From contig CAKZMG010000029.1 of assembly GCA_937128235.1 (NCBI GenBank), positions 1 through 38,804 on the forward strand: a stretch of 38,804 nucleotides of DNA, given 5' to 3'. The stretch comes from an uncultured Verrucomicrobiales bacterium. GTDB taxonomy: Bacteria; Verrucomicrobiota; Verrucomicrobiia; Verrucomicrobiales; Akkermansiaceae. The notes below the pieces were generated by a model. The model did no database searches. It had not been told where the DNA came from and saw nothing but the letters and a program-made list of their open reading frames with translations. Each line of letters begins with the position of its first letter. Positions within the stretch are counted from its first letter, which is position 1. Positions 1 through 38,804 of the stretch are shown here, piece after piece. The position numbers and the translations under genes were made by a program.

Positions 1-180
1 GGAGGCAAAGTGGTTGATCCTCAAGAAATCACTTCACTCACTAGCCTCTTTTTAACTGGCGATGAGACCCGAGAAGAACTAAGAGAGACTACTCTATGGG
101 ATCATTGGCTACTGCTGCTATCACTCCTCGCGGTGCTTACTGCTGAGTGGGTTGTGAGACGAGGAGCAGGCTTACCATAG
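1..180 (+). CDS. C-terminal end of a VWA/BatA-type membrane protein (partial)
   Basis: Frame 1 is open from the first base to a TAG at 178-180. The 59 visible residues end in one hydrophobic helix (WDHWLLLLSLLAVLTAEWVV) followed by a short basic tail, RRGAGLP. A WDHW/TAEW helix with an RRGAGLP-like end is typical of large membrane proteins with VWA or glutamine-amidotransferase-like domains in the MoxR/DUF58 clusters of Planctomycetes and Verrucomicrobia. The gene lies 23 bases upstream of a DUF4175-like gene, which fits that cluster. The catalytic or binding part is outside the window, so the assignment rests on the tail and on context. Confidence 0.55.
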   Translation, partial: GGKVVDPQEITSLTSLFLTGDETREELRETTLWDHWLLLLSLLAVLTAEWVVRRGAGLP

Positions 181-203
181 CACTAAATTAAACCACCATC
201 CAC

Positions 204-3200
204 ATGAACGAACCACTTCCAACGCAAATCACAGATAGCCTCAAGGCGATTCTTCGCCGTGTGAGACGCATCCAGTTTTTCAGAGGACTGCTCGGTGTCC
301 TAACGCTGGGCTTAGCCGCCATACTGGTGATCATGGCTGCGGATTTCTTCTTTGCTCCTCTTTCTACTGCCGTGAGATGGGCTCTCTTTGTTGGGCTAGT
401 GGTCGTTGTGTTAGGTTCGTTTTGGAAATTATTTTATCAACCACTCAATCGAAAAATCGAGCTCCTCCAAGTCGCCAGATGGCTCGAAGTAAGGCATCCA
501 GAAATGCAAGAGCGCATCAGCACTGCGATGGAATTAGCCGGTTCTTCTGGACCAGGAGTTTCTGCTAACTTACTAGAAGAACTCATTAAAGAAGCTGAAG
601 TGGATGTAAAAGACATCGACCCCACTCTCGAAGTCCGCACTAAAAAAGTCCGCGCTTGGGTAGGTCCCGCTGTAGGACTAGTAGGCATTTTAGTGATACT
701 TTTTGCGATTTGGCCAGATCAGATTAGTCGTCTCTTCGTTCGGGCAGTCGCACCATTTTCTGAGACGGGAAATGCAGGTGCAGTCGCATTTGAAATTCTC
801 CCAGGCGATCTCGAAGTCATCGAAACAGATCCTGTGCACATCAAAGTGCTCTATGAAGGTTCTAACAACGATAGATTAATCTTAGAAACGACCAAGGAGG
901 ACGGAGAAGTTACTGCTGAGCTGCTCCAGTTCTCAGGAGAAGAAGACGGCAAACAAGTAGCTACCTATCAGCTAGCCACGGCCCGCGAAAGTTTCCGCTA
1001 TCGTGTCACAGCAGGGAAAAATGTGAGCGATGCTTATAAAGTAACCGTCTGGCCCAAACCACGTTTTTCAAAACTGGAAGCAGTCTTTGAGTATCCAAAC
1101 TACACTGGCATCGCACGGGAAAAACGTGAACTTGGGGCTGAAGGTATCCAAGCCATCGTTGGCACTCAGATGCGCTTAGACGGAACGCCAAATACTCCGA
1201 TAGAGTCTGGCATTTTCATGATCGATGGAACAGAGATTGCACCAGTAAAAATAGAAGAAAGCGCAACAGGCGGTCGTATCTCGATTGATTTCCCGATGAA
1301 ACCTAAGCTGGCAGGAGTGGGAACAATCGTGCTCAAGCATCGGCTTGGTAAAGAGGTAGAAGCCGCACGTTTTCCAGTAAAAGCACTAGCTGATGAAGCG
1401 CCCGTTGTAAATATTCTGGCACCTCTCAAACGTGAGCTTAGAGTCAAGCCTATCGATCAGATTCCCATTACTTATCAGGTGTTAGAGGAAATAGGATTAC
1501 AATCTTGCGAACTCCTTGTCACCATCAATGACAAGGTAGAAGCTCCACTCAAGCAAGTTCTTCCTTCTAAAGTCAAAGGGTCTAAAAAACATCTCTGGAA
1601 AGGAGAAACCCTCGTTTATGTAGGAGACTTGATGGATAATTACCCGGAGGCTAAAGTGATCAAACTTAAGTATAGAGTTGCCGATAATCGTCCTCAGAAA
1701 TTTGGTGGTGCGAGTATTGGAGAGTCCGAAACAATTACCCTCAAAATCTCTCGCTCTGCAGAGTCAATGGTCAGACAAGAGCTCCGTGCTCAGGAATCTG
1801 AGATACGTGAAGCCGCGGAAGAGGCAGCTAAAGATATCAGAGAGGCGAAGCAAAAGATGGAAGCAAACCGTGAGCAAATTAAAATAGAAGAGCTTCCTAA
1901 ACACGCAGAAAAACAACTTGAGGAAGCGCGTGAAAAACTAGCAGACGCTGAAGAGATGCTAAAAGAGCTCGCTGAGAAAATGGAGAACACTGTTCATGCT
2001 CCCAAGGCTGAGAAAGCTGAAAAAGCTGCTGAGAAGGCAAAGGAAGCACGCGAGAAACTCGAAAACGCACCTCTGCAAGATACTCCAGAGGAAAAGCAAA
2101 AGAAGCTGGATGAAGCGCGAAAGGCGGCGGAAGAAGCACTGAAAGAGATTGAAAAAATGCGTCGAGAGATCGAGAAAGATCGCGAGAAAGTAGAGGATAT
2201 AGCCAAGCTAAATGAACTTGCCCAGAAAGAAAGAGAGCTTGCTCGAAAAGCAGAAAAGAAAGCTGAAGAACAGGCGCAGGGAAAACCAGAACCAGAGAAT
2301 GAGAGAGAAGCCAAAAAGGAAGAGAGGCAACAGAAAAAGGAAGCAGAGGAATGGAAGCAAGCGCAACGTGAAGTGCAAGAGGAGCTGCGACGTGAAGTAG
2401 CTGAAAGACCCGAAGCCAAAGCTGAGGTTGCTAAGCAACAGGCTGAAGAAGCGCGCGAGCTGGCTGAAGAGGCGCGAGATCTAGCTGAGAAACAAGAGCA
2501 GTTGAAAGAGTTAGCACAAGATGCTCAGGAGGCTCAAGAGGATAACAATGATAAGGCTGATGCGGCTGATGCGGCTGAAAATGCCGAGGCTCAGGAGAGG
2601 CTCAAAGAAGAAATTAAAAAGCAACTTGAGGAAGAGCAGAAAGACGTGCTCGAAGAAGCAAAGGAGCAACTCGACCAAGCACGTGAGAATCAAGAAAACC
2701 GTGCGGATGAAATTCCAGAAGCTGTTGATGAAGCTCAAAAGGCATTAGAGGAACTCGAAAAAGATCAGCCAAAAGAAGCAGCAGAAGCCGCAAAAGAAGC
2801 CGCAGAAAAACTCAATGACCTAGCTAAACCAGAAGCGCAGCAAGGAGAAAAAGGAGCAGAAGATCAAGCTAACGAAGGCGACCAAGCCGAACAGGGTGAA
2901 GATGCTGGTGAGGCTGGTGATGCTGATGAAGCAGACCAGAAAGAAGGTGATCAGGCAGATCCGGAACTGCAAGACTTAGCAGAGAAGCAGGAGAAGGTAG
3001 CTGAGGCACTGGAAGAATTAGCAGAAGGGAACACTGATAAAGCGCTGGAGAAACTACAAGAACTACAGGCTGATGCCGCTGAGAAATTTGAAGACGCGGT
3101 GGAAGAAATTCCCGAAGTAGATGGAAAGTCTAATGAACGCAACCAAGCAGAACAAGCCGCTCGCCAAGCAGATGATCATGCTGGCGAGGCTGCAAAACAA

Positions 3201-3833
3201 GCCGAAGAGGGGAATCAAGAAGCCGCTGCTGATCGCAATGAGAAAGCCGCTGAAGCTCTAGGAAACGCAGCCAAAGCACTCGATGCCGAAGCTGCAAACC
3301 TAGAAGCAAAAGCTGCTCAAGCCCGAGCTCAAGCCCAGGCTGACGCGCAAACAGCTAAACAAGCCGAACAAAATCAAGCTCCAGCAGACAGTAAAGACCT
3401 AGCCGAGGCATTCCAAAAAGCCGCTGAAGCAGCTCAAGCAGACACACCAGCCGAGGCAGCACAAGCCAGTAAAGAAGCCGCAGAAGCACTCAGTGAGCTT
3501 GCGCAAAAAGCGATGCAAAACATGCAAGGCGGTCAAAAACCCGGTGATAAACCTACTGAAAAAGGTATGGCTCAGCAGGGTCAGCCTAACGAACCGCAGC
3601 CAGACGATACGAAACCTGGAGAAGGGGAGACTCCACCTGAAGCGACACCTGACCTGGGAGTTCCGCCAGAACTTGCTAAGTTAGGAGTTTCTAAAAAAGA
3701 CTGGGAGAAGCTAAAAGAAATGATGCGCTCTGATGTCTCAGGTGCTGGAGCTTCGGGTATCCCAGAAGATTATCGTAATCTAGTGAAGCAGTATTTTGAG
3801 GAAGTATCACGTGAAGGAAAAGCCAAACAATAA
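204..3833 (+). CDS. Large membrane-anchored coiled-coil protein, DUF4175-like
   Basis: The protein has 1209 residues. The N-terminus carries hydrophobic segments at about 28-48, 56-78 and 152-170, as in DUF4175-type proteins. A region of roughly 350 residues follows that looks like beta-rich, probably periplasmic domains (about 175-525). From about residue 527 to 1110 the sequence is almost entirely Ala/Glu/Lys/Gln/Arg with heptad-like spacing, so a very long coiled coil is expected. An acidic Gly/Asp/Glu/Gln stretch at about 890-925 interrupts it. The last 60 residues are more ordered and include IPEDYRNLVKQYFEEVS, an ending seen in planctomycete homologues. The gene follows a VWA-type protein and precedes a secreted alpha/alpha-toroid protein 6 bases downstream, so an operon is likely. 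A role in envelope assembly is inference; no enzyme motif is visible. Confidence 0.7.
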   Translation: MNEPLPTQITDSLKAILRRVRRIQFFRGLLGVLTLGLAAILVIMAADFFFAPLSTAVRWALFVGLVVVVLGSFWKLFYQPLNRKIELLQVARWLEVRHPEMQERISTAMELAGSSGPGVSANLLEELIKEAEVDVKDIDPTLEVRTKKVRAWVGPAVGLVGILVILFAIWPDQISRLFVRAVAPFSETGNAGAVAFEILPGDLEVIETDPVHIKVLYEGSNNDRLILETTKEDGEVTAELLQFSGEEDGKQVATYQLATARESFRYRVTAGKNVSDAYKVTVWPKPRFSKLEAVFEYPNYTGIAREKRELGAEGIQAIVGTQMRLDGTPNTPIESGIFMIDGTEIAPVKIEESATGGRISIDFPMKPKLAGVGTIVLKHRLGKEVEAARFPVKALADEAPVVNILAPLKRELRVKPIDQIPITYQVLEEIGLQSCELLVTINDKVEAPLKQVLPSKVKGSKKHLWKGETLVYVGDLMDNYPEAKVIKLKYRVADNRPQKFGGASIGESETITLKISRSAESMVRQELRAQESEIREAAEEAAKDIREAKQKMEANREQIKIEELPKHAEKQLEEAREKLADAEEMLKELAEKMENTVHAPKAEKAEKAAEKAKEAREKLENAPLQDTPEEKQKKLDEARKAAEEALKEIEKMRREIEKDREKVEDIAKLNELAQKERELARKAEKKAEEQAQGKPEPENEREAKKEERQQKKEAEEWKQAQREVQEELRREVAERPEAKAEVAKQQAEEARELAEEARDLAEKQEQLKELAQDAQEAQEDNNDKADAADAAENAEAQERLKEEIKKQLEEEQKDVLEEAKEQLDQARENQENRADEIPEAVDEAQKALEELEKDQPKEAAEAAKEAAEKLNDLAKPEAQQGEKGAEDQANEGDQAEQGEDAGEAGDADEADQKEGDQADPELQDLAEKQEKVAEALEELAEGNTDKALEKLQELQADAAEKFEDAVEEIPEVDGKSNERNQAEQAARQADDHAGEAAKQAEEGNQEAAADRNEKAAEALGNAAKALDAEAANLEAKAAQARAQAQADAQTAKQAEQNQAPADSKDLAEAFQKAAEAAQADTPAEAAQASKEAAEALSELAQKAMQNMQGGQKPGDKPTEKGMAQQGQPNEPQPDDTKPGEGETPPEATPDLGVPPELAKLGVSKKDWEKLKEMMRSDVSGAGASGIPEDYRNLVKQYFEEVSREGKAKQ

Positions 3834-3839
3834 TAGAAA

Positions 3840-4916
3840 ATGATAAGGTCTAAAATCTCGAAAATTCTCATGTGTGGATTAATCGCACTATACGCTACTA
3901 TTCCATCGCTAGCTCAGATTCAAAATCAGCAAGAAACGATCTTTTCTAAATACAAGGACAAGGTCGATCCGAGCATAGAAAAAGGTCTGAGTTATTTATC
4001 TCTGGTGCAAAATAAGAACGGATCATTTCCTGGAGGTTTTGGGGATTCTACTGGCATACCCGCTCTTGTCGGCATGGCATTTCTGTCTAAAGGTCATCTT
4101 CCTACAGATGCAGCCTACGGAGAAAATATCAATCGTTGCATCGACTTTATTCTCAGCAACCAAAAAGACAATGGAGTTTTCGAAGCGGGAAATGCTGGCT
4201 CTGGCCCTATGTATGCTCACTGCATCGCGACTCTCTTTTTATCAGAAGTTTCAGGCATGGTGGACCCCACACGTCAGAAGAAAATCGACGGAGCATTAGC
4301 GAAAGCTCTGAAGCTTATTTTGCAGGCTCAGAAAGTAAAAAAAAGCGAGCGCAATCAAGGTGGGTGGCGATACCATCCTGGGTCCAATGATAGTGATACT
4401 TCCTGTAGTGGCTGGGCACTCATGGCTCTGAGATCGGCTAAGCTGAACGGTGCAGCGGTGCCAGATAAAGCGATCGAAGATGCTCTGGCTTACCTTTACA
4501 GGCATCATGATAAAAAGACTGGCACCTTTGGCTACAGTGATAAAAAAAGCCATAGCATTACACTCACAGGAATGGGGCTGCTCTGCTTGGAACTCTGCGG
4601 AGAGCATGGAGAGCCATCCACGTTGAAGTCAGGTGAGTATATTTTGAAAACTTACAATAAGCTCTCTAGCCAATCACATGAATTTTACGGTAACTACTAC
4701 AATGCGCAAGCCATGTTCCAGCTCGGCGGTAAATACTGGGAACAATACGCAACTTGGATGTACGAGAACTATCTCCCCAAGCAAAAAGACGATGGTTCCT
4801 GGAATAGTCGCGAGGCAGGAAATATCTACGGCACCTCAATGATGGTCCTAGCCTTCACCGTGCCGTACCGACAATTACCTATCTATCAGAGAGATGAGAC
4901 TGTAGATGAGGATTAG
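3840..4916 (+). CDS. Secreted prenyltransferase/squalene-cyclase-fold repeat protein
   Basis: The protein has 358 residues. Residues 1-26 form a signal peptide (basic MIRSKISK, hydrophobic core, SLAQ end). The rest consists of alpha/alpha-toroid repeats with QxxxGSF/GSW-type turns, for example QNKNGSFPGG near the start, QKDNGVFEAG, NQGGWRYHPG, and QKDDGSWNSR near the end. This fold is shared by squalene-hopene cyclases and prenyltransferase beta subunits. The cyclase acid motif DxDDTA is not intact: the matching place reads NDSDTSCSGW. Cyclase activity is therefore doubtful and a binding or structural role is more likely. The gene starts 6 bases after the DUF4175-like gene. Proteins of this type recur at the end of MoxR/VWA clusters in related phyla. 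Confidence 0.75.
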   Translation: MIRSKISKILMCGLIALYATIPSLAQIQNQQETIFSKYKDKVDPSIEKGLSYLSLVQNKNGSFPGGFGDSTGIPALVGMAFLSKGHLPTDAAYGENINRCIDFILSNQKDNGVFEAGNAGSGPMYAHCIATLFLSEVSGMVDPTRQKKIDGALAKALKLILQAQKVKKSERNQGGWRYHPGSNDSDTSCSGWALMALRSAKLNGAAVPDKAIEDALAYLYRHHDKKTGTFGYSDKKSHSITLTGMGLLCLELCGEHGEPSTLKSGEYILKTYNKLSSQSHEFYGNYYNAQAMFQLGGKYWEQYATWMYENYLPKQKDDGSWNSREAGNIYGTSMMVLAFTVPYRQLPIYQRDETVDED

Positions 4917-5174
4917 ATTTAAAGAGGAGTGGTGAATAGACAGTGCATAACATACCAAATCTATATCCCGAAAAACTAGAGCCCCTGCGTGATGAAGCAG
5001 ATAAGATACCTAAGCCGGGAGCATAGAATATTAGCATTCACTTCAGTGAGTGACTCAAGCAAAAGGCTATTCCTTCCAATGGCGAGAATCTCGCTAAGTC
5101 CAATCAATATCTATTGGATTCATTATTTCAAAATCCGCACTTGGCATGTGTGCTTGAATCTCTAGTTTTACCTC

Positions 5175-8100
5175 ATGTCAGAATCCGCAACAGCTTTATT
5201 CGAGTTACTAGAGAAATACAGAGCCAACGCTAGAACAGAGCGTGGCAAGGGAACACGCTTTGAAGAGCTAGCAAAGGTTTACTTTGAAAGCGATGCGGTT
5301 CAAAAACAGGAATACGAAAAGGCATGGACATATAGCGAGTGGGCGGCAGAGCAAGGCATAGATAAGAATGATGACGGCATAGATCTTGTGGCTAAAATGA
5401 AGGACGGCGGCTATTGTGCTATCCAGTGTAAATTTTACGCCAGTGATCATACTATCCAGAAGAGCGACATTGATTCATTTTTCACTGCCTCTGGTAAGAA
5501 GCCATTCACTAGACGTATCATCATAGACACTACTGAGGGCGCATACGGTAAGAATGCAGAGAAGGCTATGCTAGGGCAGCAGATAGAGACCTTGCGCATT
5601 GATGCTTCTCAGATTGCCTACAGTAATATTGATTGGTCCCAGTATCTTAGGGATGAGGTAGTCACCTATTCAGAAAAGAAATCACCATATCCTCACCAGC
5701 AGGAAGCAGTAGAGGCGGTAAAAGAAGCCTTTCAGACAGAAAGCCGTGGTAAGATCATCATGGCTTGTGGCACGGGCAAGACATACACCTCTCTTTGTAT
5801 TGCTGAGGACTGGGTAGGCTCTCAGAAAAAAAGCGGAATGGTTCTATTTCTAGTGCCTTCTCTTGCTCTTATGTCGCAGACTGTGACGGAGTGGAAAAAC
5901 GATTGCTCGCAGGATTTCACCGCCTTTGCTGTTTGCTCAGATAGTCAGATAGGTGTTCGCCGTGTGGGGCAAGATGACATTGGCGATATGGAAAGCTTTG
6001 ACCTCGCATTTCCTGCCACTACTAGCGCAGGACGATTAGCGGAAAAGGTGGCACAGCATGGAGGCGATGGCATGACAGTAGTCTTTGCTACCTATCATTC
6101 TCTACAAAGAATTTCAGAGGCTCAGAAGGAATACAATTTACCTCCCTTTGACCTCATTATCTGTGATGAAGCACACCGCACTACCGGGGCGACTCTTGAG
6201 GGTGATGAGGATTCAAACTTCGTAGCAGTGCATAAGGATGATTTCATCCAGGCAGAAAAGCGTCTCTATATGACAGCCACGCCCCGTATCTATGGTGATG
6301 AGGTGAAAAAGAAGGCGGCAGAATACAGCGCAGAGCTGGCTTCTATGGATGATGAGTCTATCTACGGAAAAGTCATCTTCCACCGTGGCTTTGGTTGGGC
6401 AGTAGAGCATCAGATGCTTACTGATTACAAAGTCATTGTCCTGGCAGTGGATGAGGAAATGGTCAGTGCTGGTGTGCAGGGAAGGCTATCGGAAGATTCA
6501 GAATTACTACTAGATGACGCTACTAAGATCATAGGTTGCTATAAGGCTCTCACTAAGGAAAATCTCAAGATTGATCTCTCACATGATCCTGCACCTATGA
6601 AAAGAGCATTAGCTTTCTGTAAAACGATCAAGGCTTCTCAGACTATAGAAAGAGAATTTGCCCATGTGGTAGATGAATACCTAAACCATCAAGAGGAAGA
6701 AGGGCTAGAACCTTCTACTAAAATAGCCTGTGAGCTAGAGCATGTGGATGGCACATTTAAGGCAAAGGAAAGAACCAAGCTCTTAGAATGGATAAAGGCA
6801 GAGTCTCCAGAGAATACTGCCCGCATTCTTACCAATGCTAAATGCCTCTCTGAGGGCGTAGATGTGCCAGCACTTGATGCCATCATGTTCTTACACCCTA
6901 GGAAAAGCCAAGTAGATGTAGTCCAGTCCGTAGGGCGAGTCATGCGCAGAGCGAAAGGCAAAAAGCTAGGCTACGTCATTCTCCCTGTAGGTGTGCCAGC
7001 GGGAAAGACTCCAGAGGAAGCACTAAAAGACAATGAGAAATACAAGGTAGTATGGCAGATACTCAATGCCCTACGTGCGCATGATGAACGCTTTGACGCT
7101 ACGATCAATAAAGCGGGCTTAGGTGAAGACGTATCAGATGCGATAGAAGTTGTCGCTGTTTCAAATAATCTCCCTGCAAGAACTCCAGAGCCAGCCACGC
7201 CCGCAGATATAGGAGGCGGAGCAGCAGCAGGTGATGATGATACACCTACTACTCCACCAGCCCCAGCACCTACGCAGGCTATCATGCAGTTTGATGAGTT
7301 CTCACAGGCTATCATGGCTAAGATCGTGAAGAAATGCGGCACTCGTGACTACTGGGAAGACTGGGCTAAGGATATCGCAGTGATAGCAGAGAAGCACATC
7401 ATCCGCATCAAGTCCGTAGTAGCAAAAGAAGGCTCTCATCAGAGGCAAGCTTTCCTAGCTTTCCTAGAAGAACTTAGGGATGATCTCAATGGTGATATTT
7501 CAGAAATGGAAGCCATAGAAATGCTAGCCCAGCACCTCATTACTAAGCCCGTCTTTGAAACCCTCTTTCAGGGGCATAACTTCACTGAGGAAAACCCCGT
7601 TTCCAGAGCGATGCAGACCGTGCTAGCTTCTCTCAAAGAAGACAACATTGAGAAAGAATCTGAAAGCCTAGAGAAATTCTACGCCAGTGTAAAACGCCGT
7701 GCCGCTGGGATAGAGACAGCACAGGGTAGGCAAGAGCTTATCGTCCAGCTCTATGATAAATTCTTCCGTGCCGCCTTCCCTAAGCTCACTGAGAAGCTAG
7801 GAATCGTTTACACTCCTGTAGAGGTGGTGGACTTCATCATCCATAGTGTCAATGACGTGCTAGCAAATGAGTTTGGACAGACGTTAGGCTCTAAGGGCGT
7901 TCACATCCTAGATCCATTTACAGGAACAGGCACATTCATCACTCGCTTACTCCAGAGCGGGCTTATCAAACCAGAGGAGCTAGAGCATAAGTATAAGGAA
8001 GAAATCCATGCCAATGAAATAGTCCTACTAGCCTACTACATAGCCGCTATCAATGTAGAAGCCGCCTATCATGAGCTAGCGGGGGAAACAAAATTTACTC

Positions 8101-10112
8101 CGTTTAATGGTATCTGCCTCACTGACACATTCCAGATGTATGAGAAGCAAGACATGATTCAGAAGCTCATGCCAGATAACTCCCAACGCCGCATCAAGCA
8201 ACGTGAATTAGACATCCGTGTCATCATGGGAAATCCTCCCTACTCAGCAGGGCAAAAATCCGCCAATGATAACGCCGCCAATGTCAGCTACCCACATCTC
8301 GATAGCAGGATTCAAGAAACCTATGTTCATGAGTCTCTGAAAAAGGGGGGTAAAAAATCTACTTATGACTCTTATATTAGAGCGATACGCTGGGGTAGTG
8401 ATCGGCTAGGTGATGCTGGTGTCATGGCATATGTCACTAATGCAGGCTGGTTAGAAAGTAATGCGGCTGACGGCTTACGCAAATGCCTAGAAGATGAATT
8501 TTCATCACTTTACGTTTTCCATCTCAGAGGGAACGCCCGCACTGCTGGAGAGTTGCGTAGAAAAGAAAAAGGAAATGTTTTTGGGGAAGGAACTAGAACT
8601 CCTATCGCTATCACTATTCACGTTAAAAATCCAAAAGCCAAGGAGCATGGGCAAATCTACTTCCTCGACATTGGTGACTATCTCAGCCAGAAAGATAAAC
8701 TAGCCATAGTCAAAAATTATCACCGTAACAATAGTAACAAGCAAGACAAATGGAAAACCATCACCCCTGATGAGCATCATGATTGGCTCAATCAAAGGGA
8801 CGATAGCTTCAATAAACTGCTAGTGATGGTAGATAAAAAAAATAAATCTACTGCAGGCATATTTGAGAATTATTCTAGTGGTGTTCTTACAAGCAGAGAC
8901 GCATGGAATTACAATCATTCATATATAGCTTTAAAAGCGAACATTGAAAGGTTTATTGGTTTTTATAATTCTCAGGTCTCATCTATATATAAAGGTGTAA
9001 TTCTTGAGAAAGATGCAATTCTATCTCAAATATCTGACGATAAAACTAAAATTAATTGGGGTGAGAATTTGAAATCGAATTTAAGACAGGGAAGATCAAT
9101 TGATTTTGAAATAGATTCTATTGTCCGGTCATCTTATCGACCGTTTGGTAAATCATGGCTGTATTATAATGCGGATTTAAACCACAGCCTTTATTCAATG
9201 CCTCATTTATTTCCCTCAAAGAATATAAAAAACGTGGTTATATCAGTTACAGGGCAGGGTGAAAGTAGAGATTTCTGTTGTTTGGTTACTGATATAGTTC
9301 CTAATTATCATTATTTGGCTACGGGTAATTTTTTCCCCCTAAAGCTCTATGAGCCAGCGGAGGCGGATAATGGCGAGCTATTTGATAATTCTAACAAAGA
9401 AGCTAATAATACTTACACAGAGCGAGACGGTATCACCAATGCGGGGCTTACCCATTTTCAGGATGCTTACCCTAGCAAAGGAGAAGGGGAGAGTATCAGC
9501 AAAGAAGATCTTTTCTACTACATCTACGGCATCCTCCATAGTCCAGAATACAGAGAAAAATACGCTAATAATCTCTCTAAAGAGCTACCACGTATCCCAG
9601 CGGTAAAGGGCTTTGCAGACTTTCAAGCCTACAGCAAGGCAGGCAGAGAGCTAGCAGAGCTACATATAGGCTATGAGACAGTAGAGAAATACCCTGTCAC
9701 CATGAACGGAGTAGCGACGGGTGGTAAAGGCAAGGGCTTTGATTCACTCATGGAAGATTTCACCGATGAGGACTACTACGTGAAAAAAATGAAATTCAAA
9801 GGCACAGGGAAAAACAAAGATAGATCCATCATCATCTACAATACCAAGATCACGCTATCAGACATCCCACTAGAAGCCTATGACTACATCGTCAACGGCA
9901 AGCCAGCCATAGAATGGGTAATGGATCGCCAATGCGTAAAGACAGACAATGGAAAGAATGGTAGCGGCATAGTAAACGATGCCAATGACTACGCCAAAGA
10001 AACCGTAGGCAACGCCGCCTACCCACTAGAGCTAATCCAGCGAGTCATCACCGTATCACTAGAAACCATGAAGCTAGTAAACGCCCTGCCTAAACTAGAA
10101 ATATCAGAATAG
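5175..10112 (+). CDS. Single-chain Type ISP-like restriction-modification enzyme (nuclease-helicase-methyltransferase)
   Basis: This 1645-residue protein matches the domain order of Type ISP enzymes such as LlaGI and LlaBIII. An N-terminal Mrr-like PD-(D/E)XK nuclease has GIDLV (Asp70) and IQCKFY (Gln84, Lys86). An SF2 helicase/translocase follows, with Walker A ACGTGKT at 197-203, CDEAH at 330-334, the YMTATPRIY motif, and QSVGRVMRR as motif VI. A Pro/Ala/Asp-rich linker lies at about 669-705. The N6-adenine methyltransferase has motif I DPFTGTGTF from residue 913 and NPPY at 1020-1023. The C-terminal third is the expected target-recognition region. All key motifs are present and the frame is intact, so it is probably active. 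It should methylate one strand of its target and cut after translocation by converging enzymes, as known for the family. A 60-residue ORF follows 6 bases later. Confidence 0.92.
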   Translation: MSESATALFELLEKYRANARTERGKGTRFEELAKVYFESDAVQKQEYEKAWTYSEWAAEQGIDKNDDGIDLVAKMKDGGYCAIQCKFYASDHTIQKSDIDSFFTASGKKPFTRRIIIDTTEGAYGKNAEKAMLGQQIETLRIDASQIAYSNIDWSQYLRDEVVTYSEKKSPYPHQQEAVEAVKEAFQTESRGKIIMACGTGKTYTSLCIAEDWVGSQKKSGMVLFLVPSLALMSQTVTEWKNDCSQDFTAFAVCSDSQIGVRRVGQDDIGDMESFDLAFPATTSAGRLAEKVAQHGGDGMTVVFATYHSLQRISEAQKEYNLPPFDLIICDEAHRTTGATLEGDEDSNFVAVHKDDFIQAEKRLYMTATPRIYGDEVKKKAAEYSAELASMDDESIYGKVIFHRGFGWAVEHQMLTDYKVIVLAVDEEMVSAGVQGRLSEDSELLLDDATKIIGCYKALTKENLKIDLSHDPAPMKRALAFCKTIKASQTIEREFAHVVDEYLNHQEEEGLEPSTKIACELEHVDGTFKAKERTKLLEWIKAESPENTARILTNAKCLSEGVDVPALDAIMFLHPRKSQVDVVQSVGRVMRRAKGKKLGYVILPVGVPAGKTPEEALKDNEKYKVVWQILNALRAHDERFDATINKAGLGEDVSDAIEVVAVSNNLPARTPEPATPADIGGGAAAGDDDTPTTPPAPAPTQAIMQFDEFSQAIMAKIVKKCGTRDYWEDWAKDIAVIAEKHIIRIKSVVAKEGSHQRQAFLAFLEELRDDLNGDISEMEAIEMLAQHLITKPVFETLFQGHNFTEENPVSRAMQTVLASLKEDNIEKESESLEKFYASVKRRAAGIETAQGRQELIVQLYDKFFRAAFPKLTEKLGIVYTPVEVVDFIIHSVNDVLANEFGQTLGSKGVHILDPFTGTGTFITRLLQSGLIKPEELEHKYKEEIHANEIVLLAYYIAAINVEAAYHELAGETKFTPFNGICLTDTFQMYEKQDMIQKLMPDNSQRRIKQRELDIRVIMGNPPYSAGQKSANDNAANVSYPHLDSRIQETYVHESLKKGGKKSTYDSYIRAIRWGSDRLGDAGVMAYVTNAGWLESNAADGLRKCLEDEFSSLYVFHLRGNARTAGELRRKEKGNVFGEGTRTPIAITIHVKNPKAKEHGQIYFLDIGDYLSQKDKLAIVKNYHRNNSNKQDKWKTITPDEHHDWLNQRDDSFNKLLVMVDKKNKSTAGIFENYSSGVLTSRDAWNYNHSYIALKANIERFIGFYNSQVSSIYKGVILEKDAILSQISDDKTKINWGENLKSNLRQGRSIDFEIDSIVRSSYRPFGKSWLYYNADLNHSLYSMPHLFPSKNIKNVVISVTGQGESRDFCCLVTDIVPNYHYLATGNFFPLKLYEPAEADNGELFDNSNKEANNTYTERDGITNAGLTHFQDAYPSKGEGESISKEDLFYYIYGILHSPEYREKYANNLSKELPRIPAVKGFADFQAYSKAGRELAELHIGYETVEKYPVTMNGVATGGKGKGFDSLMEDFTDEDYYVKKMKFKGTGKNKDRSIIIYNTKITLSDIPLEAYDYIVNGKPAIEWVMDRQCVKTDNGKNGSGIVNDANDYAKETVGNAAYPLELIQRVITVSLETMKLVNALPKLEISE

Positions 10113-10118
10113 AAAGAC

Positions 10119-10301
10119 ATGTTTACACAAGAAGGATTTAACAATTTGATAGACCGCCTCATAGAATTAGGTGTGCAAGAAGAGAAGGCTTGTGACTACG
10201 CGGCGATAATCGGTGATACTCCTGTAAGCGATGGCAATGGCAATGTATTAATCATCAAAGATGGTAAGATTATAGACAGTGTTCCAGATCCGTTCGCTTA
10301 G
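10119..10301 (+). CDS. Small acidic protein of unknown function, coupled to the Type ISP gene
   Basis: This is a 60-residue ORF whose ATG lies 6 bases after the stop of the restriction-modification gene, so it is very likely co-transcribed with it. The N-terminal half looks helical and amphipathic (LIDRLIELGVQEEKACDYAA). The C-terminal half looks like a small beta unit (DGNGNVLIIKDGKIIDSVPD). There is one cysteine and no signal peptide or membrane segment. I do not recognise the family. Context suggests a control or accessory protein for the enzyme, but the sequence itself does not show this. Confidence 0.6.
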   Translation: MFTQEGFNNLIDRLIELGVQEEKACDYAAIIGDTPVSDGNGNVLIIKDGKIIDSVPDPFA

Positions 10302-10326
10302 TTCGCTTAAGGAGATATTTAGGCGT

Positions 10327-10399
10327 AAAAAAACCGCAGATTTGCCAGGCTGGTTCTGCGGAGACCTTGATAGATTCATCAGCCACTGGCTACGAACTC
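10327..10399 (-). ncRNA. Candidate small RNA of about 73 nt
   Basis: On the minus strand a promoter-like pair (TTGCAG, 18 bases, TATTAT) ends about 7 bases before 10399. Downstream lies a strong intrinsic terminator: arms at 10334-10340 and 10355-10361 (CCGCAGA/TCTGCGG) with an inner CCA/TGG pair, followed on the minus strand by seven T (10327-10333). A short AGCC-AGT-GGCT hairpin sits in between. No ORF or tRNA on the minus strand explains the terminator, because the upstream tRNA-Lys has its own. The RNA would run toward the 3' end of the Type ISP operon but stop before it. Evidence is architecture only. Confidence 0.4.
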
Positions 10400-10405
10400 T
10401 GAGAC

Positions 10406-10435
10406 ATAATAGCCACACTAGCGAGTATTCTGCAA
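10406..10435 (-). promoter_or_regulatory. Putative promoter of the candidate small RNA
   Basis: On the minus strand TTGCAG (10430-10435) and TATTAT (10406-10411) are separated by 18 bases. This is close to the sigma-70 consensus, and transcription would start near 10399. Confidence 0.4.
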
Positions 10436-10572
10436 ACCCTTTTTTAAACTTAAAGTGAGAAATTACTCATGATTGACTTTAAGATATTCAGCTTATGAGA
10501 GAGCAAAAGTGATAGTATGCGTATTGAACTGTTACCATAATGTTCTCATTTTAATTAATAATGGGAACTAAA

Positions 10573-10613
10573 AAAACGCCTCATTACTAGGATCACTAGG
10601 AATGAGGCGTTTT
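10573..10613 (-). terminator. Intrinsic terminator of tRNA-Lys, possibly bidirectional
   Basis: Perfect 13-base arms AAAACGCCTCATT (10573-10585) and AATGAGGCGTTTT (10601-10613) enclose a 15-base loop. On the minus strand the hairpin ends in seven T, 8 bases past the tRNA-Lys end. On the plus strand it is followed by a shorter T run and could also stop the Type ISP operon. Confidence 0.8.
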
Positions 10614-10620
10614 AGAAAAA

Positions 10621-10696
10621 TGGTACGCAGACTGGGACTCGAACCCAGGACCAATTGGTTAAAAGCCAACTGCTCTACCAACTGAGCTATCTGCGC
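10621..10696 (-). tRNA. tRNA-Lys (anticodon UUU)
   Basis: The minus strand folds as a 76-nt cloverleaf. The acceptor stem is GCGCAGA with TCTGCGT, the discriminator is A, and CCA is encoded at 10621-10623. The D arm has GCTCAGTTGGTAGAGC, the anticodon loop is CTTTTAA with UUU at the tip, and the T loop is GTTCGAG within a CTGGG stem. It reads AAA/AAG lysine codons. Confidence 0.96.
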
Positions 10697-10737
10697 TTTT
10701 TGTTGGATTTACTGTGCGCTGTTTTAGGCGCGGCGGA

Positions 10738-10766
10738 GAAATAGGTAAAAATGATGATTATTGCAA
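10738..10766 (-). promoter_or_regulatory. Putative promoter of tRNA-Lys
   Basis: On the minus strand TTGCAA (10761-10766) and TATTTC (10738-10743) are spaced by 17 bases. A GC-rich discriminator (CCGCCGCGCC) follows, as is common for stable-RNA promoters. The start would be about 35 bases before the tRNA. Otherwise the 335 bases between the tRNA and nusA hold only the nusA leader elements; I see no convincing gene there. Confidence 0.45.
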
Positions 10767-10894
10767 GATACTTTTTCACTTTTTTTCATTTTTATTTGAT
10801 CCAGCTATTGGCAATGGTCTGAAACTCCTCCAAATGCAATTAGTTTTGAGTGACGGGGAGCTATTATTTTATCTAGAGTTTCCTAGTTTATTGC

Positions 10895-10923
10895 TTGCTT
10901 TTTCCAGAGAGCTAAGGCATATA
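10895..10923 (+). promoter_or_regulatory. Putative promoter of nusA-infB-rbfA
   Basis: TTGCTT (10895-10900) and CATATA (10918-10923) are spaced by 17 bases. A start near 10930 would place the hairpin at 10953-10975 inside the leader, about 100 bases ahead of nusA. The match to consensus is moderate. Confidence 0.35.
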
Positions 10924-10952
10924 TCTGCCACACAACTCTAGACGCAAGCGAG

Positions 10953-10975
10953 GAGTGGGTTTTTACAACCCACTC
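10953..10975 (+). terminator. Terminator-like hairpin in the nusA leader (candidate attenuator)
   Basis: A perfect 9-bp stem GAGTGGGTT/AACCCACTC with a 5-base loop TTTAC is followed by TTTT. It has the form of an intrinsic terminator but lies 57 bases before the nusA start, in the same orientation, with no gene upstream on that strand for more than 600 bases. It is either the end of an unseen short transcript or a leader attenuator of nusA. Confidence 0.5.
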
Positions 10976-11031
10976 TTTTGTGTATCTGGAGAGGAAATTT
11001 TATCAATTACAGAACAAGAGAAACTAGAATC

Positions 11032-12297
11032 ATGACTAACGACATTGTTGCACTTATCGACTATTACGAGAAGGAAAAGGGGATCGACCGCGAAAAAGTG
11101 GTGGGTGCGCTTCAGTTTGCATTTTTATCTGCTTACCGCAAGATGGTGGCTGGCTCAGATGGCATCGAGGAAATGCGTGCGGCTGTGGATACGCGTAAGG
11201 GTGACATCACTATCTATGCGACTCTGCGTGCGGTAGAGGATGATGACTATGTGGATAAGTGGAATGAGGTGCCTCTCTCTCTGGCTCGTAAGAGTAAAGC
11301 AGATGCTGAGATCGGTGATCCTATCGAGTTCAATGTGACTCCGAAAAACTTTGGACGTATCGCGGTGCAGACAGCTAAGCAGACAATGATGCAGCGCCTC
11401 CGCCAGGCTGAGAAGGAAATGATTTACGATGAGTTCAAGGATCGCGCTGGAGACATTGTGAGCGGAACTGTTAGACGGTTTGAGAAATCTGATGTGTGGG
11501 TGGATCTAGGAAAGTTTGAAGGTAAGATGAGCTCACGTGAGCGCGTGAATACGGAAGAGTATAATGTGGGCGACCGCATCCGAGCTTATGTGGTAGCTGT
11601 GGAGAATGAGAGCCGTGGACCTGAGATTATCTTGTCACGTAGTCACCCTAATTTTGTGCGCAGATTGTTTGAAGCTGAGGTGAGCGAGATAGCTGACCGC
11701 ACGGTGGACATCAAGGGAGTAGCACGCGAGGCAGGCTATCGCACAAAGGTGGCTGTATGGAGTGACGATGATAATGTTGATCCTGTGGGTGCCTGTGTGG
11801 GACTGAGGGGTGCGCGTGTGAAGAACATTGTCCGTGAGCTCAATAACGAGAAAGTGGATATTATCCGCTGGAGCGATGATCCAACTGAATTTCTACATGA
11901 GGCTCTGAAGCCGGCAGTGCTGACTTCTATCACGCTGGATGATGAGAAGAAGGTGGCTCATGTGACTGTGGCTGAAGAGGAGCTTAGTAAGGCGATCGGC
12001 CGCCGCGGACAGAACGCTAGACTGACATCTAGGCTGATGGGCTGGGATGTGCAGGTGAGTAAGGATGAGACTCAGCATGAGCAGTTCGAGGCAAGGGTCT
12101 CTGATGCGTCTCACTCACTCGCAGAGCAGACTGGTCTGGATGATGAAACTTCTGATAAGTTATTCCGCGCGGGTGGAATCAATGCAGAGATGATTCTCCA
12201 GATGGATGCAGAGTATATTTCCCAAGCATTAGAAGTTTCTGAAGAAGAAGCGGCTAAGATTTTACAGACTGTAAAAGACAATCAAGCAAACGCTTAA
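11032..12297 (+). CDS. nusA: Transcription termination/antitermination factor NusA
   Basis: NusA binds RNA polymerase and nascent RNA and acts in pausing, termination and antitermination. The 421-residue protein has the expected order. An N-terminal polymerase-binding domain covers about 1-130 (MTNDIVALIDYYEKEKGI). An S1 domain covers about 138-205 (GDIVSGTVRRFEKSDVWVDL). KH1 has GLRG at 257-260 and KH2 has GRRG at 323-326. A short C-terminal helical repeat begins around residue 365. I chose ATG 11032 because family members begin with this MTND-like helix; an in-frame TTG at 10978 would add 18 residues with no homology. infB follows after 78 bases and rbfA after that, the classical order. No rimP lies upstream in this window. 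Confidence 0.95.
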   Translation: MTNDIVALIDYYEKEKGIDREKVVGALQFAFLSAYRKMVAGSDGIEEMRAAVDTRKGDITIYATLRAVEDDDYVDKWNEVPLSLARKSKADAEIGDPIEFNVTPKNFGRIAVQTAKQTMMQRLRQAEKEMIYDEFKDRAGDIVSGTVRRFEKSDVWVDLGKFEGKMSSRERVNTEEYNVGDRIRAYVVAVENESRGPEIILSRSHPNFVRRLFEAEVSEIADRTVDIKGVAREAGYRTKVAVWSDDDNVDPVGACVGLRGARVKNIVRELNNEKVDIIRWSDDPTEFLHEALKPAVLTSITLDDEKKVAHVTVAEEELSKAIGRRGQNARLTSRLMGWDVQVSKDETQHEQFEARVSDASHSLAEQTGLDDETSDKLFRAGGINAEMILQMDAEYISQALEVSEEEAAKILQTVKDNQANA

Positions 12298-12375
12298 CAA
12301 AATAAATTTCACCAATTCAAATGTGGTTTTCCTAGTGAAAATGACATCAAATCAAGTAAACCAATTCACAGCTCT

Positions 12376-14523
12376 ATGGCTGACAAGAAAGATACCAACA
12401 AAAAAAAGAAGGACACCTTAGACTTAGTTTCAGATAAGCCTAAGCCCTCACGACGTCAACGCCAGAGAGAAGAAGCGTCTGCCTCCAAGGTGAAGACTGT
12501 GGATGATCAGAAGCGTGAGGCATTAGATATTTTTGCCGAGGAAGGTAAGAAGAAGACATCACAGGTGAAGAAGACTACTGCTGGGAAAAAGGATATTTTA
12601 CCGAGCATCTCTAAGCTTGGTGAGGACAAGGATGCAGAATTTGTAACAAGCAAATCAGCTGCTTCGGAGGTATCTGGAAACGATGGCGAGCCGCCAAAGT
12701 CAGCTTCAGTAGAAGTGAGCGCTGGTGATGATGGAGATGAGAAGATCATCCTTCTTAAGCCGCCAATCATTGTGAGCGATCTTGCAGAGAGCATGGGGCT
12801 TAAGCCATTCCAGCTGATGGCGGATCTTATCAAGCTGGAAGTCTTTGTGGCTCCGAATCAGGCGATCGAGCCAGAGATCGCTGAAAAGCTCTGCGTGATT
12901 CATGGATTTAAATCTGATCGTGAAAAGCGCGAGAAGGGTGCTGGTGTTCACAAGGTTGAGGAGAAATTTGAAGAGCCTGAGAAGGAAGCGGAAGAGCCAG
13001 AAGATGAGATGAAGCTGCGTGCTCCGATCATTACGTTCATGGGTCACGTGGATCACGGTAAGACATCCCTACTCGACTACGTGCGCAAGTCTCGCGTAGC
13101 GGCAGGTGAAGCAGGTGGCATTACTCAGGGCATCGGAGCCTATGCGGTGACAGATCCTGAGGGGAGACCTATCACTTTCTTGGATACTCCAGGTCACGCT
13201 ATTTTCTCTAAGATGAGAGCACGTGGTGCGGATATTACGGATATTGTTGTGCTGGTTATCGCGGCTGATGATGGCATTATGCCGCAGACTAAGGAAGCGA
13301 TCAGTCATGCGCAAGCAGCTGAGAAAACGATCATTGTGGCGATCAATAAGTGTGACAAAGACGGGGCAGATCCGATGAAGGCAATGTCTCAGCTCATGGA
13401 GCACGGGCTTACTCCTGTGGACTTCGGTGGTGATACTGAGTGTGTTCAAGTTTCTGCGATCACTGGGCAGGGAATGGATGATCTGTTAGAGTTGATGGCT
13501 CTCCAAGCGGAGGTGCTAGAGCTCAAGGCGAATCCATCAGCGAATGCGCGTGCGTCTGTGATTGAAGCTAGTATTCAAGCTGGTAAGGGACCTACAGCAT
13601 CTGTAATCGTTCAGAATGGAACTCTCAAAGTAGGACAGCCATTTATCTGCGGACCGTTCGCAGGGAAGATCAAGTCAATGTTTGATGATCACGGTAAGCG
13701 TGTGAAGGAAGCTGGACCAGCGATGCCAGTGGAGATTCTAGGTTTCGCTGAGTTACCACATGTGGGTGATGAGATGGTGGAAATGGAATCTGAGCGTGCG
13801 GCGAAGAAGCTTTCTGAGGAGAGACAAACTGAGCGCAGACAGAAGCGTCTCGGTGGAAATAAGATGAGCCGCATGGAAGATATTCTGGCATTTGCAACTG
13901 AGGGTAGCAAAAAAGCTAGGCTTCAACTTATTCTTAAGACAGATGTTCAAGGTTCCGTAGGTGCTATTGAAGGAGCTATCGCTGAGATAGAATCTGAAAA
14001 AGTAGAAGCTAAATTTCTCCATGCAGCAGCAGGGGCTATCACTGAGTCTGATGTAATGCTCGCGAGTTCATCTGATGCCATTATCTTAGGATTTAACACG
14101 AAGGTGGAAGGCAAGGCAGTAGCAGCAGCTAAGCGTGAAGGTGTGCAGATCAAGCTATACTCAATCGTTTATGAGCTGATCGACACAGTTACAGAAAGTA
14201 TGCTGGGTCTTCTAGAGCCTGAGCTGCGTGAGTCCGTGATTGGTCACGCTCTGGTGAAGCAGGTATTCAAGGTGAATAAAGGTAAGGCAGCAGGTTGTAT
14301 CATTCAAGATGGTAAGGTCAGCAGAAAAGCTCATGCCCGCGTTCTCCGAGGTGGTATTCCAGTATTTGATGGTAAGATGTCAACGCTCCGCCGTTTCAAT
14401 GATGAAGTGGAAGAGGTGAAGACAGGTATCGAATGTGGTATCCGTTTAGGAAGCTTCAATGACTACGAAGAAGATGATATCATTGAGTGCTATAATTTAG
14501 ATAAGATTGATCAGACACTTTAG
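12376..14523 (+). CDS. infB: Translation initiation factor IF-2
   Basis: IF-2 is the GTPase that brings initiator tRNA to the 30S subunit and promotes subunit joining. The 715-residue protein starts with a charged, low-complexity Lys/Glu/Ser/Asp region (1-120). An IF2-N-type domain follows (about 124-180, VSDLAESMGLKPFQLMADLI). The G domain has GHVDHGKT at 223-230, DTPGH at 270-274 and NKCD at 324-327. The beta-barrel domain II, domain III and the C-terminal tRNA-binding domain are all present to the end. The N-terminal part is shorter than in E. coli, which is common. It sits between nusA and rbfA, 21 bases before the latter. No Shine-Dalgarno sequence is visible before the ATG. Confidence 0.97.
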   Translation: MADKKDTNKKKKDTLDLVSDKPKPSRRQRQREEASASKVKTVDDQKREALDIFAEEGKKKTSQVKKTTAGKKDILPSISKLGEDKDAEFVTSKSAASEVSGNDGEPPKSASVEVSAGDDGDEKIILLKPPIIVSDLAESMGLKPFQLMADLIKLEVFVAPNQAIEPEIAEKLCVIHGFKSDREKREKGAGVHKVEEKFEEPEKEAEEPEDEMKLRAPIITFMGHVDHGKTSLLDYVRKSRVAAGEAGGITQGIGAYAVTDPEGRPITFLDTPGHAIFSKMRARGADITDIVVLVIAADDGIMPQTKEAISHAQAAEKTIIVAINKCDKDGADPMKAMSQLMEHGLTPVDFGGDTECVQVSAITGQGMDDLLELMALQAEVLELKANPSANARASVIEASIQAGKGPTASVIVQNGTLKVGQPFICGPFAGKIKSMFDDHGKRVKEAGPAMPVEILGFAELPHVGDEMVEMESERAAKKLSEERQTERRQKRLGGNKMSRMEDILAFATEGSKKARLQLILKTDVQGSVGAIEGAIAEIESEKVEAKFLHAAAGAITESDVMLASSSDAIILGFNTKVEGKAVAAAKREGVQIKLYSIVYELIDTVTESMLGLLEPELRESVIGHALVKQVFKVNKGKAAGCIIQDGKVSRKAHARVLRGGIPVFDGKMSTLRRFNDEVEEVKTGIECGIRLGSFNDYEEDDIIECYNLDKIDQTL

Positions 14524-14544
14524 TTCTAACAGCAAGTAATTATT

Positions 14545-14907
14545 ATGTCCCAGCGTCTTGATAGAATAAACGAACTCATGAAGCGAGAGATCAGCTCGAT
14601 TGTCCAGAAGGACTTTGAGTTTGTGAACTCGCTTGTGACTATCAGCGATGTGGAAGTCACCCAAGACCTGCGCGAGGCAAAAGTCTTCGTCAGTGTCTTA
14701 GGTGGGCATATGGATAAAGTGTTAGAAAAACTTACCTCTAATAAGAGCAGTATTCAGTCTAGGGTGAACAAACGGATCACTCTGCGATGCACTCCAGTGC
14801 TTATGTTCAGAGGGGACACATCCGTTGAGCGTGGTGTAGGTATTGTGAACTTGTTAGATGAAGTCGATAAATTACCGACAGCTGACGAGGCTCCAGATGA
14901 TGAGTGA
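14545..14907 (+). CDS. rbfA: 30S ribosome-binding factor RbfA
   Basis: RbfA helps late maturation of the 30S subunit and of the 16S rRNA 5' end. The protein has 120 residues, the usual length. It begins SQRLDRINELMKREISSIVQ and continues with the family pattern LVTISDVEVTQDLREAKVFVSV, typical of the single KH-like domain. A short acidic tail (TADEAPDDE) ends it. It follows infB in the conserved order nusA-infB-rbfA. No truB or rpsO comes next; the following gene encodes a membrane barrel. Confidence 0.93.
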   Translation: MSQRLDRINELMKREISSIVQKDFEFVNSLVTISDVEVTQDLREAKVFVSVLGGHMDKVLEKLTSNKSSIQSRVNKRITLRCTPVLMFRGDTSVERGVGIVNLLDEVDKLPTADEAPDDE

Positions 14908-14977
14908 TTTTCAGTTGAATTACTTAGAATCAGGTGAAATAGAGTTGACGTGTAGCTCTGCCTATATAGTCTCGCGC

Positions 14978-16279
14978 ATGTCCCAAAAATATACATATTT
15001 GCCATTATTAGTGGCTGGTCTTATTTCGAGCCAGTCAGCTCAAGCAGGAGAATTCGCTGGACCAGTTGCTGTTGATAAAACACCTGCTGGATCGGGTTCA
15101 TTCATGGATAGCATTATCCCAGATAATCCATATTTCGGAACGAATCTCGAATTTTCCAAGCACATGTTGTCTTGGCAGAGAGGCGTTACTGATCACAGCA
15201 CCTATGTCCTAGATGCGTATGAGAGAGACCAACTTCAGGTAGGTAAAGTCTATCTTTCTGGTCATGCAGCTTATGCTCAGTATTTTGAGGAAACTGATGT
15301 GGATGGTAAGTTCCCAGTCTTGGGAAGATTTCCAGATCAGCACACCAGTGGTGGCAGTGCATCAGAGAATATCTTAGAGAGCTTTGACTTGTCACTGACT
15401 TACTCACCCCATGCTTGGGTAACTATGCATGCGCGTGGTATCTATACTGAGCTAGAATTTCCTGGTCAAGAAGAGGTGCAGTTGCGTGAGGCATTCGTAA
15501 CGCTTGGTAATCTAAAAAAATCACCCTACTATGTTTCAGTAGGAAAAAAGACAGTGAATTTTGGTAGCTTCGTTTCTTATAATCCTAATACACACTCAGT
15601 AGGAAATCATTTCTACAGAACGGATAGTAAAGATGTTGTGGCTGAGCTGGGATACAGAACAAAGAATCTAAGCTTTGCGTTTACAACGATTCAGGGAGGC
15701 CGTCAGCTAAGAGTAGCAGATACTCCAGGGAGTGGCTTCATGGATAACTTCGCAGTCAGCGGCCAGTATAATACAGAAGTTCAAGGCTGGGATGTGAATG
15801 TAGGTGCAGGATATCTTAATAGCACTATTTATGATAGTGACTCAGCAAATCATCCAGGAGTAACACCAGATCCGCTTAACTTTAGACACAGAAATGGTGC
15901 TTATAATGCTTGGCTAGAGGTGAAGAAGAACAACCTTTCTTTCCACGGTGAATACACTAAAACTGAACGTGATTGGCCGGCAAGTGGAGCTCCTGTCGAG
16001 TCCTACACAGTCCAAGCAGCGTATGATTCTGAGCTGTTCTCATTTCCTACTCGTTACTCATTATCTTATGGTAGAGGTAAGCAGGGAAATCCTGGAGATG
16101 CTTTTGAGAGATTACATCAGTTTGCAGCTGGTATAGAGACATTTGTTCATCCTAACTTCTCAATCAGTGCTGAGTATGTTTACAACAGAGGTTTCGTTCC
16201 TCTCATTATGCTTGATAGAGTTTCTGATTCTGAAGTGGATACAAACACTCTGATTATCAGTGGAAGGATGTTCTTCTAA
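14978..16279 (+). CDS. Outer-membrane beta-barrel protein, LbtU-like porin
   Basis: The 433-residue protein has a signal peptide at 1-23 (SQKYTYLPLLVAGLISSQSA, then QA cleavage) and then alternating-residue strands. It ends in an aromatic residue (SGRMFF), the usual signal for barrel insertion. The segment AFVTLGNLKKSPYYVSVGKK followed by NFGSFVSYNPNTHS resembles the LbtU family of siderophore porins; that label is tentative and substrate cannot be read from sequence. I start at ATG 14978 because it opens directly with the signal peptide. The frame is open further upstream, into the end of rbfA, but those 40 residues look non-coding. tRNA-Arg lies downstream. Confidence 0.75.
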   Translation: MSQKYTYLPLLVAGLISSQSAQAGEFAGPVAVDKTPAGSGSFMDSIIPDNPYFGTNLEFSKHMLSWQRGVTDHSTYVLDAYERDQLQVGKVYLSGHAAYAQYFEETDVDGKFPVLGRFPDQHTSGGSASENILESFDLSLTYSPHAWVTMHARGIYTELEFPGQEEVQLREAFVTLGNLKKSPYYVSVGKKTVNFGSFVSYNPNTHSVGNHFYRTDSKDVVAELGYRTKNLSFAFTTIQGGRQLRVADTPGSGFMDNFAVSGQYNTEVQGWDVNVGAGYLNSTIYDSDSANHPGVTPDPLNFRHRNGAYNAWLEVKKNNLSFHGEYTKTERDWPASGAPVESYTVQAAYDSELFSFPTRYSLSYGRGKQGNPGDAFERLHQFAAGIETFVHPNFSISAEYVYNRGFVPLIMLDRVSDSEVDTNTLIISGRMFF

Positions 16280-16397
16280 GAGAAAATATTTTATACTCAA
16301 AATGAAGACACGGCTTGACAAAGTCATAGGAATATGGCTTTTTCACGCCCGTCTGAGTTAGTTCTTAAGCTGATTCGGCTGTTTACAAATACTAGAT

Positions 16398-16474
16398 GCG
16401 CCCGTAGCTCAATTGGATAGAGCGCTTGACTACGGATCAGGAGGTTTGGGGTTCGACTCCCTACGGGCGTACCA
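16398..16474 (+). tRNA. tRNA-Arg (anticodon ACG)
   Basis: This is a 77-nt cloverleaf. The acceptor stem is GCGCCCG with CGGGCGT, with discriminator A and encoded CCA. The D arm is GCTCAATTGGATAGAGC. The anticodon stem is CTTGA/TCAGG with loop CTACGGA, giving ACG. The T loop is TTCGACT with stem TGGGG/CCCTA. The first anticodon base is expected to be deaminated to inosine. It lies 22 bases from the convergent mutY end. Confidence 0.96.
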
Positions 16475-16496
16475 TTTTATTTTGCGAGGTGCTCCC

Positions 16497-17531
16497 TTAA
16501 AAGTGATCTTGCAACAGCTTATCCAACACTTTTCTAAATGGACTAGGCATAGGAATCTCTGTTAGATCCTTGATGTAATGCCATTTTTCAGTTACTCCTT
16601 CAGTCTCCCTGTTCGGTTTTGTGGAGATATTCTCGTCTGAAGCTTGGTAAACTCTCAGCATCACTTTGTGATGGGTGATGGCATAGCTAGATTTATTGAG
16701 TAGAGGTAAGTTTTCTATCTCTGAGGGTTCACGAAGTGGTAGTTTCCACATTCCAGCACGCCGTTTCTCAGAGGCTTCTTGCTGAAGTAAAATCCGTTTC
16801 TGGTTATCGATAGAAAAGAGTGCGAACTCATCAACGAGGACGGTTTTCTTAGCAGATTTCTTGAGTGGTAAGCTCTCAGGATCAGTGGTGGTGCAGAATG
16901 GCTTGAGAACACAAATTTCGCATTTAGGAGATTTATTCGAGCAGACTTGCTGACCTAGTTCCATGAGTGCAGAATTGTATGATCGTGGGCTGTCATGAGA
17001 GAGCAATTTTTCAGCCCATAGCCAGAGTTGTTTCTGTCCCGCGCTGCTATCTATACGTTCTTGGAAATCAAATAGTCTAGAAAAAATCCTCGCTACATTG
17101 GCATCTACAATAGGTTGGGGTGAGTCGAAGGCAAACGATGATACGGCACCTGCTGTGTATTTTCCAATTCCAGGTAAAGCTAAGATGCTATTATAATCTC
17201 TGGGAAATATCCCGTCATGCTGTTCACAGATGGCAATGGCTGCTTTCTGAAGATTTCTTACTCTTCGGTAATAACCTAATCCTTCCCAAGCACTGAGGAT
17301 CTCCTGCTCAGATGCGCTGGAGATGGATGCGGGGGTAGGGAACTGCTCGGTAAATTTAGTGAAAAAGTTCTTATTAAGTACTGTGCTGACTTGTGTCTGC
17401 TGGAGCATCACCTCGGAGATGAGAATGTGCCACGGGTCGGTGGTTTCCCGCCAGGGGTATGTTTTGCTCTCTGACTGAAACCAATCGATCAATACTGTTT
17501 GAAATTTACTAGTATGTTTAAGTGGGGACAT
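16497..17531 (-). CDS. mutY: Adenine DNA glycosylase MutY
   Basis: MutY removes adenine mispaired with 8-oxoguanine. The 344-residue protein has catalytic Glu40 in SEVMLQQTQV, the helix-hairpin-helix LPGIGKYTAGAV at 119-130, and catalytic Asp143 in IVDANVARIF. The 4Fe-4S ligands are Cys197, Cys204, Cys207 and Cys213 with the family's C-x6-C-x2-C-x5-C spacing. A C-terminal NUDIX-like 8-oxoG-recognition domain occupies about 230-340. The length is normal. It lies 6 bases after the mutarotase gene and is probably the last gene of a four-gene minus-strand operon. Its 3' end faces tRNA-Arg. Confidence 0.95.
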   Translation of the reverse strand: MSPLKHTSKFQTVLIDWFQSESKTYPWRETTDPWHILISEVMLQQTQVSTVLNKNFFTKFTEQFPTPASISSASEQEILSAWEGLGYYRRVRNLQKAAIAICEQHDGIFPRDYNSILALPGIGKYTAGAVSSFAFDSPQPIVDANVARIFSRLFDFQERIDSSAGQKQLWLWAEKLLSHDSPRSYNSALMELGQQVCSNKSPKCEICVLKPFCTTTDPESLPLKKSAKKTVLVDEFALFSIDNQKRILLQQEASEKRRAGMWKLPLREPSEIENLPLLNKSSYAITHHKVMLRVYQASDENISTKPNRETEGVTEKWHYIKDLTEIPMPSPFRKVLDKLLQDHF

Positions 17532-17537
17532 CTTGGT

Positions 17538-18401
17538 TTAGATGGATGTGATTTTAGTGGTCAGAGAATGCTTGCTTCCGGGAGTGAGGTGGTAAACGTC
17601 CTCTAGGGTGTTGGCTGTCTCTACACAGATAAAATTTCTATAATCTTCATTTTTTAGATCACTCATTTGCTTAGATTTTTCTATCCAAGGGTTCCAAATC
17701 ACGGTTGATTTACTTCCTGTTTTATCAATGATAATAGTGCGATCCCAGTTACGATCAACGATAGTTACTGACTCACTTGTATTCATGTAAATACGATCAG
17801 TTTCCTTGGTGATAAAAATATCTCCTGATTGATTTTCAACATGGTTTGTTAGAGTGTCTAAGTAGCGTGTGTTATCCATGCCATTGATAGAAATTGCTTC
17901 TATATCAGAGATTAGGAAATAAGAATGCAGCGCTCCTCCTATTGTTTTTATTTCCTCAGAGAGGTTGGTAGTTGTTAGTGAAATTTCTAAGCTTTCTCCC
18001 AGAGTGATCGTGACGTTTGCTCGGAGTTGATTATGATTTATTTCAAATGAAATGGATGTGATTCCATCTTTATGGCTTGTTTTGACTACTTGCCAGAACT
18101 GAATCCTAGCATAACCGTGAGAGGGGAGAGAATGGTCTGTAGGGTGTGCACTGAACCAAGGCCAGCATAATGGAATCCCGCCGCGGATGGCTTTCCCTTC
18201 TCTGTAGATAGCTTCTTTGCTAGTAAAAATGACAGGCTTCTGGTTGGCGGGTATATACTCGATGATATGCGCACCGTGAAGAGCTATTGCCACTGTACCG
18301 TGATCATTTGAAAGCTGGATTACTGGATACTGAGCTGCTATTTCTTCAGTCCAGATATGATTTGTGACTTCAAATTCTGAGAGTGTTTTTAAATCTGGCA
18401 T
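17538..18401 (-). CDS. D-hexose-6-phosphate mutarotase (YeaD-like aldose 1-epimerase family)
   Basis: The enzyme interconverts alpha and beta anomers of hexose 6-phosphates in the cytoplasm. The 287-residue protein carries the YeaD pattern: an N-terminal GTVAIALHGAHIIEYIP beta segment, FTSKEAIYREGKAIRGGIPL, CWPWFSAHP, and SHGYARIQFW with the catalytic-region His. Near the C-terminus WNPWIEKSKQMSDL and FICVETAN follow, both characteristic. No signal peptide is present. It lies between the lamin-tail gene (27 bases upstream) and mutY (6 bases downstream). The spacing suggests co-transcription, though the functions look unrelated. Confidence 0.9.
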   Translation of the reverse strand: MPDLKTLSEFEVTNHIWTEEIAAQYPVIQLSNDHGTVAIALHGAHIIEYIPANQKPVIFTSKEAIYREGKAIRGGIPLCWPWFSAHPTDHSLPSHGYARIQFWQVVKTSHKDGITSISFEINHNQLRANVTITLGESLEISLTTTNLSEEIKTIGGALHSYFLISDIEAISINGMDNTRYLDTLTNHVENQSGDIFITKETDRIYMNTSESVTIVDRNWDRTIIIDKTGSKSTVIWNPWIEKSKQMSDLKNEDYRNFICVETANTLEDVYHLTPGSKHSLTTKITSI

Positions 18402-18428
18402 GTTTGTTTGCTGGAGAAGCTAATTGAG

Positions 18429-21400
18429 TTATTTCTCATGATCAATCATCATTTTCAAGCGAATGAAATACTGAGATTTGTCGATTGAGTAGGGGAGTCT
18501 GTATTGTCTGATTATTTTGCCGTTATCTGATGATGTTTTCATGGGGACAACATTGTTCCAGTTTGCTAGATTTGATGAAGTCTGAATAATGAGAGATACA
18601 TCTTTTTTGCTTTCGAGACTGATGGTGCTGAAGTTCAGATAGTCTCCTGCTATTTTGAAATCAGTAAGGGCTGGTATGTGATTCTCTGCTTTAGTAGGAT
18701 TTAGGTTTCTAACATATTCCTCAAGATTAGAAAGACCATCTTGATCAGAGTCGCTGTTAGTATGGCTATCCTTTCCCATAGCGGGGAAATAATAGCGAAT
18801 CCAAACGTGATAGCCTAGTTGTGAGATGCCCGGAGTTGGTGCCTTTAGTAGCCAGTTGCTGGCGGAGTTTCCATATAGCTTGGGACCTATCCGATTTAAT
18901 GAGAAGTTAGGTTTTATAATCCAGCCATCGTTTGTGTCATAGTTTATTTGGTCTTCGATGACTTGCGGGTAGAAGTCTGGTTGCTCTGCGGGGGGGGAAT
19001 CTGCTCGATGGAGGATGATCTTGCCTTTGCCTTTACCCTTGCGCATGTCGTAAGGCTGGATGTTTTGAGGTGTCCATGGGCCGATAAGTATGGTGTCTTG
19101 GTTGATGTTAAAGTGTGACTTAAACTTTTCTTTCTTGGTGGTATCTTCTGGATCAAATGGGACAATGACGATGACTCCCCCAGCAGGAATATGATGGATG
19201 TTTTTGAAATCAAACTCTACTAGCCCTCGGATTGTCCAGTGATTAAGAGGTTGCCTTTTACCAGAAGTATTTACTATTTCTATAAACTTGAGATCAGAGT
19301 CTTGATCGGAGAGGTTAGTGTGGATTTCGCTGATCATTATTTTCCCTACAGAGGGGAGATCATTGCTAGATCCTAAGGTGATAGAACGGAGTGGAGTGAC
19401 AATGCTTGATGATTTTTCATGATCATTTGGCGAGCGTCCCAGGGATACTCCATTCAGAGCTGCACCGAATTTGATGTGGTCGATGAAGTGGATTAGCTTA
19501 TCTTCTGAATCGGCTGAAATTAACCAGACATGATCATTTTTTGAACCTTTTAGAGAAAAATCAGTATCATACTTACCGCCTCCTGGGTTAAAATCATATT
19601 CATCGAAGACGAGGTAGCCTTTCCCCTGAATGATTGTGTTTTTAGGAATTTTAAATTTACGGTATTTCTTTTCAGATTTTATATTGCTGGTATCACTTAG
19701 ATACCACCCACCAACATTGATAGCGGAGTTAGTCGTGTTGTAGAGTTCAATACTATCTCTCAAGGGGAGATCCGTATGGGTTAAAATTTCGTTGATGACT
19801 ACTCGTTGGTCAGGATCTGATCCTGTCCTTCCAGGGCTGCCATTTATTTCGCTACTAGCGCGCCAGTTTTTAGGGTTTAGGTAATCAGTAGCTCTGTATG
19901 AAGTGCCGATGTACTCAAGTGTAGAACCCTTGCCATCTGCGCGGCTTGGCCATTCTTTAGAATCTTTATAGGAGCACTTAGTCAGGGTGTTACCCAAAGG
20001 ATCTATTATTGTGACGCTGCCGGTTGAGTTAGGGAGTGATTTTGTTTTCCACTCGCCGGCTATAATTGAGTCATACTTTTTTCCATACCGTAGTTGAAAT
20101 GCGAATAAGTCGGCAACGACCAGAGCTCTAGATTTTGGTGGAAGTGAGATGGGTTTAAGAGATAGTTCAACATCATTTTTATCATCACTAGGTCCAAATT
20201 TGACCTTCGTTCCTCGTAGGTTGATGGTCTTGTTAGAAACGTTATTTATTTCTATCCACTCAAATTGGTCTTCAATGAGGTTAGGTGAGATAGCTTTTTC
20301 AGACTTGGTTGCTTTCAACGGGTGATAGTTTAGTTCACTGATGATGATTTTAGGAATATCATCGCTGTGACTTTGTTTATCACGAGATTGTTTCCTCTTT
20401 GATTTGGTCTTTGATGGAGTGTCTGTCTTTCTCGGGATGAGTTGGGTTGGATTTTTGTATTCTCTGTTTAGGCTAGCGAGTGCTGAGTTTGGGTCTGGTT
20501 CAGAAATTCTATAATATGATAGCGAGTTGAGTTTCTCATTTGTTTTAGTGACTGTGTATGGCTGGAGTGGTCTAGAGGCAGTCTCCAAATCACTTGGCCC
20601 TGAAATTGATTTATACAATGCATCATTTATTGGACCTTTACATCCATCTGAAGAAAAGACCGCAGCTCGGATTCGTTGAGTAGATTTTACGCAGATTGTT
20701 TCTGGGGCTATCTTAGAGGAAGTAGTAGGAGTGCTGCCATCGATAGTGTAACGGATGGTTTGCTCTGTATCATTTCCGCTTAGCCTGACAGTGATGTTAC
20801 CGAGAAATGGGCGAGAAGAAGGGCTAAAAGTAACCTTCTGAGGGATACCAATAGAAGAATGATTTCCATTGATGTGATTAGGAGTCGGTTGCTTAAAAAA
20901 TCCAGTACGTCCGAAATTATCAGCTCCCGCATTGGTAGAAGGTTTATCTAGCCATGAGCTGCCGGTTAAGAACTGTGTGTATTTTCTCCAATGCTCTGAA
21001 ATTCTATATGTTTCCGCGATTGATTTATACTCTAATGAAATAATAGCCTTATTTGGAGTAGATGTGCCGTAGGAGACGTCTGTGATTTGAGCTGGATATG
21101 AAGAATACTGGCTGACGATGGTAATGCCATCTGGCATGACAAGCGCAAGGTTCTCGCCGCCTTTGCTTAGTTTGAAATTAGTATGTAGTTCGGCACCTAC
21201 TGAGCTTCTATTTTTAGATGATGCAAAAATAACGAGATGCTGATCTGAGGCTAAACTGATATCAGGAAATTGCCATTTGGTCAGTTGAGTAAGGTCATCC
21301 GTAAGGAACCAGCCATTCAGATCGATTACTGAAGAATCTGGGTTTCTGATTTCTATCCAGTCAGAGTAGGTTCCGTCTTCATCAGCCAGTGTGTGGCTAT

Positions 21401-21506
21401 TACTAGCCATGAACTCAGTGATGAGCGGAGCCCCAGATAAATTTTTGATACTGGTTAATGAACAGAATAGAGCGATGATCTGAATGTGCCTTTTAATATC
21501 AAACAT
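18429..21506 (-). CDS. Secreted multi-domain lamin-tail-domain protein
   Basis: The 1025-residue protein has a signal peptide at about 1-25 ending before APLITEFMASN. An LTD (lamin-tail) domain follows at about 28-115, with DWIEIRNPDSSVIDLNGWFL. A chitobiase C-terminal-like beta sandwich covers about 225-300 (IRYTIDGSTPTTSS). A basic, low-complexity linker lies at about 350-380 (SKTKSKRKQSRDKQS). Three more LTD-like domains begin near ISELNYHP, INEILTHT and ISEIHTNL. The end has a DSDQDGLSNLEEY calcium-binding (thrombospondin type 3-like) motif and a last beta domain. In many Verrucomicrobia this architecture also holds a CotH kinase; none is visible here. It is probably extracellular or surface-attached, with unknown function. 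Confidence 0.85.
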   Translation of the reverse strand: MFDIKRHIQIIALFCSLTSIKNLSGAPLITEFMASNSHTLADEDGTYSDWIEIRNPDSSVIDLNGWFLTDDLTQLTKWQFPDISLASDQHLVIFASSKNRSSVGAELHTNFKLSKGGENLALVMPDGITIVSQYSSYPAQITDVSYGTSTPNKAIISLEYKSIAETYRISEHWRKYTQFLTGSSWLDKPSTNAGADNFGRTGFFKQPTPNHINGNHSSIGIPQKVTFSPSSRPFLGNITVRLSGNDTEQTIRYTIDGSTPTTSSKIAPETICVKSTQRIRAAVFSSDGCKGPINDALYKSISGPSDLETASRPLQPYTVTKTNEKLNSLSYYRISEPDPNSALASLNREYKNPTQLIPRKTDTPSKTKSKRKQSRDKQSHSDDIPKIIISELNYHPLKATKSEKAISPNLIEDQFEWIEINNVSNKTINLRGTKVKFGPSDDKNDVELSLKPISLPPKSRALVVADLFAFQLRYGKKYDSIIAGEWKTKSLPNSTGSVTIIDPLGNTLTKCSYKDSKEWPSRADGKGSTLEYIGTSYRATDYLNPKNWRASSEINGSPGRTGSDPDQRVVINEILTHTDLPLRDSIELYNTTNSAINVGGWYLSDTSNIKSEKKYRKFKIPKNTIIQGKGYLVFDEYDFNPGGGKYDTDFSLKGSKNDHVWLISADSEDKLIHFIDHIKFGAALNGVSLGRSPNDHEKSSSIVTPLRSITLGSSNDLPSVGKIMISEIHTNLSDQDSDLKFIEIVNTSGKRQPLNHWTIRGLVEFDFKNIHHIPAGGVIVIVPFDPEDTTKKEKFKSHFNINQDTILIGPWTPQNIQPYDMRKGKGKGKIILHRADSPPAEQPDFYPQVIEDQINYDTNDGWIIKPNFSLNRIGPKLYGNSASNWLLKAPTPGISQLGYHVWIRYYFPAMGKDSHTNSDSDQDGLSNLEEYVRNLNPTKAENHIPALTDFKIAGDYLNFSTISLESKKDVSLIIQTSSNLANWNNVVPMKTSSDNGKIIRQYRLPYSIDKSQYFIRLKMMIDHEK

Positions 21507-21573
21507 TTCAGTGTAAAAAATAACCGCTCTGTATCGATGTTTTTTTTGTGGAACGTGGAATGTGTAATGCGGT

Positions 21574-22272
21574 TTAGTTCTTGACGAACCGAACTTTTTT
21601 TATCACTAGTCCGTCCCAGTATGAGAAGGTGATTTTAGCTCCCTTATTGATTCCTTTGTAATTGTAAGTTCTGGAATCATTTGACCAGCCTGACCCATAA
21701 GTATTCAGGATCTTATCGTCTTGCTCTACAATGAGTTCTTTGATGAGTTTGTGGTTGCCTTCCACTTTTAATTTATCTTGAAGAAGGGTAAAGACGAAAT
21801 CATCCATCCGGAATGGCTCATCAAAAGACATTAGGGAGAACGTTTTAGGAATGAGTTTGGTTCCAGTTTGGATTTCAATAGTGCCCTCTACCTTTGTTTC
21901 ATTTGCTTTACCTAGAAAATCTCCTTCTTTCTCAATGACAAACGTGGCAGCTTCTGAATCTTCAGAAATTCTAGGAAAAGATCCACATTTCCAACCTTCA
22001 GAATTGTTTGTGGTTACAGATTTTTTCATTACCTGAATAATGTTCTTAGTCTTGACCATAAATGTCAGTCTAATGGCAGGGGAATTACTATGATTGAATA
22101 ATCGTTGAAATTCTTGATCTTTTTCTTCTAATCCTTTGTTCGCGGAGACGACTACGAGCTCTGAGTGTAGTGGGGTGTCTTTATTTTTGGTTGTATCATC
22201 TGCTAATACTGAGTTTAGAGACAAGCTTAGGCATAAAAGGGGAGCGGTGAGGAAAAGATTTTTTAATTTCAT
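21574..22272 (-). CDS. Secreted protein of unknown function
   Basis: The 232-residue protein has a clear signal peptide (MKLKNLFLTAPLLCLSLSLN, cleavage after VLA). The mature part is Lys/Glu/Thr-rich with predicted beta character. It has a C-terminal segment with two aromatic-rich turns (YGSGWSNDSRTYNYKG and FSYWDGLVIKK). I do not recognise a family or catalytic motif. It is the first gene of the likely minus-strand operon with the lamin-tail gene, starting 67 bases upstream of it. Both products are exported, so a shared location is plausible. Confidence 0.65.
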   Translation of the reverse strand: MKLKNLFLTAPLLCLSLSLNSVLADDTTKNKDTPLHSELVVVSANKGLEEKDQEFQRLFNHSNSPAIRLTFMVKTKNIIQVMKKSVTTNNSEGWKCGSFPRISEDSEAATFVIEKEGDFLGKANETKVEGTIEIQTGTKLIPKTFSLMSFDEPFRMDDFVFTLLQDKLKVEGNHKLIKELIVEQDDKILNTYGSGWSNDSRTYNYKGINKGAKITFSYWDGLVIKKVRFVKN

Positions 22273-22354
22273 TTTTGAAAGGTAAAGAAAATCTCAATTT
22301 TAAGCAAACCTCAAATGATAAGGGATTAGAATATTCTTTCTCTGGCACAAAAAA

Positions 22355-22381
22355 AACACCAACTCATGATGAGTTGGTGTT
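22355..22381 (-). terminator. Intrinsic terminator of the PEP-CTERM gene
   Basis: Perfect 11-base arms AACACCAACTC (22355-22365) and GAGTTGGTGTT (22371-22381) enclose the loop ATGAT. A run of T follows on the minus strand (22349-22356), 27 bases past the PEP-CTERM stop. Confidence 0.88.
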
Positions 22382-22407
22382 AGGTGTAATTATTTTAAAC
22401 TGCGTAA

Positions 22408-23130
22408 TTATGCTCTTCTTCGGCGAGCGATGAATCCAAGACCAGCAAGCCCTAGAAGCATTGTTGATGATGGTTCTGGGACAACACAGCCAGTGACGTG
22501 AAGTCCGTCTATGATAAGCTGGTTATTTCCACTAGGAGTATTTGTAGTCATGATGTCAATTCTTACTGTGTCTCCTGCATTTACAGCGATAGTGCCGTTG
22601 GATGCGGTGTGTGTAGAATTAGTAGCGAACTCCCAGTAGTCGTTACTATTGAGACCAGTAGTCGTATTGCCCTTCCAGCCTCTGAATGAGGTGGTGTTGG
22701 ATGTGCCAGTTGCGGCAACTTGTACTCCATTCACGAACAGCTTAGCTTGGTTTCTGTCCCAGCTCGCTGATGGAGTTGGCTCAGTTGACCAGTAGTTAGT
22801 AAGCTGTAGTCCTTCAAGATCGATAGCTTGAGTAGCTGAGAAGGACATAGACAGTGTATTCATTGTGCCTGAAGACTGCCATACACCATTTGCTGTAGAG
22901 CTGTTCCAAGGGTTAGTTACATTGCCAGTAGTGGCACCAGGAGTGATGCTTGTGCCTGTTATAGCAGCGGCACTAGAGCTAGGACTATTACTTGTGAAGT
23001 CATATGCCAAGATAGTAGGGCAATCACTATTCATGTTGTAATTCACGTTCCCATTGGGGGCGCAAGCCATAGCTGCTGGTGCGCCAATGAGGGCTACGCA
23101 TATTGCAGTTATTGTTTGTTTTCTTTTCAT
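22408..23130 (-). CDS. PEP-CTERM sorting-domain protein
   Basis: The 240-residue protein has a signal peptide (MKRKQTITAICVALIGAPAA) and the C-terminal sorting signal VPEPSSTMLLGLAGLGFIA followed by RRRRA. That is the PEP motif, a hydrophobic helix and a basic tail, as recognised by exosortases. The body is Ser/Thr/Asn-rich and beta-like. It contains LEGLQLTNYWSTEPTPSASW and GYWEFA-like elements also found in the protein at 36436-37182, so the two are paralogues. Cysteines lie right after the signal peptide (ACAPNG), at DCPTIL and before the PEP motif (GCVVPEP). It has its own terminator. No exosortase gene is in the window. Confidence 0.88.
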   Translation of the reverse strand: MKRKQTITAICVALIGAPAAMACAPNGNVNYNMNSDCPTILAYDFTSNSPSSSAAAITGTSITPGATTGNVTNPWNSSTANGVWQSSGTMNTLSMSFSATQAIDLEGLQLTNYWSTEPTPSASWDRNQAKLFVNGVQVAATGTSNTTSFRGWKGNTTTGLNSNDYWEFATNSTHTASNGTIAVNAGDTVRIDIMTTNTPSGNNQLIIDGLHVTGCVVPEPSSTMLLGLAGLGFIARRRRA

Positions 23131-23595
23131 GTTGTATTGTTATTTCTTATTGTTATTAGCTATAAGTCGGGGGTTAGGTGAAATGAATCACCTTGATTCA
23201 ACTTTCAGCTGGGAAATAATCAAAAACGAATGCTCATTATGCGATAGTTTTTTGAGCTGAAATCATCTAGAAAATAAAGACTATTTGATAAATGAATTGT
23301 GCTGATTTTCTATTTTTTGATTTAATCTATAATGCAACATACTTTCCGCAGGCATAGTAAGTAATAGTTAATTTTTAGGTTGCTTTGATAGTCTTTATGG
23401 AAATCTCAGAAAGTGTGTTTATTAATAATCAAGTCAATTAAAACACTATGCAAAATCTGTATTATTTGGTTCTGAAGAAGAGGCAAATATGTAAGGAAAA
23501 ATGGTCTAACAAAATGGAGTTTCATGAAACATTTGACTCTGTGCTTGACTGTTTGGGCTGAGAGAGGATAGTTAAGCAAAGCTAAGTAATTATTT
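23131..23595 (+). promoter_or_regulatory. 465-base intergenic region with a putative topoisomerase-gene promoter
   Basis: This AT-rich region lies between the divergent PEP-CTERM and topoisomerase genes. I see no ORF with coding character. A sigma-70-like pair TTGACT (23545-23550) and GATAGT (23567-23572), 16 bases apart, would start transcription about 15 bases before the ATG at 23596. On the PEP-CTERM side, 23228-23247 holds a partial match to the near-palindromic site found upstream of the other PEP-CTERM genes. Confidence 0.4.
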
Positions 23596-25584
23596 ATGAG
23601 TAAGGAAGAGAAGCCAGAAGTGACGCTAAGGGATATGTATTCAGATTATTTTCTCGATTATGCGAGTTATGTAATCTTAGAACGTGCAGTGCCGCATGTG
23701 AATGATGGGCTCAAGCCTGTACAGAGACGTATCCTGCATTCTCTGAATGAAATGGATGATGGTCGCTATAATAAAGTAGCAAACGTGGTAGGCAACACGA
23801 TGAAGTATCACCCTCACGGAGATGCTAGTATTGGGGATGCGATGGTCTGGCTGGGGCAGAAGGATTTACTTATTGATACTCAGGGAAACTGGGGGAATGT
23901 GCTTACTGGTGACCGAGCGGCGGCACCTAGATATATCGAAGCGCGTCTGACTCCGTTTGCTAATGCAATCACATTTGATCCTAAGACTACGGAGTGGACA
24001 GCTAGTTATGATGGTAGGAATAGGGAGCCAGTGGCATTGCCAATGAAGTTCCCACTCTTGTTAGCGCAAGGAGTGGAGGGGATTGCAGTGGGCTTGGCTT
24101 GTAAGATATTACCGCATAATTTCATCGAGGTGATAGACGGATGTATCTCAGTTCTTCGCAAGCAACCATTTGAATTACTACCAGACTTCCCGACTGGAGG
24201 GCTGATGGATGCGAGTAATTATAATGATGGTGTTAGAGGTGGTAAGGTAAGAGTGCGCGCAAAGATTTCCATCGAAAGCAAGCGGCTTCTGAGAATCACT
24301 GAGGTTCCATTTGGAGTAACGACGGGTGGTCTGATGGACAACATCGTAAATGCGAATGAGAAGGGCAAAATTAAGATTTCCAGAATAGAGGATAACACGG
24401 CAGCTCTGGCAGATATTTTAGTCCATCTTCCAGTGGGAGCAGACCCGGAGATGAGCCGCGATGCGCTGTATGGGTTTACGGATTGTGAAGTGAGTATCTC
24501 GCCGAACTCCTGTGTGATCATTGATGGCAAACCTAGTTTCATGGGTGTGTCTGAGATTTTGAAGCACAGCACATTTCTTACTAAAGATCTGATCAAGTTA
24601 GAACTGGATATCAAGCTAGGTGAATTGCAGAATAAGTGGCATTTTAGCTCACTGGAGAAGATATTCATCGAGAATAGAATCTATAGAGACATCGAAGAAT
24701 GTGAGACGTGGGAAGCAGTGATTGAAGCGATTGATAAGGGGCTTGAGCCGTTTAAGAAGTTGCTGCTCCGTGAGGTGACGGAGGAAGATATTGTTAGGCT
24801 TACTGAGATTAAAATTAAGCGAATTTCTAAGTTCGATAGTTTCAAGGCAGATGAGGCGATCAATGCTCTCGAAGAGGCGATTGCCGAGGTAGAGAAAAAT
24901 CTACGGAATCTGACTCGATTTACGATCAAGTATTTTGAGAATTTGAAGAAGAAGTTTGGTAAGGGACGAGAGCGGAAGACTGAGATTGCTGAGTTTGGCA
25001 AAGTAGATAGAACACAAGTGGTGATGGCAAATGAAACGCTCTATCTTGATACGAAAAACGGCTTTGCTGGCTGGGGGCTCAAGAAGGAAGAGGCTGTCGA
25101 AAAATGTTCACAGCTAGATGATGTCGTCGTATTTAGTAATGATGGAAAACTCAAGGTGATGAAGGTAGCGGAGAAACTTTTTGTGGGGAAACGTCCGCTG
25201 CATGTTTCAATTCTAAGAAAGGATGAAGAGAAAATCTACTCTATGATTTATCGTGACGGGAGAGATGGTTCACTGTTTGCGAAGCGTTTTAAAATAGGAG
25301 GAATCACACGCGATAAGGAGTATGAACTCACTAAGGGAACGAAGGGTACACGGATCATGTATTTTGCTGTGCACAGCTCAGAGGAAGAGAGTCAAAATAA
25401 CTTACTCGTTGTCCATTTGAAACCTGCACTCCGTTTGCGAAACTTAGCACGTCCATTCCAGTTTGGAGAAATAGCGGTGAAAGGAAGAGCTGCTAAGGGT
25501 AATATAGTGACCAAGCATAGTGTGGATCGGGTGGTGCGAGCTCCTAAGGATTTCGGTGATGAGACTGATTTTTCGCTTGAGTAA
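23596..25584 (+). CDS. parC: DNA topoisomerase IV/gyrase subunit A, ParC-type
   Basis: This is the strand-breaking subunit of a type IIA topoisomerase. The 662-residue protein has the winged-helix start (RAVPHVNDGLKPVQRRIL) and YHPHGDASIGDAM, which is the quinolone-determining helix. The catalytic tyrosine is Tyr113 in AAPRYIEARL. The tower and coiled-coil domains follow, with a shortened C-terminal domain. Length and motif wording resemble Bacteroidota-type ParC more than GyrA, whose C-terminal domain carries full GyrA boxes. The position equal to GyrA Ser83 is Ala77. No parE gene is adjacent in this window; the upstream neighbour is a divergent PEP-CTERM gene. Confidence 0.88.
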   Translation: MSKEEKPEVTLRDMYSDYFLDYASYVILERAVPHVNDGLKPVQRRILHSLNEMDDGRYNKVANVVGNTMKYHPHGDASIGDAMVWLGQKDLLIDTQGNWGNVLTGDRAAAPRYIEARLTPFANAITFDPKTTEWTASYDGRNREPVALPMKFPLLLAQGVEGIAVGLACKILPHNFIEVIDGCISVLRKQPFELLPDFPTGGLMDASNYNDGVRGGKVRVRAKISIESKRLLRITEVPFGVTTGGLMDNIVNANEKGKIKISRIEDNTAALADILVHLPVGADPEMSRDALYGFTDCEVSISPNSCVIIDGKPSFMGVSEILKHSTFLTKDLIKLELDIKLGELQNKWHFSSLEKIFIENRIYRDIEECETWEAVIEAIDKGLEPFKKLLLREVTEEDIVRLTEIKIKRISKFDSFKADEAINALEEAIAEVEKNLRNLTRFTIKYFENLKKKFGKGRERKTEIAEFGKVDRTQVVMANETLYLDTKNGFAGWGLKKEEAVEKCSQLDDVVVFSNDGKLKVMKVAEKLFVGKRPLHVSILRKDEEKIYSMIYRDGRDGSLFAKRFKIGGITRDKEYELTKGTKGTRIMYFAVHSSEEESQNNLLVVHLKPALRLRNLARPFQFGEIAVKGRAAKGNIVTKHSVDRVVRAPKDFGDETDFSLE

Positions 25585-25606
25585 TTGTGGTTAAACCCTT
25601 GTGGAA

Positions 25607-25642
25607 TAAGCTTCTAACAAAACCATTTCTTTCGGAAGCTTA
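25607..25642 (+). terminator. Possible terminator hairpin after the topoisomerase gene
   Basis: Inverted arms TAAGCTTC (25607-25614) and GAAGCTTA (25635-25642) enclose a 20-base loop. A short pyrimidine run (ATCTTTCCTT) follows. The long loop makes it a weak candidate. Confidence 0.3.
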
Positions 25643-25650
25643 ATCTTTCC

Positions 25651-25679
25651 TTGATTTATCAAAAATAATCTGCTATTAC
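25651..25679 (+). promoter_or_regulatory. Putative promoter of the greA fusion-eno operon
   Basis: TTGATT (25651-25656) and TATTAC (25674-25679) are separated by 17 bases. Transcription would start near 25686, 30 bases before the greA-fusion ATG. Confidence 0.45.
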
Positions 25680-25715
25680 CTTGCAAAATATGCTTTTTTT
25701 TATCAGTATTCAGGA

Positions 25716-27530
25716 ATGCACCCTGATGTAGCTAAATTAGTAGAAGCTGGCCGGATTTCAAAAGAAGTCGGAGAGAGATTATCCCAACTCGCACCTGGAA
25801 AATTTTGTCTTCACAAGAACTGGGGAGCAGGAAAAGTAAAGTCATGGGACATTCAGGCTGGAAAGCTAGTGATTGACTTTGAGCAAAATGAGAACCAGGA
25901 AATGGGGCTCAAGTTTGCGCTTCAGAAAACTGAGGTGTTAGACGAGGATCATTTCCGCGCGCAGAAGCTAGAGTCGATGGGAGAGCTTAGAGGTCTTGTG
26001 AAGGAAGATCCGGTTGCACTTGTAGTTAGAATTTTAAAGAGTCTTGGAGGAACGCTGAAGTTAGATCAGCTAGAACGTGAATTGATCGGATCAGTTATCC
26101 CAGAGGCAGATTATAAAAAGTGGTGGGAAGGAGCAAAAAAGGCTCTCAGAGAAAGCCGTGCTGCGGTAGTCCCCACTAAACGAACAGAGCCACTTGTGCT
26201 CCGTGATGAAAACCTTACCCCTGGTGAGTCACTCGTTTCAGATTATTTTGAGGCTAAAGATCTAAAGACTAAGGCACGCGCTCTGGAAGCGATCATTAAG
26301 GATTTCTCCCATGTTAGGGATGATGCAGAAGCTCAGGCAAAAATTGCCTCAGATATAGATGCGACCGTTCGCAAGGGAATCAAACTTCACCTAGGGCAAG
26401 CGCTCGATCTGTTAGTAGGTAGAAATGACCTGATGGAGGTTTCAGATAACCTTGTGCTTGAGGATTCGGCGCTTCGTCTTAGCGATCTCATTCAGACTGA
26501 GAGTACTAAAATAGGTGATGAGCTAGGTTCGCTTCCAGCGGCACGACAGCGCAAAGTGTTCGAGGCATATCCGGCGGCATTTGGTGATACTTGGGTGAAG
26601 GAAATTTTAGGAATCTTCGATACGGTTGGACCGAGAGGACTAGCTGAGATTGCGAAGCTACTTATCGAAGAAGAAAAGAGTGATTACCTTTATGTCTTTC
26701 TCAGAACACACATCACGGGCAGAACGCTCGGACCAGATTCATTATTATGGATTTGCCGTGAGCGCAAGAAGCTTGCAGAGCCGGTGTTTGATCACGAGGT
26801 AGGAAATGCTGTCTTGAGCTTGCTTGAGAGAGATGCGATGGATAGCGGACCGCGCAAGAGTTCACGTCTCCAGACTTACTTTATGGAAGACAAGGAACTC
26901 ATCGCTGATCTTCTTGAAAAGGCAGATGCGAATGAGGCAAAGAACTTCGGACGCAAACTTCACCAAGGACAAATTTTCCCAGAACTGGATAGAAAATCTC
27001 TGATGGCAAGAGTCATTAAGGCGGCACCAGCTACGCAAGATCTAGTGTCTGGTGAGGCTGAGCAGTCCAGCAATGATGTCATTACCTCATGGGACAGCAT
27101 CGATAAACGCAAGGCTGAGTATAAGGATATCGTTGATAATCAGATTCCTCAGAACCGTGAAGACATCAAGATAGCGAAGTCATACGGTGACTTGCGTGAG
27201 AATGCGGAATACCACATGGCTAAGGATAACCAAAAAGTCCTGATGCGCAGAAAGGCAGATCACGAGAAAGCACTCAGTAATGTTCAAGGAACTGATTTTG
27301 CGGATATCGAGCCAGATGCTGTTAAAATAGGGACTGTTGTCACATTAGATGCAGGTGGTAAGAAGAAGGAAATGACTATTCTTGGAGCTTGGGATTCCGA
27401 TCCAGATAATGACGTTATTTCCTATCTCTCAGAAATGGCACAATCTCTACTTGGCAGCCAAGTGGGTGATGAGGTAGATGTAGTCAATCAGCCAATGACC
27501 GTGAAAGCGATCAAAGCATACAACGCATAA
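25716..27530 (+). CDS. GreA-type transcript cleavage factor fused to a long N-terminal region
   Basis: The last 146 of 604 residues form a GreA/GreB module. It has a coiled coil starting at WDSIDKRKAEYKDIV (459), the polymerase-secondary-channel tip DLRENAEY at 492-499 with the conserved acidic residues Asp492 and Glu495, and a C-terminal FKBP-like domain (about 540-604). GreA factors rescue backtracked RNA polymerase by stimulating RNA cleavage. The preceding 450 residues are unusual. A small beta domain (about 30-75, HKNWGAGKVKSWDIQAGKLV) resembles a CarD/Tudor-like fold, and a mostly helical region follows. Chlamydial GreA is also a long fusion, so this layout may be a PVC trait. eno follows after 18 bases, so the two are likely co-transcribed. 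No signal peptide is present. Confidence 0.88.
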   Translation: MHPDVAKLVEAGRISKEVGERLSQLAPGKFCLHKNWGAGKVKSWDIQAGKLVIDFEQNENQEMGLKFALQKTEVLDEDHFRAQKLESMGELRGLVKEDPVALVVRILKSLGGTLKLDQLERELIGSVIPEADYKKWWEGAKKALRESRAAVVPTKRTEPLVLRDENLTPGESLVSDYFEAKDLKTKARALEAIIKDFSHVRDDAEAQAKIASDIDATVRKGIKLHLGQALDLLVGRNDLMEVSDNLVLEDSALRLSDLIQTESTKIGDELGSLPAARQRKVFEAYPAAFGDTWVKEILGIFDTVGPRGLAEIAKLLIEEEKSDYLYVFLRTHITGRTLGPDSLLWICRERKKLAEPVFDHEVGNAVLSLLERDAMDSGPRKSSRLQTYFMEDKELIADLLEKADANEAKNFGRKLHQGQIFPELDRKSLMARVIKAAPATQDLVSGEAEQSSNDVITSWDSIDKRKAEYKDIVDNQIPQNREDIKIAKSYGDLRENAEYHMAKDNQKVLMRRKADHEKALSNVQGTDFADIEPDAVKIGTVVTLDAGGKKKEMTILGAWDSDPDNDVISYLSEMAQSLLGSQVGDEVDVVNQPMTVKAIKAYNA

Positions 27531-27536
27531 TTTTAG

Positions 27537-28832
<1,296 letters not shown>

Positions 28833-28840
28833 AATTTAAT

Positions 28841-28895
28841 GTATCCTGATGTTTAGGCTACACTAAATAAGTGTAACAGCCTAACCTCGGGATAC
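28841..28895 (+). other. Long imperfect hairpin between eno and the divIC-like gene
   Basis: GTATCC (28841-28846) pairs with GGATAC (28890-28895), TTAGGCT (28853-28859) with AGCCTAA (28878-28884), and ACAC (28860-28863) with GTGT (28871-28874). The structure ends 2 bases before the ATG at 28898. There is no T run, so it is not an intrinsic terminator. It could be a processing site or control translation of the next gene. Confidence 0.5.
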
Positions 28896-28897
28896 AA

Positions 28898-29269
28898 ATG
28901 AGTCAAAAAGACACAGATCAGCTACGCAAACTTTACGTTCGCCATCAACGTCTGCGCACTAGAAATGCGCAGATGAATACGGTGAACCGTCTTGCTTTCT
29001 GCCTATTAATCATCGTTCTCTGTGCCATTTTACCTGTCACAGCATTACCTAGTTTATCCGATGCTGATGAGATGGAGGAATCGTACAATACGGAGTGGCA
29101 AGAGAAGCTCCGTATTGCCTCTGAAGCAAAGGATAGTGCGGACCGTGAGTACCGAGCAATCCAGCAAGATCCACGTTACCTAGAGATCAAGGCTCGCGAA
29201 CGCCTGAAGTGGAGCAAGCCGGGGGAACGGATTTTGGTATTTCCTGAGTATAAGGCTGAGGGGGAGTAG
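28898..29269 (+). CDS. Septum formation initiator family protein (FtsB/DivIC-like)
   Basis: The family forms the FtsB-FtsL-FtsQ/DivIC complex that activates septal peptidoglycan synthesis. The 123-residue protein has a short basic cytoplasmic part (1-30), one membrane helix (about 31-50, LAFCLLIIVLCAILPVTALP), and a periplasmic coiled coil (about 55-95). The closing motif DPRYLEIKARERLKWSKPGE matches the DivIC/FtsB signature (a DPxYLE...AR...PGE pattern), followed by RILVFP. It is near eno, as ftsB is in many bacteria. The topology and the tail motif make the assignment good, but ortholog naming (FtsB or DivIC) is uncertain. Confidence 0.82.
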   Translation: MSQKDTDQLRKLYVRHQRLRTRNAQMNTVNRLAFCLLIIVLCAILPVTALPSLSDADEMEESYNTEWQEKLRIASEAKDSADREYRAIQQDPRYLEIKARERLKWSKPGERILVFPEYKAEGE

Positions 29270-29271
29270 AG

Positions 29272-29317
29272 TTAACTGTTATAGGTCTAATGAGACTTAT
29301 AAGACCTATAAAGTTAA
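29272..29317. terminator. Bidirectional terminator between the divIC-like gene and der
   Basis: A nearly perfect stem pairs TTATAGGTCT (29279-29288) with AGACCTATAA (29302-29311). It continues past one bulged base with TTAACT (29272-29277) and AGTTAA (29312-29317). It begins 2 bases after the divIC-like stop and 11 bases from the der stop, so it probably serves both convergent genes. Confidence 0.7.
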
Positions 29318-29328
29318 ATTACGTCCAT

Positions 29329-30711
29329 TTACGACTTTGACCTGTTTCTTGATCTAACAGAAAATACAATCGGGATGGCTGGTGCGTAGTATTTCTCACG
29401 GATTCTGTTAGAGAGATACTGCTCATAGTTTTCCTGCATTAGACGCTTGTCATTGACGAAGAGGATGTAGGAGGGAACTGGAATGGCGGTGTAGCGGTCA
29501 TTCACTACGGCTGTGGCGTAGAGGAGTTTTACGCGCTTGCGGAATTTCTTGTGTATGCTCGGTGGCTTGAGCTCAAAGGCATCTTGTAAAAGTCGATTGA
29601 GAGCACCGGTAGTGATCGTTTCTTTCGATGCTTCACGGATCTTCGTAAGCTGCCCAAAGACCTGACTAATATGCTGGCCTTCCTTAGCCGAAACTGCCGC
29701 AAAGGGAGCGTAGGAGAGGAAGAAAAGTTCGGTGCGGATTTGCTTCTCCGCTTTTTCAAGTCTCTCAGAACGCTGCATCCCTGGGTGGAATAAGTCCCAC
29801 TTGTTTAAGATGATGAGACAAGGTTTATGTTCTTTCTGGATGACTTGGGCGATCTTGCGATCCATGGCAGAAATTCCCGCTTCGAGATCGATCACGAGTA
29901 GGCAGATGTCCGAGCGGCGGATGGATTTTTCTGTCCGCATCGCTGAGAATACTTCGACTGAAGTATCCATTTTTGATCGTTGTCTGAGTCCTGCGGTATC
30001 GATAAGAGTGTGCTGTTCATCAGCGTATTCGTATGGCACATCCACGGCATCTCTGGTGGTGCCAGCTATCTCAGAAACGATGGTGCGCTCGTCTTTTAGA
30101 ATGGCATTAATCAGTGAGGATTTTCCAGCATTTGGTTTTCCCACGATGGCTATTTTTAGACCTTCTCTAGCAACGTGCTCTTCCGCATCTGCCATCTTCT
30201 CGGCTCTTTCGGTAGCGATGGGCTGAATGACATCTTCAATTTTAGAAATGAGTTCGTGAAATCCGCGACCATGCTCAGCTGAAACAGGAATGCCAGCTCC
30301 GAATCCCATTCTGGAAAAGTCACCCAGCTGAGCTTCTTGTTCCGCATGGTCGGCTTTATTTAGGAGTAACAAGATAGGGTGTTTTGCCTTGCGGAGTTTC
30401 AATGCGAGCTCGGTCTCAATGTGGCTGAGTCCTTCACGAGAATCTACTACGAATAAAATGAGATCTGCTGTGTCCATGGCAATGTCAGCCTCAATGGTAA
30501 CTTGGTCTAGGAATCCGTCATCGAGCTTGGCTCCGATTCCGCCTGTGTCAATGATGGTGCAAGGAGTCTCAGTGAGCGCGCATGGTGCGGCTATACGATC
30601 TCGCGTCACTCCTGGCTGGTCATGCACAATGGCGATCTTGCGGTTTGCGAGACGATTAAAAATGGCAGACTTGCCCACATTCGGGCGTCCTACGATGGCG
30701 ATGTTGATCAT
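29329..30711 (-). CDS. der: Ribosome biogenesis GTPase Der (EngA)
   Basis: Der is an essential double-GTPase for 50S subunit assembly. The 460-residue protein has G domain 1 with GRPNVGKS at 7-14, DTGGIG and NKAD. G domain 2 has GKPNAGKS near residue 191, DTAGLRQRS and NKWD. A C-terminal KH-like domain covers about 360-460. Both switch and base-specificity motifs are complete, so both G domains should bind GTP. Length is typical. It starts 36 bases after pgsA on the same strand. The ATG at 30709-30711 opens directly into the first G domain (MINIAIVGRPNVGKS). Confidence 0.96.
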   Translation of the reverse strand: MINIAIVGRPNVGKSAIFNRLANRKIAIVHDQPGVTRDRIAAPCALTETPCTIIDTGGIGAKLDDGFLDQVTIEADIAMDTADLILFVVDSREGLSHIETELALKLRKAKHPILLLLNKADHAEQEAQLGDFSRMGFGAGIPVSAEHGRGFHELISKIEDVIQPIATERAEKMADAEEHVAREGLKIAIVGKPNAGKSSLINAILKDERTIVSEIAGTTRDAVDVPYEYADEQHTLIDTAGLRQRSKMDTSVEVFSAMRTEKSIRRSDICLLVIDLEAGISAMDRKIAQVIQKEHKPCLIILNKWDLFHPGMQRSERLEKAEKQIRTELFFLSYAPFAAVSAKEGQHISQVFGQLTKIREASKETITTGALNRLLQDAFELKPPSIHKKFRKRVKLLYATAVVNDRYTAIPVPSYILFVNDKRLMQENYEQYLSNRIREKYYAPAIPIVFSVRSRNRSKS

Positions 30712-30747
30712 GATGATTTATTGAAGTTGAGTGATGATGAAATTTTT

Positions 30748-31317
30748 CTATTCTGGCTGGAGCTGACGGAGGGCTTCGCGGACGTAGAACCATGATGACC
30801 AGAGGGTGAATACGGCAGCTACTACGGTGGGGATCAGCGGGCTGAAGGGGACTACTTTTAGCATGACCCAGCCTAATGTAAACAACTGAACGACGGTAGT
30901 GGCTTTTCCGCTCCAGTTGGTGTTGACTTGGAGTTTCTTGCCAGTAAGTAAAATGAACACGCAGCCAGTGGCGATGGAGACATCTCGTGCCACTACCATG
31001 ACCACATACCACCCCGGGATGACCCAACCGTGGGTGCTCCAGGAGACTTGGCTGAGGACGATGAGTCCTACTAGCATCAGGACTTTATCACAGAGAGGGT
31101 CAAGAAATGAGCCGAGCTTAGTTTTGCCAAATTTCCTAGCCAAATAGCCATCCAGCCCATCACCAGCAGCGGCGATGATGAAGGCGCTGAGGGAGAACCA
31201 GCGGAGCATTTCCTGGGGTTCTCCAGCTTTGATCGATGCACCATAACGCACAGCGAACACCGCAAATACGGGGATCAGCAAGATACGGATGATGGTGACA
31301 ATGTTGGCTGGAGTCAT
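30748..31317 (-). CDS. pgsA: CDP-diacylglycerol-glycerol-3-phosphate 3-phosphatidyltransferase
   Basis: PgsA makes phosphatidylglycerol phosphate from CDP-diacylglycerol and glycerol 3-phosphate in the inner membrane. The 189-residue protein has the CDP-alcohol phosphotransferase signature in full: D-x2-DG-x2-AR, then x8-G-x3-D-x3-D, seen as DGLDGYLAR with FLDPLCDK. It begins [17 protein letters not shown], the usual PgsA start, and has about five to six hydrophobic helices. PgsA is preferred over other CDP-alcohol transferases because of the start motif and size. It is followed by der and is divergent from nuoB. Confidence 0.88.
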
Positions 31318-31438
31318 CGGGCGGAATTATGTCGTTGGATTGTTCAATGTGCAAGATTTGAAACAGGCAGAGTTTTTCAGAATAAGGCTTGAGAATGCAT
31401 CATGTCTAGTTAGTATGCCGCTAACAAATTTTAGAACT

Positions 31439-32017
31439 ATGGTATCAGCAATCCCTTCAACGACATCAGAACAGGCAGCAGAGGAACTCACCGATTACGT
31501 TTATGACTCTAAGGTAGAGGGTAACATCATCTTCACGCGTGTGGATGCTGCTATCAACTGGATGAGGAAAAACTCACTATGGCCGATGCCGATGGGATTG
31601 GCGTGCTGTGCGATCGAGCTGATGGCTACTGCTTCTTCTCGGTTTGATATTTCTCGTTTCGGTGCTGAGGTGATGCGTTTTTCACCACGCCAGGCCGATG
31701 TGATGATTGTATCTGGGACGGTGACTTATAAAATGGCACTTGCGGTGAAGAGGGTGTGGGATCAGATGCCTGAGCCAAAATGGTGTATCGCTATGGGAGC
31801 CTGTGCTTCATCTGGCGGGATGTTCCGCAGCTACGCTACTCTTCAGGGGATTGACAGATTGATCCCAGTGGATGTTTATATTTCTGGCTGTCCGCCGCGT
31901 CCAGAGGCTCTGATCGAAGGGCTGATGAGGCTGCAAGAAAAGATAGACACTGAGCATTCTATGAAGGGGCTGAAAGCTGAGCCTGAGGAAGAAGTGGTGA
32001 AGGGATTAGAAATTTAA
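31439..32017 (+). CDS. nuoB: NADH-quinone oxidoreductase subunit B
   Basis: NuoB carries the terminal iron-sulfur cluster N2 of respiratory complex I. The 192-residue protein has [16 protein letters not shown] with the tandem cysteines, [14 protein letters not shown] and [15 protein letters not shown], which provide the 4Fe-4S ligands. I start at ATG 31439. The frame is open back to 31289, but that extension overlaps the divergent pgsA start and would leave no promoter region; ATG 31415 is a second option. nuoC follows after 13 bases. No nuoA lies upstream, where nuoA would normally be. Confidence 0.93.
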
Positions 32018-32030
32018 TCTAGATTTTAAC

Positions 32031-32594
32031 ATGAGTAAATTAGTAACAAAAATTCAGAAACACTACGGTGACTATGTCATCAGCACGAAAGAATTTAGAG
32101 GTGAGCATACGGTTGTTCTTCAGAAGCAGGCACTGAAGGCAGTGATGCAGTATTGCCGAGATCATTTGAATCTGGAAATGCTGTTAGATATTTGCAGCGT
32201 AGATCATGAATCGATTGATCCTAGATTTGAGGTTGTTTATGAACTCTCCACACTCGATGACTCAGAGCATGTTCGGATTAAGGTTCCTGTCTCTGAGGAT
32301 GAGGAAGTAGATACCGTTTCAGATATATGGGCAACTGCTGATTGGCACGAGCGCGAGGTCTATGATATGATGGGGATTCGTTTTACAGATCACCCTAACC
32401 TCAAGCGTATCCTCATGTGGGAGGGCTATCCGTATCATCCACTGAGAAAGGAATTTCCGCTAGCAGGTAAGCCTACTGAAATGCCAGATGTGGCATTCAC
32501 AGGAGTAGCTCCGATGGAAGGCGGACCATTTGTGACGAGCTCTAGTGCGAGTGATACCGTCTCAGCTGAGCCTAGAGCAAAGGGTGAGAGCTAG
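32031..32594 (+). CDS. nuoC: NADH-quinone oxidoreductase subunit C
   Basis: NuoC belongs to the peripheral arm of complex I. The 187-residue protein has the 30-kDa-subunit signature, WHEREVYDMMGIRFTDHPNL, followed by RILMWEGYPYHPLRKEFPL. The last 25 residues are Ala/Ser/Glu-rich and look like a tail. It is not fused to NuoD, unlike in some proteobacteria. Instead of nuoD the next gene encodes a DUF2459 lipoprotein, whose start overlaps the nuoC end by 11 bases. Confidence 0.93.
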   Translation: MSKLVTKIQKHYGDYVISTKEFRGEHTVVLQKQALKAVMQYCRDHLNLEMLLDICSVDHESIDPRFEVVYELSTLDDSEHVRIKVPVSEDEEVDTVSDIWATADWHEREVYDMMGIRFTDHPNLKRILMWEGYPYHPLRKEFPLAGKPTEMPDVAFTGVAPMEGGPFVTSSSASDTVSAEPRAKGES

Positions 32595-33288
32595 TAATAA
32601 GTACTGGTATTATTATTTTCTGGGCATCTGCTGTCTAGCAGTGACTAGCTGTATAGATCTACATACGCTCCCGCCTACTCAGCCACATGTGGCTCCTGTG
32701 ACACTTCCAAAGAAGCCTAAGTCTGTTAGAGTCCATGTGTTCAGCCATGGCTGGCACACAGGGGTCGTTGTGAAAAAATCGGATGTAGAAAAACTTACCT
32801 CTATTGATTGGCTCGATGAGCTAGAGGCGGGTCACGCTAAGTATTTAGAGTTTGGCTGGGGAGATGAGCATGCATTTAGGGTGAAAAAAGTAGGGTTCGG
32901 CACTGTGATGACTTCCTTGTTTCTTCCTACAAAATCAGTGGTTCACTTAGAGAGGTTCAGTGAAACTCCCTATGAGCACTATCCTCACAGTCAGTTAAAG
33001 ACCTTTGATGTGACTCCATCGCAGCTGGAGAAAATGATGGTGAATATTAAGAAAACCATTAGAAAAGATCATCATGGTAAAATGATCAATGTCGGGTCAG
33101 GAGTAGAAGCAGACAGCACATTTTTTAGAGCTAGGAGACTCTATTTCATAGGGCGTAGCTGTAACAGCTGGACAGGTAAAATTCTTAAAGGTGCAGATAT
33201 TGAAGCCAGCTCACTCTTCGCTCCGAAGCTGATGGAGAAGCTCCGTGCAGAGGTGCAGCCAGTAAATGCTATTCGCGTTCAGTTTTAG
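32584..33288 (+). CDS. DUF2459 (TIGR02117-like) lipoprotein
   Basis: The 234-residue protein has the DUF2459 pattern VFSHGWHTGVVVKK, LEFGWGDEHAF, and RSCNSWTGKILKGADIEAS, with conserved His, Trp and Cys residues. I chose GTG 32584, preceded by an AAGG-like stretch. From there a hydrophobic segment YWYYYFLGICCLAVTSC ends in a lipobox (VTSC), giving a lipoprotein. An in-frame GTG at 32545 is also open but lies deep inside nuoC. It overlaps nuoC by 11 bases and may be translationally coupled. Its 3' end overlaps the convergent M23 peptidase gene by 20 bases. Biochemical function of the family is not established. Confidence 0.82.
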   Translation: MRASNKYWYYYFLGICCLAVTSCIDLHTLPPTQPHVAPVTLPKKPKSVRVHVFSHGWHTGVVVKKSDVEKLTSIDWLDELEAGHAKYLEFGWGDEHAFRVKKVGFGTVMTSLFLPTKSVVHLERFSETPYEHYPHSQLKTFDVTPSQLEKMMVNIKKTIRKDHHGKMINVGSGVEADSTFFRARRLYFIGRSCNSWTGKILKGADIEASSLFAPKLMEKLRAEVQPVNAIRVQF

Positions 33289-34165
33289 GAGCATTCTTCT
33301 TATATTTCATATACTCTTTAGCAGATTCTATATCCATTTCTAGATCAGGTCGCACGCGAGTCACCTGAGCGATGTCGAGCACTGATGGGTTATAGAGATC
33401 AGCTCCTTTAGCCATATAGCTCTGGATCACTTGAGTAGGATTTAGTCTATCATGCTGAGTGAGCGATGGGTAACCACTGAGAAATGGGGACACTCCATCG
33501 GACTCACGCATTTCGAGGTGAAGGTGAGCGAGGTAGCCTACGTCTGCCTGTCCTACTGTCCCTATCACATAGCCTCTCGGAATCTGCTCCATGTATGAAA
33601 CGTGGGTGCTGAGTAGGTGTGCATACATGCTGTGAATGATTTTTCCATCCGCTGATCTGTGAGCAAGAATGATGCAGTTTCCCCATCCTGGGTGAGGGTT
33701 CCCGTTGTAAACGACTAGTCCGTTTGCCACAGCAAACACAGGATCTGCTAGGTCTGAGTTCTGCCCACCAATGCCATTGATGTCATCACCGCTATGGTTT
33801 CCGCCACGTTTTTTATTGAGAGAGTTAAATGGCTGAGCATTGTAGGTGTATGCCCAGGTTTCTGTTCCCATGGCTGCTTCAAATTGCTCGGTGCGGGGGA
33901 TGGCGGCACGTTCCCACGGACTATGAAAATGGAATTTAGGATCAAATTTTTGCGCTACTTTACTCTCTAAGGGATAGCCAAAGGGAGCATCGGCTTCTTG
34001 CCAGTTTCTAAAACTCTGAACGCTTGGCTCGGATGGAGGCTCCAGAGTAAACAGCCTAATACCGATCAATAAAAATAACCCAACAGCAATCGCTGGAACA
34101 ACTCTTGAGAAGATGAAGGGGAGGGAAGATTGAAAAGATTTCTCTGTGTGTGCAGAGTGGCTCAT
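33269..34165 (-). CDS. Membrane-anchored M23 family peptidase (LytM-like)
   Basis: M23 enzymes cleave peptidoglycan cross-links or activate amidases. The 298-residue protein has an N-terminal membrane anchor (about 17-42, SRVVPAIAVGLFLLIGIRLF). The catalytic domain then has NHSGDDINGIGGQN with the HxxxD zinc ligands and LAHLHLEMRE with the HxH ligand, so the active site looks complete. A beta core, VFAVANGLVVYNGN, lies between. The insertion and the length are larger than minimal M23 domains. I start at ATG 34165; an in-frame GTG one codon earlier is possible. The basic C-terminal tail (KEYMKYKKNAPKTERE) overlaps the DUF2459 gene end. Confidence 0.85.
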   Translation of the reverse strand: MSHSAHTEKSFQSSLPFIFSRVVPAIAVGLFLLIGIRLFTLEPPSEPSVQSFRNWQEADAPFGYPLESKVAQKFDPKFHFHSPWERAAIPRTEQFEAAMGTETWAYTYNAQPFNSLNKKRGGNHSGDDINGIGGQNSDLADPVFAVANGLVVYNGNPHPGWGNCIILAHRSADGKIIHSMYAHLLSTHVSYMEQIPRGYVIGTVGQADVGYLAHLHLEMRESDGVSPFLSGYPSLTQHDRLNPTQVIQSYMAKGADLYNPSVLDIAQVTRVRPDLEMDIESAKEYMKYKKNAPKTERE

Positions 34166-34338
34166 CACTTAAAGGGAACTTATGGCAACCTCATTTATGC
34201 CATCTACTTGTTAAAATTTCAATTTTCTTCGTTAGAAAAAGAACCATTATCTGTGGATAGCGGGTCTTTTTCCGCCTTGAAAATGAAAATTTTTCCTGCG
34301 TATCTGTCATAAAGCAGGTTGCCAGAAGCTCCCTAAAG

Positions 34339-34452
34339 TTACGAAATAATGCCCATTTGGTTTAATACATTGAAAGTATAAAGTCCTGCCATGGCGACTA
34401 GCGCGATGATGAAGAGCTTGATTACGAATTCGATTGTTTTACGTGCCATCAT
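34339..34452 (-). CDS. Small single-span membrane peptide (37 residues)
   Basis: This ORF of 38 codons including the stop begins with two ATG codons. The peptide starts MMARKTIEFVIK, continues with a hydrophobic core LFIIALVAMAGLY, and ends in TFNVLNQMGIIS. The layout is a short basic start, one membrane helix and a polar tail. It lies between the terminator of the 3D-domain gene and the M23 gene, in the same orientation as both. Composition and length are those of real small membrane proteins, but no family is recognised and chance remains possible. Confidence 0.45.
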   Translation of the reverse strand: MMARKTIEFVIKLFIIALVAMAGLYTFNVLNQMGIIS

Positions 34453-34523
34453 GATAGTGTGAAATTGCGTTTGATTTATGAGGTGTTTTTAGTCTTGAAA
34501 CCTCAGAAGGTAAAGACAAAAAA

Positions 34524-34548
34524 AGCCATGTTGCAGAACAACATGGCT
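34524..34548 (-). terminator. Intrinsic terminator of the 3D-domain lipoprotein gene
   Basis: Perfect 10-base arms AGCCATGTTG (34524-34533) and CAACATGGCT (34539-34548) enclose the loop CAGAA. A seven-base T run follows on the minus strand (34518-34524). It lies 31 bases after the stop. Confidence 0.88.
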
Positions 34549-34579
34549 GATAATTTGTTCGTTGAAAAACTAGCGATGA

Positions 34580-35185
34580 TTAGTTGCTTGCAACTGATTT
34601 CGATTTCTTATTTTTGATCGCGTAATACATCTTGCGGCAATGCTTAGCGTGGAGGCGACCTTTGAGAAGCTTTGCGCTACGCTCAAATGATCCCATCTGG
34701 ATGATCTGGATAGTCACTTTACGAGTTCCCCAGTTACGCATTGCACGGAGAGAGGGGTAGAAGAAATCGATAGTGTTCGTACCGACGAGCGCTGAACCGT
34801 AGTCATCAACTACATAAGTAACTCCTGGCTTACCTACGACCTTGAATTTGGTTCCAAGTGGTAGTCTAGACCAGTCTGCTGCTGCACTACGTGTGCTGCC
34901 ATACTTGAGTGTGGTGCCTGCTGCATTTTTACGTCCAGGTGCTCCTGGCTCTTTCTCCATGTGTGAGTATGCAGTTGCTCTAAGGTAGCGGGTTCTTGAG
35001 TTGTCTGTGTAAGTAGGCATTCCATGTTTATCTTTGCCTATCTTCTTGGAAGTGCTTTTTACTACTGTTTCTTTCTTAGTGGTTTTCTTCGTTGCTACTG
35101 CTGTGGATGAGCCAGATGATGCACAGCTAGTGAAAGCCATGAATCCAATGAGAATGAGTCCAGTTTTTGTGAAATAGTGTTTCAT
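34580..35185 (-). CDS. 3D-domain lipoprotein (RlpA/MltA-like double-psi barrel)
   Basis: The 201-residue protein has a lipoprotein signal (LIGFMAFTSC, cleavage at Cys21) and a Ser/Thr/Lys-rich linker (22-60). A 3D domain follows with RATAYSHMEKE, AAADWSRLPLGTKFKV, and YVVDDYGSALVGTNTIDFFY, which contains the aspartates that name the domain. Such domains occur in peptidoglycan-degrading or -binding proteins. A basic C-terminal part (about 150-201) is rich in Lys/Arg. The gene has its own terminator and a 5' region with a candidate structured RNA. Confidence 0.82.
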   Translation of the reverse strand: MKHYFTKTGLILIGFMAFTSCASSGSSTAVATKKTTKKETVVKSTSKKIGKDKHGMPTYTDNSRTRYLRATAYSHMEKEPGAPGRKNAAGTTLKYGSTRSAAADWSRLPLGTKFKVVGKPGVTYVVDDYGSALVGTNTIDFFYPSLRAMRNWGTRKVTIQIIQMGSFERSAKLLKGRLHAKHCRKMYYAIKNKKSKSVASN

Positions 35186-35236
35186 AATTTAATGGTTTGA
35201 TTGTGTATGTATCTCGTTTTTAGTGAGTTACGGTTT

Positions 35237-35291
35237 GGGTTTCGGGCTATGCCCGCCACCTTCTAAGCGGGTGATTCAGAAAGCGCAACCC
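35237..35291 (-). ncRNA. Candidate structured leader RNA (riboswitch-like)
   Basis: On the minus strand this 55-base stretch can fold into a closed three-way shape. P1 pairs 35287-35291 (GGGTT) with 35237-35241 (AACCC). P2 pairs 35278-35283 (CTTTCT) with 35259-35264 (AGAAGG, one G-U). P3 is CGGGC-ATA-GCCCG at 35243-35255. GCGGG at 35252-35256 can instead pair with CCCGC at 35267-35271, which excludes P3. It ends 51 bases before the 3D-domain lipoprotein ATG. I match it to no known riboswitch. The rest of the 326-base gap (35186-35511) is AT-rich with no visible gene. Confidence 0.4.
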
Positions 35292-35511
35292 TTTTATGAG
35301 GTAACCATTTAGAATTAGTGAATAGTTAATCTTGTGGGTTTTAGGTAACTTGTTGATTCACAGTGATCTAATTAAATTTAAGAAAAGTGAAAAAAGATGA
35401 AAGTTTTTTGAATTTCTGACGTAAAAGCACTATTTTGCGTAAAAATGACTACAAAGAGAGTGATTCACCACTGTGCGTCAGTTAGTTTTATCGATGGAAT
35501 CTGTTAGGTGA

Positions 35512-35973
35512 TTAACTCTCTAACAGATTATCTAGTTCCTTAGGTATGAGACTCGCATCAGTTGCTTCTTGGGCGGCTATGCGCATTTGGAATTTTAGAG
35601 TGTCCATAGGCACGGGTGGGCGGTAGTCACTGAGGCATGCCTTGAGTGATTGAAGTGCATCCATATCCGTCGTTTTATGAACACGGAAGGTCTGGACAGA
35701 GATCGCCTCAGCTGCTCCTGGTGTGAGTAAAACGGGAATGAGATTTTCTAGTTCCTTGAACGCATCTTTTGGAATCACAAGCTTTCTGCGCTTGCACAGC
35801 GCACGGATAAGGCTGAAGCCTTCTTTAGGATTGAGTGATGGGAATAGGGGAATTTTAACATCTACACGGGCAGAGGCACAAGTGAGTATCATCGGAAGGC
35901 TATTCGTAGGGAATCCTATTAGAAGCAAAGGATTCCAAAATAGCAGTCTATCATTTAGCTGGTCACTCCTGGC
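35512..35973 (-). pseudogene. C-terminal remnant of an AAA-like ATPase
   Basis: The minus-strand frame is open from just after a TGA (35974-35976) to the TAA at 35512-35514. Reading NDRLLFWNPLLLIGFPTN, ASARVDVKIPLFP and KEGFSLIRALCKRRKL, it resembles the end of an AAA+ module (the sensor-1 strand with Asn, the arginine-finger region and the lid). The helical lid-like remainder runs to DNLLES. There is no Walker A or B upstream, the only start codons are a TTG (35928) or a later ATG, and upstream DNA is non-coding. It therefore looks like a 5'-truncated gene. The family assignment is by pattern only. Confidence 0.45.
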
Positions 35974-36231
35974 TCACAACCTTTGGCTGATAGCACGACT
36001 AGAAAAAAGGAGAGAAGATTGCGAGAAGTAGCTTGAGCTAAAAATTAGAGCCCAGATAACGGAAGGAACGACAGAAGAACTGTAGCCTAAAATAGAGAAA
36101 AAGGCGAAAGATGAGTTCACTGCTCAAAAAAATTGGGAGAATCCATGAAAAGTGAAAGAATAGAGCTTATAAGCTGTTTTTTAACACTATGATAAAAAAG
36201 AACCCGTTTTTGGGGACAAGTTCTATATACC

Positions 36232-36360
36232 AGCAAGCTAAGAATAGCTCCACGATAGAAAGGATATCTCGGTAGTAAACTGACGAACTACTACGTAAAG
36301 CCGCATGCGGGAGATACTTACGTTCGGTTTGAAGTGGGTGCTAGAAATACCTTCTACTCC
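36232..36360 (+). mobile_element. Decayed 3' end of a group II intron (domains V and VI)
   Basis: The segment at 36298-36330 has the layout of group II intron domain V: an AAGCCG arm carrying the AGC triad (36299-36301), a short helix closed by an AGAT loop, and a returning CGGTTT arm with the ACG bulge region. Both helices contain mismatches compared with the near-invariant consensus. A domain VI-like hairpin follows (36331-36358). The stretch before it (CTCGGTAGTAAACTGACGAA) resembles the sequence that precedes domain V in bacterial introns. There is no reverse transcriptase ORF. Between 35974 and 36231 I see no gene, only AT-rich DNA with a 12-base palindrome AGCTTATAAGCT (36164-36175). 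Confidence 0.5.
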
Positions 36361-36391
36361 AGCGTAGTCGTAAAAAAAACTCCGCCCATCC

Positions 36392-36421
36392 GCCCCCTCA
36401 AGTCAAACGCCCTGAGGGGGC
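36392..36421 (-). terminator. GC-rich hairpin after the second PEP-CTERM gene
   Basis: Arms GCCCCCTCA (36392-36400) and TGAGGGGGC (36413-36421) enclose 12 bases, 14 bases past the stop. An eight-base T run on the minus strand follows only after a further 12 bases, so it is an imperfect intrinsic terminator. Confidence 0.6.
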
Positions 36422-36435
36422 ATTCTCGCTAAATT

Positions 36436-37182
36436 TTACCTCTTTCGCTTAAGAATAAAAACTGTTAAACTGGATATAAGAAGTAAGGATGATGAAGGTT
36501 CTGGAACCACGCATCCATGGATAACCATTCCGCCAATTGCTAGTTTATTGGTTGCTCTTGGGCCTGAAACTGTTCCTCCAGCAGTTATAAGACTAATAGA
36601 AACTAAATCCCCATCATTAGCAGTCAATGTATAGCTACTGGGTGTATTTTTTGAACTCTCTGCAAATTCCCAGTATTCATCACTTGCAGATAAGCCATCT
36701 GTAGTCCCCCTCCAGCCTGTAAGTGGTAACATAACGGCATTACCATTTAAATCAGTTGGAGCGATCGCTAAGTTATTGATAGCTAGAGAGACTATAACAT
36801 CATCCCAAGCACTATCTGGAGTTGGCTCTGTCGACCAATAATCTAATAACTGTATACCTTCTAATTCGATAGTTTTGCCGGATGCGACGGTAAACGTAAC
36901 TTCAATTTTATTGGAGCCGTTATTGTTCACATAAACGTTATTTGCTGTGTATCCAAAATCGTTAGTAGAGCTAGCTGACGCTGTTCCTCCTGAGATATTT
37001 TGATTTATTACTGAGCTAGTAATTACATCTGTGATATCGCCTGGCTCGAAGTCGTAGGATAATATGACAGGGCAGTCATTCACTATATGGTTATCAACGC
37101 TACCAGTAGGGGCGCAAGCTAGTAATGTGGTAGAGTAGGCAAAGCTAGAATAGGTTAAGGCGGTTATTATTTTTTTGTTCAT
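36436..37182 (-). CDS. PEP-CTERM sorting-domain protein, paralogue of the one at 22408
   Basis: The 248-residue protein has a signal peptide (NKKIITALTYSSFAYSTTLL) and ends with VPEPSSSLLLISSLTVFIL plus KRKR, a PEP-CTERM exosortase signal. Its body follows the protein at 22408-23130 closely: ACAPTGSVDN with DCPVILSYDF, LEGIQLLDYWSTEPTPDSAW, LTGWRGTT and DEYWEFAESSKNT. Three cysteines are kept in the same places, after the signal, in DCP and before the PEP motif. The signal ends in LLAC, which also looks like a lipobox, so lipid attachment is a possibility. A near-palindromic site lies about 60 bases upstream of the start. Confidence 0.88.
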   Translation of the reverse strand: MNKKIITALTYSSFAYSTTLLACAPTGSVDNHIVNDCPVILSYDFEPGDITDVITSSVINQNISGGTASASSTNDFGYTANNVYVNNNGSNKIEVTFTVASGKTIELEGIQLLDYWSTEPTPDSAWDDVIVSLAINNLAIAPTDLNGNAVMLPLTGWRGTTDGLSASDEYWEFAESSKNTPSSYTLTANDGDLVSISLITAGGTVSGPRATNKLAIGGMVIHGCVVPEPSSSLLLISSLTVFILKRKR

Positions 37183-37542
37183 AATTTATATATCCCTTAT
37201 TTAGGGGGTGCATTTTGTAGTAAACTAAAGGTAAATTAGATATACGTATATGTGCGTATTCGTGATTTTCAGACTCCTGTTAATCATGTTAAGTGTTGAT
37301 TATCAATAGTGTAACAGATTTAACGGGAAGTCGGTTAAGCTAAAATAGCGAAACTCGTTAAACAAAAAATCCAGATGAATTGTAGTTCTGTGTTTTGGTC
37401 AGATTTTTTCCATGATAGCATATTACTAAACTGCTATGAATATTTGCGATAAAAATATGAAATTTCACGAAAATGGTTAGGAATTATATTATCTTTGATA
37501 AACTTAACTTAAGTGCGTTATTAGGGTAGATTTTAGAGTTTT
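37183..37542. other. 360-base AT-rich intergenic region between two PEP-CTERM genes
   Basis: Apart from the regulatory elements at 37221-37261 I see no gene here. A small inverted repeat TAATCA/TGATTA lies at 37281-37302 and no clear terminator for the upstream gene (37543-38172) is visible. Confidence 0.5.
37221..37261 (-). promoter_or_regulatory. Near-palindromic operator and TAAACTAAA element upstream of a PEP-CTERM gene
   Basis: TATACGTATATGTGCGTATT plus C (37241-37261) is an imperfect palindrome. TAAACTAAA (37221-37229) lies 11 bases closer to the gene at 36436-37182. The same pair of elements occurs at 38227-38265 with 9 bases between, so the arrangement is shared by the two PEP-CTERM genes. 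Confidence 0.5.
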
Positions 37543-38172
37543 CTATCTGTTTCGGCGAATTAATAGGCCTAGAGAACCGAGACCAAGTAATGCTGCGCTT
37601 GATGGCTCAGGAACGCCTTTCGTGGTTATTGTAACATTGTCCAGCCCCAGATATGAAGCAAAGCCACTTGATGCTTTTTTTGGACTAAATCGAAGGGTTT
37701 GAATTTCAGTAGTGGCTATGAATATTAATGATTCTTGATTCCAAGCTATTTCTGCGACTCCTGAAGAGAGTGTTTGACTACCAAACGTAATATCAAATGC
37801 ACCAGGGGTATTAAGAGTATTAGCGTTCGAACGTGCGAAATCATAATGAATTTCATACTGTTGCCCATCAGTTAAACCTGAAATACTTTGTTGTATATAT
37901 TCGGTGCCTGAATTGGTAGTAGTCGCAATCATAGCAACAAATGATCCGTCTGGAGGGGTAGAGAATCCTCCACTTGTTGCTGTTGAGGGTGTGTATATAT
38001 CAGGAGTGGTTGCACCCGAAGACCAGTCTGTAGGTGTGTTTCCATTACCTGCTGTGCCTGTCATGCCACTGTTAGTAGCAGTCTGGGCATTCACGTAAGC
38101 TGTTAGAGTTAACATGGTGCTAGTGAATACTGTTATTATTTTGTTACTATTTTTAATATTTTGTGTTTTCAT
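37543..38172 (-). CDS. PEP-CTERM sorting-domain protein with a jelly-roll-like body
   Basis: The 209-residue protein has a signal peptide (about 1-29, ending in AYVNA) and the C-terminal sorting signal VPEPSSAALLGLGSLGLLI then RRNR. The body reads like a beta-sandwich domain of the DUF642/choice-of-anchor type: DGSFVAMIATTTNSGTEYIQ, then QQYEIHYDFARSNANT, and ASYLGLDNVTI near the end. It is not closely similar to the two other PEP-CTERM proteins. It should be exported and handled by an exosortase encoded elsewhere. It is divergent from a LuxR-like regulator gene, with a palindromic site in between. Confidence 0.85.
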   Translation of the reverse strand: MKTQNIKNSNKIITVFTSTMLTLTAYVNAQTATNSGMTGTAGNGNTPTDWSSGATTPDIYTPSTATSGGFSTPPDGSFVAMIATTTNSGTEYIQQSISGLTDGQQYEIHYDFARSNANTLNTPGAFDITFGSQTLSSGVAEIAWNQESLIFIATTEIQTLRFSPKKASSGFASYLGLDNVTITTKGVPEPSSAALLGLGSLGLLIRRNR

Positions 38173-38226
38173 AACTTAAAATCCTAACTTAATAGTTGTT
38201 TTATTAGGGATGAACTTATAATTAGA

Positions 38227-38265
38227 TAAACTAAACATTAACACAATACGCATACATGCGTATTC
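38227..38265. promoter_or_regulatory. Palindromic operator and TAAACTAAA element in the PEP-CTERM/regulator divergent region
   Basis: AATACGCATACATGCGTATT (38245-38264) is a perfect 8-base inverted repeat with a 4-base centre. TAAACTAAA (38227-38235) lies 9 bases away on the PEP-CTERM side. The palindrome is 73 bases from the PEP-CTERM start and 64 bases from the regulator start. It matches the site at 37241-37261 at most positions. Confidence 0.6.
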
Positions 38266-38328
38266 ATCCATAGGTGTATTTTTGCCTAATGTCCTGGCCA
38301 CCCTCCATAATCTATATATAAACTTTAA

Positions 38329-38804
38329 ATGAAATCCGAAATGACACCGCTTGAATGGACTAGTATTCAAGAGACAATTAGTAAAATCCACCAAACTAAG
38401 AATATTGACGAGCTAAAGTACTTTGTTTTAGAAGAGCTTCCCCCAATAATAAATTGTCATTCAGCTACATGGAATGTCCATGATGGTAAGCTGAATTTTA
38501 CAGAAATGGCGGGGACTCATTTTCTCGACAAAACTTACCCGCATTTGAAGTCTGAGGTATTTAAGCATATCAATACGCATCCTTTATTTCACCATATTTT
38601 TATAGATGACAGAGTGATAAATTGGGGTTATCCGAAGAGTATATTGGGCATTACTGATCAATCAACTTATCGAGAATCCTTGTTATATACGGAAGCTTAC
38701 AAAGAAATGGAAATTGAAGATCAAATATGCTCTCAGGTGCACTTCGGTGAGAATGGCGGCTTACTGCTTACTTTTAATAGTAATAGTGAGATTAGCGGAC
38801 AAAT
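38329..38804 (+). CDS. N-terminal part of a LuxR-family-like transcriptional regulator (partial)
   Basis: The frame is open from ATG 38329 through the window end, giving 158 residues (an ATG at 38341 is an alternative start). The sequence runs SEMTPLEWTSIQETISKIHQ, then HINTHPLFHHIFIDD, ITDQSTYRESLLYTEAYKEM and ENGGLLLTFN. This pattern (HPxFxHxxxxD, TDxxxYRExxLYxExYxxM, GGLxLxF) resembles the GAF-like sensor region that precedes a LuxR-type helix-turn-helix in many Verrucomicrobia proteins. The DNA-binding domain would lie beyond the window, so this is family inference. It is divergent from a PEP-CTERM gene, with a palindrome between them. Confidence 0.6.
   Translation, partial: MKSEMTPLEWTSIQETISKIHQTKNIDELKYFVLEELPPIINCHSATWNVHDGKLNFTEMAGTHFLDKTYPHLKSEVFKHINTHPLFHHIFIDDRVINWGYPKSILGITDQSTYRESLLYTEAYKEMEIEDQICSQVHFGENGGLLLTFNSNSEISGQ

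Follow-up and report, generated by a model that had tools for sequence, protein, structure and literature searches.

The stretch of DNA analyzed here (the window) is the whole of contig C29, 38,804 bases long, from a draft genome of 3.86 Mb in 347 contigs that is 94.6% complete. Close to its end lie two PEP-CTERM genes on one strand and, divergent from the first of them, the beginning of a third gene that starts 64 bp beyond a perfect palindrome (Table 1). Gene 1 also has a DUF642 match, below cut-off. Gene 2 is 37% identical to a PEP-CTERM paralogue at 22408-23130, upstream of which the palindrome was not found. The two genes had been described as dissimilar from the sequence alone, and BLASTP indeed found no significant match between their proteins, the best being the PEP-CTERM tail at E 0.16. 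With these tails on both proteins and two exosortase pieces over cut-off elsewhere in the genome (on contigs C52 and C55), a PEP-CTERM sorting system is present. Two further stretches of the window caught our attention: positions 36290-36345 recall the 3' part of a group II intron, of which an Rfam search found none there, and positions 35599-35764 give a sub-threshold match to the Clostridiales-1 RNA (27.9 bits; gathering threshold, 48) that overlaps an open reading frame (ORF).

Table 1. Features of the two promoters and the genes around them, in window positions
Feature	Position	Strand	Description
PEP-CTERM gene 2	36436..37182	-	248 aa; TIGR02595 over cut-off
Possible -10 hexamer, gene 2	37214..37219	-	TACAAA; 4/6; weak; offset 21 nt, gene 2 side of site 2
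Box, promoter 2	37221..37229	-	TTTAGTTTA; in the spacer of promoter 2
Site 2	37241..37260		TATACGTATATGTGCGTATT; 6/8 arm pairs, 2 arm mismatches relative to site 1; upstream of gene 2; proposed operator of gene 2
PEP-CTERM gene 1	37543..38172	-	209 aa; TIGR02595 over cut-off
Possible -10 hexamer, gene 1	38218..38223	-	AATTAT; 4/6; weak; offset 21 nt, gene 1 side of site 1
Box, promoter 1	38227..38235	-	TTTAGTTTA (+ strand, TAAACTAAA); promoter 1 spacer
Site 1	38245..38264		20 bp, AATACGCATACATGCGTATT; perfect 8-4-8, 8/8 arm pairs; arms and loop AATACGCA-TACA-TGCGTATT; flanked by gene 1 and the divergent regulator gene, for both of which it is the proposed operator
Possible -10 hexamer, regulator gene	38287..38292	+	TAATGT; 3/6; weak; offset 22 nt, regulator side of site 1
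Probable LuxR-type regulator gene	38329..38804	+	first 158 residues; cut by the contig end

The sequence-only reading had drawn attention to a palindrome and a 9-base box in front of both PEP-CTERM genes, and both elements bear scrutiny. Site 1 is a perfect 8-4-8 palindrome, of 20 rather than 21 bp, and site 2 agrees with it at 17 of 21 bases; the exact TAAACTAAA box follows on the gene side after 9 bases at promoter 1 and 11 at promoter 2, just as described. At up to three mismatches, the pattern AATACGCANNNNTGCGTATT has two matches in the window against 0.15 expected, a number reached in 1 of 100 shuffles. Aligned without gaps, the most similar 20-mers of the two upstream regions share 17 bases, and among shuffled pairs 17 was found in 1 of 60 and 16 in 1 of 60. 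A shared 9-mer arose in 0.67% of 20,000 shuffled pairs at a similar offset (differing by up to 3) and in 7.5% at any offset. By these chance figures, the palindrome is stronger evidence than the box. The box fills the spacer between palindrome and hexamer at two different offsets, was not seen in the flanks printed for relatives, and is probably incidental.

We next considered how far the palindrome extends through the host genome, which has 88 matches to TIGR02595, 87 of them over cut-off. Upstream regions could be read for 84 PEP-CTERM genes (75 of them over the full 500 nt), and only two contained the palindrome at up to four mismatches, both in the window. A genome-wide PEP-CTERM regulon is thereby rejected, and the dedicated regulon that had been proposed from the two promoters is not supported. 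A motif scan of the whole genome, suggested together with that proposal, points the same way: at up to three mismatches it found nine places, against six for a reversed-pattern control, and of the seven outside the window, six were called inside ORFs and one was intergenic, with no PEP-CTERM gene listed at any of them. Loosening the pattern to five mismatches added ten other PEP-CTERM genes, in a near chance-like scatter, and the looser core TACGYA-N4-TRCGTA had a two-mismatch match at three PEP-CTERM genes other than genes 1 and 2. The box was present upstream of 5 of the 84 genes, a small excess over the 0.7 averaged by 40 shuffles (maximum, 2); the three copies outside the window, at -30, -104 and -447, have no adjoining palindrome. 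No short word was common to most PEP-CTERM genes in the last 200 nt of 78 upstream regions, where the over-represented words included CCCCTAA (6 of 78; 0.47 in shuffles) and TATTGA (20 of 78; 8.7 in shuffles). Judged from sequence matches, then, the regulated set found here would be a local one, comprising gene 1, gene 2 and the regulator gene. Elsewhere in the genome, at C130:39500-43900, a phosphoglycerate kinase-like gene has a divergent cluster of four PEP-CTERM genes beside it; the palindrome is absent there, and one of the four resembles gene 2 by eye.

The gene starting at 38329 had gone unmentioned in the sequence-only reading. Neither Pfam nor NCBIfam gives a name to its 158 visible residues or finds a receiver domain in them. 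Among 195 genomes of the family, the fragment has matches in seven, its own genome included. Seven non-self matches, at E 5e-16 to 1e-7 and 21-31% identity, are open frames of 263-319 aa that all carry a C-terminal LuxR-type helix-turn-helix (HTH), identified as Pfam GerE in L091, L092, L094 and L097 and from our own HMM or the sequence in the others; two more matches are weaker. The visible part is thus homologous to GerE proteins, and it is probably the N-terminal part of a LuxR-type (GerE) regulator whose HTH would lie beyond the contig end. None of the host genome's five GerE matches, four of which are over cut-off, continues the gene. As the DNA-binding domain is not in the assembly, we infer the binding of this regulator to the palindromes. 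The palindrome was absent upstream of all eight relatives examined of the nine (L094 has only 25 bp of upstream sequence), and hence not every member of the family has the operator. Similarity of the fragment to the palindrome-linked regulators described below is weak (best BLASTP E 0.008, to L230), and the L189 regulator has no BLASTP match to the fragment in the same region. Of 52 pattern matches to the fragment in the genome_contigs collection, none was confirmed as a relative, and none was found among solved structures at E 10.

To see in what company the palindrome occurs elsewhere, we turned to the family and the order. At up to one mismatch it was found in 11 of 260 family genomes, against one for a control pattern. 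Two copies, separated by 4.1 kb, are found in G048, which belongs to another genus of the family. The first is 52 bp upstream of a LuxR-type gene (L111 13208-14233; GerE, 7e-14) and faces a divergent exported-looking gene; the second stands before a tandem paralogue of that gene, which is followed by a PEP-CTERM-like gene. This is the layout of the window, with an N-terminal part of the regulator that differs: neither search connected the G048 regulator to the 38329 gene. (Here and below, genes were judged exported-looking and, outside the host genome, PEP-CTERM-like by eye from their sequences.) In the order, the core pattern ATACGC-N6-GCGTAT was present in 29 of 386 genomes, against 13 for the control. 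Much of what these scans returned looks accidental, because 23 of the 28 loci were called inside ORFs, as were both extra ones (L169 and L170), and six of the ORF-internal loci (L141, L143-L146 and L148) are apparently the same gene of one genus; in G388, one of four places was examined. The ORF call does over-extend starts: the sites of L157 and L158 were called inside ORFs and were later placed between genes by an HMM. At these two loci, which come from two genomes of a single genus in a different family of the order (G359 and G327), a LuxR-type gene and an exported-looking gene diverge from ATACGCC-N4-GGCGTAT, so that three genomes of the order show this arrangement. A further candidate, in G107, was dropped, its site being inside an ORF with PAS-like sequence.

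We then scanned the contigs of 3 kb or more of 84,980 species in genome_contigs for the exact palindrome, which returned 115 sites in 109 stretches. Thirty sites were called inside ORFs of 100 aa or more, a count inflated by over-long ORFs (L189 and L239, for instance, were called inside). With an HMM of our own, built from nine LuxR HTHs, a LuxR-type gene was detected in 29 of the 109 loci and not found in the other 80 (stretches of 8 kb or less). An end of such a gene lay within 400 bp of the site in 25 of 109 loci, compared with 98 of 2,180 random positions in the same loci. In 8 of these 25 the nearest end was the 5' end and in 17 the 3' end; 11 of the 17 represent one Flavobacteriaceae locus, and two (L203 and L250) involve possibly spurious ORFs, of 80 and 75 aa.

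Ten of the stretches are from Verrucomicrobia, two of which we assign to the phylum presumptively from their names. Homologous regulators of about 350 aa are encoded in four of them (L189, L224, L230 and L239) and in Nitrospira moscoviensis (L174), and immediately 5' of each of their genes stands the site, which faces an exported-looking gene. The four verrucomicrobial regulators are 45-73% identical among themselves, and Pfam GerE was found in all three proteins scanned (L189, L230 and L174). In Bacteroidota, L183 and L198 have the site in the gap between a NarL-type gene and an exported-looking gene that diverges from it; at L205 and L222 it precedes an exported-looking gene that adjoins a NarL-type regulator. 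Querying 387 genomes of the phylum with the L189 regulator gave four matches in three genomes. Two of the four (L284 and L285) have TACG-N8-CGTA, in the form TACGCC-N4-GGCGTA or TACGTA-N4-TGCGTA, in the interval that separates the regulator from a long, divergent exported-looking gene, and the other two (L286 and L287) have no core site beside the regulator at up to three mismatches. The metagenome-assembled genome (MAG) that contains L189 has one such regulator and three exact sites (L189, L252 and L259), each preceding a similar exported-looking gene and one of them beside the regulator, as well as a fourth site with two mismatches inside an ORF. The three exported-looking proteins have WTN...NW repeats. 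In the Limisphaerales MAG of L230, a one-mismatch site stands before a similar gene and another was called inside a short ORF. The picture in both MAGs is of one regulator with few exported-looking targets, and the window has two.

The flanks of the exact sites revealed a preferred promoter spacing. Of 230 flanks, 50 had a TAnnnT beginning 21 nt beyond the palindrome and 13 had one at 20 nt; over offsets of 5-44 nt, none but 21 exceeded a count of 18. Leaving aside the Flavobacteriaceae cluster, 37 of 204 flanks had it at 21 nt and 12 or fewer at any other offset. This peak puts the palindrome centre near -42 to -43. In class II activation by LuxR-type proteins the site is centered near -42.5, as for LuxR at the lux box. 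At individual loci, TAnnnT stands at exactly 20 nt in L189, L224, L230, L239 and L259 and at 21 nt in L208 and L252; toward the exported-looking gene, it is absent at 20-21 nt from G048, L174, L206, L262, L284 and L285. The class II geometry is clear in the set of 109 stretches, whereas the window's hexamers at that offset match at just 4 of 6 positions. For gene 1, better hexamers (5/6 each) are TCTAAT at 18 nt and TATAAG at 24 nt, and for gene 2, CAAAAT at 23 nt scores the same as TACAAA.

We also looked at the fold of the N-terminal domain in the L189 regulator, using a model built from a seven-sequence alignment that included the window fragment (mean pLDDT 82; pTM 0.52). The full model matches full-length quorum-sensing LuxR proteins with a large rmsd. 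Its N-domain resembles LuxR ligand-binding domains, namely those of VqsR (5xhx; TM 0.73 by target, rmsd 3.9) and CepR2 (5l10; TM 0.69). Phytochrome chains, which hold domains related to LuxR ligand-binding domains, were also among the structure matches. At 20% identity between the fragment and L189, the window's regulator may have a sensor of this fold, which implies no ligand. The Pfam autoinducer-binding model had no match in the fragment or in the palindrome-linked regulators scanned.

Taken together, these data lead us to favor, as the probable explanation, a model in which the palindromes are lux-box-like operators through which the autoregulated LuxR-type regulator encoded at 38329 activates the adjacent PEP-CTERM genes. 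A dimer of this one-component, GerE-HTH regulator would bind the 20-bp palindrome, which would lie near -42.5 of each PEP-CTERM promoter, and would activate there in class II fashion; from site 1 it could also influence its own gene. What we observed are the sites and the confinement of their similarity, the divergent gene with its relatives, a layout that recurs, and the -10 peak of the collection; we infer from this that both sites are bound by the 38329 protein, that its effect is activation and not repression, and that a ligand is sensed by its N-terminal domain. The model resembles LuxR and the lux box in its 20-bp palindrome, its divergent layout, the GerE HTH of the relatives, the -10 spacing that centers the site near -42.5 across the collection, and the LuxR ligand-binding fold of the L189 N-domain model. 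It differs in its recognition sequence, its PEP-CTERM targets and the missing Pfam autoinducer-binding match.

The palindromes could instead be operators of the same LuxR/NarL type that serve repression, or that are bound by another of the host's GerE regulators. The regulator on C219 is a case in point: this LuxR-type gene adjoins a PEP-CTERM gene on the same strand (C219:2232-5213), and its product has the stretch SKRTVDKHLE in common with the G048 regulator. However, the palindrome TAC-N10-GTA is absent from the ranges checked beside the regulators on C219, C194 and C24, site 1 sits directly between gene 1 and the 38329 gene, and a -10 peak at 21 nt downstream is more easily reconciled with activation from -42.5 than with occlusion. 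We therefore regard this alternative as unlikely, if the most serious of those we considered.

We regard as less likely still an origin of the two promoters by local duplication, of about 45 bp or of a longer, since decayed repeat, with no dedicated regulator. Upstream of the palindrome, the two regions are no more similar than shuffles (619 of 1,000 reached the observed local score and 200 of 1,000 the global one), and the same is true of local alignment downstream of the box (691 of 1,000). Global alignment there is marginal, with 11 of 1,000 shuffles reaching it, and this slight surplus and the shared 9-mer are what a duplication would account for. The similarity of the two promoters is confined to about 45 bp, and with so little beyond this block, they are not copies of one longer repeat. 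The proteins also lack a significant match, and a duplication would leave unexplained the symmetry of the palindrome and its recurrence with LuxR-type genes. Thus, the part of the sequence-only reading that preferred a shared regulator to duplication has gained from the confinement and from the recurrence beside LuxR-type genes, while the dedicated regulon that it attached to this regulator has not.

An 8-bp stem with a 4-nt loop could also form an RNA hairpin or an intrinsic terminator, and 11 Flavobacteriaceae palindromes do follow the stop codon of a NarL-type gene, with T-rich flanks in those that were printed. Both window sites, however, are upstream of genes, a terminator scan of the region returned four other sites and neither palindrome, and a -10-like hexamer recurs at a fixed distance across the collection, all of which leaves this reading slightly less credit still than duplication. 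Control by PrsK/PrsR with sigma-54, a described cis-regulatory system for PEP-CTERM genes whose motif, in the parts of the source available to us, was found only in Proteobacteria (PMC1569441), is scarcely credible here, as both upstream regions lack GG-N10-GC and TTTACA and none of the genome's seven matches to TIGR02915 (PrsR) is over cut-off (best, 410.7 of 502.6 bits, in the 94.6%-complete assembly).

Several known regulators linked to PEP-CTERM genes, or found in genomes that have them, differ from the proposed one. The PrsR/sigma-54 box has GG at -24 and GC at -12, and a motif 1 that ends in TTTACA (PMC1569441, as far as seen); the window has another sequence, no sigma-54 promoter and no PrsR over cut-off, and involves two genes where that system, in the same portion of the source, involves most PEP-CTERM genes. 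EpsA (TIGR03020), an XrtB/PEP-CTERM-associated regulator, is the best NCBIfam match of the L189 and L174 HTHs, which score 70.5 and 58.5 bits against a cut-off of 170 and match over the HTH only; the window fragment has no match to this model. The PEP-CTERM gene zepA, including in Nitrospirota and the PVC superphylum, has a palindromic motif upstream and a Zur/FUR-type regulator nearby (PMC10957091, in the sections seen). The window shares with it a palindrome upstream of a PEP-CTERM gene and a neighboring regulator gene; compared by description rather than by motif letters, the zepA regulator is of the FUR family and involves zinc, unlike the LuxR-type gene here. In Rubrivivax gelatinosus, whose genome has PEP-CTERM genes, the LuxR-family regulators EmbRS and BmfRS influence the formation of biofilm or matrix (PMC3684757, from the portion seen, which gives no binding site), and these differ in being two-component response regulators with receiver domains.

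Our literature search found, among the matches listed, no description of this palindrome or of a LuxR operator for PEP-CTERM genes. A 2006 paper anticipated, in the part seen, that further regulators and DNA motifs for PEP-CTERM genes await discovery inside and outside Proteobacteria (PMC1569441). The broader proposal that AATACGCA-N4-TGCGTATT and its close variants form an undescribed and widespread operator of LuxR-type solo regulators with an N-domain of the LuxR ligand-binding fold, switching on neighboring genes for long exported proteins or PEP-CTERM surface proteins in Verrucomicrobiota and Nitrospirota, has in our view an even chance of being right. If it is, matrix-protein expression would be tied to a sensed small molecule, and PEP-CTERM genes outside Proteobacteria would have a second class of regulator beside Zur/FUR. 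What is gained is an operator together with a family of candidate regulators and a set of listed target genes from several phyla, with which the signal behind exported-protein production becomes a testable question.

Site 1 also reads TACGCAT-N2-ATGCGTA, and this 7-2-7 arrangement is the geometry of NarL-family sites. Like those of NarL/NarP, its inverted heptamers begin with TAC; unlike the consensus TACYYMT (PMC4886647, in the part seen), they have G rather than C or T at position 4, and the window fragment has no receiver-domain match. The Flavobacteriaceae palindromes just 3' of a NarL-type gene (L178, L181, L182, L186, L187, L197, L211, L231, L237, L244 and L260) are followed, in the loci printed, by a conserved element near CTTTACagtGCTATTAATTAg at a fixed distance, which is possibly the promoter of a small RNA under the NarL-type regulator. 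NarP sites have been predicted upstream of torYZ in a Pasteurellaceae context (PMC1805755, as far as seen). In three Pasteurellaceae loci (L188, L201 and L257), genes for TorY-like cytochrome c are preceded by the palindrome of site 1, which TAnnnT follows at 21 nt.
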